From: Blepharisma japonicum
Lineage: Eukaryota > Ciliophora > Heterotrichea > Heterotrichida > Blepharismidae
Length of the DNA stretch: 64,000 bases
Direction: 5' to 3'
Assembly: GCA_949751835.1 (NCBI GenBank)
Contig: CATKHK010000085.1
Location: 1-64,000, forward strand
Part shown: positions 1 to 64,000 of the stretch, in pieces
Numbering within the stretch: position 1 is the stretch's first letter
How the letters are laid out: every line of letters starts with the position of its first letter
Notes under the pieces: model-generated
The model's database searches: none
What the model saw: the letters and a program-made list of their open reading frames with translations, nothing else
What the model was told of the DNA's origin: nothing
Made by a program: the position numbers and the translations under genes

Positions 1-65
1 TACTTAGACATGCATGGCTTAATCTTTGAGACAAGCATATGACTACTGGCAGGATCAACCAGATT
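1..65 (-). rRNA. 18S rRNA, 5' end only (cut by window edge)
   Basis: The reverse complement carries the universal eukaryotic small-subunit 5' terminus, CTGGTTGATCCTGCCAGTAG, followed by the conserved CATATGCTTGTCTC and CATGCATGTCTAAGTA stretches. Transcription runs leftwards out of the window, so only about 65 nt of a roughly 1.7-kb gene are present. The mature 5' end is placed at about 62-65. Confidence 0.97.
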
Positions 66-480
66 ACTATCAATGAAAACGTCAATTCTGACTAATTCAC
101 CTCACTCACTCTATCTAATTGAGACTGACCATACGAGTATGGCTAGGTCAACTACAGAGCAGCCCTAAGTTACTGCACTTTCTTTCAAAAGTGATACCCA
201 GGCAATTGGCGCAATAACCCTCAGGCAAACAGCTGCATCCCTGATCGCGAAACAGCTGAAGGTCAAAACTCATTTGTGGAATCTAGAGGTTGTAGCAGTA
301 AAACCCTTGTAATAAAGGCTATTCTGCAGCAGAATATGGAAATTTTCTCAGTACGTTCCACACAAGGGTACTTGCACTCATACTCTATTTCCATTTTTCT
401 TTTCGACCCCTCTTATATATACAAAAAATTTTTTTCTTTACTTTTTTGCTATGGAGCCATTTTGGAAAAATAACTAAGTC
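66..480 (-). promoter_or_regulatory. rRNA 5' external transcribed spacer and probable Pol I promoter region
   Basis: Directly upstream of the 18S 5' end. Base composition is clearly richer in G and C from 66 to about 390 than in the AT-rich DNA that follows, as expected of a transcribed spacer. The change of composition at about 390-480 probably marks the promoter, but I cannot point to a defined element. The short open frame that can be drawn here is not a plausible gene. Confidence 0.6.
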
Positions 481-1302
481 AAAAATGGTGAAAAATTAAA
501 GATGGCGGCAGGAGGATGGACCTAAAAAGTGTAGTGCTCAGAAACCCATTAATAATTAAAATCGTGCATAATGAGCTGAAATTAATTGAATTACTTTAAA
601 ACTCTGAAATATATGACAATTTTTATTTTTTTGATGAATTCACTTTTGTTTAGATATATTATAAAAGATTAAATATTGATTAGTTAAAAAATAATTTTGA
701 GCTATTAAATGAAGATTCTTATTTTTTCTTATATGGCTGTTATTTATATAAAATTGCCTAGGTTTAAAATAATCATAATCTCATGAGCAAATGCAATAAT
801 TTGAATTTTCAAAACTTTGTCTTCATATGCAGAATCCATCATGGCGAGTTAAAAAGCTTTTAACTCAATTTATTCAATTAAATTCAATAAACTCTGCATA
901 TTTTTATAATATTTTTGAAGGCTACATAGTGTGCAGAAGATTTTATTCATAAATTAAAGCTAACCAAACTACTTATTTCTTGCATATATTTATAAAGTTA
1001 AAATTACTGCAAAAATTTTAGGATAGCTCATTGCAATTGTAAAAATATAATTATTATAAGCAAATTATGCATTATATTGTTTTAAATGACTATATTATAC
1101 GCTATAAACAAAATTTTATTGCATTGGAATTAAAACTTATCATTAACAATAATTGCTTTCTAGATCAATATTTCGACATACAGTAGGATATTATAAATGC
1201 ATAGATATAACAATTATATTATTTCTCAGCCTTAATTTCCTTAAATTATGCATCTTAAACGAACCATTATTTTTTAGTGTATCTTCACGTTAAGAAACTT
1301 AC
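481..1302. other. AT-rich spacer between the rRNA gene and the first protein gene
   Basis: About 820 bp of very AT-rich DNA with stops in every frame. I see no open frame, RNA signature or clear repeat. It must contain the upstream part of the Pol I promoter on one side and the short 5' flank of the 1303 gene on the other. Confidence 0.6.
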
Positions 1303-1896
1303 ATGACGGACTATTCAAATCGTATCTCGCCAAACGAAGTGGCTTTTGCTCCATTTAGAGGTCAAGATCTCGGTTCAAGGCCACGCCTAATCTCTCTGGA
1401 AAGCAGCGACGCAAATGCTTATAACATTTGTGGGAGCTCATCATCAGAAAGCCCAGGGCTGCTTAAAGATATTAAAACTGAGAATTTTATTAGAGGTAAT
1501 CGTCAAAGGACTTATAGTTCTAAGTTAAATAGAAACAATGATGCAATAGATCGGCTTTCCATTATTAGTTATCGTTGTGTACACGAACGGAATTCAATCG
1601 GATTCACCCCTCTTTCCCATTCAATGTGTATTGATGAGAATTTATCATCAGAAGAGGAAGCTGAAGAAGAAATAGGGATTGATTTTGAAAAGCTTCCTTT
1701 CATTGATGATATAAGTTTATTTTCAGAGGACGCTGAAATCGCATATTACAGAGCTCGATGCAGCGAAATCAATAAGACACCTCTATTTAACATCCAAAGA
1801 GAAAGCGCGTTTATTACTGAACAAGTCACAGATCTGCAGATGAGGATGAGAGGAATAAGAGAAACTTACTTGAAAATTACCAAAAGTAGTAGTTAG
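1303..1896 (+). CDS. hypothetical protein, acidic centre
   Basis: A 197-residue intronless frame from ATG to TAG. I do not recognise it. The N-terminal half is Ser/Arg/Asn-rich and probably disordered; residues about 117-128 form an acidic Glu run (SSEEEAEEEIG); the last 40 residues look helical (ITEQVTDLQMRMRGIRETY). No signal peptide or membrane segment. Coding is supported by a codon composition richer in G/C than the flanks and by the absence of stops over 594 nt. It faces the rRNA spacer upstream and is co-directional with the S49 homologue downstream, about 240 bp away. Confidence 0.7.
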   Translation: MTDYSNRISPNEVAFAPFRGQDLGSRPRLISLESSDANAYNICGSSSSESPGLLKDIKTENFIRGNRQRTYSSKLNRNNDAIDRLSIISYRCVHERNSIGFTPLSHSMCIDENLSSEEEAEEEIGIDFEKLPFIDDISLFSEDAEIAYYRARCSEINKTPLFNIQRESAFITEQVTDLQMRMRGIRETYLKITKSSS

Positions 1897-2138
1897 CATA
1901 TTATAATTGGAATAATATACCAGAGAGAAATATTTAAATATAGAAAAATTAAAGAATATGACTATATATATTCAAAATGTAATTGGATATGATATTTATG
2001 GATTCAGGTAATAAATAATTTAATATGATAGGCAGATTCATCTCTAAACTGAGATCACCTGTTGTGCATTTCCGTATTAGTGGCGATATCACAGAAGTCA
2101 CGTAACTTTTATATAGAACTAAACGTGTTCAAGCCCAC

Positions 2139-2897
2139 ATGAAGAAGCTCTCCTATCTTACTCCTAAAGTGCTTGCTGTAAGTGTAAATTCTTGCCGAGG
2201 ATCATTTGTTCAAGCAGAGATTCTTTCAGACACTTTCAAGAAATTTGCTTTATCCAAAGAATGCCCATTCTATACCTTTGCAGAGGACTACGCATTAGGC
2301 CCTGGTTATTGCTTGTTAAGCTCAGGAAATCAAGCTTTTGCTGATATCCACTCCATACTTGGAGGAATTTCTACAAGTTTCCAGCAGCTTGGACTTCAGC
2401 AATTTGCCAAAGACTTCAGTATTGAGCCTGTTTTTATAGCAGCTGGCAAAAATAAAATAAGACTAAACCCCTTTGAAAAAGTGAAGCCAGATGATGAAAA
2501 ATGGATTAAACAATTATTGAATTCCAGGCAAGAATTAATGAAAAAACACGTCTTAAGTCACAGAAAAAATTTGCAGGTGAGCTTTATATAGGTTAATCCT
2601 CAAAATGAAAAAGAAATTCTTGGAGGAGAAATTTATTCAGCTAAAAAAGCGATTGAAGTTGGATTAATTGATGGAGTTAAAGAAATTTCAAGCTTTGCAG
2701 AGCAGGAGTTTGCTGGAGTCAAGGTTTGGGATTACAAAGTGGCTGGAAAAGAAAGAAGATATGTAGCCAGAGGCGAAATTGAAAAATGGATTGAAAACGC
2801 TAACCAAGGATATCTTTCTCAAGAAGAAATTTTGGAAATGATGAACGAAATTTGCCAATATGGCTTGTCGCATCGTATGGAAGCTAAACTAAATTAA
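2139..2897 (+). CDS. S49 (SppA/SohB) peptidase homologue, catalytic serine missing
   Basis: Two exons, 2139-2576 and 2592-2897, around a 15-nt intron GTGAGCTTTATATAG at 2577-2591; product 247 residues. It matches the peptidase S49 family: an NS.RGS.VQAE segment (NSPGGS in typical members), FAEDYALGPGY at the nucleophile loop, AGKNK with the general-base lysine, and the C-terminal GGEIYSAKKAIEVGLIDGV hallmark. The serine of the usual ASGGY motif is replaced by Gly54 (ALGPGY), while Lys104/106 remain, so the protein is probably not a working protease. There is no N-terminal membrane anchor. What the family does, signal-peptide cleavage, is established; loss of activity here is inference. Confidence 0.85.
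2577..2591 (+). other. 15-nt intron in the S49 homologue
   Basis: GTGAGCTTTATATAG lies between CAG and GTTAATCC. Read through, it ends the frame with TAG; removed, the frame continues into the conserved C-terminal S49 block. This is the first of 14 such 15-16 nt introns inferred in the window; the others are given inside their genes. Confidence 0.9.
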
Positions 2898-2958
2898 GAA
2901 GCCATTTAAGTTATAGAATTGTATTAATATGTAAGCCGTTTATCATTATTTTAGCATA

Positions 2959-3435
2959 ATGTCAAGTGGTGAAAAAGAACCTCTTAAATCAGGAAAGAAT
3001 AATCCTTATTATTCACAACCTGCATCTACGTCTGGGCCTAGAATTGCGACTTTAAGCCAAGGATCTACATATGAAGAATATCCTCCATCTCAATATCGAG
3101 CACCTTCAGAGCCCAGTTATCCTCCTCGACAATATCAAGCTCAGCCTTATTATCCTCAAGACAACCAAAACCAAGATCCATATTATAATGCTGTGGTGCT
3201 TCATAATGAAGGTAGAGATCCTGTACAGCTTTATTGCCCAGTTTGCAGAAGAACTGTTTGGACCAAAATAGATACAAAGCCAGGATGGTTCACATGGCTC
3301 TGCTGCACTTTACTATGTCTAGTTGGATGCTGGCTGTGCTGCTGCATTCCATTTTGTATCAAAAGGTGCAAAGATACTTATCACTACTGCTCTGTTTGCA
3401 ACCGAGCTTTAGCAATTGTTGAGCCTTACTATTAA
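2959..3435 (+). CDS. LITAF/SIMPLE-type zinc-binding membrane-associated protein
   Basis: 158 residues, intronless. The first 75 residues are Pro/Tyr/Gln-rich and disordered, as is typical of LITAF-domain proteins. From about residue 92 comes the LITAF-like domain: CPVC, then a Trp/Cys/Leu-rich hydrophobic stretch (GWFTWLCCTLLCLVGCWLC), then a Lys/Arg patch and HYCSVC. The paired CxxC knuckles bind one zinc and the hydrophobic stretch inserts in-plane into endosomal/lysosomal membranes in known members. It starts 62 nt after the S49 gene stop on the same strand. Confidence 0.9.
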   Translation: MSSGEKEPLKSGKNNPYYSQPASTSGPRIATLSQGSTYEEYPPSQYRAPSEPSYPPRQYQAQPYYPQDNQNQDPYYNAVVLHNEGRDPVQLYCPVCRRTVWTKIDTKPGWFTWLCCTLLCLVGCWLCCCIPFCIKRCKDTYHYCSVCNRALAIVEPYY

Positions 3436-3497
3436 CTTCCAAGCATTTATAATTAAAATTCCATTAATAATCTATAAATCTGCACTTTTATTATTAA

Positions 3498-6470
3498 TTA
3501 CACAGAAGTGTACGATTCAATTCTGCCTTTCAGCCTTAACAGCTTACTTTTATAGCTAACCAGAGCATTGATCCCATTAACCCAATTTTTCAAGCTTAAA
3601 TAATCCTTCGCAATCAGCTCAATTCTCCCGCCTGTTGTCAAAGCAATGCTAAAAGGGTAAAACTTGCATTCCTTGCACCTTTCTTTATACACTTCGCTCT
3701 GCACATCCCAAAAACTTCTTGATTTCGTTTCCTCAGTTTCCAGATTTTTTGCTGAGCCTAGATTTTCATTTTCTAGTTTTTTCTGGATTTTTAGGACATT
3801 TCTTGTGCTCTGTGGGATTGTTGGAGCAATTATTTGCTCGATTTGGATTTGGGACTCAAAGCCAGGTTTGAGAGGTTGCTTCACATTGATTTTTGTCAAG
3901 CTTTTATGGAGTCTGAAATATCGAATTCCATAGCCACAGCTTTCAGGAGGATGCTTAATAGCATCAAGCTGATCAAATGCTTGAGTTTTCAAAGAATTTT
4001 GTTGGGAAAATTTTTTATAAAATTCAGCACCTTCAAGTAGTGGGGTAATTCTTTCAAAAAACTTTTTTTCTGAAATGGAGGTATCTTCTAGGTGGAATCT
4101 GTAGTATTTTTTCTTTTTTATTGGGTAGAAACCAGAGCTTCCTGTAGCTCTTTCAGTCATTAATTGGGCTTGTTTACCGAGGATTTTTTCAGAGACTTCA
4201 TAAGGGATTTCTCCTAGGTTGTTAGCATCCATTGTATCCTTAAGTTCATAAGGATAAAAGTCAGGATCTTTTAAAGAATTTATAGGGAGGATGAGGTTCT
4301 GAGAAGAATAGTCGTGTGGATGATGCTTGGCTCTTTGGTTGCGTTCTGTGGATCGTGTCCGAACTATAGGAGACCTGGCTGTCCTCTCTGTGTCGTTTAT
4401 AAATTGGCTTTCAAATTCTTCGATAAGCATTCTTTCCTTGTAAATATTTACAATTGCATTTTCTATTGTAGTTCGCTGAGCTTTTAATTTTTTTTCTTCT
4501 TCCTCAATTTCATGCATTGTTTCTGAATATTCACTATCTATTTTATTTAGCTCTGATAGAGCTTCTTCTAGCTCTCGAGTTTTATCATCAATAATTTCAT
4601 TAAGTTCACCTAGTCTATTTTCTGAATTTCCATAAGGGTTTTTCAAGTCTTCTAGCGAAGCATACATGCTTCTTTTCTGTTTAATAATCAAATTCTCAAT
4701 TAATCCTTTTACGTTTTTCTGTTCAGCCTTAATTTCACTCAGCTTTGCATTTAGATTTTTTGTTTCTCTTATATATTTATTCAGCAGATCCCCAGAGATT
4801 TTAAATTCAGTTTTTAGTGTCATTTCTATATAATTATTATGACTAGTAGCGCATTTGTCTCAGTGTGCTATTAATTTCTGCAGAGATATTGCATGCTCCC
4901 TTATAATATATTCGTCATCATATTCTGTTATATCAATATCTTTGTTCATCTTTTTTTCCTGCTTATATAGCTTAGTAAGCTCAGTTAGTGCTATTATTTT
5001 GTCACATTCAAACTGAATTTTTTGATTGAATTTCAAATTGAAATCTTTCTCAAGCTTTTGAAGACTGCTTTTATAGTCTTGTATAACACTTATATTTTTT
5101 GAGATTTCTTTTTCACGTGAGTTCAATTTTTGGATATATAAAATCAGCTGATTTTCGATAAATTTTCTATATACAGGATCAATTATTTTGGAAAGTTCTT
5201 CATTTTTGAACTCGTCTAAGATGTCACGGTCTGATATGAAGACTTGGGTTGACTGGATTCGACGATTTATAGACTGCTCTACTTCATATTTTCACTGGGA
5301 AATCGCTGCAAATCTGTTTCTATATTTTCTAAAAGTAAGGAAAAGCTCTTTTTCAGTATTTTTCATTTCATTTAATTCAGAATTTTCTTTGAAGAATTGG
5401 ATTCTTTCTTCTAGCAGCTGCTTCTTAAGGGTCCATTCTTCTTTAAAGACTCTTTCTTTATTTTCAATTTCAACCAGTTGAAGTTTAATGATATTTTCAT
5501 CCACTTCAAAAGAATTGAGAGAGTTTACATCAAGAATTACTTCTCCTAAACCGCTTATATCTGCATCTTGGCAATGCTCATCAATTACCCCTTCAATATT
5601 TTCAATCTCTTCTAAATTATTCAATCCCATAGCTTCATACAAATTTATTCTGCAGTTTACTTTCGCTCTCTTTGTATTTTCTATTTCCATTTCTAATATT
5701 TTCAGCTTACTATCCATTTCTTTGATTTTATTTTCATAGTATTCTTTTTCTTTTAAATTTTCACTACTTACTACACAGTTTTCAATCCCTTCTAAATTCA
5801 CTCCCATCTCTTCTGCATACTCCAATTTCAAAGTTTCTAAAGCTTCTTCTGCTTCTTCTCTTTGTGCTATACACTCCGCTCTCTGTGTAAGCCTTGAAAT
5901 ATACTCTTCCATGCCCATTTCCATCATATTTTCCAGTCTTTTAATCTCTTCATTCATAGCAGTTATTCTATCGATTGTGATTTTTTCTTCTTCATCTAAA
6001 TTCTTTAGCTGGGATTCTAAAGGTGCCATAGTTTCAAGATAAGCTTTTTGCTTAGCTTGATTGGTGCTTTCCCTTAGTTTTTTCATTTTAAAATTTGACG
6101 TAGAAGATGAATGGTACTCTTCTTGCATTTTCTGTATTAATTCTTTTAAACTTTCTACCTTTTTAGCCTTGGGATCTCGAAGATTGGTAATGGCTTGGTT
6201 TTCTTGGAATTTTTTCATTTCTAGTGTTTTTAGCAGCATTTTCGTTTCAGAAAGTTGGGATTTTAAAGCTCCTTCACGGCTTGAATTTGAAGTCCGAAGA
6301 GAGTCTATTTTTTGGTATCGCAAATTTGACTCATTTTGAATAGCATTTTGCGAAAGATTGAGCTGCACAGATCCTGGCCGCTCTGTTGCAGATTCAATTA
6401 ATTGTTTATCGAGCTCAGCAATATCTTCTCTTAAGCGTTGCTTAGTCGATTTCCCTGTCGTTGGTCTCAT
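3498..6470 (-). CDS. large coiled-coil protein with C-terminal PH-like domain
   Basis: A single 2973-nt frame (990 residues) when TGA is read as Trp: two TGA codons (near 5290 and 4858) join three stretches in the same phase. The start is the ATG at 6470 (MRPTTGKSTKQRL); no earlier ATG is in frame. Residues about 20-700 are almost continuous coiled coil, rich in E/K/L heptads. The last about 100 residues resemble the second half of a pleckstrin-homology fold: FYPFSIALTTGGRIELIA followed by YLSLKNWVNGINALV, where the Trp sits in the C-terminal helix. This suggests a cytoskeletal or membrane-tethering scaffold; the exact identity is unknown. It is convergent with the LITAF gene, 62 nt apart. 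Confidence 0.8.
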
Positions 6471-6730
6471 ATTTATTAACAGCAGAGGTTTTAAGACAGT
6501 AAACAAATTTTTATAGAGTTTAAATACATGACTGACGTTAAAGCCATTTTAACTTTTCTGCTTGATAAACATTTTGTTAAAAATTTGTAAATTTTTACCA
6601 AGAAAATTCTTAATAAGTTACCGAAATTCTAATACTCCTTCTGTAGCCGATCTAGGCTGTAAATTTATTTGTCACCATTTCTAATAGAAATTCTGATATG
6701 TTAAATGAAAATCTTAATAAATATTTTTGA

Positions 6731-7126
6731 ATGAAATCGAAACAGCGCGGACAACCTGCACCCACAAAAGAAGCAGTAAGCTATGCAGCTTCACATATAG
6801 AAATCCAGCGAAATTTGCAGCTCGATAGCGACGAAGACTTATTTAAACCTAAGCGACTCTCTCCCAGTTCTTCGTCAACGACCAAGAAGAAATTCCAACC
6901 ACCAAGCAAAATTGCTTTGGACGGGATTTTGGGCCTAGCTTCGTTAATGACGAGTCCTGAGCCAGAAGAAATTAAAGAAGAGCCAGCCGACTGGTTCCAA
7001 CCATTTCCAATATGCAATAGCATTTCTTGGGACATCTTACCAACTGGTTTGCCTTTTCAAGGCAAAGACCTCATGCAAGCCTCAATCCACATTTACTACC
7101 AAGGCCGATCAGACGCTTTCAAATAG
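6731..7126 (+). CDS. hypothetical protein
   Basis: 131 residues, intronless, not recognised. The N-terminal half is Ser/Lys/Pro-rich and disordered; the C-terminal half is more ordered with several Trp/Phe (DWFQPFPICNSISWDILPTG). No signal peptide or membrane helix. It is flanked by the divergent coiled-coil gene upstream (260 bp) and the convergent HTH gene (77 bp). Coding is supported by composition and by an ATG immediately after an AT-rich stretch, like the neighbours. Confidence 0.65.
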   Translation: MKSKQRGQPAPTKEAVSYAASHIEIQRNLQLDSDEDLFKPKRLSPSSSSTTKKKFQPPSKIALDGILGLASLMTSPEPEEIKEEPADWFQPFPICNSISWDILPTGLPFQGKDLMQASIHIYYQGRSDAFK

Positions 7127-7203
7127 ATAGACCTTGAAACTAATTAAAAAATTCATATCAGAACAATAGCGGCTTTCTACTTAAAATGGCTCAATTAAGG
7201 CTA

Positions 7204-8250
7204 TTAGTTTACAATTAATTCGTCGTTTTCTGTTTCTCTAGGGGATTCTGGGGATTTTTTTGCCTTGTCTTCGTCAAATTCTTTGAGTTTGGCCTCGAAT
7301 CTTGCGATGACTCTGGAGACTTTTAAGATGTGCACTCCTGAAGCTTCAGCAGCTTTCTCTATATTTTTGGTTAAATAAAAGGTTTCGAGGGCGTTGAGGA
7401 TCATAATTGGGTGAACTCCAGGCTCGCTGTCATAAATAGTGTCAAGCTCGTCTTTTTGGCTTTTGGTGATCCATTCGTCTAACGTCCATGGAGAAATTCC
7501 AAGCTCTTTTACAGCTCGTTTTTTGTTTTTAATCATTTTGTAGAGATGAAGGGCATCTTTTATATCGCGTTTTGCGTATATCAATTTTGGCCTTTTAAGC
7601 TCTCCCATAATTTCTTTAAGGTGGTAATCTTTGACGTTAAGAATGACTGAAATTTCTTCATCTGTTTTTCCTTCTTCTCTATGCTGTCTGATTTTTTCTC
7701 TGACGTCTAGCTTATTGTTAGCTTCTCTTCGTTTCCAGTCTCCCCAGCTATGAATAATATGGGTGTTTCTTATATCATATAAAGCCATAATAACTTTGAT
7801 TTTTACGTTTCCTTTGTAAAGCCTAATAATTCTAGTTCTCATTTCTTCTACAACATTTTGAGGGTCTATTTCTGGGATAGAAACACTATTGGGTTCAGGC
7901 TTTTTGGGAACATTGGGAGGATTGGGGGCTTTGGGTGTTTTAGATACTTCCATTTTAGGACGTTTTGTGACTGCTGATGTAAACGGCTTGGAGTTTGAGG
8001 GTAATTTTTCTTCAGCGATCACTAGAGATAAAATTTCTTCAGGGAAATTAAGCATTTGGGCTGTACGTTCTAAGCCTACATCTCTTGTGACATCCCGTAA
8101 AGTTTCACTTAGTTTGGCTAAACAAGGAACTGAATCATAAGAGACTAAGAATTTGAACGCTTCGATTTCTTCTCTTGGTCGCTTTGCTACTTGAGATGTG
8201 TAGTCAACTCCTCGGAGCAATGCACAAAGTCCTAAATTTTTTGGTTCCAT
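7204..8250 (-). CDS. predicted DNA-binding protein with repeated helix-turn-helix-like units
   Basis: 348 residues, intronless. Residues about 140-320 contain several segments with the pattern helix, turn, helix: IIRLYKGNVKIKVIMALYDI, REEGKTDEEISVILNVKDYHL, LYKMIKNKKRAVKELGISPW with TLDEWI, and FYLTKNIEKAAEASGVHIL. These resemble homeodomain-like/transposase-type HTH repeats. The linker at about 100-135 is Pro/Lys-rich and nuclear-localisation-like. No catalytic DDE residues are evident, so I read it as a host regulator rather than a transposase. Function is inference from fold resemblance. Confidence 0.7.
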   Translation of the reverse strand: MEPKNLGLCALLRGVDYTSQVAKRPREEIEAFKFLVSYDSVPCLAKLSETLRDVTRDVGLERTAQMLNFPEEILSLVIAEEKLPSNSKPFTSAVTKRPKMEVSKTPKAPNPPNVPKKPEPNSVSIPEIDPQNVVEEMRTRIIRLYKGNVKIKVIMALYDIRNTHIIHSWGDWKRREANNKLDVREKIRQHREEGKTDEEISVILNVKDYHLKEIMGELKRPKLIYAKRDIKDALHLYKMIKNKKRAVKELGISPWTLDEWITKSQKDELDTIYDSEPGVHPIMILNALETFYLTKNIEKAAEASGVHILKVSRVIARFEAKLKEFDEDKAKKSPESPRETENDELIVN

Positions 8251-9213
8251 TTTATTATAAAATCCCCTTAAATTTAAAAATTCTGGATGGAATACTATAA
8301 AAATGAAATTTTAAAGAATCCCCTTTATTTTATAATTTTAACTAATTATACAATAAAAAACAATTTTTAAAACATAAGTAGAGACTTTAACAAATTGAGT
8401 TGATTAATATTTTCGGCCAGTTATAGCATAGATTTTTTCATAGCCTAAAGAATTATGGAAGGCTCTCACTATATCTTGTTCAGATTAATGCTTTTCAATT
8501 AGTAGCAAGGCTTGAAATGCCTTAAAGAGATAAATTCTATACTAATTTTTATTAAATAAAATTCAAAACTAGAGAAGAGAAGCTTTTAGACAAGAAATTA
8601 AGATAATTCAAACACTGATGGCATTGAATTCGTTAAAGAAAGAAGAAAAACATCAGTCATGCATTGATGAATGAAGAACTTTTTATGATAAATTTGTTCA
8701 TGAAATGAAAGGACTAATCAGTAAATTTTCAGCTGCAATGGCGCATGCAAGGAAGATAATTGCTTTGAAATTTGTAAAAAATAATAAACTGAAAGGTCAA
8801 ACAGTTGCGCTCGCCTATGACTCCAGTTATCAATGATTATTTATTTTAATTGTAAATAAATAATTATTTAAGTCATTTCTAAATAAATATTAAATAATTA
8901 GCTATTTTTGACATTATAAATAATATCTAATTTATATATGAGAAAAATAGGTGTATCGGAGCCCAGTTCTTTATTCATTTAATTTATCAAAATAGCTATT
9001 TATTTTTTGATTTTCCCAAGCATTATCTATATTACTCTCATAAATGGTAAGAAATTCTGACGTTAACTATATATTTCTCCAGCCTAAAAAAAGCTCCAAT
9101 AACTCTCGCTTTCCCAAAATTTATTTTATCGAAACTTCATTGTTCCATATTCGCCGATATCCATTTGCCCGATTTCTCAGTTCTAACAGCCTTTTTGTTA
9201 TAAATACGTAAAA
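8251..9213. other. intergenic stretch holding one possible small gene
   Basis: About 960 bp between the HTH gene and the MGC-protein gene. It is AT-rich except for about 8570-8830, where composition is more coding-like and an 81-codon frame is open (listed separately). The rest shows no structure I can name. Confidence 0.5.
8618..8863 (+). CDS. possible small protein, or gene remnant
   Basis: Reading TGA as Trp gives an 81-residue frame from ATG to TAA, with the two TGA codons at about 8672 and 8834. The middle is amphipathic and charged (EEKHQSCIDEW, FYDKFVHEMKGLISKFSAA). An in-frame TAG lies upstream, so the ATG is the first possible start. I recognise no family. It could be a small gene, a fragment of a longer decayed one, or chance in a TGA-tolerant code. 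Confidence 0.35.
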
Positions 9214-10125
9214 ATGGGCTGCAGTGAGTCCTCTAGAGCGAATACCTCTTTCTATGTCAACCTTGACGAAGCATACTTCAATAAATCCCAAATAAAACTT
9301 AAAAAACCCCTTTCCACTAAGCTTTGTGAGCTGTCCCGTGAAATTATTTGCCAAAACCTCAAAGAAGGGATTTCCACATTAAACCTAAAGTTCCAGATCA
9401 ACTATAAGCAGTGTCTCTTTGACTCTAACAATTATGTCCCTCTCTTTGAAATTGGCGTGACCTCAGGCGACCAATTATCCTTCCAGGTCACCGAAGATTT
9501 GTCTGAAAAAATTACCCTGTCCTTTATGATTTGTGAAAATACCAAAAAAGTCCTCAGAGCATCGCTGCCTAAAAATGAAAAAATCTCTAACCTGAGGAAA
9601 AGGTTTTGCGGGACAGGAGACTATCGAAATAAAGTCAAAATTCTTTATAAAGATATAGAATTAGACGACAATAACACCCTACTTGACTGCGGTGTAGAGC
9701 AAAGCGAGCTGATAACAGTTGTCATCAATGATAATGATAGCGAAAGAAGAGACTCTGTTGTCCCTCATTGAAAAATCAAAAAATCAGGCTTGATTTTGGA
9801 AGGGATCTGCATGAACCATGAATGTGTCGCCTACAAACAAAGAGTGTGCATTTGTTTGGGTATGGGCAAGTTCGACGCGGTCTTAGAGATGTCTGATGGG
9901 AGAGAGCATAAATGTCCTGTGTGTAACCAAGACATTTATAGAGCCAATAAATTTGGCTTTGTCATGTGCAATTATTCATTTTGTGGTATATTAGAAGATG
10001 GCACTATTAGCAATGAGTCTCGAAATATCAGAGGATATAGCGAGTTCCCAGAGGCAAATCTGAATTGGAGAGAGCTGAAAATTGAGGTTTCGGCTACGGA
10101 TTCGAATGCTTGTCTTAAAAATTAA
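9214..10125 (+). CDS. MGC-lipidated protein with ubiquitin-like domains and a C-terminal zinc-binding region
   Basis: 303 residues; a TGA at 9769 is read as Trp and the frame continues unbroken. The N-terminus MGCSES fits N-myristoylation at Gly2 with palmitoylation at Cys3. Residues about 20-105 and 108-178 look like two beta-grasp ubiquitin-like domains (the second with LRKRF, VKILYKDIELDDNNTLLDCGV and LITVVI, matching the ubiquitin pattern of K-I-L-Y-G followed by D-x-x-T-L-x-x-x-G-I). The C-terminal about 100 residues are Cys/His-rich (CMNHEC, CICLGMG, HKCPVCNQDIY), probably a zinc-binding module. A membrane-tethered ubiquitin-like adaptor is a reasonable inference. Confidence 0.75.
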
Positions 10126-10161
10126 AATTATTTATTTTAAGAGGGTTGAAGAAACAGGTTA

Positions 10162-10551
10162 TTATAATTTAAGGTCGTTTTCTTCTTTTTTTACCGGTTG
10201 TGTGGGTAGATAATTGAGGTTGCCTGCGCTTGAAATCGTCCCTTTGTCAAGGAGCTTGTCGAGTTCTTCGTCATTTCGCATGGCGATTTGGATGTGGGTT
10301 GGGCTGATCTGTTTTTTGTTGAGGGATCGGGCTGCGTCTCCAGCGATTTCTAAGACTTCAGCTGTAAGATATTCTAATACAGCTGCAAGAAAGACTGGAG
10401 ATTTGAAGCTGACATGGTCTGCAAGGTCACTTTGCTTGAGACGGTTGGAAATTCGTGAGATGGGGAAGAAAAGGCCAGCTTTCAATGATTTTGAAGTGCG
10501 GCGCTTTGAGACTTCTTTAGCTTCGATTTTTTTGATGATTTTAGCAGACAT
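10162..10551 (-). CDS. histone H2A, divergent variant
   Basis: 129 residues, the usual H2A length. The histone fold is clear: AGLFFPISRISNRLKQSD for canonical AGLQFPVGRIHRYL, then SPVFLAAVLEYLTAEVLEIA and GDAARSLNKKQISPTHIQIA, then RNDEELDKLL. Acidic-patch residues (the Glu pair in the alpha-2 helix and DEE before LDKLL) are retained. The N-tail and L1 are unusual, and the C-terminal docking segment (GTISSAGNLNYLPTQPV) lacks the canonical GGVLPNI pattern. I therefore read it as a variant rather than bulk H2A. It is convergent with the preceding gene, 36 bp apart. Confidence 0.92.
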   Translation of the reverse strand: MSAKIIKKIEAKEVSKRRTSKSLKAGLFFPISRISNRLKQSDLADHVSFKSPVFLAAVLEYLTAEVLEIAGDAARSLNKKQISPTHIQIAMRNDEELDKLLDKGTISSAGNLNYLPTQPVKKEENDLKL

Positions 10552-10695
10552 TTTTTAAATTTATAAATTATTCCCCCTTTTATGCTTACAGGGGATCCAG
10601 CTAAAAAAATTTACTAATATTTAAAAAAATAGAAACAATGTTTCAGATAATAATAGAAAGACATTTAAAAATTAATCCTAAAGTAATGTGTTTAC

Positions 10696-11331
10696 CTATA
10701 AAACATATATTAAAGTTATGCAGGCACATACTGATATAGTCATTCCAATCACTATTGCATTAAAGCGTTTTCTTCGCGAAATTCTGCCCAGCAGAACATT
10801 TATTCCAGGAATAGTTTCAGCAAATCTAACAACTTTTTCAGATGCTGACGTAAGCTTTTCTTTTTGATAAGCAAGAGAATTTGATACTTCTTGAGTTGTA
10901 GCTAACACATTTTTGCCCATTTCTATCGAATTATCAAGACTTCGGCCTTCTCTGAATAAAATGCTTAAGCGAGAGTCATCAGTGGAGTCTTTTAATCCTT
11001 TCCCCATTAGTTGCTGCTGCCATCGCTTTTGTTGAATGTTATTTTTTATAGCTAAAAATCGTTTAGAATTCACTCTGAAATCACTCAAATATTGATTGCT
11101 TAAAGAAACCTCCATGTGGCTAGCTGCAATCTTATTCATTTCCTCAGCTTGTACTTTGATTTTGGCTAAAATTTCTTCAACTTTTCTTTCAAGCTCATTC
11201 TCAGGATTTTTTCCATCATAAGAGACTTCCAGAGAGTCTGGATCTAGACCATTTTGTATGCTTTCTAATTCCTCAAACTTGTTTTCAAGATCTTTTGTGA
11301 GCTCTCTCAATGATTTTTTGAGATCTTCCAT
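10696..11331 (-). CDS. GOSR1: Golgi Qb-SNARE of the GS28/GOSR1 type
   Basis: 211 residues, intronless. It has an N-terminal coiled-coil (Habc-like) region of about 120 residues, a SNARE motif at about 125-188 (EGRSLDNSIEMGKNVLATTQ, then LTSASEKVVRF), the family-typical IPGINVLLGRISRRKRFNAIV juxtamembrane segment and a C-terminal membrane anchor (about 190-211). This matches GS28, which works in ER-Golgi and intra-Golgi fusion with syntaxin 5, Ykt6 and GS15/Bet1. A Ykt6 gene also lies in this window at 23209. The ortholog choice of GS28 over membrin rests on the AxNxLxxRIxxRKRR pattern. Confidence 0.82.
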   Translation of the reverse strand: MEDLKKSLRELTKDLENKFEELESIQNGLDPDSLEVSYDGKNPENELERKVEEILAKIKVQAEEMNKIAASHMEVSLSNQYLSDFRVNSKRFLAIKNNIQQKRWQQQLMGKGLKDSTDDSRLSILFREGRSLDNSIEMGKNVLATTQEVSNSLAYQKEKLTSASEKVVRFAETIPGINVLLGRISRRKRFNAIVIGMTISVCACITLIYVL

Positions 11332-11420
11332 TTTCCGAATCAGACAATAATTATTAGGATTTATTTAGACTTTTTCTTTAAATTATTTTCCTGTGTAACT
11401 TATTTTCGTATATAAAAAAT

Positions 11421-11888
11421 ATGAGAAGCACTACAGGATCATTCCGTCCAGGCATGGAAGAAACTGCCTCTCCCCAAAGCAGAATGGCTCAAACTCAAGG
11501 CTCAATTGTTTCGCTTTCTGGTGGCCAAACAGCGACTGGTTCAGCATCACTTAAAGGAAAGCTGTTAAGTCTTGAAGAAATGATAAGGCAAATAACTGAA
11601 GAAATGAATTTTCACAAAAAAGAAGTCCAAATTCTAAGATCAGAAAAGGACACTTTGGAAAATGTGCTGAATATGAAAGTTAATGACGTAAGAAAAAGCT
11701 TGATGAATGAAATTTCAAGGGTCGAGGAAGAGATGAAGAGGCATTTTTCTCATCAAAAAGCAGAGAATAGTAGACTGCAACAGCAAATTACGCAGCTAAA
11801 AGGAGAGAAGACTGCTTTGGAACAACAATTGATAGCTTTGCAAAGAAGAATTTCAGAACTTGAGAACCAAGTGGGGAATGAACCTTAA
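11421..11888 (+). CDS. coiled-coil protein
   Basis: 155 residues, intronless. Residues 1-48 are Ser/Thr/Gln/Gly-rich and disordered; residues about 48-150 are one continuous coiled coil (LEEMIRQITEEMNFHKKEV through LQRRISELENQV). No family recognised. It is divergent from the GS28 gene with 89 bp between starts. Its last codons and 3' flank occur again, slightly diverged, at about 19002-19075, on the far side of the J-domain gene array. Confidence 0.7.
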   Translation: MRSTTGSFRPGMEETASPQSRMAQTQGSIVSLSGGQTATGSASLKGKLLSLEEMIRQITEEMNFHKKEVQILRSEKDTLENVLNMKVNDVRKSLMNEISRVEEEMKRHFSHQKAENSRLQQQITQLKGEKTALEQQLIALQRRISELENQVGNEP

Positions 11889-12528
11889 AGATAAATAATT
11901 ATTTATATAACTCATACAAAATTATTTTGATATCTGAAGCTGAAACATATTTCAATCTTCTTCAGCAAAGCATAAAAATAATTTGATTAAGAAATAGCAA
12001 TATTTGCTCCTATATAAAACAATACTAATAAATCTTGAAATTTAAGAACCCTAACTATGCTAAGTATCAGATTATCGTAATAAATGCTCTGGAATAGCAT
12101 AAAAGTATTTAATACTTGCTGTTGTTATCACAGCAAATTCTTTAATTTTTTATCTCTTTTATTTCTTTTATATATTTAAAATATAGCATGTGATTTGCTG
12201 AATATATATACTTAATTTTGTTGGTAACTCATTTCTAATGTTTAATTAAAATGACATTTTCTAAGTTTTGAAATATTTTATCCTTAAATCTTCTTGTAGT
12301 CTTCAGTTCGTATCAAAACTAAGATATTTAATTTTCAAAATGAGATTTTTTCTGATTTCATATATTAATCAAATAGTTATATGAGTCGAATTATACTTAT
12401 AAGGTAGTTCATAAGAAGTAGAATGGCTTCATTTATCCACTCAATTGCAAAAATAAAAGAACTAAATCCATAATTGTTACTTCTTAATTAACTCTATAAG
12501 ACTTAATTAATGATAATAATTTTTAGAT
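11889..12528. repeat. non-coding repeat R1, 3' flank of J-domain gene 1
   Basis: From about 12000, AT-rich DNA that recurs beside the other J-domain loci: R2 (about 14745-15266), R3 (about 16962-17416) and a shorter orphan copy R' (about 14370-14740). Shared words include CTATGCTAAGTATCAGATTA, ATAGCATGTGATTTGCTGAA and CTTCTTAATTAACTC. No open frame is evident. R1 and R2 resemble one another most; R' resembles R3. Confidence 0.85.
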
Positions 12529-13623
12529 TTATAGATCTGCACATGCAGCAACTATAACATCTTCATAACTTTCGTTTTCTTCAACCCATCTCCCTTTTCT
12601 TTTTCTGTATCCAACAATTGCAGAATAGCATATCATTTGCTCAACAAACATTTCATTAGCCCATTTTTCATTTCCTATATTCTTATCGGGGTGATATTTT
12701 CTGATTTGGCAAAGTCTTCTATTCTTAATTTGATTTTGAGAATCTGTATCTTTTGCGCCAAACTTTTCAAGACATTGATGGTACAATATTTCCTTTTCCC
12801 GCTCTTCTCATCCTTCACCTTCGGGTATATCTAAAAAATTATCCATACATTTCTTTGCATAATGCTGAGATAAGAATCCAGATATTAAGCCACCAAAGAA
12901 TGCTAAAATAGTTGTTCCAATAACTGGACAAATCATAGTTCCAATCATTCCTCCCACAGTGTTTCCAAAAACACCTCCTACAACTCCGCAAGCATTGCTT
13001 ACAGTACTTACTAAGGTCTTCTTACAGAACGTTTTCAAGTTAATATGCCCATCGAAATATTGCTTTAAAGCATGCCCTACTTCCACAGTAGCCAGAACTG
13101 CTGCTCCTACTCAGATAATTTTTGAATTCAAGCCTCCTTTAAAATTTGTTTTAAATGTTTCTATTATTCCATTTTGGGGTGAATTAACAGCATTTTCTAA
13201 GTACATCGCAGCTTTATAAAAGTTTAAGGCTTCTTGTTTTGCTAAAGTATGTTGTATATCAATAGCTTCACTTTGAGCGATTCCAAATTTTGAAGCAATC
13301 TCAAGCCATTTTTCAGATTCATTCTGCCCATCAGCAATATTATTTATCATTTGATTTACTTTCTCGGCTTCTTCTCTTTTTTTTCTTGCTTTTTCTGCTT
13401 TAGATTCACATTTTTGCACCTTGATTCTAGCTTTCTCAAGCTTGGCTTTAACAGCAGGGCTTAAATATCTTTCTATTGATTTTTCAAGATCGCTAAGTTT
13501 TTTCTTTTCTCTTTCTAATTTTAATTGAAAGAATTCATCTTCTTTTCGTTTAGCAACAAGTCATGTTTCTGGACTTATATTCTCTTCCTTTCTTTCATCA
13601 GAAAGTCTTGGCTCTGCATTCAT
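12529..13623 (-). CDS. coiled-coil / glycine-zipper / C-terminal J-domain protein, copy 1
   Basis: 364 residues in one frame if TGA is Trp (three TGA codons). Start ATG at 13623 (MNAEPRLSDERKEEN). Residues about 15-110 are a charged coiled coil. Residues about 180-240 are a small-residue, hydrophobic stretch with repeated GxxxG/GG spacing (ACGVVGGVFGNTVGGMIG, then FFGGLISGFLSQ), likely to insert in membranes. The last about 85 residues are a J domain: CLEKFGAKD helix I, RRLCQIRKYHPDKN with the HPD motif that stimulates Hsp70 ATPase, and a third helix. A J domain at the extreme C-terminus after a glycine zipper is not an architecture I know. Founder of a three-gene array. Confidence 0.85.
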
Positions 13624-14740
13624 ATTTAATATTACTATTTACCATATTGAATTCTGCGATTTTTTTTATTTTTATTAAAAATGGAATCTAAGGATACAAA
13701 TAGAATTGAAAAGGAAAAAATCCCACAGATAAATATTTAATAATAAATAAAATTAAATGAATAAATAGTTGCAGATTAAACCTTGGAAAAAATTGTTTAA
13801 AATGGAAAAGAAAAAAAAAGCTAAATAAAGAAAGTCTAAATTTAATAAAATACCACTTCCTCCTAAATGAGCAGATTATTTATTTGATCACAGAGAGATT
13901 AATTTTTATTTTATATTAAATATTTTGAAAATTCCAAAGCAAAATTTAAAAATCTCAGCCTGAATAAAGAAGTACTAACATATGACATATGATTATATTT
14001 AACATTAGCATATAGTTGTTAGTGAGTGATCACCTGCATGTTGTCGGAATGTGCCTTCATCAAATTTTCGCTTTTGTTAAACACTCTCATTTTGGTCCAA
14101 AATTTGGCTTCTCTAGGCACCTTCATTCCAACTTGTATTGTATCTTAAGCTGACATCAGCACTGGCTAAACACAAGGCGATATAACTCACTTTCTCATAT
14201 CCCATTTATTCTGATCAATATATTTTATTCTTATGAATTACCCGATGCTATAGCAGTGAAAATAAATTTTGTTAAATCTTGGTTCTGAAATGACTAAACC
14301 AAAATCACGTTTAATCTTTCCAAAGATTAACTTTTGCAGCCCTAAAAATCGAGTCATTAAAGAGATATATCTATGCTAAGTATCAGATTATTGCAATAAA
14401 TTCACTTGAACAGCATAAAAGGGATTTAATGCTTGCTGTTGCTTTCAGAGCAAATTTTTATTTCCTTTATTTCTTTTATTTTGTTAAAATATAGCATGTG
14501 ATTTGCTGAATATACTTAATTTTGCTAATAAATCATTTCTGCTGATTAATTGGATGACATTTTAAAGTTTTTGAAGTATTTTATCCTTAAATCTTCTTAT
14601 AATCTTCAGCTTTGAATCAAACTACAAAGATATTTACTTTCCAAATATGAGATTTTTCCTATAACTTTCTCGTCGAATCTGATTTCATATAATTAATCAA
14701 ATAAGTTTAAGTTACCTAATAAAAAAGCTAAAGACCCCAT
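13624..14740. repeat. array spacer: 5' flank of copy 1, relic X1 and orphan repeat R'
   Basis: The first about 340 bp is the 5' flank of copy 1; the words just upstream of the start (TTTAATATTACTATTTACCA) are shared by all three J-domain loci and probably include the promoter. X1 (about 13955-14330) recurs as X2 at 16615-16955. R' (about 14370-14740) is a repeat normally attached to a J-domain gene, but here it abuts the next R repeat directly, so one gene copy seems to have been lost. X1 carries two short minus-strand frames that are only partly kept in X2. Confidence 0.75.
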
Positions 14741-14744
14741 TTAT

Positions 14745-15266
14745 GCACTCATAGCAATATTTACTTCTATAAAACAAAACTAATAAATCTTGAAATTTAA
14801 GAACCCCAACTATGCTAAGTATCAGATTATTGCAATAAATGCTCTGGAATAGCATAAAAGTATTTAATACTTGCTGTTGTTATCACAGCAAATTCTTTAA
14901 TATTTTATCTCCTTTATTTCTTTTATATTATTTAAAATATAGCATGTGATTTGCTGAATATACTTAATTTTGTTGATAACTCATTTCTAATGTTTAATTA
15001 AAATGATATTTCCTTATCTTGAAGTATTTTATCCTTAAATCTTTTTGTAATCTTCGTTCGTATCAAAACTAAGAACATTTAATTTTCAAATGAGATTTTG
15101 TCTGATTTCATATAATTAATCAAATAATTATCTGGAGTCGAATTACTCATAAGAAGTAGAATGGCCTCATTTATCCACTCCATTGCAAAAGTTAAGAACT
15201 AAATACATATGGTGTTACTTCTTAATTAACTCTATAAGACTTAATCAATGATAATAATTTTTAGAT
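14745..15266. repeat. non-coding repeat R2, 3' flank of J-domain gene 2
   Basis: Closely similar to R1 (12000-12528) over its whole length, with small indels. No coding potential seen. It begins abruptly after R', giving two R-type repeats head to tail with no gene between. Confidence 0.85.
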
Positions 15267-16361
15267 TTATAGATTTGCATATGCAGCAACTATAACATCT
15301 TCATATCTTTCGTTTTCTTCGACCCATCTTCCTTTTCTTTTTCTGTATTCAACAATTACGGAATAGCATGTCATTTGCTCGAGAAACATTTTATTAGCCC
15401 ATTCTTCATTTCCTATATTCTTATCTGGGTGATATCTTCTGATTTGGCAAAGTCTTCTATTATTAATTTGATTTTGAGAATCTGTATCTTTTGCTCCAAA
15501 TTTTTCAAGACAAATATGGTACAATTTTTCCTTTTCCCGCTCTTCTCATCCTTCACCTTCGGGTATATCTAAAACATTATCCATGCATTTCTTTGTATGA
15601 TACTGAGAAAAGAATCCAGATATCAAGCCACCAAAGAATGCTAAAATAGTTGTTCCAATACCTGGGCAAATCGCAGTTCCAATCATTCCTCCCACAGTGG
15701 TTCCAAGAACACCTCCTGCAACTCCGCAAGCATTGCTGACAGTACTTACTAAGCTCTTCTTACAGAACGTTTTAAAGTCAATATGCCCATCGAAATATTG
15801 CTTTAAAGCATGCCCTACTTCCACAGTAGCCAGAACTGCTGCTCCTACTCAGATAGTTTTTGAATTCAAGCCTCCTTTAAAATTTGTTTTAAATGTTTCT
15901 ATTATTCCATTTTGGGGTGAATAAACAGCATTTTCTAAGTACATCGCAGTTTTATAAAAGTTTAAGACTTTTTGTTTTTCAAAAGTATTTTGTATATCAA
16001 TAGCTTCACTTCGAGAGATTCCAAGATATGAAGCAATCTCAAGCCATTTTTCAGATTCATTCTGCCCATCAGCAATATTATTTATCATTTGATTTACTTT
16101 CTCTAGTTCTTCTCTTTTTATTCTTGCTTTTTCTACTTTATATTCATATTTTTGCACCTTTTGTCTAGCTTTCTCTATAGTTAATCTAAGAACAGGGCTT
16201 AAGGGCCTTTCTATTACTTCTTCAAGATTTCTGAGTTCTTGCTTTTTTCTTTCTAGTTTCCTTCGAAAAAAATTATAATCATTTCTTGCATCAGCAAGTC
16301 TTACTTCCACACTTATATTCTCTTCATTTCTTTCTTCAGAATGTCTTGGCTCCACAATCAT
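15267..16361 (-). CDS. coiled-coil / glycine-zipper / C-terminal J-domain protein, copy 2
   Basis: 364 residues, exactly the length of copy 1, with internal TGA codons read as Trp. Start ATG at 16361 (MIVEPRHSEERNEEN). The coiled coil has changed most; the glycine-zipper stretch (ACGVAGGVLGTTVGGMIG) and the J domain (RRLCQIRRYHPDKN) are strongly conserved with copy 1. Conserved length and frame despite many substitutions imply selection for a protein. No signal peptide, so the zipper would insert from the cytosolic side, leaving the J domain free to recruit Hsp70; that topology is inference. Confidence 0.87.
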
Positions 16362-17416
16362 ATTTAATATTACTATTTACCATATTGAATTCTACGAATT
16401 TTTTTTATTTTCATTAAAAATGGAGTCTAAGGTCACAAATAGAAAAAGTTGAAAAGGAAACAAAAACACAGATAAATCTTTAATAAAAAATAAATAAAAT
16501 TAAATGAATAAATAGTTGTAGAATGAACCTTGGAAAAATTGGTTTAAAATGGAAAAGAAAAAATCTAATTAAAGAAAGTCTAAAATTTAATCAAATACCA
16601 CTTAGAAAAAAATTTTAATAATCTCAGCCCGAATAAAGAAGTCCTAACATATGACATATGATTATATTTAACATTAGCATATAGTTGTTAGTGAGCGATC
16701 GCCTGCATGGTGTCAGAATGTGCTTTCATTAAATTTACGCTTTTGTTAAACACTCTCATTTTGGTCCAAAAATTGGCTTCACTAGGCACCTTAATTCCAA
16801 CTTGTAATGCATCTTAGGCTGACGTCAGCACTGGCTAAGCACAAGGCGATATAACTCACTTTCTCATATCTCATTTATTCTGATCAATATATTTTATTCT
16901 TATGAATTACCCGATGCTATAGCAGTGAAAATAAATTTTGTTAAATCTTGATTTTATCTATGCTAAGTATCAGATTACTGCAATAAATTCTCTTGAACAG
17001 CATAAAAGGGATTTAATACTTGCTGTTGTTGTCACAGCAAATTTTATCTCCTTATTTCTTTTATATTGTTAAAATATAGCATGCGATTTGCTGAATAAAC
17101 TTAATTTTGCTAATAAATCATTTCTACTGTTTAATTTGGATGACATTTTTTGAGTTTTTGAAGTATTTATCCTTAAATCTTCTTGTAATCTTCAGCTTTG
17201 CATCAAAACTACAAGAATATTTACGTTCCAAATATGAGATTTTTCCTATAACTTTCTCGTCGAATCTGATTTCATATAATTAATCAAATAAGTTTAAGTT
17301 ATCTAATAAAAAGCTATATGTCCCATTTATGCACTCATGCAAGATAAATAAATGCAACTAAATACATAATGCGTTACTTCTTAATTAACTCTATAAGACT
17401 TAATTAATGATCAGAT
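16362..17416. repeat. array spacer: 5' flank of copy 2, relic X2 and repeat R3
   Basis: Same order as the previous spacer: 5' flank, X2 (about 16615-16955, about 90% like X1 by eye), then R3 (about 16962-17416). On the minus strand X2 and X1 share a short frame beginning MxYEKVSYIALCLASADVSL in which several differences are silent, and a second frame with EANFWTKMRVFNKS, but stops and missing starts argue against a working gene. Confidence 0.8.
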
Positions 17417-18501
17417 TTATAGATTTATGCATGAAGCAACTATAATATCTTCATATCTTTCGTTTTCTTCGACCCATCTTCCTTTTCTTTTTCTGTATTC
17501 AACAATTACAGAATAACATGTCATTTGCTCAAGAAGCATTTTATTAGCCCATTCTTCATTTCCTATATTTTTATCTGGGTGATATCTTCTGATTTGGCAA
17601 CGCCTTCTATTATTAATTTGATTTTGAGAATCTTGATCTGTTGCACCAAAAATTTTAAGACAAATATGGTACAATTTTTCTTTTTCCTGCTCTTGTCATC
17701 CTTCACCTTTGGGTATATCTAAAACTTTATCCATACATTTCTTTGTATAATACTGAGATAAGAATCCAGATATCAAGCCACCAAAGAATGCTAAAATAGT
17801 TGTTCCAATAACCGGGCAAATAGCAGTCCCAATCATTCCTCCCACAGTGCTTCCAAAAACACTTCCTGCAACTCCGCAAGCATTGCTTACAGTACTTACT
17901 AAGGTCTTCTTACAGAATGTTTTCAAGTCAATATGCCCATCAAAATATTGCTTTAAAGCATGCCCTACTTCCAAAGTAGCCATAATTGCTGCTCCTACTC
18001 AGATAGCGTTTGAATTCAAGCCTCTTACTAAATTTAATTTAAATGTTTCTATTATTCCGTTTGTGGGCGATTTTAAAGCACTTCCTAAGCTTATTGCAGC
18101 TTTATAAAAGTTTAAGACTTCTTGTTTTGTAAAAGTATTATGCATATCAATAGCTTCACTCCGAGCGATTCCAAGTTTTGAAGCAATCTCAAGCCATTTT
18201 TCAGATTCATTCTGCCCATCAGCAATATTATTTATCATTAAATTCGATTCTTCTCTTTATTTTATTGCTATTTCTGCTTTATATTCACATTTTTGCACCT
18301 TGAGTCTAGCTTTCTCAAGCTGTGCTTTAACAGCAGGGCTTAAGTATCTTTCTATTGATTTTTCAAGATCTCTGAGTTTTTCTTTTTTCTTTCTAATTTT
18401 AATTGAAAGAATTCATCTTCTTTTCATTCAGCAACAAGTCTTGTTTCGAGACTTATATTCTCTTCCTTACTTTCATCAGAAAGTCTCGGCTCTGCATTCA
18501 T
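17417..18501 (-). pseudogene. coiled-coil / glycine-zipper / J-domain protein, copy 3, frame broken
   Basis: Homologous along its whole length to copies 1 and 2. The C-terminal two thirds are intact (zipper AGSVFGSTVGGMIG, J domain RRYHPDKN). The ATG at 18501 (MNAEPRLSDE) is conserved, but the distance from it to the conserved MINNIADG is 263 nt instead of 273, a net 10-bp loss that shifts frame, and a TAA lies just before MINN in the downstream frame. Unless a later ATG (18238) is used to make a shortened protein lacking the coiled coil, this is a pseudogene. It is the distal unit of the array. Confidence 0.75.
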
Positions 18502-18741
18502 ATTTAATATTACTATTTACCATATTTGAATTCTAGAATTCTTATTTATTTTTAATGAAAATTGAATTTAAGTGCGTAAATATAGAAGAGTTGAAAAGAA
18601 AAAACCCACATATAAATCTTGAAAAAAAATTAAATGAATAAAAATAGTGCAGAATAAACCTTTGGAAAATAGATTATGAAAAAAGCAGTTAAATAAAGAG
18701 AAGTCTAAAAGCTTAATCAAATACTAAGGAAATACCCATTT

Positions 18742-18982
18742 AAAAGAGGCGCCCCTTAGTAGTGCTAGCAACCAACTTTTTCCAACCTTGTCTCTCATCC
18801 TCCTGAACTAAAATGCTAACCTAGATTAAGCTTGGGTAAACAGCTCTAGCGTCTCTGCACCACCTGATCAGCCAAAACTTTAGCCGGATTTACTCTCAAG
18901 AGCCTATTTCCTTCCACAAGGTCCCCAGTACCCATTCAGACCTCTATTACAGGTGTTGAGAAAAAGGCAGGCACGCCATCGC
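18742..18982 (-). ncRNA. candidate Pol III-type structured RNA, family not identified
   Basis: An island of about 240 bp with far higher GC than its surroundings and no open frame. Read on the minus strand, TATAAA lies at 18996-18991, the island begins GCGATGGCGTGCCTGCC and ends GGGGCGCCTC followed by TTTT at 18745-18742, a Pol III-like terminator. The two ends can pair (GGCGTGCC with GGGGCGCC, one mismatch) and an internal hairpin AGGTC/GACCT follows a TGTAAT motif. TGTAAT next to a stem recalls the SRP RNA Alu domain, but I cannot find the SRP helix-8 motif, RNase P core or snRNA boxes, so the identity stays open. Confidence 0.55.
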
Positions 18983-19001
18983 TATTTTAATTTATACATC
19001 A

Positions 19002-19075
19002 GAAACTTGAGAATCAAGTAGGAAATGAGCCTTAAAGATAACTAATTATTTTATACAAAATAGGATGATATTTAA
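19002..19075 (+). repeat. duplicated 3' end of the coiled-coil gene at 11421
   Basis: Sequence around CTTGAGAATCAAGTAGG and AATGAGCCTTAAAGATAA matches 11857-11910, the last codons, stop and 3' flank of the 11421 gene, with a few differences. It is not a gene by itself. It places copies of the same sequence on either side of the J-domain array and the ncRNA candidate. Confidence 0.8.
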
Positions 19076-19715
19076 GTAAATTTCGTAATTTAACTCTAAA
19101 ATTATGGAATAAAAATTTCATTTTAATTAAGTTTAGCAATACCTCTTATGCAGATGAGCACTATTAAAATGTGTAATATAAATACTTTGTGTTATAAAGA
19201 ATTTATAAAGCTGTTCATTTCATTTATGTTGGGTCTCAAATTTCTTAATACCTGAAAAAAATTCAATGAAATAATATGATTGGATTAAAAAGAACTTTAC
19301 ACATATGGAAATAACTTATTAAAAATTACTCTGTGTAAAATAGCATAAATAGCATTAGCATACAATTTACCAAAAAATATAAATATTAAGTTCATATTTG
19401 TTATATAAAAATTAAATTTATTTTAACAAACAATATTTATTTTGCAATTATTTTTTATACAAATGGAAAAGTTCATCTATTTAGATCTGTTTACTGTTCA
19501 AATTAAAATTCATCTAATAAATTAAGTTATGCACAAATTAATAGGATTTTATTATTTTAATATACTCTAAGCATAAAATAAAACATTTTCAAGAAATTTT
19601 TCTCTCGCCAAAAATCTAAAGCTCTTGTTCTCTTTTAAAATTCTATATTTTATCATAAAATTCTTCAAATATTTCTTTAATATTTACAGATTTTCTACAG
19701 CTAAAAGATAATCAA
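19076..19715. other. AT-rich intergenic region
   Basis: About 640 bp with no open frame, RNA-like island or recognisable repeat. It provides the 5' flank of the SPRY gene. Confidence 0.6.
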
Positions 19716-22316
19716 ATGGATGATTTTGATGTCTGATGGGACCGATTACTCGGCTATCGATTTACACATTTTTTCACAAAATTCGAATCTGAGGTTGTTT
19801 TTTGTAATCCTGACTCTTTCCAAGAATACACATTAACACATAAATTTATATCATCACCAAATGCATTTTTAGGTTCAGACCTTGACGATAAAACCCACCA
19901 CATTAAAATTCTTTCATTTGGCAACTATAGCCAGTTACGAGAACAATTTCAAAGAATTCAGAAGATTCAGGAGTATAAATTTGCTTGAAAACTTGTAAAA
20001 GTCCTAGATTTATTTGAAGTTTATAATAAAGATAGATGACTACTCATAATTGTGAGTGAATTTCTGGAATGCCTTACGTTGGAAGAAATATCACAGATCA
20101 TGAAACTTGAAAATAGATATAATGACATTACAAAGGAGACCTCTATTTATTTATACTTATATCTTTTGAATATTATTGAATCATCACAAAAGCACAATAT
20201 TTTCCTGAACTCGGTTTTCCCAGGCTCAGTTTTATTCGTAAGAGAAGAACCTACAACATTGATTTCTGTCAAAAATACATCAAATTTTTCTTATAATGTA
20301 AAAATATCCACCACAAATAAATATTCGTTATATTGTGGAAAAGGAAAAATAAGCAATTATTATCCAGATAAAAATTTATTTAATAGTTTAGAGGGCGAAC
20401 TATGAGGACTTGGGCTATGCTCTTATTCATTATCAGGAGCAAATAATGTAGATAGCTTACCTACTCTTAGAGAATTAAGCCTAGATGAAAGGATTCAGCA
20501 TTTAGATATTCGTTATATTGATCCTGCATTAAAAACAATTATTCAAAACTCGCTTTGTGTTATGGACAAGTCACCAATTAATAGCAAAATCGTCCAAATC
20601 TGATGAGGCCTATGAATAAATGACTGAGATGCAATAAAAGTCTGCACACATGAAGATCTTGATGGCTTATTCTCAGGCCTTTTATTTGAGTCTTCATACT
20701 CCTCAAGAAGAATTTTAAAACAAATTTTATCTATTTCTGACAGACTCCCTTCAGAAGTCTCAGACTATGTAATGAATAATAATTTACTACAGATTTTCAT
20801 ACAAAAATGTATAAATTATGACTGAAAAGAATCTCCACAGTTGATTGATGCAGTCTTTAAAGTGTTAAATTATCAAGATATATCAGATGAGAAAAAACGG
20901 AAATTTAATGAATCTCTGATTGAGTATGGAATTTTGGAAATTTTGGATATTGCAATGGGGTTGAGCTTAGAATCATATAGATTACTACATCTTTTTATGC
21001 TGAGAATTAAGTATTCAAATACTTTATCACCCTTGCAAAGATTTTGGGAAAATAATATGATTTTTGATTTTTTGAAAAGAGCTGAAAGTGGAAGTGAAAT
21101 AGATTTAATTTTTATTCAAAATACTCTGTCATGTTTTGGTCCGAATTCTGTGGATTTCATAAGGGAGTGTTATAAGCGAAATCTTTTTAATGAATCTGTA
21201 CTAATGCAAGGTCTTGTTGAAATACCTTATTATTTTAAACTAGAAAGGCAAGATTCTTTATTTGATTTACTAAAGAAATTCATTATTAATTCTCAGCCAA
21301 AGTATTTGCTAAATATATTAGAGAAATCTGTCTTTATTCTTGAAGAAGTTTTATGCTATCCAGTTGCTCTTCAATATGACCAATTAATAGGAAAATGCAG
21401 CTCTCATACTGTTGACGAATTTGCAACTGTATTTGAGAAACACCCTATGCTTCTTTTTTGTGAAAACTGCAGAAAAGTACTCTGTGCAAATTGTTCTAAT
21501 TATATCACACATACAGACCATGAAAAAAGCTATTTATTATATCAAAATCCATATAGTCGTTGTGATTGTGAAGAAAGTCACATTTCTGAGCATTATAGCC
21601 CTGCCAAATTTAAGCTACCGTTTTATTCTAATGAGTTTTCCTTTGTAAGATCAGATAAAAAATTAAATAGAGAAGCAAACAATATTTTTAACTCAGAAGA
21701 AGAATTGACAGTAACAACAAATAAATCAATTTTGCAAAAAAATAGGCAAGGGACAATCGCTTATTTTGAAATAAAAATAATAGAATCAGGTCTATATGAA
21801 GATGTTACAATAGAATTGCTAGGAGCTGGCGCATCTTATTATGGAAAAAATGGAAATTTAAAGGTTCAAGATAAAATAATTAAAGGCCCAAGATATGGAT
21901 CTTGGGATACTGTAGGAATTGGAATGACTTATCAAGATCAAATATATATTACATATAATGGCTCTCTCATTCCTCAATTCATTGACACTCAGCCAGATTG
22001 TGACATTTTCGCTTGTGTTACCATAAAAAACAAGGCAAAAATAGAATTTAAACTTAGAGATTGACTTTTTAAGCCTGATGAAAATTTCTCACATAATAAA
22101 TTTTATTCAGAAGATTCTGTGAATAGAGCAAAGCCTCTTCTTGAAACTATTGTAAATCATATGAAAAAAGGCTGCAAAAAAATATCTAAAGATAAAAAGT
22201 TTATAAGCTGACGTGAAAAGTTTGTAAAGCTTCTAGAAACTTTAAATGAAAATGATTTGAAGGAAAAAGCAATGATAAAGAAAAAGAAGTTTTTGTTTTT
22301 TCATAAAAGTAATTAA
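19716..22316 (+). CDS. pseudokinase / zinc-finger / SPRY-domain protein
   Basis: 866 residues in one frame from ATG 19716 to TAA, running through many TGA-Trp codons. Residues about 60-300 look like a degenerate protein kinase: an alpha-C-like helix, LVKVLDLFEV with RWLLIIVSEFLE at the hinge, and IYLYLYLLNIIESSQKHNIF before the place where HRD should be; HRD and DFG are absent. Residues about 560-625 hold a Cys/His cluster (CENCRKVLCANC, then HTDH, then CDCEESH), B-box- or UBR-like. Residues about 650-785 form a SPRY-like domain (GTIAYFEIKI, SWDTVGIGMTYQD, IYITYNGSLI). This fits a ubiquitin-related scaffold; the partner is unknown. Confidence 0.82.
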
Positions 22317-22463
22317 TGATAGAATAATTTTGATGCCTTATTAAGCAAATTTTTAGAGAATTTCAATACTTTTAACAGAGTTTTTTGCGAGTAATAGCTT
22401 TAACTGCTTTTTAAAACTTCCCATATATCCATTAAAAATTAATTTCGCAAAATTATTAACATT

Positions 22464-22991
22464 TTAATTTAAAACTAATTTCTGGTCTTTAGCATATACT
22501 TTTTCTATCTTCGAAATTTTCAATAGTGGCAGTGTTTCATCCACAATTAATTGAATCTTTTTTGGTCTTTTATATCTAGGAATAGGACTCATTTGCGATA
22601 AATAAGGATTTTTCACTTTTGGGAGTTTAAGTTTTATAGGTTTAATAATTGGCTGAGATGACAAAAAGTCAAATATATCAGCGCTTGAAGCTTTAGCTTT
22701 CTTTGAATATGCAAGTCGTTGCAGTCTAAAATTTTCCACTTGTGAAAGCTTTTCATCACATCTTTCACTTACTGATTTTGAAATTGGAAGATGCTTCATA
22801 AGTGAAAAATCTTGATTTAGTGATAAGCAATAAGCTTTTTCAAGGTGTTTGTTTATTTGCAGCTCTAATTCGTCATAATTTGTGCTTAATGAAGCAGTTG
22901 TGGGGCTTGAAGCAATAAGATCGGCTCGCTTTACCATGGAATTTCTTAAATTTTTTGTACGATCTAAAAAGTCTCGAAGGTCTTGTGACAT
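22464..22991 (-). CDS. hypothetical protein
   Basis: 175 residues, intronless, not recognised. It starts MSQDLRDFLDRTKNLRNSMV with helical heptads, then a basic Lys/Pro-rich middle (KPIKLKLPKVKNPYLSQM) and a hydrophobic Ile/Leu tail. No membrane helix or signal peptide. It is convergent with the SPRY gene (148 bp) and has a very short 5' flank typical of the window. Confidence 0.65.
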   Translation of the reverse strand: MSQDLRDFLDRTKNLRNSMVKRADLIASSPTTASLSTNYDELELQINKHLEKAYCLSLNQDFSLMKHLPISKSVSERCDEKLSQVENFRLQRLAYSKKAKASSADIFDFLSSQPIIKPIKLKLPKVKNPYLSQMSPIPRYKRPKKIQLIVDETLPLLKISKIEKVYAKDQKLVLN

Positions 22992-23208
22992 TTATTATAA
23001 GTAGCGATTTTTTTATAAAGAAAATAGTGAAACTGTTTAAGCTCCTAGTATAAATTTAAAATTAATTAAAAAAATAATGCAGTTTTGCATAATAAATCAC
23101 GCAAAACTTCTTCAAAAACATGTTTTCTCTTAGTTAAACCAAAATTCCTAATTAATCCTATCTTTTTTATTTAAAAATAATTAAATTTAAATCTATTAGC
23201 CATAACTA

Positions 23209-23808
23209 TTAATAAAGCTGACAGCATTGGTTATTTTTCTTGGCTCTCTTATAAAAATCATACGAAACAGTCGACAAATCATTGCTTTTAGCCATAAGAC
23301 TTTCCAAGGTTTCTCCCCTTTTTAATAGCTGATCAATGTTTTTATGCATAATGTCCCTTACCTGATCGAGTTCGCTCTCAATCTTCATTAATTTATCAGC
23401 TTCATTAGGGTTCTGATAAGTTCTTAAAGTCTCTGCAAGTGGTGGAAATCTGACCTCAGTGTCCTTTTGTATTGTTTCCCATTGGATTCCGGATTGCAAG
23501 AATTGTTGCATTAACTCAGCAATCATTGAAAAAACGACCCTTTGAGGGTATTCCACATCAGCTACTGCAGTTACAGCGAAGGTGGAAGGGTGTATAGCCA
23601 CATAGCAGATCCCTGCATTGTTTTCAAGATGCACAGCTGTTCGGTCACCTGGTCTGGCCCTTCCACAGACAGTTCTGCTGGAAAAGTTGATTAGGTCTTT
23701 GAGTACTCTTCTCTGTATGAAGCCTAAAAAGCTTAATTCTTGGACTGACCCTAATAAGATAGGGTTTTCTTCTCGCCAGCGATAGATGTGAATGCTTAGA
23801 AGTCGCAT
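23209..23808 (-). CDS. YKT6: R-SNARE Ykt6
   Basis: 199 residues. An N-terminal longin domain (about 1-125, with FGRARPGDR-type segment VCGRARPGDRTAVHLE and an LQxFLxxGI helix), then an R-SNARE motif (about 137-195: LMKIESELDQVRDIMHKNID, LLKRGETLESLM, YDFYKRAKKNN). There is no membrane anchor; instead it ends CCQLY, matching the Ykt6 pattern of a palmitoylated Cys next to a farnesylated CaaX Cys. Ykt6 acts in ER-Golgi, endosomal and autophagosomal fusion and pairs with GS28, also encoded here at 10696. Confidence 0.95.
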   Translation of the reverse strand: MRLLSIHIYRWREENPILLGSVQELSFLGFIQRRVLKDLINFSSRTVCGRARPGDRTAVHLENNAGICYVAIHPSTFAVTAVADVEYPQRVVFSMIAELMQQFLQSGIQWETIQKDTEVRFPPLAETLRTYQNPNEADKLMKIESELDQVRDIMHKNIDQLLKRGETLESLMAKSNDLSTVSYDFYKRAKKNNQCCQLY

Positions 23809-24022
23809 TTTTATGATTTATTCGAAATTAATATATTTAAATAGCATTTTATTTACTTTCACTTAAAATTTAGAGAAAATTTAAGTACCTGCTTTATCTA
23901 TTTTGATCAAATAAATATAAGAGTCATAAGTTAAAAAGATTATTTAAATTTGTAAATGATTTCTATAATCACATAATTCGTATTTATCTTTCACTTTTTA
24001 ATTAAATCCTCTTGTTTATTCA

Positions 24023-25084
24023 ATGTGGTGAATATTTTTGATCTCCTCAGCTTTTGCTCTTCAATGCCCAGAATTCATGTGCACAAGTGCAGAAGTTCCT
24101 CTAGATGCTGGTCAGTGTGTTTATTACAATAATTCACAATATAGCTTATCTCCTTGTGAAGATCAAAGAATCTCATATTGTAATCCTCAAGCTCACCCAG
24201 AAAATGTTTCTTGTACAATTCCTCCACAGTCCCCTACAGTAAATATTGCATATCCAGGTGAGCCTTGCCAATTTGACATAAATTGTGTTCAAAGTATCTG
24301 CTTAAAAGGTATATGTAAAGGATTACCTATAAATAGCGCATGCACCCAAGATGCTCAATGTGATGTAGGCTTATTTTGTTTCAGCTCTAAATGTTCTCCA
24401 CAAATCGCAATCGGCCAGCCAGGCTGCACAAAAGACTCCCAATGTGTAAACAATGCAGGCTGCAATATAGATACTGGAACCTGTGTTGCTTATTTATCAT
24501 TTCCTCCAGGAACAATCTTATCATCATGCACCAATAACTATAACCCTCTTTGCAGTTCCCAAGCCTGCGCCACAGTCCAAGGTAAAAATTATTGCCAAGC
24601 CCAAGTGAAATCCTTAAATTCTTTACCAGCTTATTGTACAGACAGCAGTAACTGCCCAGCTTATTTCGATATCGCCATAGGTGCCCAAGTAAATACTCAA
24701 TGTATATGTGGCCTTAATGGTTTTGGCGATTCTTTCTGCAGCTTAGCCCCAGGTGATGAGCCTTACCTAAATTCTACCCTTTGGCTTACCAAATGGTACA
24801 CATCTAAAGCCATTAATATGTGCCACACCAGCATGAGGACCGGCAAGTTATGTATGCAAACTTATTGGGACTATGATTCCTACACTGCTTTTCAGTATTT
24901 TGCTGCTTATTCTCAAAACTACCCCCTTTACCAATTTAATGATCAATGTGTAAGAAATATATATACCAATGCATTTTGGGAACTAGAAGAGCAGTATATG
25001 AAGTCAATCCAGCCTACAGATAATGACGATAACTCTGCTGTTATAGCAGCAATTGGAGGTTTTCTATCTTTAATAGCATTTTAA
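24023..25084 (+). CDS. secreted or GPI-anchored cysteine-rich surface protein
   Basis: 353 residues. The start is ATG 24023, giving MWWIFLISSAFALQC, a signal peptide whose third codon is TGA (Trp); the frame from a later codon would lack it. The mature part has over 30 cysteines, including repeated DxxCxxxxCxxxxCxxG modules (CQFDINCVQSICLKGICKG, CTQDAQCDVGLFCFSSKC, CTKDSQCVNNAGCNIDTGTC), resembling the Cys-rich repeats common on ciliate surfaces. The C-terminus NSAVIAAIGGFLSLIAF with no charged tail looks like a GPI-attachment signal. Function unknown. Confidence 0.82.
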
Positions 25085-25124
25085 GCTAAATTATACTGCT
25101 TAAATGGAATAAATTTGATTAAAT

Positions 25125-26183
25125 TTAAACTGTTGGGTATGATGGCTGCATTTGGATACCACAGATTCCAGCGCCTGCCTTGACACCAATTCTGATATAT
25201 CCTTGCTCTCCCCAAGATGCACCCCAAGAGTTCTTGACTTTCCAGTATTGAGGGGCATTTGTAAAGTTGTATCCTACAACCAAAACACCGTGGTCTAAAG
25301 CTGTTCCACAATCCTTGGTAACAATACCTCCTTTATAGAGTTGCCAAGACATTTCATTAGCTTGAACTGCGACTGAGACTGGTTGCTGGGCAACTGCTGC
25401 TTGTAATTGAGCAACATTGTCTGGGGCGACATCAGTGTACTTGCTAATAGTAGCATTTACTTGAGCAACTTTGGTCTTGTTGCAGGCTGCTTGGACTCCT
25501 TTGTAAGGATAGTTGGATTCTGAGGTGATGCCTTGAGCAATGATGTATTTGAAAGCGTTGTCCATAAGTCCACCACTGCAGCCTTGATTTCCATAAATGT
25601 TGTTAGATGAGCAATCAACTAGTTCTTGTTCTGAGAGGGATACAAGAGTGTGTCCAGAGAGGAACCAGGCACCTTCAACAGATCCAGTTGTGGAGAAAGC
25701 CCAGCAGCTTCCACAGTTTCCTTGATTCTTAATAGGGGTAACTGCACCTTTGGTGCTCCAGTCAACCGCGGATGGGACTGAAAGTTCATTAAGCATGACT
25801 ACGTTGGTGGATTCTTTTGGTTGGAATTTGGTTGGGAGGTATTTAGCCTTGAATTCTGAGAAGCTCATGTCTGCGAATTGGTTAACTCCAAGAGTCCAGG
25901 AATTTCCAAGAGTGTTGAAAATGCGGATGTAAGCTGAGTTGTCACGGAAGATTTTGAATCTCATTCCATATTCTTCTTCAGAGGTGTATGATTTCTGGTA
26001 TTTATCCATGTAATCTCTGAATTCTTGCTCTTCAAAGGCAAACTGAGCAAGGGCTGGAGAAACTGAGGAGCTTGATACTGCAATTGTAGCAACAACTCCT
26101 ACAACAGCTAGAAGACCGAGGACTGCAAAGATGGTCTTTTTGGAGGTTTTGGCTTGAGTGCCAACAGCGAAATAGCCTTCCAT
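25125..26183 (-). CDS. papain-family (C1A, cathepsin L-type) cysteine protease, active-site complete
   Basis: 352 residues. Type II signal anchor at about 17-38, an I29 propeptide with the ERFNIN-like region (EEEYGMRFKIFRDNSAYI) and GVNQFADMSFSEF, then the mature enzyme from about 137 (VPSAVDWSTKGAVTPI). Catalytic Cys160 in NQGNCGSCWAF, His in ALDHGVLVVGY and Asn in VKNSWGASWGEQGYIRI are all present, as is the SGG motif (GCSGGLMDNAF). A lysosomal/food-vacuole protease is expected. A paralogue at 51755 has lost the catalytic Cys. Convergent with the Cys-rich gene, 40 bp apart. Confidence 0.96.
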   Translation of the reverse strand: MEGYFAVGTQAKTSKKTIFAVLGLLAVVGVVATIAVSSSSVSPALAQFAFEEQEFRDYMDKYQKSYTSEEEYGMRFKIFRDNSAYIRIFNTLGNSWTLGVNQFADMSFSEFKAKYLPTKFQPKESTNVVMLNELSVPSAVDWSTKGAVTPIKNQGNCGSCWAFSTTGSVEGAWFLSGHTLVSLSEQELVDCSSNNIYGNQGCSGGLMDNAFKYIIAQGITSESNYPYKGVQAACNKTKVAQVNATISKYTDVAPDNVAQLQAAVAQQPVSVAVQANEMSWQLYKGGIVTKDCGTALDHGVLVVGYNFTNAPQYWKVKNSWGASWGEQGYIRIGVKAGAGICGIQMQPSYPTV

Positions 26184-26602
26184 TTTGATTTATTAAATTC
26201 ACCTGCTTTATGGAACAAATCATGTGAGCCTTAGGATGCTTTATTTAGTATTTGGATTATAAACATAAGTTTATAGCAAACAAAAAAAGATAAATCAATG
26301 GGGTTTTATAAGGTAATTTCATAGGATTTGAACAATTATTGTATATGAAACTTAAGTAAATATCAAAAATCTGAATGCTAAAATTGATTGAAAATTTATT
26401 ATTTGCTATAGTTGAATCTTAAAATTGATATTTTAAATAGGCTTAAATAGTTATTTTCTTATAATATTTGCGAAAAAAATTATAAATATTAAAAGGAATT
26501 TAGGCATGTGAGATACTTTTGAAATAAGCTTAAAGTATATACAATTGAAACTGGCAACAAAGATATTTGAAAGGTATTATTGAAAGCAAATTTATAATTA
26601 AA
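26184..26602. promoter_or_regulatory. shared upstream region of the cathepsin and B9D1 genes
   Basis: About 420 bp of AT-rich DNA between two divergent starts; it must hold both promoters. I see no defined operator or conserved box. Confidence 0.45.
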
Positions 26603-27358
26603 ATGGATCAAACTGACCCTAATAGGCCAAATCGATTTATACCTAAAAAAGACGACTACGTGTATGGTGATTCTTCTACTTATTTTCAGCCTCAAGGTCC
26701 AGATGTAACCCAGCATCCAATTTTGCAGCCAGAAATCCCAGGCCAAGAATTATTTGATACCTATCAGCGCCCTCCATCTCCAAAACTTATATTACCAGAC
26801 GATTCTTACTTCTACATCAACGTTTCAGGCCAAATAGAATACGCTGATTTTCAAGGAGTTGACAGCTTATTTATGAAATACGATTTCGTGGCAGGTCCAG
26901 AATGGCAAATCATCTATGGCCAAAAATCAGGCGGCTCACAAACAGCTTATAAAGCCCGTGGCAGCAATCGACGACTTGTATGAAATTTTCCTTTCAACCT
27001 TGGCTTCCGCAGTACAAATCTTAAAGGCTGGCCTCAATTAATTATCACATGTATAGGCGGGGATTTCTTAGGAAGAGAAGTAATTAAAGGGTATGGAAAT
27101 GGTCATGTTCCTACACAGCCAGGTCGTCACGAAAGGACTCTTTACATGTATCGTCCTAAATCCTCCTCTATTTTAGTCAATTTTATAGGAATGCTCAAAG
27201 GGAAATTAGCTGAGCTTATAGACCCGCCATCTACCTTAGGCATGGCTGATGGGAGAGAAGTCACAAGAATGGAGTCAGGAGGGTCCGTAAAAGTTATATT
27301 CCAAGTAAGCCAAACGAACATGGAGCTGTTTGGCTACTCTGTCAAATCAATAAGCTAA
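26603..27358 (+). CDS. B9D1: B9 domain protein B9D1 (MKSR1), ciliary transition zone
   Basis: 251 residues; TGA at 26981 is Trp within RLVWNFPFNLGF. After a Pro-rich N-terminus (1-65) comes the B9 domain: YINVSGQIEYADF, LFMKYDFVAGPEWQIIYG with the family's QxTYK-like QTAYK, then GWPQLIITCIGGDFLGREVIKGYG and HVPTQPGRHERTLYMYRP. The order and spacing fit B9D1 rather than B9D2 or MKS1. B9D1 is part of the MKS complex that gates the transition zone of cilia, in keeping with a heavily ciliated cell. It starts at ATG 26603, the first in frame after an AT-rich flank. Confidence 0.93.
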
Positions 27359-27414
27359 ATTAATTACTCTTAATTGTAATTCCATTATAAAAATATCTGC
27401 TATTATTCAAAAAT

Positions 27415-28497
27415 ATGAATCAGTCTCTGTATAAAAGGCGACTTCCTCATCAATTAATTGCATTTGCCTCTAACCGAGGAAAACAGATTTTCAAAGAAGC
27501 CTTAGAAGAAGGCAACATGGAGTCGTATTTTGAGCTTTCCCAGCAGTTTTTAACACAAGATAGGCCTGAAGACTGCGGATTAAGTACATTGGTGATGGTT
27601 TTAAATACCCTTGGAATTGACCCTGGAAAGACCTGGCATTACCCATGAAGATGGTACTCAGAAGACTTATTACACTGTGGACAAAGAGACCCTGATGGTA
27701 TTGAGCTCAACGAATTCGTCCAGCTTGCTTTATGCAACAAAACTTGGGCAATGGGATTTTACCCTGCAATTCAAAAAGAAAAAGAAATGAAAATCAACAT
27801 AAAAAGCTCCTGCAACTTACACCCTGAAAATGTACATTTCAGATCTGCAAGTTTGGACACTTTTAGAAGTGCCATTGTAAGTGCTTCGAGGAGATCTGGG
27901 TTTGTTATTGCAGTAAATTCAAGCAGAAAAGCGTTAGGACAGACTGGGGAAGGCCACTATAGTCCTTTAGCGGGGTATCATTCAGGGACTGATATGTGCT
28001 TGCTGCTAGATGTGGCAAGATTTAAATATCCAGCTTATTGGCTGCCTGTCCCTTTAATGTATGAAGCACTTGAAAGGAAAGACCCAACTTCAGGGAATTC
28101 GCGAGGGTTTATACTTTTGTCGAGATCTAAAAAGCATTTTCCTGAGACTTGTACAGTAAGCATGGATATTACGTCACTTAAACATTTGCCAAGGCCAGTT
28201 ACGGAAGATTTGCTGGTTAGGCCGACACAAGATTTTTTAGCGTTGATTGTGCATTATTTTTTTACTTTTTATGAAGATTTGACACAGGATTATATTGAGA
28301 AAATAGAAAATCAGCTGAAGGAGGTGGAAGAGCCTGTTTTGAGTCCGCAGTTGTTGAACTTAATAAGAGAGATGAACCCTTGCTTTGGGCAGAGTACAAA
28401 ACTAGTGTCGCTAGGGTTTTCGCAAAAGGAGTTTGAGGAGCCATTAAATGGTTATCTCAAGAAGCTTAGAAGAGATCTTGGTTTGTCAATAAGCTAA
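27415..28497 (+). CDS. phytochelatin synthase (glutathione gamma-glutamylcysteinyltransferase)
   Basis: 360 residues through two TGA-Trp codons (the first in WHYPWRWYSEDLL). The catalytic N-terminal domain is clear: LIAFASNRGKQIFKEALEEG, catalytic Cys54 in RPEDCGLSTLVMVLNTLGIDP, His in GEGHYSPLAGYH and Asp in LLDVARFKYPAYWLPV. The C-terminal third is a variable regulatory region, shorter than in plants and poor in Cys pairs. The enzyme makes (gamma-Glu-Cys)n-Gly peptides from glutathione to bind cadmium and other metals. It follows B9D1 after 56 bp on the same strand. Confidence 0.96.
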
Positions 28498-28860
28498 TGA
28501 ATTAATTTAGTTATGTTATATAGCAATGAGCTTATATATGCAAAATTTTTCATCTTACCTTGTCAATTACTGCATATTATAATATCCTGCCTTTAAATTT
28601 GCCTCATGATTACTATAAAAACCATTTAATGTGGAATAATTCCAATTTGCATGAAAAAATACCATTTATGAAAAGATCGGATCTCATTTAATAATTTTTT
28701 GATTTAATGAAAACAATAAAGTAATAAATTAAATAAAGTGTTATAAAGAGCTTATAATTTATAAAAATTATGAAAAAGAGATGTAGATCATATTAATTTT
28801 AATTGAAGCTTGAAGATACTTACTCATATTAAAATAAAATTAATTTGGTCCATCATTTTA
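28498..28860. other. AT-rich spacer
   Basis: About 360 bp between two co-directional genes, with no open frame or RNA-like island; it contains the 5' flank of the START-like gene. Confidence 0.5.
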
Positions 28861-30661
28861 ATGCACAAGCATTCGAGATCTCGAAGTTCAATGACTTTTC
28901 GTGAAGTAATCCCACACAATCCTTTACAGGATGATACAAATTGTGAGTTATGGCTGGCAAAGTCTATTGTAATATACCAGGCAGGATATCTTAAAAGCGA
29001 ACCAGCTAAAAGCAATAGCAGGGAAGGTAGCAATTTTTAAAACCTTTAGAAGCACTCCTATTGAAAACAACACATTTTTAAATATATTAAAGCCTCTAAA
29101 TCCAAGCTATTGCAATTATCAAGAAGATGAACCTGAAATCGAATTTAAAAAAAGGCTAGAATCAATTAACAGTTTCTTACAGGTGGAAGGAGAATTCCTA
29201 AGACAAGAAGCATTTTATACAGTAATAGAAAACGCTATCGAAGAGATCAAGCCCGCTTTGCTATTAGAGCTATATCACCCTTGTTTTGAAAGCACAATCA
29301 AAGAGTAGTATTCATATAGTTTCGCTTCAATTCTTAAGGCAGATTGATGCCATATCCATCTGATTGCCCTCGCTACAGAATGCTATAAGATAATTCGCAA
29401 AGAAAATAACCAAGAATTTATTGCAAATAAAATCAGAAAATTTTTTATCCCAATATTAGGGATTTTAAGTGTAGAAAACTACCAGGAAGAGCCAGAAATC
29501 GTGAAGTCAATTGAAAAAATACTAAAAAACAAGAAAACACAAGAAATTTTGGAGGAGTTTCCATGTGATAAAGACTTAATCCAACTAGAAATTGACGAAT
29601 TATCTGTGCCAAGCTTATTGGATTTCGATACAAAGAAATGTTTTTTTAATAAAAGCCAAAAAAAGCCTAAATTAACTGTGAAAGGCCTATCAGAGTTACA
29701 GTTTTTCAGAGAGAACAGCAAAAATAAATCAAAAGAACTATGCTTCAGAAGATGTGCTTCTCATGGAGAATTGTTAAAAAAAGCATATCAAAAGCGTAGA
29801 GAACTCATTTTTAACCTTATGGCAGCTTCTGAGTCACATTACTCAACCGACCATTCTATCCGTTTACTACTGGAAAAAGAAATTTACAGTAAAAATTATC
29901 ATGGACTTTTAATAAGTGACATCCCTCCTAATTTTACCGCAAATAACCCTAATTTGGCTATATTTTTTTCAAAGACTTCTTTTCCGTCTAGTATCCAAGC
30001 TGCTTCAGAAATAAATGATTCTTATGTCACAGAAAGGTCGAAGCTGGATCATCCTTTTAATGAAATTTTTGATGAAGTTTTGCATATAGAAGAGTCTTCT
30101 CCAAATCCTAGAGAATGGATGACGTTATTTGAAGACCCTTTAATTGCGATTTATTGTAAAGCGTTGTCTGATAAAGGACTTTTATTAATGAGAACTTATG
30201 CGATGCTGTCAATATCTCCGAAAGAACTTTACAATAAATTTATCACTCCGATATTTTTAAGCAGGAATAAAGGCGCATTTAGGAAAATCAAATTAATTGA
30301 ATCTAAGCCTCATTTTGAGCTTTATTCTTATAGGCTTATGCCATATGCAGGAATTGTGGAAAGAGAATTTATAGTAAGACGATCATATATGAACGATTTT
30401 CCCAATTTAGGGGAATCAATGATTGTGATAAAAAGCATTGATGTCGAAGAAACCGGAGAAGTTAAAAGAAAATTTCCATTAGGAAGAGCTTTTGTATCTG
30501 GCATGATTTTGAGACCTTCAGAGAATGGAGGGACAAAACTAAGCTATATATTAAAATGCCAGCTAGGTGGGCTGATTCCATTACATTTACTTTACAATTA
30601 TTTTACTGCTTTTGTCAGGGAAGTCATATCTGACTGTGAAAATATTTCTAAGAATGAATAA
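28861..30661 (+). CDS. START-like lipid-binding protein with helical N-terminal region
   Basis: Three exons, 28861-28968, 28985-29304 and 29320-30661, around a 16-nt intron (GTAATATACCAGGCAG) and a 15-nt intron (GTAGTATTCATATAG); 589 residues. Both introns are required to keep frame. The N-terminal half is alpha-helical. The last about 190 residues look like a START/Bet v1-type domain: KGLLLMRTYAMLSISPKELY, a FELYSYRLMPYAGIVEREFI strand pair, SMIVIKSIDVEETGEVKRKF and a C-terminal helix (LLYNYFTAFVREVI). This implies lipid binding or transfer. The first intron ends CAG, not TAG. The stop is 10 bp from the convergent SWIP gene. Confidence 0.8.
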
Positions 30662-30671
30662 AATAATTAAT

Positions 30672-33600
30672 TTAGGCTTGACTAAAGAATATTCTTGCAC
30701 CTAAGAAGCAATACTTCAATAACTCAAACTCCTGCCTAAACACAATAATTTTTCTGAGAGAAATTTGTTGCATTTTCATGACTTCTTCATTGTTTTTGAT
30801 ATTATTTAATCTTTCTTCTTCTTGCTCAAACTTTTGTTCAACGCTTTCAAACCAATGTAAAGAGTCAAAGTCGTTTTCTTGTTCCAAAATTCTTAAAATA
30901 TAAGCTAAGCCTACAGCAAAGCCATCATCCTATATAAAATTTACAGTAAAGTACATATCGTCTGCTTTTTTCTTCGTAAGCTTGTCTTTAGCGACTAAAA
31001 TGTTTTCTATAAAGCTAATTGTGGCTGCAGGAATTATTAGGTAAAAATATTTTAGATGCTTGGCTTCACTGTTGTTTAGGACACCTTGGAAAGTTTTGAC
31101 AAGAATGCTGAAATATTCGGTATCTTCAGTGAAATTTTTGGTTAAGGAAGCAATAATGTTGTCAAGAACTGTGGTGGCGATATCAGTGGATGGGGAGAAT
31201 TCTTTTGCCAGCTCTGTGAATTCAGGAATTTCTTGGGTATTTGGAATAAATTGAGTTTTAGTCGCTGTTAAATTTAAGCCTGCAGTTTTTATCATACGAA
31301 TCAGCCCAAGTGTATTTCCAATTTGCGTAATTAATTGTCTAAATTTATCAATATAAGTAGCTCCACCTTCAAAAGTCCCAAGTCTTTTAATTTCTTTTAA
31401 GAAAGTTTCTGGCCTATCATAAGGCATCATTTGATTTAATTGATCTCGGTTTGCTTCAAAGAATTTTTTATCTTTGACTAATTGTGAAAAAATGTGGTCA
31501 TCAAAGAGAAATTGTGAAAAAACTTGGAATTTTTTGGCGAGAAGCTTGTAAGTGGTGTTTATTGTACTGTTAATTAAACCAAGCCCATGAGTTCGTAATG
31601 AGTTTGTTATGTGCATAAAGGACACACATCTTACATGCTTATCATCTCCTGATGTAGCTTCCATGAAGAATTGGTTGTGAAGGTTATATTTAAAACCGTT
31701 TACAAAGCTTGGGAGTTTTCGAGTGATTTCCAATAAATCCATACCTTGGTCTAGATGTTTGCTAGGTAAATGCACCTCGCTTAAGACCATATTGTATTTT
31801 TGCTTTGCAAGAGATCTCATCTCTTCATATACTCTTCAGTCGTTAAGGTTCAATGCAGTCATGTTATAAAAAGTTTCATCGAGGTATCCTTCAATTCTTT
31901 TCTTAATATCAATAATTTTTTCACAAAATTGTAAAGGCTGGCTTTCAAGGAACCATGAAAGATTGCTTGACTCTAACGGATTTTGTTTTTCAATTCCACT
32001 TATATATAAGGAATGGATCTGCAAACGTAAATCACTCTCAATCGCCCTTGCCAGTGGCATAATTACCTGATTCACCAGTTCATCTTCTCTATCTTTCAAA
32101 TAATTATCCTTCAAAGACTTTGGATCTTCCATATGTTTGCTTGCCAATAGCTGATAAGCAGAGTCTTCTAGAGCCATGTACAAGTATTTCAACCTATGTA
32201 CATTTGCAGGCTCTGCATATATAAAGCTTAAGAAATGAGTATTTAATTCCTGAATCCAATAAACAAACGAACAGTCCGTCGACCGTTTCAAGTTATCTTG
32301 ATAATCAGCTAAAATTCCAAGTCTCCAAATACAGTCATTTACAATGCTTCTATCATTATCCCTAAGCTCACTTTTCATATCTAAAATCTCATTGGAAAAC
32401 CTCAAAATATCAATTCTTGTAGCATTCATGCACCCTTTTGCCAAATCTTGGACCAATCTATACACATTCATTAAATCTGTCGCTGTTTCCCCTTTTTTCC
32501 CATAATTTTTTTCTCTAATGGTATCAAATGGTCTTATCCCTTCATCAATAATAAGTTTCATGATCCCTCCAAGATTCAGGGCAATAATTTCTTGTTTTCT
32601 TTCTAAAGTCGACGAAATAGCTTTTATGAGCTCTATGGCCTCCATTATTAATGGAATAAAATTAGCTGAAAAAGGAACTCCATGATGCTCATGCAGCGCT
32701 GTATTAGTTTGGACGTAATTTTGAATCTGATAAGCCAATATGAGCCCTTGCAATAATAATTTTCCTTGTGAAGACTGTAATTGTTCTTGAGACCCTGATA
32801 TTGATGATGAAGTGTTCAAAAAGCTCTGCATACGAGAAGACCATAGGGAAAATTTCGTATGCCAAAACTGGACATAATTGCTGAGCTGCTCATCGGATTT
32901 TTGAATAAATTGGGAAATATAAGCATCTGGGTCTTTAGGCTCTAAGGTTATACTTTTTGGTGGTGGAGAGTGCTTCATTAATAGCTCACTTGGGTAAATA
33001 AGGACAAGTCCAGTAATACTGACTGCTGGAGCCTTTTTTTGGAGGCTCCAAAAAGCTTTGAATAATTTTTTATCAAAATCTTTTGGATAGAGTCTTCTAT
33101 ATAAGAAATAGAGACATAAGACGTCAACAACTTGTTTGGACTCTTGCCACTCAAATTGAGTATCAATGGTATTGTAGATTTTATCAAGTTTTATTCTGAA
33201 ATATTGCTGGAATTCAGCTTGCAGCTCTTTATTGCTTGAAATGCCAGGCTCAAATGCTTTTTGGGTTAAGCATACTTGTAAGCAGCTTGCTCCAAGAATG
33301 GTTCTGTCAAGTTGTAAGCAGCATTTTCTCAGCTGTTTTTCTTGTCTTTCATTAATGTTGTATTTCGAAGGGGCTGACTTCACAAATTGCATCATCCTTT
33401 TATAAAGCTCCCAATGGTTAGTCAAATTTTCATTATCAGCGACCACAGCGTCAATAGAAGCTAAAGCTCCTAAAAGCATGCCTAAAGCATCAAAGGCGCA
33501 CATAGGGTGTACATACTTAAATAGCTTTGTATACATATCATGACTTTTAGCTTGTTTTTTATTAAAAAGGCAATGCAGCTGATGCACCATGTTAATAACC

Positions 33601-34067
33601 AAACTATTCAGATATGACAAATTCTCGAAAGTTTCACCTAAAAACCCTATAATTTTTCCAATCATGAGCTCAGCATCGCCTTCTTCAAGTTCTTGGTCTT
33701 GTGGAGTGCCTTCTCCGTAGAAGTTTAAAGCAGGAATTACATTTGTGTCAATATATTCCCTTGCAAGTCTGATTTCTGAGATTAAGTAAGTGAAGACTGT
33801 ATAGACTTTGTTTAAATCGCTGTTACTTGTATTCACCATTTCCAAGATGCCTATTGCTTTTTCAAAGCCCTGATATTCAGTTGCCATAGCTCTAGGATGG
33901 CAAGGTTCTTCTGATTTGATTTTTTGGATTTCGTTGAGTTTTTCTTTATAAAGTGTTATAAGTTCTTTGAATTTTATGAGCTGAAATTCATTAGCCGGCC
34001 TTGACATGGGATTAGAAGCTTTGGATTTGAGATCATCTGTCTCTTCGTCGCTATAGACAGGCTCCAT
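30672..34067 (-). CDS. WASHC4: WASH complex subunit 4 (SWIP / KIAA1033)
   Basis: Exons 34067-30945 and 30929-30672 with a 15-nt intron (minus strand GTAAATTTTATATAG); 1126 residues against about 1170 in human. A TGA at about 31833 is Trp in LNDWRVYEEM, matching ALHDWKTY in animals. Strong family blocks: FIYAEPANVHRLKYLYMALE, HLPSKHLDQGMDLLEI, SLRTHGLGLINSTINTTY, TYIDKFRQLITQIGNTLG and, across the intron, YFTDDGFAVGLAYILR followed by FDSLHWFESVEQKF. SWIP is the scaffold of the WASH complex that drives Arp2/3 actin on endosomes. The intron falls between Thr and DDGF. Confidence 0.96.
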
Positions 34068-34435
34068 TTATTATTCACCAGAAATTATATTGCTTTAATA
34101 GAAGTTGAAGGTATCATTTCAAGATTTTTGAAGGCTTAAAGTGTTGCCAATTATAAAAACGTAAAGAGCATCATGACTTTTACAGTTTTCAAAAAGAAAA
34201 TGTCAAGAAAATATAAAATACTCCAAAAAATTAGAAATTTTACATCATTAATGGTTATCTGCAAATAGTCAAATCTTAAAGAAACGTAAATTTTCTTAAT
34301 CTTTTATTATTTTTCTATCATTATTCACTAATTTACCTTTATTCTCTCTTTTAATTCCCAAATTTCCACACTTGTCTTATTCAATTTATTATAATTAATA
34401 TCAAAATAGCAAGAATCCTCTATTAAATCGTTTTA
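34068..34435. other. spacer between SWIP start and Rab2 stop
   Basis: About 370 bp, AT-rich, no open frame; 5' flank of SWIP and 3' flank of Rab2, both minus strand. Confidence 0.5.
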
Positions 34436-35293
<858 letters not shown>

Positions 35294-35596
35294 TTATAAT
35301 TAAAAAATTGAAATTAATTTCTTTGCTGAAGCATTTATTGATGGTAAACGACTGATAATCATATATGCAAACAGTTTGAATTTTTTGATTTTTATTTTTT
35401 ATTTGCACAATAAATAATCATTTATTTCATATTTTATTCAATTTTGTTGAAATAATTTATAATGTAAACTATATTTAATTTTCCATAAATAACTATAAAT
35501 TATTTTTACCCTTTTTGCATCTATATTTAGCTCGATTTTTTTCCCTTTCATCTTAAAACAAACCAATATTACTTCATATTATTAGGTATTATCAGG

Positions 35597-36101
35597 ATGA
35601 GTACAATTTGTCCCTGCTCAAATAACCTACTGGGTAATGGAAATTGTGAAGTGTATTGCAATGTTTTAGCTTGCAATTGAGATAACGGGGATTGTGATGA
35701 GTCCAAAAATCCTAAAGACATCACAATGATGCTTATTATCATTCTGGTGCCACTCTTTATAGTAATCTTTGTGTAAAAGTTAATGTAGGCTTTGTCTATG
35801 CATTGTAAAATGCCTTCTTAAAAGAAAAAGCAGTTCTAATAGACACTCAGTTTCAATAGTTCAAGAAAGTGATGAATTTATATCAAAGTCAAGCTTTGAA
35901 AAGTATATTTCCTTTTCAGGGTATACAGAAAATTTGTCGAATGACACTATTCTTATATGTCCTATCTGCTTAGCAGAACTACAAAATGATGAAAATATTA
36001 TAATAACAATATGCCTTCATAAATATCATGAAGAATGTATGAATCAATGGATAAAATCATCCAAAAAACATATATGCCCTTGCTGTATGAGAAAAATTTA
36101 A
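35597..36101 (+). CDS. LNR / transmembrane / RING-H2 protein A
   Basis: Exons 35597-35772 and 35789-36101 around a 16-nt intron GTAAAAGTTAATGTAG; 162 residues. Residues 5-33 form a Lin-12/Notch repeat: six Cys and the family's calcium-binding ending CNWDNGDCD, in which Trp is TGA. A membrane helix follows (MMLIIILVPLFIVIFVLCLC), then a RING-H2 finger CPICxxEL...C-x-H-x2-H-x2-C...CPCC. The predicted form is an E3 ubiquitin ligase with a small disulphide-rich outer domain. Unlike C, D and E it shows no signal peptide before the LNR; the helix may act as a type III signal anchor, or an upstream exon is missed. Confidence 0.85.
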
Positions 36102-36266
36102 GCTTAATAAAAATCTAATAAATAAAAGCTGCTTTGCTTCATATATAAAATAATAATGTTTGAAGTTATTTGATACTTTTAAGTTACTTATAAATTTAAT
36201 CTATATTATATTAAATGCATATTAAATGTTTTACTGAAAAATAACCTAACATCTTCATATTTAATT

Positions 36267-36461
36267 ATGCAATCTGGACAATCAGAAACTTGTCCTTGCT
36301 CAAACTATCAATTGGGTAACGGAACATGCAATGAAAGATGTAATACTTTAGAATGTGAATGGGATAATGGCGACTGCAATTTGTCTCGATCCTCCTCTTC
36401 AATTATTACTTGAGTAATAGTAATTTCAACAGTTTTACTTTTCCTTATAGCAACTATGTAA
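36267..36461 (+). CDS. LNR / transmembrane protein B, RING domain missing
   Basis: 64 residues: MQSGQSETCPCSNYQL, the LNR with six Cys and CEWDNGDC, then a membrane helix (ITWVIVISTVLLFLIATM) with TGA as Trp. It stops at the exon 1/intron boundary: the donor GTAAAATTCATTT is still there, matching the intron of B', but the sequence then changes and no acceptor or RING exon follows. It is therefore a 5' truncated-off paralogue, possibly still making a membrane-anchored LNR peptide, or a decaying copy. Confidence 0.6.
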
Positions 36462-36538
36462 AATTCATTTCCTCCCCTTATTGATAACGCGCCAATAAAT
36501 TGATTTTTCCCAAAAAAATTTTTTAAATAGCCTTATAA

Positions 36539-36703
36539 TCGGGTACTAAAGGAGGTAGTAGTGTGTCCGATCATAACTATCAGGTGAATCATTATTCCAA
36601 GCCAACAAATTCTCCCTTCAAATGGCGCAAAGCAGGTCAACCCCCAGGAGTCTTAGAAACTGCATTTACAATATGGCAGTCACTTTACTTATTCTTAATG
36701 TAA
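36539..36703 (+). other. orphan open stretch after truncated gene B
   Basis: A 54-codon stretch open between stops, with coding-like composition (segments NHYSKPTNSPFKWRKAG and LETAFTIWQSLYLF), unlike the AT-rich surroundings. It has no ATG except at its last sense codon. It sits exactly where the RING exon of gene B should be, so it came in with the rearrangement and is probably a fragment of another gene. I recognise no family. Confidence 0.35.
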
Positions 36704-36711
36704 TGTAACCT

Positions 36712-38180
36712 TAGAAGTGAAAATCATAATTAAAATGGATTTCAATTTTATAAGAAATTTCAATGATTTGGATTTGATATTATTTTAAAATTTTTATTGA
36801 TTATGGTAGAGAAATTATAATGATAAAATAAATGAAAAGTAAGATTTCTTTATATTATTTAAAAATTTATGTACAATATAAGAGCAGAAATTACAATTAA
36901 AAATTGAATTAATTTATTTGCTGGCGAATTTGTTAAATCTAAAGACTTGATATTATGAATTCAAATAATTTGAATATATTGATTTTATTTATTTTATTAT
37001 TTTTATGTCATAAGAAAATCATTATTTATTTCATCATTTTAATTTCAGTTCTGTGGAAATAATTTATAAATGATTTATATTTAATTTACCATAAATGACT
37101 ATAAATTATTTTTCCCTTTTGTCCAAAATATATAGCTAAATTTTTTTCGCTTCATCTTAAAATAAACCAATCCTAATTCATATTTCTAGATATTAATTAT
37201 AATGAGTACAGCTTGTCCCTGCTCAAACAACTTGTTAGGTAATGGAAATTGTGAAGTATACTGTGATATTTTAGCTTGCAATTGAGATAAAGGGGATTGC
37301 GATAAGTCCAAGAGTGATACAAACATAACAATGATGCTTATTATCATTCTGGTGCCACTATTTATAATTACTCTTGTGTAATTGTTAATGTAGGCTTTGT
37401 CTTTGCTTTGTAAAATACCTTCTAAAAAGAAAAAGCAGTTCTCATAGAGACTTAGCTTCAATAGCTCAAGAAAGTGATGAATTTATGTCAAAGCCAAGCT
37501 TTGAAAAATATGTTTCTTTTTCAGGATATACAGAAAATTTGTCGAGTGATAGCATTCTTATATGTCCTATCTGCTTAGCAGAATTACAAAAGGATGAAAA
37601 TGTTATAATAACAACATGCCTTCATAAATATCATGAAGAATGCATGAATCAATGGATAAAATCATCCAAAAAACATATATGCCCTTGCTGCATGAGAAAA
37701 ATTTAAGCTCAGAAAAAAATTATTTAATTTTAATCGAGCATATTTAACATACAATAATGCATTTCTCTTTTTAAATTTCACATTTAGATTAAGTATCCTT
37801 TATTAAAGAGTCTTAATAAAAATGTAATAAATAAAAGCTACTTCGTTTCATATATAAAATAATGATGTTTGAAGTTATTTGATACTTTTAAGTTGCTTAT
37901 AAATTTAATCTCTATTATATTAAATAAATATTAAAATGTTTTACTGAAAAATAACCTAACATCTTCATATTTAATTATGCAATCTGGATAATCAGAAACT
38001 TGTCCTTGCTCAAGCTATCAATTGGGTAACGGAACATGCAATGAAAGATGTAATACTTTAGAATGTGAATGGGATAATGGCGACTGCAATTCGTCTCAAT
38101 CCTCCTCTTCAATTATTACTTGAGTAATAGTAATTTCAACAGTTTTATTTTTCCTTATAGCAATTACGTAACATTCATTT
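36712..38180. repeat. segmental duplication, right copy
   Basis: Right copy of the 35110-36473 block: Rab2-type upstream flank (no Rab2 gene beside it), then genes A' and B'. The coding parts of A and A' are nearly identical, the flanks more diverged. The presence of a Rab2 flank without Rab2 gives the direction of copying: the left block is the source. Confidence 0.88.
37202..37706 (+). CDS. LNR / transmembrane / RING-H2 protein A'
   Basis: Exons 37202-37377 and 37394-37706 around a 16-nt intron GTAATTGTTAATGTAG; 162 residues, same exon lengths as gene A. LNR ends CNWDKGDCD (Trp is TGA); the helix is MMLIIILVPLFIITLVLCLC; the RING-H2 has CPICLAEL, CLHKYHEEC and CPCC. Differences from A are mostly conservative, concentrated in the juxtamembrane linker, so both copies look functional. 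Confidence 0.87.
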
Positions 38181-38470
38181 AGAGCTTTCATTTATTTAAT
38201 GAAGCGATATAAAAGACGATTTTATAGAGTTTATCCAAGAATCCTGGAAAACTATGGTTTTGTTGCAAAATGTGCAACAAAAGAATTAATATCGTTTTCA
38301 GTTCAAACTGAAGATGAAACCTGCAATGCCACTTGTGTAATTTGTTTAGAAGAACTCCAAAAAGGAGAAATTAAATTAATTACAAACTGCTCACATGAAT
38401 TTCATGCGAAGTGTATTGATCAGTGGCTTGAATGGTCAGTACATAAATGATGCCCTGCTGTAAGCAGGGA
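37977..38470 (+). pseudogene. LNR / transmembrane / RING-H2 gene B', damaged
   Basis: Paralogue of B with the RING part that B lacks: exon 1 to 38167, a 15-nt intron GTAACATTCATTTAG (38168-38182), then linker and RING (CVICLEEL, CSHEFHAKC). Two faults: codon 5 is TAA where B has CAA, and the last Cys pair of the RING (PCCKQGI before TAA) lies one base out of frame with the rest. Unless another start and a sequencing error explain these, it is a pseudogene. The longer in-frame reading would end later, near 38519, without the last Cys pair. Confidence 0.65.
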
Positions 38471-38776
38471 ATTTAATAATTGATCTTTATTCCTTTTTAG
38501 GAATTATAGCACTTCTTAAATTTTCATTTTGAATTTATACGACACTTAAAATGGCATTATAAAATTTGCGTTTTTAACTAATATCGATTCACCAAATATC
38601 ATTTTTATATATTTATGTCATTTTAAACTAAAATAGCATAATATATTTTTTATGCGTTATAAATTTTTAAAACTAATTTATCATAATTTCTAATCAAATA
38701 AAATTGTTTTATCAATCCAATCATTAGTAATTTTTTATAAATTTGCCCCAAATATTTTCAACTTTCAAGAAAATAA

Positions 38777-39358
38777 ATGGGACATAAATTAATTTTTCTC
38801 TTAGTCCTATTCCCCTATTTTTCAGCACAGCGAAATCATCCTAATTGTCCTTGTTCAGATGCATTATTAAATAACAAACACTGTAATTCAGAATGCAATA
38901 TACGGGCTTGCAATTGAGACTATGGCGACTGTAGCTCAAAAGACAGTTCAGAAATGTTAGAAGTTATTATAATTATCGCTATCATAGGTGGTCTATTAAT
39001 TTTTATGTAATTATTATTTAGATTTGGTGCATGTTTTATTACTTCAAGATTGCGATTATTTGAAAATTCGCATAGAGCAACTATAAATCCTGTTAATATA
39101 AACGACACAACTTTTACCCAGCAAAATCCTTCAAACGAAGCAGTTTTTGCAATTTTTTCAGAAAAAACGAAATATTTAGGACAGCCAATCTGCGCTATTT
39201 GTCTTATGGAGTTCCAAAGAGGAGATCCTATTAGAATCACAAAGTGCCTGCATCTTTTTCATAATGAGTGCATAGAACAATGAATGTTGGCAGCTCCAAA
39301 TCCTAAATGTCCTGATTGCAACAAAGAATGCTCACTTCAAAGCAGTTTTTATCAATAA
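38777..39358 (+). CDS. LNR / transmembrane / RING-H2 protein C
   Basis: Exons 38777-39006 and 39022-39358 around a 15-nt intron GTAATTATTATTTAG; 188 residues. A clear signal peptide (MGHKLIFLLVLFPYFSAQ), then LNR CPCSDALLNNKHC...CNWDYGDC (Trp is TGA), a membrane helix (LEVIIIIAIIGGLLIFM), a linker of about 60 residues, and RING-H2 CAICLMEF, CLHLFHNEC, then W (TGA) and CPDC. This is a type I membrane E3 layout like the PA-TM-RING family but with a Notch-type repeat outside. Confidence 0.9.
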
Positions 39359-39935
39359 AGAAAAAAGCAAAGAAAACAAATTTTGAATTTAAATTTAGTA
39401 TAATTATTAGGAGTATTTAATTAATTATATTAATTAATCAAATATACTGTCTAGAGTTATCTTTACTAAAATGTTTGGGAAAGCAGCCTTTTCTATTTCA
39501 TATAGGATTTAAATAGCATCTCTTGGATAGTAGGCCTGCTTAATTAGATTCAAACATATATAATAGCAATAGCAATTAATTTTGTAATTTTATATTAATC
39601 TTGCATAAATTCATTTCTCTGACCTTTTTTTATACCATCATTTTATTCTTATAGTTTCTAACTAAATGAGTTATGGAAAATTCAAATTGAAATGATTTCT
39701 TATCAAATTATTCATTTTAGACTTGTTTTCAAATACAAATATTTTGGAAAATTCTGGCATTTTAACACTTTTTTTGGTTAAATATTACTAAAGTCTTCTT
39801 AATAATTAAAAATAGAAAATTCTTTTGGAGGAGGCATTATCCCTCTTTTGGATTAATTAAAGAATTGCCTTATTAAATCATATCCCATCATTATAACAAT
39901 ATGTTATGCTTTTTTAAAATCCTTTAATAAATAAA
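39359..39935. other. AT-rich spacer between RING genes C and D
   Basis: About 580 bp, no open frame. Repeated AT-rich words but no clear match to the other spacers of the cluster. Confidence 0.5.
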
Positions 39936-40508
39936 ATGGCTAATTCTCTAATCATAATGCTGGCTTTACTGCCAATTTCACTTTCCCAATACTCATATTC
40001 CAACTGTCCTTGCTCGGCAGAACAATTGCAAAATAAAAAATGTGATCAAGAATGCAATATAAGTGAGTGTAATTGAGATAATGATGAGTGTTCAGCTCAT
40101 GAAGGCTTTGAATATGTTCAAATGATAGTGATATTAAGTGCTGCTATTGGGTTTATTGCAACATTGTAAATTTTATTTAGTTCATTTTTATGCTTTATTT
40201 CAGTAAGGCTAAACTTATTTAGCAATACAAGAAACTCAGGAGCGGCCACTTCTTCAGAAAATCATGTAACAAAGGAGAAGCTAACTGAAGAGGCTCCATC
40301 TACGATTTTTTCAGAAGATACAAAGTACTCTGGGGAGCCAGTTTGTACTATCTGTCTTACTGATTTCAAAAATGGTGACGTAGTTAGAATAACTAAGTGC
40401 ATGCATATTTTTCATTCAATATGCATAGAGGAATGGCTGCTTTCTACGAATCATCCTAAATGTCCTGATTGCAACAAAACTTATGTTTTTCATGAGTTTT
40501 TTCAATAA
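39936..40508 (+). CDS. LNR / transmembrane / RING-H2 protein D
   Basis: Exons 39936-40165 and 40181-40508 around a 15-nt intron GTAAATTTTATTTAG; 185 residues. Signal peptide MANSLIIMLALLPISLSQ; LNR CPCSAEQLQNKKC...CNWDNDEC (Trp is TGA); membrane helix VQMIVILSAAIGFIATL; RING-H2 CTICLTDF, CMHIFHSIC, CPDC; ends FHEFFQ. Exon 1 has exactly the length of that in gene C, and the last residues match gene E (NEFFQ). Confidence 0.9.
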
Positions 40509-41019
40509 ATTGATCAGTATAATAATTATAGCGTATAGTATTGAAAAGAATTGGATCAGTATAATTTTAATGATAATATTTTGAAATAAGCTGTCAAATA
40601 TTTTGAATTTTTCAATAAATAGTATTGATTCTAGTGTTTTAGCGACGCATAAATGAGAGTTTATACATCAAAAATAATTTATTCCATCAAGATGTTCATA
40701 TCAATTAAATTTCGTCCTTAAAAATATAAAAGTTCTTTATAGCTTATCCTTTTATAAGCCGCTTAAAATATTAGCATGAAAGTTAGATCACGATAAATTA
40801 ATACCCCTTTTGAAGTTGTAAAATTTTTACATTATAATTTTCAAGATGTCCAAAAATATGAAATTTTCTCCATCTTAAATAGCCCAGACAATTTTTTTTC
40901 AAAATTCCAATTACATTCTTGCTAATGATAAGCACTTGATATTCATTTATGAGTAAAAAAGCTTTTTAAAATTTAACACAGATATGCTTAAATAAATGTG
41001 GATCTGAGCTCAATATAAA
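40509..41019. other. AT-rich spacer between RING genes D and E
   Basis: About 510 bp without open frames or RNA-like islands. Confidence 0.5.
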
Positions 41020-41607
41020 ATGGTGTTAAATTCAATATTCTTATTTGTCTTACCCCACATATCTTTTCAGCAGCCAGTTTTATCTGGATGTCCCTGTAGT
41101 TATGAACAGCTTCACAATAAAAAGTGTGATGATGAATGTGACATAGACGCATGCGATTACGATAATGGAAGCTGCGATTCTTCAGGAACAGACTTCAATT
41201 ATCTTGACGTCATAATTATTTCGTGTAGCACAGTTGGAGTTATTACTATTTTGTAACATATATTTAGAGCTGTTTGCTGCTATTTGTCAACTAAAATAAA
41301 TTTTTGGGATTGAATCAACAATATAAGAAGACATATAATCCCAGACCGTGACGGAGATAACCACATAACAAAGCGGCAATTGCATCAAGAAGCTTCATTA
41401 TTTATATATACAGAAAATGCTCAGTTTATAGGGGAACCCACTTGTGCAATCTGCCTTATGGATTTTAAAATGAATGATAATGTAAGAATTACAAAATGTA
41501 AGCATATGTTTCATATGGATTGCATAGAGCAGTGACTAGTTAAAGCTAGACGTCCTAAGTGTCCTGATTGCAATAAAGAGTACATTTCTAATGAGTTTTT
41601 TCAATAA
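41020..41607 (+). CDS. LNR / transmembrane / RING-H2 protein E
   Basis: Exons 41020-41252 and 41268-41607 around a 15-nt intron GTAACATATATTTAG; 190 residues. Signal peptide MVLNSIFLFVLPHISFQQ; LNR CPCSYEQLHNKKC...CDYDNGSC, where the usual Trp is Tyr; membrane helix VIIISCSTVGVITIL; RING-H2 CAICLMDF, CKHMFHMDC, W (TGA), CPDC; ends NEFFQ. Last member of the cluster. Confidence 0.9.
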
Positions 41608-42271
41608 TAGTTATACCACTATCAAAATTTAAGAATTCTAAATCGAATTTTATTTAAATTTAAACCTTATATTAATTAAACGAAATTTATAAATTTAATC
41701 AGTCCAGCAGCAATATGATAAAAATAAAACACTGGAATCTAACATTTCTATATTAGGCAATGAATATCCAATATGGAATAATAAAAAAATATATTGTCAG
41801 ATTTTGGTTTCTGCTGAAATTTATCTTATGTAATTAAATCGTTATAGATTTTTATTTATTTGTAAGGAAAGATTATAAATAGATATAATTACAAAATTGA
41901 AAATTCGTAAATAAATGTTTGTAGGTAAACAAAAATTACAAACTTAGGTTTGATGATATATTTTATAATCTTTGTTCAAAATCGCTCAAGTTTTAAATTA
42001 CTATGGGCAAGTATAAATTGATCTGATACTTTCCAAACCTCTATCTGTTCTCTTGATTTATATTATAAGAAAAATCTGAATTTAAACAAGGCAGGCAAAA
42101 TTAAAAATTTGAACTAGTAATTTATTTTTATTAATTAATAAAAAATGAAATTTCTCAAAAAATACCCTTCCTGAACTATAATAAATTTTTAGTAATTTTA
42201 TTTCAATAATTAATTATCTATTCTTTAAAATATTTTAAAATTTAATAATTTATTTTAATTCATCTTAATTC
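41608..42271. other. AT-rich intergenic region after the RING cluster
   Basis: About 660 bp with no open frame in the TGA-Trp code, no GC-rich island and no repeat I can relate to the cluster. Both flanking genes end here. Confidence 0.6.
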
Positions 42272-43399
42272 TTACATATAGCGTTGAGAAAAATTATTTG
42301 GATTATTCAAAGTTCTTTCATAATCAATCCTCTTCCAGTTGATTATCTTGAACGTAATTAATGGAATGACAAAACTAATGACAAATCCACTAATAAAACG
42401 GATTATGCTAAAGCATATAAAGGTTGTAAGGAAGTCTCCATATGTTTTTGCAAGATATTCTAAGCATTGATCTATTATCAAAGCTGGGATAAAAAACAAT
42501 GTCCCGTAAATGAAGGTCTTTCATTTATAGGAGGCTGGAATTTGAATTAAAAAATGTTTCCCTATCCAAAATCCAGCTAAAAATAATATAAAAGTAGTCT
42601 CTCTGCAGGCTTCTCTCATAGAGTCAGTTTTTGTCAAATTTCCACTGCAATCGGATGAAAAGTTATTGCTTCAATCTTTGTCCCAATCAGGATCTCGATA
42701 TAAATATAATAATATTCCCCACATCCATAAAAGCCCAATCACAAAATTTGCTATCAAAATTAATTTTTTATCACCAAAACTTCTTCCTATATATTCTCGA
42801 ATTTTGTCATTCAGTAGCAAGAATGCAATGCAAAATCCCATGATATTTCCATGAATCACTTGAAAATAGAAATGAACCCCTACATAAATTCTATCAAAAT
42901 CCACTAAGATTATAATAATAGCTCCAATTGAAACAGCAATTGCTTTTTCTTTGTTATTTTTCACAAATTCTCCAGCAAAATACCCTACAACGGCTGCAAC
43001 CATAAGTGCATGCCCTGAAGGAGCTCCCCAGCCTCTTCCGCAAACAATTCCTTCTACATCAGAGTTTCACCAAAAAGGCCTTGGATGTGAATAATGCATT
43101 TTCATGGTGTCGCTCATCCATAAAGCGAGTACTTCAGAAATAATTGCAAAAGTGCCTATTTTATAGTCAATAGATGTATAACAAAACAACCCAGAAATAA
43201 GTAAAATATACATAGAGTAAGTAGAAATAATTTTAAAAATTTCGTTGACACTGCTTCTATTATCAGATTGGATCCAAGTAGTTAAATCAGCGCCAGAGTC
43301 TTGCAATTTTTCTGTGAGTGTAGCTTCTATAATGCAACAAATAAGTGCCAGTACACATAGGACGGCTGGCAAGATATTTTGTAATATCATATATTTCAT
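42272..43399 (-). CDS. PAP2-superfamily membrane phosphatase, glucose-6-phosphatase type
   Basis: 375 residues in one frame with TGA-Trp codons joining three stretches. Eight or nine membrane helices. The three phosphatase motifs are present: K-x6-RP as KMHYSHPRPFW, the PSGH motif in WGAPSGHALM, and DRIYVGVHFYFQVIHG for motif 3. The HF..QV form of motif 3, as in glucose-6-phosphatase (HFPHQV), rather than H...D of lipid phosphatases, favours the G6Pase branch; the usual Ser before Arg is Asp here. It should act at the ER lumen on a sugar phosphate; the substrate is inference. Confidence 0.87.
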
Positions 43400-43512
43400 T
43401 ATTCTTCATATTCTTCTTATTTGCCCAATTTTGCTCATATTTGCGCTGTTAATTAATAAAAAGAATGGTCAAAGCACAAATTTCGAGAAATAAAAACATT
43501 CGTTTCGATCCT

Positions 43513-45141
43513 ATGAAGATTGAGAACCCCATTACCAAGAAGGGATTGAAAGACTACGTAATTAATATTTAGCTGCGAAGCCCATCAGTGAGAGAAAGGG
43601 AAATTGGGTGCATAGCTGTTGCGAATATTAAAAAAACCCACGATATGAAAATCATCAAACTTATCGTGGAAAAAATTTCTGACAGTTCTCCATTTGTTAA
43701 GCTTGCTGCCTTGCAGGCAGCAATTTCCTTATCGCAAGAACATTCTGACGAGTTTTTGCGCTTAGGGGTGTTAAATTTAATTGATCCTATTCTAAGTCAG
43801 CATTTTTTAGCGGAATCAAAAATGCCAAAATCCAAACAAGAAGGAAAATTAATCATTTCAATTGTACAGAATTCTTTATATTTACTGGAATCTCTCTGCC
43901 AAGTAAACTTGGCTTTTTTTGACTCGTTTCAAGATTCCCCCATAATCCCGAGGTGCTTAGAAATAGTTTTAACAAAAAATAAAAACTACATAGTCCCTTG
44001 CTTGGAGCTTTTAAATACTTTTGCTGAAGAAAACGAGCAAGCTTGTGATTTAATTGATAGCAATTTCGAAGAATTATACCAGCTAACAACCTATGATGAT
44101 TTAACTCCAGATGTAAAAATGAACATTATTTTGCTAATATCAAGCGTTTGTATACCAAGTAAACAAAAGCAAATGATAGGAGAATATGTCATTTTTCCTT
44201 GCTGGAACAACTTAGTGTTCAATCCTTACAGTCAATTAGTCAATGAAGTCATACCTTCACTGAATAAAAAATCAAAAAACAGCAATTTCGATGCCTGGAA
44301 AAGCTGTGTAAAAGCCCAAGAAATTACGCTGAAAATAATTACTAATTTGCTAGCTGTCGAAAACGAAGAAACTCCAATTGGGAGTTATTTTATAAATAAT
44401 AGCATGGTAAACGATATCGTGAGAATTGCTACTGGCTTATTAGAAGACGTTGACATTGATTTTGAAGCATTTCCTGACATTTTATGCTGCGTTTTTGAGC
44501 TTCAATGTGCAGCTTTTTATTGCTTACAAAATTTAATAATCAATACTGATTTTCTGATTCGAGTTGTCAGGCCAAAAGATTTTTGGGAATTTTTATTTAA
44601 CCAAATACGAAAAATATCAAGAATATTTCAAGGAGAAATTGATTGGAAAGAAACTGCAGAAGAACTTTTAGATACAATAATCAAAGTTTTGTTGTGTTTC
44701 GGCAAAAAATATGGGAACTTAATTGTAAGATTTATTTAGACAGGCAAAAATTATTATGTATCAGAACTTTGCAATTTAATAGCTCATCTCCCTGGCTATT
44801 TGCCTTGCAGTTTAGTGGGCACTTTAGCAGTATGTGCATGCGAAGGAATTAATTCAGATCAAGCAAGAATTATTTTTAATGCTGTACTTGTAGGCACTGT
44901 AAATGAAGATTACGCAACAATTCTTGAAACGATGAATTTAGTGTTTGATGTATTTAATGATGAAAAATTTGATAATGTATTGAGTGAGCTAAGAATATTG
45001 CAAATGATGAAAGTTGGGCAAGACATGCTACGCATAAGAACAAATAAAATACTAGATAAAGATTTGAAAGCAAGGGGAGAGGAAGCCATTGAAAATACTA
45101 TTGCTTTTCTGAAATACAAGGAGTTACATGGAGTTAACTAG
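43513..45141 (+). CDS. ARM/HEAT-repeat protein, possibly HEATR3/Syo1-like
   Basis: Exons 43513-43557, 43573-44724 and 44740-45141, with two 15-nt introns (GTAATTAATATTTAG and GTAAGATTTATTTAG); 532 residues. Made of helical repeats; the first (SVREREIGCIAVANI, then IVEKISDSSPFVKLAALQAA) resembles the N-terminal ARM unit of symportin/HEATR3, which carries RPL5-RPL11 to the nucleus, but the rest is too diverged for me to be sure. Divergent from the phosphatase gene with 113 bp between starts. Confidence 0.8.
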
Positions 45142-45316
45142 TGATGAACTTTTGTTGTATTAACTTTTAATTATTATAATAATTATTTGTTTTAATTAAT
45201 CTCTAATTATATTTAGCATTTATATGGTTTTATCAAAATTTTTGTTAATTAAAAACTTAGACTTATATGAATTATTTTTAAAAAGTTAAATATATCAATA
45301 CCTATTAAAATTATCT

Positions 45317-46345
45317 TTACTGTCCTATGGTGACTCCCATTCCGAATTTTTGATCATTTTTAACCAAATCTGCATCAGCTGAAAAGCTCACTCTTAAGAT
45401 AGGGTTAATTACTTGAGTAATTGACATCGACAGTTTTCCAGACCCTGTGATTTGAGCATTAAGTTTGGCTCTTGTAAATCTGACCCCAATTCCTCCTGAA
45501 AACTCATATTTTCTTTCCATATTCATATTGCTGATTTCAGTTGTATAAGTAACATTATTGCTCGCCTTTATAACAGCTCCAAAGTTAGTTGATTGAAAAG
45601 GACCCCAATGCTGAAAGTAATATGATGCTGGGCCCCATGTGAATTTTCCTCCATAACTGAAATCAATAGATTGGCGAGGTTTTGTCATAGTCGAAACTTC
45701 AAATCCTAACTGAAGATTTTTATGTAAACTTTGCATGTAATTATAAGAGAACTGATCTCCTTTAATTCCAAGCTTAGCTCCAGCTACGTAGTCTTCTCCT
45801 TGCTTTTCAGCTTCCAGTAGCACTTGAGATTCATTTATATTAGATGAAGCATATTGGGCTTGTAATCGGTATTCCATGTCATAATTTCCTTTTGTTATAA
45901 ATCTTATGTCTTGTCTTCCAGTTCCAGGAGATATTTTAGCTACCATTACAGGATTTGGTGTTACCATGTCGTAAGGATTAGTCATCTGGCCTCCAACGAA
46001 CATAAAATTAGCTTCATAATTGCCTCCTTGACCATTTGGCAGCACCACTGTGTTCTGGATTTGCAGATGCTGAGAAAGACCTACAGCAACGTCTACCTTG
46101 ACACCGTCTATTGACTCGACCATGGTGGCGATTTTAAGCGGCTGCATCAAGGCTTCGAAACTTGAAGGGCGCAATGGGTGCTTACGCTGTTGCTCAATAA
46201 GGGCAGGGTTATCGCTTTCGTCTAAAATGATAGGCTCTTCAGCGTCCTTTTTAGTGCTGTCTGAAGGGTTTGGTTCAGGCTCTGGAGTGCTGCAGTTGGA
46301 GTAGCCAAATAAAAGGTCTTTAAGTTTACCGAAGTGCCCAGACAT
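45317..46345 (-). CDS. TOMM40: TOM40 mitochondrial outer-membrane import channel
   Basis: 342 residues, intronless. An acidic/Pro-rich N-terminus (about 1-55), then a beta-barrel of about 19 alternating strands belonging to the eukaryotic porin family: FEALMQPLKIATMVESIDGVKV, GLSQHLQIQNTVVL, YEANFMFVGGQM, DIRFITKGNYDMEYRLQAQY, FSYGGKFTWGPASYYFQHWG. The N-terminal FE.L and GLSQ.FQ pattern fits Tom40 rather than VDAC. Ciliate Tom40 proteins are known to be highly diverged, so the call is by pattern. Confidence 0.75.
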   Translation of the reverse strand: MSGHFGKLKDLLFGYSNCSTPEPEPNPSDSTKKDAEEPIILDESDNPALIEQQRKHPLRPSSFEALMQPLKIATMVESIDGVKVDVAVGLSQHLQIQNTVVLPNGQGGNYEANFMFVGGQMTNPYDMVTPNPVMVAKISPGTGRQDIRFITKGNYDMEYRLQAQYASSNINESQVLLEAEKQGEDYVAGAKLGIKGDQFSYNYMQSLHKNLQLGFEVSTMTKPRQSIDFSYGGKFTWGPASYYFQHWGPFQSTNFGAVIKASNNVTYTTEISNMNMERKYEFSGGIGVRFTRAKLNAQITGSGKLSMSITQVINPILRVSFSADADLVKNDQKFGMGVTIGQ

Positions 46346-46648
46346 TTTATACCGCAGAATAAAATTGATTAAAATTTAGGATGAAATTAAGCTGGCGTAG
46401 AGATTTTAAGAAAAATCCATTTAAATAAGAATTTACGATTAAATTATATCTAAATATTTTAAAAAATATATTTTTAAGCCCTTAAACTTGCAATTTTCGA
46501 GTTAATGATATAAAATTTGATATTTATTTTCTTGTTTAAATATAGAGAGTTAAAATAATTGAGGAATTCAATAAATTAATATGTAATCATATCTAGATAT
46601 AAATAATCTTTTTTAGTCACATAGTTTGATATTAATTAATAAAGGTAA
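46346..46648. promoter_or_regulatory. shared upstream region of TOM40 and deaminase copy 1
   Basis: About 300 bp between divergent starts, AT-rich; no defined element seen. Confidence 0.4.
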
Positions 46649-48034
46649 ATGGAGAGTGAGACTAATGAAGACTATAACAAATTGAAACAGTTTCTCATAG
46701 AAGCAGATCAGCAAATTCTTAACTCTCCAGAGCCTGGCACCCTTGAGCTTAAAGCCAGCCAAAATTTCAATCTTTTAAAGCTTGATTTTTCTTCACAATT
46801 CACAACCGATGACATGCTTGATTATTGAAATATCATCGATTCTGTCAAAAACACCAAGCTTTTCCAAGTTCTTAAGCTTATGCCAAAAGGGGCTCTTCAT
46901 CATTTACACATTGGTGGGATTTTAACCCCAGAAGATTTCTTATTTTTTTTAAAAAATGACTCTCAGGTTCATGTAAAATTCATTGAAAATAAAATATATT
47001 TTTCTCCGAATTTTCAAGAAAATTTTATTCCAATTCAAGAATTTTTGGCCTGTGAGAGCAATGAAAGCATTTTACTTGATGCTATGAGAATGACAAGGGA
47101 AAAATCAGTTGGAACACCAGATCAGAGATGATTGAATTTTGAGCAAATTTTTATATCTACTAGTGCTGTCTTCGGGGAAAAAAGAATATGAGAAAAATAT
47201 GTATCGCTAGGGTTATCACAATTATATGAAGAAAATCTTCAAAGAGTTGAATTTCGAAGTATGATAGGAATTGGTGACAGGACAGACCAAGATAAATTCA
47301 TAACAATTGACGGAGAAGTCGCTAACTTACAAAAAATTACTGACGATTTTTCTAGAGAACATCCTGATTTTTCTTGTGGACTTATTTTGACTGCTCACAA
47401 ATTATTTCCTAAACAAAAAACTATTGATTCAGCCAAAAAAGTATTTGAATTCCATACAGAAAAACCGGAATTTGTATTAGGATTTGATATTGTAGGTGAA
47501 GAAGATAAGTATAACCCTGATGAAGAAGTATACGAAAGCATTTATCAATTAAAACACGAAAATAATAGTGATTGTCCTATGTTTTTCCATTCTGGAGAAG
47601 TTGTTAGCAAAAACGCTCCATCACTTTATGATGTTATTTTGCTAGAAACACAAAGAATAGGTCATGGCATTGACTTAATAAAGTACCCAAGTTTAATAGA
47701 AATTGTGAAAAATAAAAAAATCACCATTGAAGTCTGCCCTATCAGCAATATGGTCCTTGGATATGTAAGAGACTTAAGAACACACCCAGCACTAGCTTAT
47801 TTATATAACGGAATTCAAATATCTATAAGTTCTGATGTTCCTGGACTATTTGGATATAAAGGAGTTACCCATGATTGACTCTGAATATGCATACTCTGGA
47901 ATATTGACTTAATGAAAATCAAAAAAATAGCTGAGAATAGCATTGATGGGTGCACAGAACCATCAAGAACAAGAAGAGTATGGCATGAAAAATGGACAGA
48001 GTTTATTAGATATTTAGCAGACTTAGATATTTAA
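46649..48034 (+). CDS. ADA2/ADGF-type purine deaminase homologue, copy 1 (most diverged)
   Basis: 461 residues in one frame with several TGA-Trp codons. The family framework is strong: DMLDYW, MPKGALHHLHIGG, LYEENLQRVEFRS, FVLGFDIVGEED, RIGHGIDLIKYPSL, EVCPISNMVLGYVRDLRTHPA. Compared with copies 2 and 3, the catalytic HAGE is HSGE and the metal-site SSDDPG is SSDVPG (second Asp lost); the first metal Asp, HxH, Glu and HG are kept. No signal peptide, unlike animal ADA2. First of three tandem paralogues, 33 bp before copy 2. Confidence 0.88.
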
Positions 48035-48067
48035 TCATAATTAAGTTAGAATAATTATTATTATAAT

Positions 48068-49444
48068 ATGGAGGAATACTTCAAGCTTAGAGATGATCTC
48101 ATCCGCAGCGACTCTAGATCACTCGGTCTAAGCCAACCAAGCGAGCTTGAAGCTCTGGCAAACTCAAAGCTAAACCTCCTTAGAGAAGAATTTTGTTCAA
48201 GATTTTCAATTGATGATATGCTTGATTTTTGGGGCATCAAAGACAGAGTTATAAGCACAAGACTATTCCAGACGCTCAAAAAAATGCCTAAAGGCGCCGT
48301 CCTTCATTTACATTATGGTGGAACTTTACCTGCTACTGAGGTATTGCCTATATTAAAGCATGACTGACAAATTTATATAAAAGTAGAAGGGAGCCAAATC
48401 ACCACATATGGGAGTTATCAAGAAAATGCAATACAGTTATCAGAATTTTTATCAAACCCAGACAATGAGCAGCAATTTCTTGCAGCAATAGAGATGAACC
48501 GCGAAAAATCGTTTGGGCTTCCAAGCCAGAGATGGACTCATTTTGAAGGGATTTTTACAGCTACACTTATTTATACATATACTGAAAAAAGAATTTATGA
48601 AAAATATTTAGAAATTTTCTTTGAAAAATTTTATGAAGAAAATGTTCAAAGAATCGAATATCGCCATATGCCATTTGCTATGAAAAACCTCGGACAAGCA
48701 GTTCCTATTGATGAAGAAATGGATTTCGTTAAAGGACTCTGTGATAAATTTTCATCAGCGCATCCTGATTTTTCTTCTGGAACAATATTATCTACACATA
48801 AAGCATTTTCCAAAGAAAGAATTATTCAAGAGGGTGAAGAAATTTATAGGCTTTGTTTAAAATACCCCAGATTTGTACTAGGATTTGATATTCTTGGAGA
48901 AGAAGAAACATATAAAGAAGACGAAGAAATATATGCTGCAATTCATGTAATTAGACAAAAAGCAAAGGAAAATGGAAATGATTTTCCTATGTATATCCAT
49001 GCTGGAGAAGTGGTAAGCAAGCCAACACCAATCATCTATGATGCTTTTGCTTTGGAAACAAAAAGATTAGCCCATGGAATTTCACTCATAAAGCATCCTC
49101 ATTTGATGGAAATTGCAAAAGAAAAAAAGGTGACCATTGAAGCCTGTCCAATTAGCAATATGCTGCTTGGATATGTAAGAGATCCCAGAATTCATCCAGC
49201 CTTAGCTTATTTGTTTCAAGGATTGCCAGTGACTATTAGTTCTGATGACCCTGGACTGTTTGGATACAGTGGAGTTACACATGACTGAGTTTGGATTTAT
49301 GTGCTATGGGGTATAGATTTAATGCATCTAAAGAAGCTTGTGGAATATAGCATTGATGGATGCACTGAGCCTGAAGAAGTAAGGAGAGTTTGGAAGCCTA
49401 AATGGCAAGAATTTATTCAATATTTAGCCAGTTTAGAAATATAG
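48068..49444 (+). CDS. ADA2/ADGF-type purine deaminase, copy 2
   Basis: 458 residues, one frame with TGA-Trp codons (HDWQIYIK, THDWVWIY). Metal and catalytic residues complete: HLHYGG, YIHAGE, LAHGISLIKH, SSDDPGLFG. As in all three copies the Asp that follows HxH in human ADA2 (HLHD) is replaced, here by Tyr, so the substrate may not be plain adenosine. Cytosolic, no signal peptide. Known family reaction: hydrolytic removal of the 6-amino group from (deoxy)adenosine. Confidence 0.92.
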
Positions 49445-49587
49445 TTAAATTTTTCTATAGAAATAAAGCTAATAAAACTTTCAAGAAATGAATCGATTCA
49501 GAGAAAACTCAAGTGATGCTAATAGTGCATAGCTATTTTTTCTTTAAAACCTATGTTTTATTGGGTACTTAAAGTATTCACATAAAT

Positions 49588-50961
49588 ATGGGTGACTATT
49601 TTCAGCAGCGCCGGGAGCTCATAGCACAAGATATCAAAGATCTTGCCTTAATGAAGCCGACTGAACTAGAAATCCTAGCAAATTTGAAATTAAGCCAAAT
49701 CAAAGAGCAGTTTTCCACACAATACTCTGTTGATGATATGCTTGATTTTTGGTCAATTCGTGATTCAGTCATAAACACACGTCTTTTCCAAATTTTCAAA
49801 AAAATGCCAAAAGGTGCTGTCCTTCATATGCATTACGGCGGTATGCTCCCTGCAGCTGATGTTTTATCAATCTTGAAAAACGACCCAGAAATTTACATTA
49901 AAACTATTGATAATTGCCCATATATTTTTTCAAGCTATCAGACTGATTCAATTTCTCTTACACAATACTTAGAAAACCCTGAAAATGAAAAAACTCTTCT
50001 AACTATCTTAGAAACAAACCGTGAAAAGTCAGTTGGTTTGCCATCTGAGCGGTGGTCAAGTTTTATGCAAATTTTTACTTCAACCTTATCAGCATTTTCT
50101 GATAATAGAATTTTAGAAAAATACATAGAGCTCGCTTTTACAAGATTTTATGAAGATAATGTGCAAAGAGTGGAGTTCAGACACATGCCTTTTTCAATCC
50201 AGGCTACAGAAAATGATGGCTTGCCAAGCGAAAATATTGCATTTCTTAAAAATGTATGTGAAAGATTTACTTCAAATCACCCAGATTTTACATCAGGAGC
50301 TATTTTATGCACTATTAAGCTGTTTTCAAAGGAAAGAATTATTAAAGAAACTGAAGAAATTTATATGCTGCATATATTGTTTCCTAAATTTGTATTAGGA
50401 TTTGATATTCCAGGAGAAGAAGAAAAATATAGAGAAGATGAAGACATTTTTGGAGATATTTATAGGATTAGTGAAAATGCAAAAAAAAGCGGAAATAATT
50501 GTCCAATCTTTTTGCATGCAGGAGAAGTGGTTAATAAGCCTGGCCCTACGGTTTATGATGCATTTGCGATAGGAAGCAAAAGAATTGGACATGGAATTTC
50601 TTTGATAAAACACCCTCAGTTATTAGGAATAGCTAAAAAAGAAAAAATTACAATAGAGTCTTGCCCTATAAGTAATATGATATTGGGGTATGTAAGGGAT
50701 CCAAGAGTCCATCCAGCGCTGGCTTATTTGTTTCAAGGGATCCCAGTAACGATTAGTTCTGATGATCCGGGATGCTTTGGATATACGGGGGTTACTCATG
50801 ATTGGGTTTGGATTTATATGCTTTGGGGCATCAATTTAATGCATATTAAAAAAATGATTGAAAATAGCATTGAGGGATGTACAGAGCCTGAAGAAGTGAG
50901 AAGAGCATGGGAAGGAAAATGGCAAGAATTTATTGAATATTTAGCTAATTTAGAAATTTAA
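49588..50961 (+). CDS. ADA2/ADGF-type purine deaminase, copy 3
   Basis: 457 residues, with only TGG used at the Trp positions near the C-terminus (WVWIYMLWGI) where copies 1 and 2 use TGA in part. HMHYGG, FLHAGE, RIGHGISLIKHPQL, SSDDPGCFG are all intact. About as similar to copy 2 as expected of a lineage-specific tandem duplicate. 143 bp spacer to copy 2. Function as for copy 2. Confidence 0.93.
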   Translation: MGDYFQQRRELIAQDIKDLALMKPTELEILANLKLSQIKEQFSTQYSVDDMLDFWSIRDSVINTRLFQIFKKMPKGAVLHMHYGGMLPAADVLSILKNDPEIYIKTIDNCPYIFSSYQTDSISLTQYLENPENEKTLLTILETNREKSVGLPSERWSSFMQIFTSTLSAFSDNRILEKYIELAFTRFYEDNVQRVEFRHMPFSIQATENDGLPSENIAFLKNVCERFTSNHPDFTSGAILCTIKLFSKERIIKETEEIYMLHILFPKFVLGFDIPGEEEKYREDEDIFGDIYRISENAKKSGNNCPIFLHAGEVVNKPGPTVYDAFAIGSKRIGHGISLIKHPQLLGIAKKEKITIESCPISNMILGYVRDPRVHPALAYLFQGIPVTISSDDPGCFGYTGVTHDWVWIYMLWGINLMHIKKMIENSIEGCTEPEEVRRAWEGKWQEFIEYLANLEI

Positions 50962-51058
50962 GGTTAAAATTATATGTTTATTACTTTGTATAAACAATAT
51001 AAAGAAGTAAGTACTCCAATAATATCTTAATATTGTAATAAATATTGATTTTTATAAT

Positions 51059-51646
51059 TTATGCTTTATTTCTATTGTCTGGACAATTTTTAGCCAAATG
51101 CCAAACTGATCCACATCTATGACAGCCTCCTCCATTTGGATAAATTCCCTGCTCTGGTTTTTGTGAGCATTGACTAGCAATGTGACCAGTTCCATTGCAA
51201 TAGAAGCAAGTCGCAAATTTGTACCCAGCTTCAGTGCAGTCTTTTGATGTGTGCTTTCTTGATCCACAAGAATAACAATAAACTTCTCGCTTGTCTAACA
51301 GTGGGCAATTTTTAATTATATGCCCATGCTGTTTGCAATTGATACAGGTTAATTTTTCTTGATTTTTTGGAAGATGTTTTAATTCTTCTTGTTTTTTGTG
51401 TTTCATTTCGAGATTTTGGATTTTTTTCTGTTTTTTAGCTTGTCGTCTGGCTATTTCAGCTTTTTCGATTTCAGGATCTTTTCGCTTGCTTGGGTCTTTA
51501 AGAGCTTTATTAAGCTTAGATAGCTGACGATAAATGCGGAGTTTTTTTGATTTTTGTTCAGGGTCTGATTTTATTTCTTGCAATTGGTTTGTGAGTTCTT
51601 CAATACGGGCATTGATTTGTTCTATTGACAAGTGGACTTGACTCAT
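51059..51646 (-). CDS. ZCCHC9: CCHC zinc-knuckle protein, ZCCHC9-like
   Basis: 195 residues. An N-terminal basic coiled coil (about 1-95) and four CCHC knuckles: CINCKQHGHIIKNC, CYSCGSRKHTSKDC, CFYCNGTGHIASQC and CHRCGSVWHLAKNC. The spacing and the YPNGGGCHRCGSVWHLAKNCP ending match ZCCHC9, a nuclear/nucleolar RNA-binding protein of eukaryotes. There is no capsid or polymerase domain next to the knuckles, so this is a host gene and not from a retroelement. Confidence 0.9.
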   Translation of the reverse strand: MSQVHLSIEQINARIEELTNQLQEIKSDPEQKSKKLRIYRQLSKLNKALKDPSKRKDPEIEKAEIARRQAKKQKKIQNLEMKHKKQEELKHLPKNQEKLTCINCKQHGHIIKNCPLLDKREVYCYSCGSRKHTSKDCTEAGYKFATCFYCNGTGHIASQCSQKPEQGIYPNGGGCHRCGSVWHLAKNCPDNRNKA

Positions 51647-51754
51647 ATTTATTATTGATATTTTATTCTATTGAAAACTTAATGGATTTCTTACTTTTTA
51701 AAATTCATAAATAATTTATTATATATAACTCGAAAATACTAAAACGAAGTTAAC

Positions 51755-52828
51755 TTATAGAGTAGGAAAAGAAGCCACCATTTGTATACCACAAACTCCA
51801 GTGCTGCTTCCAACTGCGATATTTACGTATCCGTTCATACCCCAACCACTTCCCCAGGAATTCTTAACAATATAATAAGGACTCACTGTATTATTGTATC
51901 CAACAACTAATGCATAGTGATTAATATTAGTTCCACAGTTATTGCTAATGGTTCCTGTCTTATAATATTGCCACACATACTGATCAGCTTCAACACCAAC
52001 TGCAATAGGTTGCTGTGTTATGGCTCCCAATAGAGCTGCAGGATCATTTACTGGTGATACATTATTATAGTTTAAGATGTTAGCTGCTACATTGCTGGCT
52101 AAAGTTGGTATGCAATTGTTTACCGTTGAATTTCCTGATGTCCATGGGTAAATTTTACTACTTGCAATTCCTTGGTTTCCTATAACATATTCAAAAGCAA
52201 AATCAGGGATTCCACCATTGCATCCATGATTGCCATAAGAATAGGAGCATGACACCAATTGTTCGACCGAGAGGGCTACTAGTGGATTTCCTGAAATTTT
52301 CCATAAGCCTTCAATAGCTCCTGCTGCTGCAAATGCCCATCCAGCAGTGCAAGTTCCCTGGTTTCCAACAGGTGTGACAGCGCCTACAGACCTCCAATCA
52401 ATGCTTTGTGGAATTTTTAAAGAAGTATCGAACCAAGCTGTTTTTGCTGAGAGTTTGGTAGCTTTATAGCTAACTAAATATGTTGCCTTGAATTCTTCTG
52501 GGGAAAGATCTGTGAATTGATTGTAACCTAAAGTCCATGATTTATTAAGAGAGTTGTGAAGTCGAATATAAGCTGCATTTTGGGTGAAAATATAAAAGCG
52601 ATTAGCATATTCTTCATCAGAGTAAGCTTTATTGAATTTTTCGATATAATCATTGAACTCTTGCTCTTCAAACTGAAATTGCTTCATTGCAGATGCAGAT
52701 AGAGATGACTGCTGGAAATAGGAAACTACACCAACTATGCAGAAGATTCCAAGAATTCCTAGCAATGCAATAAGGGTTCTCGGTGTTTTTGACCAAGATG
52801 GATCTGAAAAGTGAAGTCGTGGCTCCAT
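51755..52828 (-). CDS. papain-family protein with catalytic cysteine replaced (pseudoprotease)
   Basis: 357 residues with the same layout as the 25125 gene: signal anchor (about 18-38), I29 propeptide (QFEEQEFNDYIEKFNKAYS, GYNQFTDLSPEEF) and C1A domain. The active-site motif reads NQGTCTAGWAF, with Gly163 at the catalytic Cys; His (INHYALVVGY) and Asn (VKNSWGSGWG) remain, as do the structural cysteines (one of a pair, GCNGG). Frame and length are fully preserved, so it is a maintained inactive paralogue rather than a pseudogene, perhaps an inhibitor, decoy or binding protein. Confidence 0.92.
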   Translation of the reverse strand: MEPRLHFSDPSWSKTPRTLIALLGILGIFCIVGVVSYFQQSSLSASAMKQFQFEEQEFNDYIEKFNKAYSDEEYANRFYIFTQNAAYIRLHNSLNKSWTLGYNQFTDLSPEEFKATYLVSYKATKLSAKTAWFDTSLKIPQSIDWRSVGAVTPVGNQGTCTAGWAFAAAGAIEGLWKISGNPLVALSVEQLVSCSYSYGNHGCNGGIPDFAFEYVIGNQGIASSKIYPWTSGNSTVNNCIPTLASNVAANILNYNNVSPVNDPAALLGAITQQPIAVGVEADQYVWQYYKTGTISNNCGTNINHYALVVGYNNTVSPYYIVKNSWGSGWGMNGYVNIAVGSSTGVCGIQMVASFPTL

Positions 52829-53235
52829 TGCAATATTTATTCACCAGATTTAAGAAGACTTTTGCATAATAAATAACGAGAATTGTATGATCAAAATATT
52901 GGAATCAATTATTTTGAGAAGATGATAATAAAAGTAAATTTAATTATAGATGTAAATTATTTAAAAATATTTATAAATAAAACGATTAAAGTCTTATAAT
53001 TACTTAAATCAGTTTTATTATTTTATCATACAAAATTAATTATCATTATTTTATTGGTAAATTTTTGTTGAATCATATGATTATTCATAAAGTATTTTTT
53101 GAATTCTACTAGCTAATGCTATTTAGCCTAAGCGATCTTATAAAATATCCTACAATAGCTAATCCTTAAACCGTTTCGCGCATTTTTATTATTTTTTTAT
53201 TTTCAATGAAACTTATTAAATTCTTCAATAAAGAA
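52829..53235. other. AT-rich spacer
   Basis: About 410 bp, no open frame or structured island; 5' flank of the pseudoprotease and 3' flank of the inositol kinase gene. Confidence 0.5.
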
Positions 53236-53991
53236 TTATGGTGTTGCATGCTTTAATTTCAGCTTTTCCCACGTGCTGATTAGACTTTCTAACCCTTCAA
53301 TCATATCTAAATATCGCTTACTGTTATCTCTTCTTCCTCCTGACGGATAAACATAAGAAAAGTCAATGAACTTCGTTTGAGCTTTGTTAAATCCATTCAC
53401 ATATAATACAGAGCATGTGAAATACGTATTCACTGTTTGCTTCCTAAATCATGCCAGGATTTCTTGAGTCTCCATAATAAACTGATCTACAACTGCTTCT
53501 TGGAAAACTCCATCCCTTACCACTAGCTTCGAGAAATAATCTAAAATATTGTCTGGCGTAATATCAAAAACCTGCTTTTTCCTGATCGATTCAGTAACAT
53601 GCCCTTCTCTATCTTTAATTAAAAGCCCTGTTATTCTAAATCCTAAGCTTGAAGTCGTTGTTTTGGATGCTCTTAATTGCTGAGTTACACATCTAGGCGG
53701 AGAATGATCTCTAGTCCATGTAACTTTGCCAATTTTGCAGTCCATTATTGAAGGATTTTCGTATCCTCATAACAGATTTTCCAAAACAACGTAATTATTC
53801 CCATCAATCGACTGGGATCCATAAAATTTGGGAACCAATTTTCGAAATTCATGCAAGATTGGATTTTGATTATTTGGATTAAACAAGGTTCTATAGAAAT
53901 TAAGCTCGCTGGAAAGAGCTCGCTTTAAAAGCTTATCTCGTCTGAAGATTAAAATGCCTTCATGGCCTCCTGCTTGTGGCCTGGATTCCAT
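53236..53991 (-). CDS. IPMK: inositol polyphosphate multikinase (IPK family)
   Basis: 251 residues in one frame through two TGA-Trp codons (LENLLWGYENPS; ILAWFRKQ). N-terminal QAGGHEG; the signature PxxxDxKxG as PSIMDCKIG; SLGFRITGLLI as in IPMK/Arg82; and a C-terminal IDFSYVYPSGG for the metal-binding IDF. Short like plant IPK2. Phosphorylates InsP3/InsP4 towards InsP5 and so feeds signalling and mRNA-export inositol phosphates. Confidence 0.92.
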
Positions 53992-54336
53992 TTTCTAATT
54001 ATAAGAGAATCGTCAGAAATTGTCGTTAAAAGAGGAAGTTATAGATTTGGAAATGTTGATATAAAAATCTTATTGAGATAAATCGGCTTTAAATTTATTT
54101 TTTTATTATCATGTAGAAATTTTATATGGAGAGAATATTTCAAGGCAGGATAAAATATTAGTTCATTTTTATTTTAGATAAAATGGGTGTAAAGGTTATA
54201 AAATCAGAATTTGAAATAAAAAGAGAAAAACATTTCACAAAATTTTAATTTGTAAATAAATGCTAGAACTAGCTTATTTACTCATTAGGATATAAATAGT
54301 TGTAGATGGTTATTGGAGGATTTTTATATAACAAAT
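53992..54336. other. spacer between divergent genes
   Basis: About 345 bp of AT-rich DNA between the IPMK start and the next start; no features seen. Confidence 0.4.
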
Positions 54337-54891
54337 ATGAAAAGAAAAGAATCTCTTCAAATATTGAAGCCAGTTTTGCAAAGATCTCCAGAAAAAGGCT
54401 CGTATTCAATAGGAATTCACGATTCAACGGCAACAACACACTCTTCGTCTACTTATCGAAGCCAAACAAAAAATTCCTCTCTAAGAAAAAATAAATCAAG
54501 ATCGATTATAGATTGTGAAAGTATCACTACTTTTAATCATTCACAGCTTGAAGTTTCTGAGTTTAAATACGACCCAGAAATCTTACCTATTAAAGAAAAA
54601 AACCAAGAAATATCAAAAGACGAAGACTCAATTTTACTTGAATTAGCAGACTTTTTAGGCACCAATCCAAAAAAATCCGAAGTGCCAAATGAGCCAGCTA
54701 AACTCCAAAATAATAAAAAACCAAGAAAATCGCAGTCTCAGCATGCATCTATTGGAAAGCAAGAAAAATTAAGTGAAATAAAGCCCGTCCAAAGAAATAA
54801 AATACAATCTGTAAATAGGGTTATAATTAAAACCAAAATCGAAGGAAATGCTATATTAAAGCGGAAATTTTTAAACAACATTAATAAGTAA
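54337..54891 (+). CDS. hypothetical basic, disordered protein
   Basis: 184 residues from ATG 54337 (MKRKESLQILKPVLQ) to TAA; the frame is open a little further upstream but without an ATG. Lys/Ser/Asn-rich, low complexity, pI basic. A short acidic helical segment (DEDSILLELADFLGTNP, about 97-113) could be a docking motif. No family recognised. Confidence 0.6.
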   Translation: MKRKESLQILKPVLQRSPEKGSYSIGIHDSTATTHSSSTYRSQTKNSSLRKNKSRSIIDCESITTFNHSQLEVSEFKYDPEILPIKEKNQEISKDEDSILLELADFLGTNPKKSEVPNEPAKLQNNKKPRKSQSQHASIGKQEKLSEIKPVQRNKIQSVNRVIIKTKIEGNAILKRKFLNNINK

Positions 54892-55453
54892 TCTAAAAGA
54901 AAATTTAATTTAATTCTGCTAATTGAAAATTTAGTTATTTAGTTATATAATAAAAATATGGATCAAAATTAATCCTCTTGGCGTTCCTGGATAGACTTTT
55001 CTTTACAGGGTCAAAAGTAGGAAATAATAATTGTAGCAAATAGATTTGTGAGATTATTTATAATCTCATTCCGCTACGCATATTCTGTTAACTTTTTGAC
55101 TTTTAATTTTTTTTAGCATTAAGATTTGATTAGTTATTGATATATCAATCAAATAAACCAATTAAAAATATCTTAAGCGATCGGAAGTTAATCAATCAAA
55201 ATCAAGAATTACTCTATTTGCTATTGACTAAAATCTTGATAAAATAATAGCTCTGATTAAAAAAGGCTGCATATTATAATTTTGGTGCCTGTCTCTTTTA
55301 ATATTTCAAAAAGATCATGGAATTGCAACTAACTAAATTTATATTTTCACATAAAGATAGCTAGATATGATAATTTTAATGATAAATTCTTATAAGTATT
55401 AAAATTTAATACTAGTTGATAATTTTAAGGATTTATGCATTTTTTATTATAAT
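54892..55453. other. intergenic region with an inverted repeat
   Basis: About 560 bp, AT-rich, with no open frame. Contains the imperfect inverted repeat at 55010-55100 (listed separately) and a short palindrome ATTGATATATCAAT at about 55136-55149. Confidence 0.55.
55010..55100. repeat. imperfect inverted repeat, about 91 bp
   Basis: Starts GTCAAAAGTAGG and ends AACTTTTTGAC, whose reverse complement is GTCAAAAAGTT. The centre is a perfect 9-bp arm TGAGATTAT / ATAATCTCA separated by TT (55049-55068), extended by GTAGC / GCTAC. It could be a miniature transposon-like repeat or a hairpin in a transcript; no second copy is evident in the window. Confidence 0.6.
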
Positions 55454-56440
55454 ATGCCAATAGAGAGGTACGTGGTCACTGTTTTACTTTTTGAAAGATA
55501 TGGAAACCTGTTAACAGAAGAAATGAGCAAAATTGCATTAAAATACCCTCAGCTCCAAATTGCTTGTTTTCTGCATCTTAATGATTTTAAAGAATCAAAC
55601 CATTGGGGATATACAGACATTTTAGTTCTTCACATTAGAAGGCAAAGCGACTTAGATGAAGCGTTATTAAACAACCCTATAAAATGAGTTCATTCTATAA
55701 GTGCAGGTGTTGAAATGATTATACATTCAGAATTGCTAAGGTTTGCCAATATTCAATTAACAAATGGTAAAGGAGCATATGATCGCGGAATCGCTGAGTG
55801 GTGTATCACATCTATGCTTTATTTTCAAAAAAATATGCAGTTACTTTTTGAGCAACAAAAAATTCATTCTTATAAGCTTTTCAGCATGCCAACTTTATAT
55901 GAAAACACTTTAGTCATATTGGGATATGGGTCTATAGGAAGATATGTAGCTAAATTAGCTAAAGCTTTTGAAATGAGAATTATTGGAATTAAACAGACTG
56001 CATCAGAGCCAGATGAGTATGCTGAAGAAATCGTAGAAATTAGCAAACTTTGTGAATTTTTGCCTCAAGCTGATTATCTTGTTATGGCTTTGCCACAACA
56101 TTCTTTAACAGAGAATATTATTGGTGCTAAAGAATTATCGCTTATGAAAAATAATGCAGTTTTAATTAATGTAGGGAGGGGAAATAATTTAGATGAAGAT
56201 GCTTTAATTCATGCTCTTAATGCTAGAACTATTAGAGGTGCAGCGCTTGATGTATTTAAAAATGAACCTTTATCTGCTGATTCTAGACTTTGGGAAGCTC
56301 CAAATCTTTTACTGTCCCCACACAACTGTGCTGTTGTGAATAACGTGATTGAGCTTTCTGTAAATGTATTTGAAAACCATTTAAACAAATTTTTTGAAGG
56401 GTCTATAAAATCAACAGTAGACTTCAGTAAAGGCTATTAA
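55454..56440 (+). CDS. D-isomer-specific 2-hydroxyacid dehydrogenase, copy 1
   Basis: 328 residues; one TGA-Trp codon (NNPIKWVHSI). Rossmann fold with LGYGSIGRYVAKLAKAF; the residue region after beta-2 (IIGIKQTA) lacks the Asp that fixes NAD, suggesting NADP(H). Catalytic Arg in NVGRGNNLDEDAL, Glu in FKNEPLS and His in LSPHNCA are present. The overall sequence is like the GhrA/hydroxypyruvate-glyoxylate reductase branch. It begins at ATG 55454; copy 2 follows after 119 bp. Confidence 0.92.
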
Positions 56441-56559
56441 AAATTTAACTAATAACCCTTCAAAACTAATAGAAATTACTTTTTATAATTAAAAAATGGT
56501 TATATTTATTATGATAATTCTTCCTCAATATATTTTTACTAAAAATCTTGTTGATATAA

Positions 56560-57543
56560 ATGGTTGAAGAATATGTGGTTTCAGTGCTACTATTCGAAAG
56601 ATTTGCAAATGTTTTAACTGAAGAAATGAATAAATTAGCACTAAAATATCCTCAGCTTCAAATATCTTGCTTTTTAGACTTCAATGATTTTAAGCAATCA
56701 GCTCATTGGGGTCGAACAAACATTTTAATTTTACATTTCAGGAAACAAAGTGATCTTGATGAGACTTTACAAAATAACCCAATAAAGTGGGTTCATTCTA
56801 TAACTTCTGGAGTGGATAGCTATATTTCTTCTGAAATACTGAAAAACTTGAACATTCCTCTTACAAGCTCTAAAGGCGCATATGATTGTGGGATGGCAGA
56901 ATGGTGTATAACAGTGATGCTTTATTTCCAAAAACAAATGAAGGTTCTTTTTGAGCAACAAACTAATCATATTTACAAGCTTTTTCACATGCCAACTTTA
57001 TATGGAACAACTTTAGTTATATTAGGATATGGATCTATAGGAAAATACGTAGCTAAATTAGCTAAAGGCTTTGGGATGAGAATTATTGGAATTAAACAGA
57101 CTGCATCAGAGCCAGATGAATATGCTGAAGAAATTGTCGAAACTTGCAGGCTTCACGATTTTTTACCACAAGCAGACTTTTTAGTAATGGCTCTTCCTAA
57201 TATTCCTTCTGCAGAAACCATCATTGGAGCCCAACAATTATCTTTAATGAAAAAATCTGCTGTCCTCATTAATGTAGGAAGAGGGATTAATTTAGATGAA
57301 GATGCCTTAATTGACGCTCTCACAAATGGAAATATAAAAGGGGCTGCTCTTGATGTATGCAAAATAGAGCCTATTCCACCTAATTCAAGACTTTGGGATA
57401 CCCCAAACATCATATTGTCTCCTCACAATTGTGCTGTTGTTAGTAATGTGATAGAGTTATCATCTTTATGCTTCGAAAAACATTTATTATCTTTTTTTGA
57501 AGGTAATTTAAAGTCTACAGTGGATTTTAATAAAGGGTATTAA
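56560..57543 (+). CDS. D-isomer-specific 2-hydroxyacid dehydrogenase, copy 2
   Basis: 327 residues, about 70% identical to copy 1 by eye, with TGG at the Trp where copy 1 has TGA. LGYGSIGKYVAKLAKGF, NVGRGINLDEDAL, CKIEPIPP and LSPHNCA keep all catalytic residues. Differences gather in the substrate-binding N-terminal domain (GVDSYISSEIL against GVEMIIHSELL), which may mean different substrates. The stop is 16 bp from the convergent snurportin gene. Confidence 0.93.
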   Translation: MVEEYVVSVLLFERFANVLTEEMNKLALKYPQLQISCFLDFNDFKQSAHWGRTNILILHFRKQSDLDETLQNNPIKWVHSITSGVDSYISSEILKNLNIPLTSSKGAYDCGMAEWCITVMLYFQKQMKVLFEQQTNHIYKLFHMPTLYGTTLVILGYGSIGKYVAKLAKGFGMRIIGIKQTASEPDEYAEEIVETCRLHDFLPQADFLVMALPNIPSAETIIGAQQLSLMKKSAVLINVGRGINLDEDALIDALTNGNIKGAALDVCKIEPIPPNSRLWDTPNIILSPHNCAVVSNVIELSSLCFEKHLLSFFEGNLKSTVDFNKGY

Positions 57544-57559
57544 ATAAATATTTATATAA

Positions 57560-58654
57560 TTAAATAGTCGGATATAAATAATTACCAAAATATATTGGTT
57601 TTGGAGTATCTATAGGATCATTTGAAATAAGAGCTTCTTCGAGAGAGCTATAAGTAATTGGGGAATTTTTAGATAAATAATGATATAAAATTTTACTTCA
57701 ATGATCAGCCTTGCCTTTGCGAAATGAAGCTTTTTTGATGAATTCAAGCCCTATAACAGTCGGCTGCTCAATATCTGTATTAATTGCTTCAAATTTGCAT
57801 TTGACTAAATTTCCATGATGCAATTGATATTTTTCCATATCAATACCACCTAGCACAAACCCATCTAAAGTTAATAGCTCTCCAGTATTTTTTACAAATA
57901 AAATAATTTCAATGTCCTCAGAAATATTACTCAATGCGTATAAGCTACAATTTTCATCCTTTCATATCATAACCTCATGGTTAATTCCAAGAATATAGTT
58001 ACTACTCTTATTATAAAAAATCAGCCCATCCTTTTCATACTCAAACTGAGAAAAATAAGCATTTCTCAGTCCCTCAAAATTTCCTTCAAAAATATTCATA
58101 ATTTTAATAGTTAATCCAGATATTTCGCATTGTGATAAATAGCACTGCAAAAAATAAAACCTTGACTCCGCTGGATATTCATAAAACTCTTCCATTTTCC
58201 AGCACAATAAATCAAGTGCATAATAAGTATCTTGATTTTCATTATATATGCAGTCTAGTAATATAATGCCTCCGCGAGAGTTAGAATTAGAAAACCAAAT
58301 CCCAGGAGAGTATGATTTCATTAAATTACCATTTTTATCAAATGAAGTAGTAATACCATCATGCGCCAATAGCATACATCTTTTCCCGGAAGGTCTTGGG
58401 ATTATAAGATAATCTGAATTTATATAGTGGGGAGAGGTCAAATAGCATTCTGTCATAAATTGACGAGCTAAAAAGTTTTGTTTTATGTGATTTATTTTTT
58501 TCTTTTTAAGTTTTAAAGGGAGTGATCTGAATTTGTTGTTCCTAGCTTCAATATTTCTTTTTCGAGATTTTTCGGATAAATTTTCATTTCTAATTGTGTT
58601 GTAAGACTGAAAATCGGGTGAAAAAATTTGGTTCCTATTAGTGTGGCTTTTCAT
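57560..58654 (-). CDS. SNUPN: snurportin-1, m3G-cap import adaptor
   Basis: 364 residues in one frame across two TGA-Trp codons (VMIWKDEN; DHWSKIL). A basic, Arg/Lys-rich N-terminus (about 20-70) would be the importin-beta-binding segment. The cap-binding domain follows: LIIPRPSGKRCMLLAHDGIT (human VCPVGKRALIVASRG), SRGGIILLDCIYNENQDTYY, ALDLLCWKMEEFYEYPAE and EKDGLIFYNKSSNYILG. Snurportin brings trimethylguanosine-capped spliceosomal snRNPs into the nucleus. Confidence 0.93.
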
Positions 58655-58909
58655 ATTAATTATAATTTTAAAAATTTTGATTTAATAAATTTATCAATAA
58701 AATCTTTAATCATTAGTCATAATTCTATCATAAAACCAAAATAATGAATTTTGCTTTGATTAATTATTTCTTCCACTAAAAGCCTGTATAGCTTAATAAA
58801 GCAATAATTTACTACGTTTTGAATGTATATAAACAAATTATCAATTTAATTTAATTTTTGTAACGAAGCTAGCAGTAACTGGTATAAAGGGTGAATTATT
58901 AAATATATC

Positions 58910-59284
58910 ATGGAATTTAAATTCCTATCTGTAAGAGAAGCACGTAGCAAGTTTGATAAATATTATTTATTTCAATTCGAAGTTTCATATAAAGATTGAA
59001 ACAATGTAGTAGAAAAACGTTATTCAGAATTTCTTGAGCTTCATAGGGTGATGAAGTTGATTAGGCTGTCGATAACTCAGCCACTTCCTCATTTCCCTGG
59101 CCAAATGTTGATAAAAAACTTATTTCACAAGGTAACTCCTAACGATATTGAGGAAAGAAAAGCAGGGCTTGAAAATTATATGAATGAACTAAGTAAAGGG
59201 ATGTGTGCAAAAAACAGTAAGTACTTCCCTGATTTTATTTCACTTCCTACAAGGCTCAGAGACGAGTATATGCAGGATATTTAA
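58910..59284 (+). CDS. stand-alone PX-domain protein, SNX3-like
   Basis: 124 residues; TGA at about 58997 is Trp. Nearly the whole protein is a PX domain: RYSEFLELHRVM carries the phosphoinositide-binding Arg-Tyr, PHFPGQMLIKNLF is the proline loop (the usual PGK Lys is Gln), and DIEERKAGLENYMNEL the last helix. Like SNX3/SNX12/Grd19 it lacks other domains. Endosomal PI3P binding is likely. Confidence 0.9.
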
Positions 59285-59595
59285 ATTGAAAATATTGTTA
59301 AACAATTTTTTCTTGATTAGATTAGTTGCTTCTCCCTTAGATTGCATATTTTGAGGAATGAATAAGATAAATAGTACAATAGTCCTAGCTAGCAAATTTT
59401 ATTCTCCTTAAAATAGCATAATTTCATATTTGAAAATATATAAATTAATTTTGCATTGAATATTTGCACTTTGGCAAGAATATCTGGCTAATATCATATC
59501 AATTTTCATAGCTAAATTGAAAATTAATTCTATTAGCATGATTTTGTCAAAAATATTCAAAAAGATTATTCACAATCGTAATTTGATTTTTATTA
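59285..59595. other. spacer between convergent genes
   Basis: About 310 bp, AT-rich; 3' flanks of the PX and BolA genes. Nothing else seen. Confidence 0.4.
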
Positions 59596-59859
59596 TTATG
59601 GGCTTTTAAGAACTGAAGTTTCAAGCTTAAATCCGTGCATCTCTTGACCTTCTATGCATTTATTTACCATTCTGTGCTGAATAATTGTGCTTTTGCCTTC
59701 AAAAGAATTGCTTGCAACTTTTATATGCAGCATTGTCCCACATCCTCCACTTAAATCGATAACTTCTACTTGTGTATTTGCTCCTAAGCCTTGTTTTATT
59801 TTATTAGCAACAGTTTGCTCGATAGAAAATAGCCTTAGAACCCTATTGAGCCTTATCAT
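59596..59859 (-). CDS. BOLA3: BolA-family protein, BOLA3-like (mitochondrial Fe-S)
   Basis: 87 residues. The N-terminus MIRLNRVLRLFS is a short amphipathic, basic, mitochondrial-type presequence. The BolA fold is complete: VEVIDLSGGCGTMLHIKV with the BOLA3-type Cys, FEGKSTIIQHRMVNKCI with the invariant His, and HGFKLET. BOLA3 works with GLRX5 in transferring [4Fe-4S] clusters to mitochondrial enzymes. Confidence 0.93.
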   Translation of the reverse strand: MIRLNRVLRLFSIEQTVANKIKQGLGANTQVEVIDLSGGCGTMLHIKVASNSFEGKSTIIQHRMVNKCIEGQEMHGFKLETSVLKSP

Positions 59860-60011
59860 TTATTATAAAATTCCATCATGAAAATCTATTGGCTTAATTT
59901 CTAATTAAAATTTATGATTTAAATCAGTATTTTCCTTGTAAATTCCTATAAATATTTTGAAAATCCATATATCACGACTTATTACTTATGCTAATTAAAA
60001 TTTTTTTATAT

Positions 60012-60710
60012 TTAAAGCTGGTAAACAATAGGATGAGGGAACAAGTCATATATAGTAGTCTTGTTTTTAGGCCTCTCAATCCCATATTGTTCTAAGTTCA
60101 ACTGAGGTGGGAACCTCTTTGTGTAGAACCATCCCAAACTCATCATTAAATTGCTGACAAGGATGATGCCAGCAGTTTCAAAAATAAAAGCAATAGTATA
60201 TTGAGCGTACATTAGGTATAAAATTGATGTTGAAACTCCTGTATCACAAAGGTCGTTTTCTTGGCAATAAATATCTTCAGAGAGCCAGACAGTAAAGATA
60301 ACTTGCATGATTAGCATTACAGTTTGACTAATAAGACTCTATATATTTCTTACTCCCCATCTAAAAGCTTGATGCTCCCTTACAAAAAATCCAATCAAAG
60401 CTGCCACAAATTCACCCATCATTTTAGCATAAATATACAATGCATCAGCCCATGCAAAAATGATGAACATATTCGCGACTTGGAACGCAGAAATTATTCG
60501 GATATGGTAATCGGTGTGCTTTATCATCTTCAATTCAATATGACGGGAACGGAGATATGATATAAGTATTAGAAGCCCTGCAATTAGTCCTCCTGCTACG
60601 ACGTAAGGGAAAAAAAGGTATAAGTAAATATCATAAAGCAGCACACTATTAGAAGGGTAGTTATGATCTGAAATTTGGGCTGAAAGAGAATTATCGTTTG
60701 TACTTGACAT
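60012..60710 (-). CDS. multi-pass membrane protein, unknown
   Basis: Exons 60710-60354 and 60338-60012 with a 15-nt intron (minus GTAAGAAATATATAG); 227 residues. About five hydrophobic helices: YLFFPYVVAGGLIAGLLILI, IISAFQVANMFIIFAW, EFVAALIGFFV, QTVMLIMQVIFTVWL and IAFIFETAGIILVSNLMMSL. A pair of Cys (CQENDLC) lies in a loop that may be luminal. No family recognised. Confidence 0.78.
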
Positions 60711-60992
60711 TATTTATTAGAATTTTAGAAATTTATATAATTGATTACAAAAAAATTAAAGCTTGTTTATTAAAGAAAAAGAGATTATTAGGTAGCAAAG
60801 AAAAATAATTATTATTCTCATTATTTATTTCAAAAAATTTTGGTTGAAGAAATAGAAACTGTTATAAAAATTAAACGAAAAATAATTAATTTAAATTTTA
60901 TAAAATTATACTTAAATTTTACTATTAAATTATCGATACTCTTATTTAAACTCATCTTTCTTAGCTCTTCATATATATATTTTTCAAATAAA

Positions 60993-61691
60993 ATGGCAAA
61001 GCCTTTAACAGCAGATACAATCTTACAGAAGACAAAAGCAGGGCGTCTCGACAATGTAAAAAATCTAAACTGCTGAGGAATGGATATAGAGGACGTAAGC
61101 ATTCTTCGTGAAATCCCAAATGTAGAAGTCCTTTCTTTAAGTGTTAATAAGATTAGCACTTTGAAATATTTTCAATGTTGTTCAAAACTAACAGAACTTT
61201 ACCTTCGTAAAAATTCAGTATCAGATTTGAGAGAACTCAAATATCTGAAAAACTTATCAGGGCTGAAAGTGCTATGGTTATGGGATAACCCATGTGCTGA
61301 AAACGAACGTTATCGAGAAATCGTGTTGAGTTACCTCCCAAACCTCATTAAACTAGACAATCAAAATGTATCACAAGAAGAGAAATCTCAAATAAATCCT
61401 GCAGAAGTCCAAAAAACAAGAGAGGAAATCGAAAATCATCCAAAGGCTTCGGAGAAGCCTAAAATGCAAAGAGATGAAATTATTAAAGATGAAAGAAAAG
61501 AGGCAGATATGAGAAGGGAGCCATCACCTTTTAGAGAACCTTTGAAACCTAAAACAAGAAATGAGGCAAAGCAAGTAGAGAAGCCTGGGGATAATATATT
61601 ATGTGCGGTTTTATCATTATTAAAAGAGCTAGATGAAAATGGCTTGGAGATAGTCAAGCGCGAAATTGATAAAAGAGTCGGGAATCGCTAA
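60993..61691 (+). CDS. CFAP410: CFAP410 (C21orf2), ciliary LRR protein
   Basis: 232 residues; TGA at 61074 is Trp in VKNLNCWGMDIEDVSIL (human VRKLNCWGSRLTDISI). Leucine-rich repeats follow: VEVLSLSVNKISTL, LTELYLRKNSVSDL, LKVLWLWDNPCAEN, then the LRR cap YLPNLIKLDNQNVS. A charged linker (about 135-195) leads to the conserved C-terminal helix NILCAVLSLLKELDENGLEIV. CFAP410 is a basal body/axoneme protein that in animals binds NEK1. Confidence 0.95.
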
Positions 61692-61801
61692 TTAAGTGGT
61701 TTTCATTTAATTTTATATTAGAATAATCTATAGTCTTAAGAATATTTAAAAAATTGATAAAAAATAATGGCATAAATATTCCCAGTTTTGTTAATTAAAA
61801 C

Positions 61802-62566
61802 CTAATCATCTGTTTCTTCATCAATTAAAGGCCAAAAAAGTCTTACTATTTCTTTTGGGTTTTTTATTCTTTCAGCATGAGCTTGAATTCCTCTGCTAAC
61901 TAATCTTTCTGCATATAAAGGTTTTTGGAATTCCTTAATAATTTCATTTATAGAATACTTCACTGATTCTATTGCATTAAAAAATTCATCTAGTAGATCT
62001 GGCGAATTTGCTATAATTTCATGATTTTTATCCATATTTAAAACAGCTGTAATTTTATCTTGGGTACTGAAATTTAAGTCTTCAGTGAGCTCAGCAATTT
62101 TTTTGGGGAAATCTTCTTCTCGTTTTACTCATTTTTTTACTGTCTTTTTTATATCTTCAAGCTTTCCAGGGGTTTCTATTAAAAAATTCATTAATTCATA
62201 ATAAATAGCCATTAATTTTTTACTTTTTCTGTTAAGTTTTGGGGTATCAACTAATACATAAGGATTTTCAAAAGTAAAAGTTAAATGAATTTCATTTAAT
62301 TTTCCTGCACAATTTGCTGATAAAACTACCAAAATCATCCTAAAAATTTCTTGCAAATCTAAATTAATTTCTCAATGACTTTCAGCTCCTAATTCTCGAA
62401 TTAAGTTAGTGATATTTCCATCAAAATTTGCTTTAAGTTTATTGGTTTTTGAAACTGGTTTTTCTAATTCTTTATAGATATCGTCAAGTTCTTTTATCCC
62501 TGTAAAAAGCAAAATATTTCCATGAATCGGGCTAGGGATTTTTGACTTACTTTTTATTATTCCCAT
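61802..62566 (-). CDS. hypothetical helical protein
   Basis: 254 residues in one frame with two TGA-Trp codons (ESHWEINL, VKKWVKRE). Mostly alpha-helical and charged; the N-terminus MGIIKSKSKIPSP begins with Gly2, weakly compatible with N-myristoylation. I recognise no family and no catalytic motif. Convergent with CFAP410 (110 bp) and divergent from the NEK2 gene. Confidence 0.7.
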
Positions 62567-63000
62567 TTTACGAAACTTTGGTATTATCTATATTAATTGG
62601 AGATTAATAATAGTCAAGTTACAATAAAATATGGCCTTAAAGTACTAATACTCTGATATAATTGTTTTCTTGGTCAGAATTTTGCTTAAATTAGACATTT
62701 ATATTAAGCAGCGCTTATAAAATAAGATAAGGTGCGCAATTTGTTCCAATTAAAGCCTGATCAAATAAAATAATTCTCATAAATGTAATTCATGAAAATT
62801 TAATGCCAAAGCCATTAAGCCTTGTACAAGAAAAATATGAAATTTTAATGCTAATAAAGAGATGATTTATATATAATAAAAATTAAAAATAATATTCAAA
62901 GATATCTATCAAAGATTCCAACTATCATTTTGGAATACTTAAAATAATTAATACTGAAAAACAGAACTATATAAATTTCATAATTTTCAAAATATTTAAA
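62567..63000. promoter_or_regulatory. shared upstream region of the 61802 gene and NEK2
   Basis: About 430 bp of AT-rich DNA between two divergent starts. No open frame or recognised box. Confidence 0.4.
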
Positions 63001-64000
63001 ATGGATAAATACGAGGTTATTGGGAAAATTGGTAAAGGATCATTCGGCGAAGTATCAAAAATCATCAGAAAATCTGACCGAAAAGAGCTCGTATGAAAAG
63101 AAATCAATTATGGAGGAATGTCTGAAAAGGAAAAATCTCAGCTAGTAGCTGAGGTAAATATTTTGCGGGAGTTAAGACATCCAAATATCGTCCGATATTA
63201 TGATAGAATAGTCGACAAAAAGAATGCAAAAATTTATATTGTAATGGAATTCTGTGCTGGAGGAGACTTAGGAAGCTTAATAAAGAAAAAGCAAAAAACT
63301 CGAGAAAATTTCAATGAGGACACTATATGAAAAATTATTATTCAATTATGTTTAGCATTAATGTCATGCCATAAAAGAGAAAAAGGAAAAATATTACATA
63401 GAGATATAAAGCCTGGAAATATATTTTTAGATGAAAATTTTAATGTGAAATTAGGAGACTTTGGGCTTAGCAGAATGATGAACGAAGACTCAATTTATGC
63501 TTACACTCATGTAGGAACTCCTTATTATATGTCTCCAGAACAGTTTTCTGATGGGAAGTATAACGAAAAATCTGACATATGGTCAACTGGCTGCTTGCTA
63601 TTTGAAATTTGTGCATTGACCCCGCCTTTTCATGCAAGAACCCAAGCAGAGTTGGCACTAAAAGTAAAAGAAGGTTTAAAAGAAAGAATTCCTAAGCAGT
63701 ACTCAAGTGACCTTCAGCTGCTAGTAAACGCTATGATGACAGTTGACTACAACAGGCGCCCAAGCATAGAAGAAATCCTAAGAAATCCTTTTATTTCTTT
63801 AAGAATCAAAGAAAATCAAATAAAAGAATTAAATTCGAAAATCAAAAAAGACGAAGAAAAATTAAAAGAAAGAGAAAATAAAGCAAGAAATAATCGAGAA
63901 TTATTAAAAAAAAGAGAAGAAGAAATAAGGATAAGGGAAATAAAAATGCTGGAAGATATGAAAAATAGAGAAAAAAAGGAAGAAAAAAGAGAAGAAAAAA
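63001..64000 (+). CDS. NEK2: NEK2-like protein kinase (3' end beyond the window)
   Basis: 333 codons visible, no stop reached. Kinase domain about 4-262: GKGSFGEV glycine loop, LVWKEINYGGM with Lys33 and a TGA-Trp at 32 exactly where human NEK2 has LVWKELDYGSM, ELRHPNIVRYYDRIVD, HRDIKPGNIFLD (HRD 133-135), DFG 153-155, VGTPYYMSPEQ and YNEKSDIWSTGCLLFE. A charged coiled coil follows at once (ENQIKELNSKIKKDEEKLKE), as in NEK2. NEK2 acts at centrosomes/basal bodies. No intron seen in the visible part. Confidence 0.96.

Follow-up and report, generated by a model that had tools for sequence, protein, structure and literature searches.

A Notch-type repeat on predicted membrane RING-H2 proteins of Blepharisma japonicum: a tandem cluster within a genome-wide family

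Introduction

In one account, the plant RMR (receptor-homology-transmembrane-RING-H2) proteins are type I proteins with a single transmembrane helix (TM), a luminal binding module, a linker, and a RING-H2 whose ligand order includes an E2-contact Ile, and changing this Ile in RMR1 (I234Y) much reduced E3 activity and led to Golgi retention (PMC12552968). The Blepharisma japonicum proteins described here are predicted to share each of these features with RMR, although their luminal module is a Lin-12/Notch repeat (LNR) and not the PA domain found there. The same difference in ectodomain separates them from the animal PA-TM-RING ligases (Goliath, GRAIL, RNF13 and RNF167) and from ZNRF3/RNF43, with which they have topology and RING in common. 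RNF122 is a PA-TM-RING member described as having neither the PA domain nor a signal peptide (PMC4021871), and in both respects resembles our proteins A and A' as read by Pfam and hydropathy. The LNR itself is shared with Notch, GNPTAB and PAPP-A, although in our proteins its first two Cys form a C-x-C; the Notch receptor moreover carries EGF repeats, three LNRs and ANK, whereas ours have a single LNR and no match to EGF or ANK. According to published work, the LNRs of GlcNAc-1-phosphotransferase help to bind lysosomal hydrolases (PMC11418123), those of PAPP-A bind partners in a Ca-dependent manner (PMC9579167), and Ca2+ is held by the LNRs of both Notch and PAPP-A (for PAPP-A, PMC9579167). 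Within the open-licence literature searched, a single paper mentions both LNR and RING-H2, and in its passages the two belong to separate proteins. Here we analyze a cluster in the first 64,000 nucleotides of contig CATKHK010000085.1 (assembly GCA_949751835.1), the whole of which we call the window.

Results

Genes were modeled with a script that seeks the longest open reading frame and charges a penalty for each 15/16-nt intron; the window introns are predicted from reading frames. Genes that crossed the edge of a fetched stretch were missed or truncated (L015 and the N-terminus of L012_6036 are examples), and no model was obtained for L079 and L080. The ATG of A is the first codon of the interval 35597-41607, and the stop of E is its last. 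Each of the genes A, A', C, D and E there reads as a six-Cys LNR followed by a single hydrophobic helix inside the protein, then a linker and a RING-H2, provided that TGA is Trp and that one 15/16-nt intron is removed within the helix. The features are:

35597..36101 (+), gene A: 162 aa, LNR-TM-RING-H2, without a visible signal peptide
35609..35695 (+), LNR of A: aa 5-33, Pfam Notch 25.0 bits, six-Cys pattern
35773-35788 (+), intron of A: 16 nt, phase 2, within the helix
35958..36086 (+), RING-H2 of A: aa 116-158, Pfam zf-RING_2 39.6 bits
36267..36461 (+), B: 64 aa, LNR and TM without RING, Notch 32.2 bits
37202..37706 (+), gene A': LNR-TM-RING-H2, 162 aa, protein identity to A 83%
37214-37300 (+), LNR of A': Notch 19.3 bits, under the cut-off
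37378-37393 (+), intron of A': 16 nt, phase 2
37563-37691 (+), RING of A': zf-RING_2 42.0 bits
37977..38470 (+, 3' end approximate), B': damaged LNR-TM-RING copy, intron 38168-38182
38777..39358 (+), gene C: 188 aa, signal-peptide-like N-terminus, LNR, TM, RING-H2
38846..38932 (+), LNR of C: aa 24-52, Pfam Notch 25.9 bits
39007-39021 (+), intron of C: 15 nt, phase 2
39191..39319 (+), RING-H2 of C: aa 134-176, Pfam zf-RING_2 43.4 bits
39936..40508 (+), gene D: 185 aa, signal-peptide-like N-terminus, LNR, TM, RING-H2, intron 40166-40180
40005-40091 (+), LNR of D: Notch 27.5 bits
40344-40472 (+), RING of D: zf-RING_2 44.1 bits
41020..41607 (+), gene E: 190 aa, signal-peptide-like N-terminus, variant LNR, TM, RING-H2, intron 41253-41267
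41089-41175 (+), LNR of E: Notch 14.7 bits, under the cut-off
41443-41571 (+), RING of E: zf-RING_2 46.9 bits

A first-pass annotation had read seven loci of one design here. That design holds for A, A', C, D and E but not for B, which has no RING, nor for B', which has a TAA stop at codon 5 (37989-37991) and loses its frame at the last zinc-ligand pair of a damaged RING, so that seven intact loci are rejected in favor of five intact-looking ones. The A-B / A'-B' duplication lies within 35107..38180 (+), where 35107-36113 matches 36706-37718 at 83% and a second segment, 36103-36470, matches 37812-38180 at 95%. B tracks B' at the latter identity up to 36470, within the intron, with no RING beyond, and when a second copy of 36455-36720, which follows B, was sought across the genome it matched itself only. 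The higher identity of this segment, 95% as against 83%, may reflect gene conversion, or a B that was copied recently.

Pfam was run on six window proteins (A, A', B, C, D and E) with cut-offs of 21.2 bits for Notch (PF00066) and 27.3 bits for zf-RING_2. Notch was passed by 4/6 (A, B, C and D), with A' and E below, and zf-RING_2 by 5/5 of the RING-bearing proteins (E 6e-10 to 3e-12, 39.6-46.9 bits). The same scan of the six gave one LNR apiece, no match to EGF or ANK, no PA match at E<=1, and no PA + VSR_TRX luminal domain. Six Cys with a C-x3-C-x3/4-C-x-[WYF]-D core are present in A, A', C, D and E, and in B via alignment; the ending CxxxxCxWDxGDC, at first ascribed to all members, fits A, A', B, B' and C but not D (WDNDEC) or E (YDNGSC). 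The LNR region of a relative, L010, matches Notch1 (4.8e-9) and GNPTAB (9.4e-9). All eight RING-H2 ligands (C3H2C3) and the E2-contact Ile (C-x-I-C) are found in 5/5 window proteins, and among 28 proteins (these five, their clade relatives and L008) the E2-contact position is Ile in 24/28, Val in 3 and Leu in 1. The last RING ligand spacing in C, D and E is C-x12-C, versus C-x11-C in plant RMR. When the family profile was compared with solved proteins, the best relative was ZNRF3 (9e-17), with a match across TM and RING, and others were Arkadia, RNF13 (4.6e-15) and its relatives and, close behind, 7bvw AT5G66160 (6.6e-15), which we take to be RMR1; the earlier comparison to PA-TM-RING ligases was apt. 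An AlphaFold model of C from a 9-row alignment has a mean pLDDT of 51 and 29 residues above 70, chiefly in the TM helix, and block means of 46-57 for LNR residues 21-60, too poor for disulfides or Ca2+.

The cluster does exist as a tandem array, but it makes up only a small share of a family spread across the genome, and with at least 7 more single-LNR copies elsewhere in the genome a tandem-only family is rejected. In a TM-to-RING tree, with 6 hand-picked other TM-RINGs and L008 as outgroup and L026_523, L021_8492 and L022_6380 left out, the window genes and their relatives form one clade of 27 genes (support 99/97), in which E is the sister of L001 (contig C128). A free 82-row RING tree (84 rows minus L026_523 and L021_8492) places A, A', L007, L011 and L022_6380 outside the group; with 28 rows constrained together the likelihood was better by 6.8 (p-AU 0.71). 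A phase-2 intron within the helix occurs in 24/30 genes assigned to the family vs 0/38 other TM-RINGs, 2/6 exceptions have an in-frame intron candidate at the helix site, and 25/27 clade genes thus counted have an actual or possible intron of this kind. Two groupings within the clade were rejected, namely the 12 single-LNR TM-RINGs as a clade of their own (p-AU 0.011) and a grouping of the LNR genes, decayed-LNR genes and VSR genes that excludes the no-LNR genes (p-AU 0.0016). LNR presence requires 8 changes on the TM-to-RING tree (with two C22 genes coded as LNR-bearing here and in the counts, and Pfam giving no support in the one scanned), so that VSR or LNR may have been either gained or lost. 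Pfam Notch did not support the LNR of L007, and no relatives of C exon 1 were found in viral contigs.

The LNR-bearing L008 (C1:688.8k) was rejected as a family member, since it falls on the outgroup side of the TM-to-RING tree (99/97) without a helix intron, although constraining it inside the family gave no rejection (p-AU 0.38). Its LNRs start with C-x3-C (2/2), as do 16/22 repeats of four LNR-array proteins; a C-x-C start is found in 18/20 repeats of the other TM-RINGs and also in the LNR-only protein L016 (15/15 repeats).

The clade also includes proteins from contig C5 that combine a vacuolar-sorting-receptor (VSR) luminal part with LNRs and a RING. One of these is above the cut-offs for VSR_TRX (42.5 bits), Notch (24.5) and zf-RING_2 (39.2), and a C62 protein scores 51.6 bits for VSR_TRX and 44.6 for the RING. 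By Pfam, VSR_TRX is above its cut-off in C62 and 2/3 C5 genes and was found in no C22 gene, L023 being negative in a further scan as well; the LNR-like Cys block of the scanned C22 protein had no Pfam support. PA reached 18.1 and 16.8 bits in two scanned C5 proteins, under the cut-off of 23.9, which none of the scanned relatives passed. The VSR-like part of five C5/C22 genes aligns with four ciliate VSRs (hhalign E 7.7e-25, 352 columns), and one of these four, L028, matches plant VSR1 at 1.4e-50, while the C5/C22 luminal-part profile against plant VSR1 gives E 0.015 only. The VSR-like luminal part is shared with plant VSRs by C5, C22 and C62 relatives (C22 by profile only); the window genes lack it, and the relatives, unlike plant VSRs, have a RING and in C5 also LNRs. 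From these sequences, the link of the window genes to PA-type receptors looks like descent via the C5 VSR-LNR-TM-RING proteins, beyond analogy.

By hydropathy, A, A', C, D and E have a single strong internal helix apiece. Lys/Arg are in excess after the helix vs before it in 26/27 clade genes, all five window genes included, and N-glycosylation sequons in the clade number 82 in 4079 aa outside vs 38 in 3329 aa inside. Hydropathy and charge predict a single TM with the N-terminus out and the RING cytosolic. By hydropathy only, a hydrophobic, signal-peptide-like N-terminus is present in C, D and E and none in A and A'. The sorting motif [DE]xxxL[LIM] occurs in 4/27 clade cytosolic parts (0 in the window), and a YxxPhi-like motif, common by chance, in 14/27 clade linkers.

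Between A and A' dN/dS is 0.25, and judged at this level the LNR-TM-RING-H2 architecture is under purifying selection on average. Their LNRs are 90% identical (pS 0.55, pN 0.04). LNR/RING identity is 0.59/0.60 for C vs D and 0.66/0.65 for D vs E, with linker + TM down to 0.24-0.35 in these pairs, and the diverging linkers of the first-pass annotation are indeed drifting faster than LNR and RING. Pairwise averages gave no sign of positive selection.

Discussion

We hold it probable, if narrowly so, that the window proteins are membrane E3 ligases working like the RMR/PA-TM-RING sorting ligases, with the LNR replacing PA. This reading builds on the domains, the signs of topology, the conservation, the clade, the common intron place and the VSR homology of the relatives, and from these it predicts E3 activity, partner binding, a compartment and a sorting role. 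The single-pass RING-H2 ligases would be placed in the endomembrane system or at the cell surface, the LNR, luminal or outside, would bind a protein partner, and the cytosolic RING would load E2 and ubiquitinate the ligase itself or the membrane partner, with ubiquitination steering the complex through Golgi-endosome-vacuole traffic. Since clade mates carry a VSR part, with or without LNRs, the common TM-RING chassis would more than once have swapped, trimmed or shed its outer part. More tentatively, and holding it less likely than not, we suggest that the lineage built cargo-sorting ligases by ectodomain exchange on this one chassis, the phase-2 helix intron serving as the joint and the ectodomain passing among VSR-type, VSR + LNR, LNR alone and none. 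The VSR-LNR-RING proteins would then be plant VSR and RMR types merged in one polypeptide, and the LNR-only window genes stripped-down forms in which the LNR alone picks the cargo or partner.

That ZNRF3 is the top-scoring solved relative, with a match covering TM and RING, could instead point to plasma-membrane ligases of the ZNRF3 kind, whose LNR would recognize a ligand or co-receptor outside the cell and whose RING would remove surface receptors, the tandem copies tuning responses to the environment or to mates. The small ectodomain with its conserved LNR, the drifting linker and the tandem copies would suit such a role, but the VSR-type luminal domains of the clade point to Golgi-endosome traffic and the pairwise averages show no positive selection, and we think it unlikely. 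A calcium sensor, as suggested in the first-pass annotation, in which the RING is switched by whether the LNR, in the lumen or outside, carries Ca2+, seems to us improbable. Four LNR positions that we take to be Ca ligands are retained as acidic or amide residues in A, A', C and D, and the LNRs of Notch and PAPP-A are precedents for holding Ca2+; however, the last of the four is Ser in E and also in its relative L001, the RING is kept in clade genes whose LNR is degenerate (4/27) or absent (6/27), and we know of no route from Ca2+ to the RING.

Such decay could be turned into the argument that the LNR is a dispensable remnant, the membrane-anchored RING alone mattering and the ectodomain being free to decay. 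Degenerate LNRs lie beside intact RINGs in L004, L005, L006 and L009, the last being the sister of the intact-LNR L003 (100/100), and L019 and L006_1955 are short forms without ectodomain. Free decay is nevertheless hard to square with the few nonsynonymous differences between the LNRs of A and A', or with an LNR that in C/D and D/E has held its identity as the RING has while linker + TM drifted, and we regard a remnant as very improbable.

A Notch-type repeat joined directly to a ubiquitin ligase, as predicted here for a unicellular organism, would provide transmembrane RING ligases with a new input, and if L008 is a second LNR-RING fusion, as is possible, the pairing itself would appear to be useful. 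The VSR-LNR-TM-RING relatives would unite receptor and ligase functions that are separate in plant proteins, and may offer an entry to how RMR-type ligases link luminal binding to cytosolic ubiquitination.

Results

Gene models in the window

The assembly that we searched holds 45.2 Mb in 224 contigs, with the window as bases 1-64000 of contig C85, and the genes of the window are readable only with TGA as Trp. Across 84 gene models of the fetched loci the stop codons are TAA (68) and TAG (16), and in-frame TGA (231) is used nearly as often as TGG (225). Introns measure 15-16 nt, and both this length and TGA as Trp have been described in Blepharisma stoltei (PMC9942806), which points to a Blepharisma-like heterotrich as the likely source. 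The first-pass annotation had proposed seven loci of one design, a Lin-12/Notch repeat (LNR), a membrane helix (TM), a linker and a RING-H2 ligase domain; we find this design in A, A', C, D and E, but not in B, which is without a RING, nor in B', where codon 5 is a stop and the frame is lost at the last zinc-ligand pair.

Gene models of the window family
A, 35597-36101: 162 aa; LNR, one helix, linker, RING-H2; one intron within the helix
B, 36267-36461: LNR and helix only
A', 37202-37706: 162 aa; layout and intron as in A
C, 38777-39358: 188 aa; layout and intron as in A
D, 39936-40508: 185 aa; layout and intron as in A
E, 41020-41607: 190 aa; layout and intron as in A

A and A' are 83% identical over 1.0 kb, and B and B' 95% over 369 bp; B departs from B' at 36470, within the intron, and the stretch after B (36455-36720) is single-copy in the genome. 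If translated, B would be an LNR-helix stub without a ligase. The flanks hold, by ORF list, a Rab-like GTPase upstream (34500-35090, minus strand) and a membrane protein, PAP2-like by eye, downstream (42671-43003, minus strand), and the contig opens inside an SSU rRNA gene, within the initial 65 nt of that gene (1-65, minus strand; Rfam RF01960, 74.5 bits).

Domain significance and selection

A Pfam scan of six window proteins (A, A', B, C, D and E) placed zf-RING_2 above its cut-off in all five that bear a RING (39.6-46.9 bits). Notch PF00066, with a cut-off of 21.2 bits, was passed by A (25.0), B (32.2), C (25.9) and D (27.5), and A' (19.3) and E (14.7) fell below it; in both of these, all six LNR Cys can nevertheless be aligned. 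Against solved structures, the family profile matched ZNRF3 (9e-17, running from TM to RING), Arkadia (4e-15), RNF13 (5e-15) and 7bvw (AT5G66160, which we take to be RMR1; 7e-15), and its LNR part matched GlcNAc-1-phosphotransferase (1.6e-8) and Notch1 (1.5e-6); the LNR region of one relative alone (L010) matched Notch1 at 4.8e-9.

Comparison of A with A' gave dS 0.31, dN 0.078 and dN/dS 0.25. By part the ratio was 0.16 (LNR plus stalk), 0.15 (RING) and 0.70 (linker), all on few sites, the linker value moving to about 0.4 (dN 0.09, dS 0.24, again few sites) under other part borders. The linkers had been described as diverging, and drift is indeed seen: LNR, RING, linker and helix identities are 0.59, 0.60, 0.35 and 0.29 for C/D, and 0.66, 0.65, 0.30 and 0.24 for D/E. 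The low LNR and RING ratios, together with LNR identity equal to RING identity, indicate that the two ends are conserved and that the middle varies more freely. Averages of the pairwise window comparisons gave no sign of positive selection. Synonymous difference between A and A' (35597-37706) is 0.55 in the LNR and 0.13 in the RING (pS, few sites), a contrast for which one-exon conversion or exchange is possible.

Relatives across the genome

With C as query, full-length relatives lie on many contigs, family counts being lower bounds because 150 of 215 candidates were scored. The same layout with a six-Cys LNR recurs in L001 (C128), L002 (C109), L003 (C132), L007 (C39), L010 (C24), L011 (C4) and L013 (C6), which with the five in the window gives at least 12 single-LNR TM-RING genes. 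One further locus carries two repeats:

L008, C1:687800-690300, 1005-1808 (about C1:688.8k): two LNRs, TM-RING

Six of the eight non-window proteins scanned passed the Notch cut-off (L002, L003, L008, L010 and two proteins from C5), and among these eight L007 had no Notch match. In L004, L005, L006 and L009 the LNR is decayed with helix and RING kept, and L014 (C96:111500-113900), in which the frame shifts and one RING Cys is missing, resembles a broken version of L011, the gene on C4.

The genome is LNR-rich: scoring 150 of 501 candidates gave at least 140 matches at E<=0.001, including on contigs C131, C60, C9, C11, C57, C40, C150 and C137. In L075-L078, four loci that we fetched, pattern matching gives 5-6 LNRs ahead of a long non-LNR part; L016 (C41; 948 aa, signal-like start) is LNR-only with 15 repeats; and L015 (C1:403500-405900, about 938-1500) combines in a single open frame a signal-like start, three LNRs and a hydrophobic segment, with no RING in the translated part.

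Some relatives resemble vacuolar sorting receptors (VSRs). L012 on C5 comprises three tandem genes with a long luminal part, LNRs, helix and RING; this luminal part matches ciliate VSRs without RING (E 8e-21, 27%), and a profile of five C5/C22 genes matches a profile built from four VSRs over 352 columns (E 7.7e-25). L028, which is among these four, aligns with plant VSR1 at 1.4e-50 and lies above both the PA and VSR_TRX cut-offs. Two of the three C5 genes pass the VSR_TRX cut-off (42.5 and 38.7 bits), and on C62 this domain occurs with a RING in a single frame (51.6 and 44.6 bits). Against the link count the direct match of the C5/C22 profile to plant VSR1, at E 0.015 only, PA below cut-off in both C5 proteins scanned, and the absence of a VSR_TRX match in any C22 gene. 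C22 holds six VSR-like stretches beside six RING stretches, both present in three full models, and the LNR-like Cys block of its genes had no Pfam support in the one protein scanned. VSR_TRX matches occur at 13 genome places, eight above 100 bits, and four VSRs without RING (L025-L028) were modelled.

Phylogeny and the shared intron

In a careful tree built on the TM-to-RING part, with the ectodomain left out and six hand-picked other TM-RINGs plus L008 for comparison, 27 genes form one clade (99/97), within which C, D and E group with L001 (100/99), A/A' take their own long branch and the VSR-bearing genes group with C62 (84/91). A free search on an 82-row RING tree did not recover the full family, 23 rows falling together at 78 with A, A', L007, L011, L008 and L022_6380 outside; holding 28 rows together improved the likelihood by 6.8 (p-AU 0.71). 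A phase-2 intron within the last helix occurs in 24 of 30 family-assigned rows (L008, L021_8492 and L022_6380 included) versus 0 of 38 other TM-RINGs, a count that is partly circular because assignment used RING type and intron together. At the same position L003 and L006_1955 carry an in-frame GT..AG 15-mer, and the intron or such a candidate is present in 25 of 27 clade members (absent in L024 and L032) and in all 12 single-LNR genes, which were picked by LNR. The intron agrees with the one-clade result as a further mark.

LNR presence needs eight changes on the TM-to-RING tree, in which L003, whose LNR is intact, and L009, whose LNR is decayed, are sisters (100/100); early presence of an LNR, with repeated loss later, would fit. 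A clade of the 12 single-LNR genes alone was rejected (p-AU 0.011), as was one of LNR, decayed-LNR and VSR genes without the no-LNR genes (p-AU 0.0016). L008 may be a second, independent LNR-RING fusion: it groups with the other TM-RINGs, is without the helix intron, and its LNRs are of the C-x3-C type. Four LNR-array proteins share this type in 16 of their 22 repeats, whereas in the other TM-RINGs 18 of 20 repeats are C-x-C. C-x-C is, however, also found in 15 of 15 repeats of L016, and holding L008 inside the window family was not rejected (p-AU 0.38).

A second TM-RING set (L017, L018, L057, L060, L061, L062 and L064; 11 models, 433-464 aa) is tandem on C4 and C42, with its intron at residue 229-243 and not in the helix; L017, the one scanned, is a TM-RING outside the window family with a weak EGF-like match.

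Discussion

The window proteins are alike in kind to the PA-TM-RING/RMR ligases, but the PA domain is absent and they thus fall outside that class by definition. Among the open-licence papers listed, none reports an LNR-RING protein by title or abstract opening, and a single paper of that library contains LNR and RING-H2 together as whole words, its passages treating Notch and Deltex separately. The partner domains named in the accessible portion of a paper on copepod LNR expansion are proteases, lectins and others, with no occurrence of RING in that portion (PMC8301441), and Notch does not occur in the main text of a human TM-RING review (PMC4021871). The LNR-TM-RING-H2 design is best seen as a PA-TM-RING/RMR-like variant, and may already be listed in InterPro, ciliate proteomes or subscription papers.

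All RING ligands and the E2-contact Ile are present in the five window RINGs, and positive charge is greater on the RING side of the helix in 26 of 27 clade genes. A, A', C and D retain the expected Ca-ligand residues of the LNR, D with Glu as the last of them, and in E and L001 the last is Ser. Ca2+ might conceivably be coupled to ubiquitination, as had been proposed, the presence of an LNR being the one sign in favour. In relatives, RMR RING activity needs the E2-contact Ile and is required for the receptor's post-Golgi traffic (PMC12552968), Notch repeats of GlcNAc-1-phosphotransferase aid recognition of lysosomal hydrolases (PMC11418123), and Ca2+ loss from the LNRs of PAPP-A weakens partner binding (PMC9579167). 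Lacking an evident signal peptide, A and A' would need their helix to serve as a reverse signal anchor. We suggest that in this family the LNR would select a luminal or external partner, and that the RING would then ubiquitinate the receptor or its partner and so direct routing.
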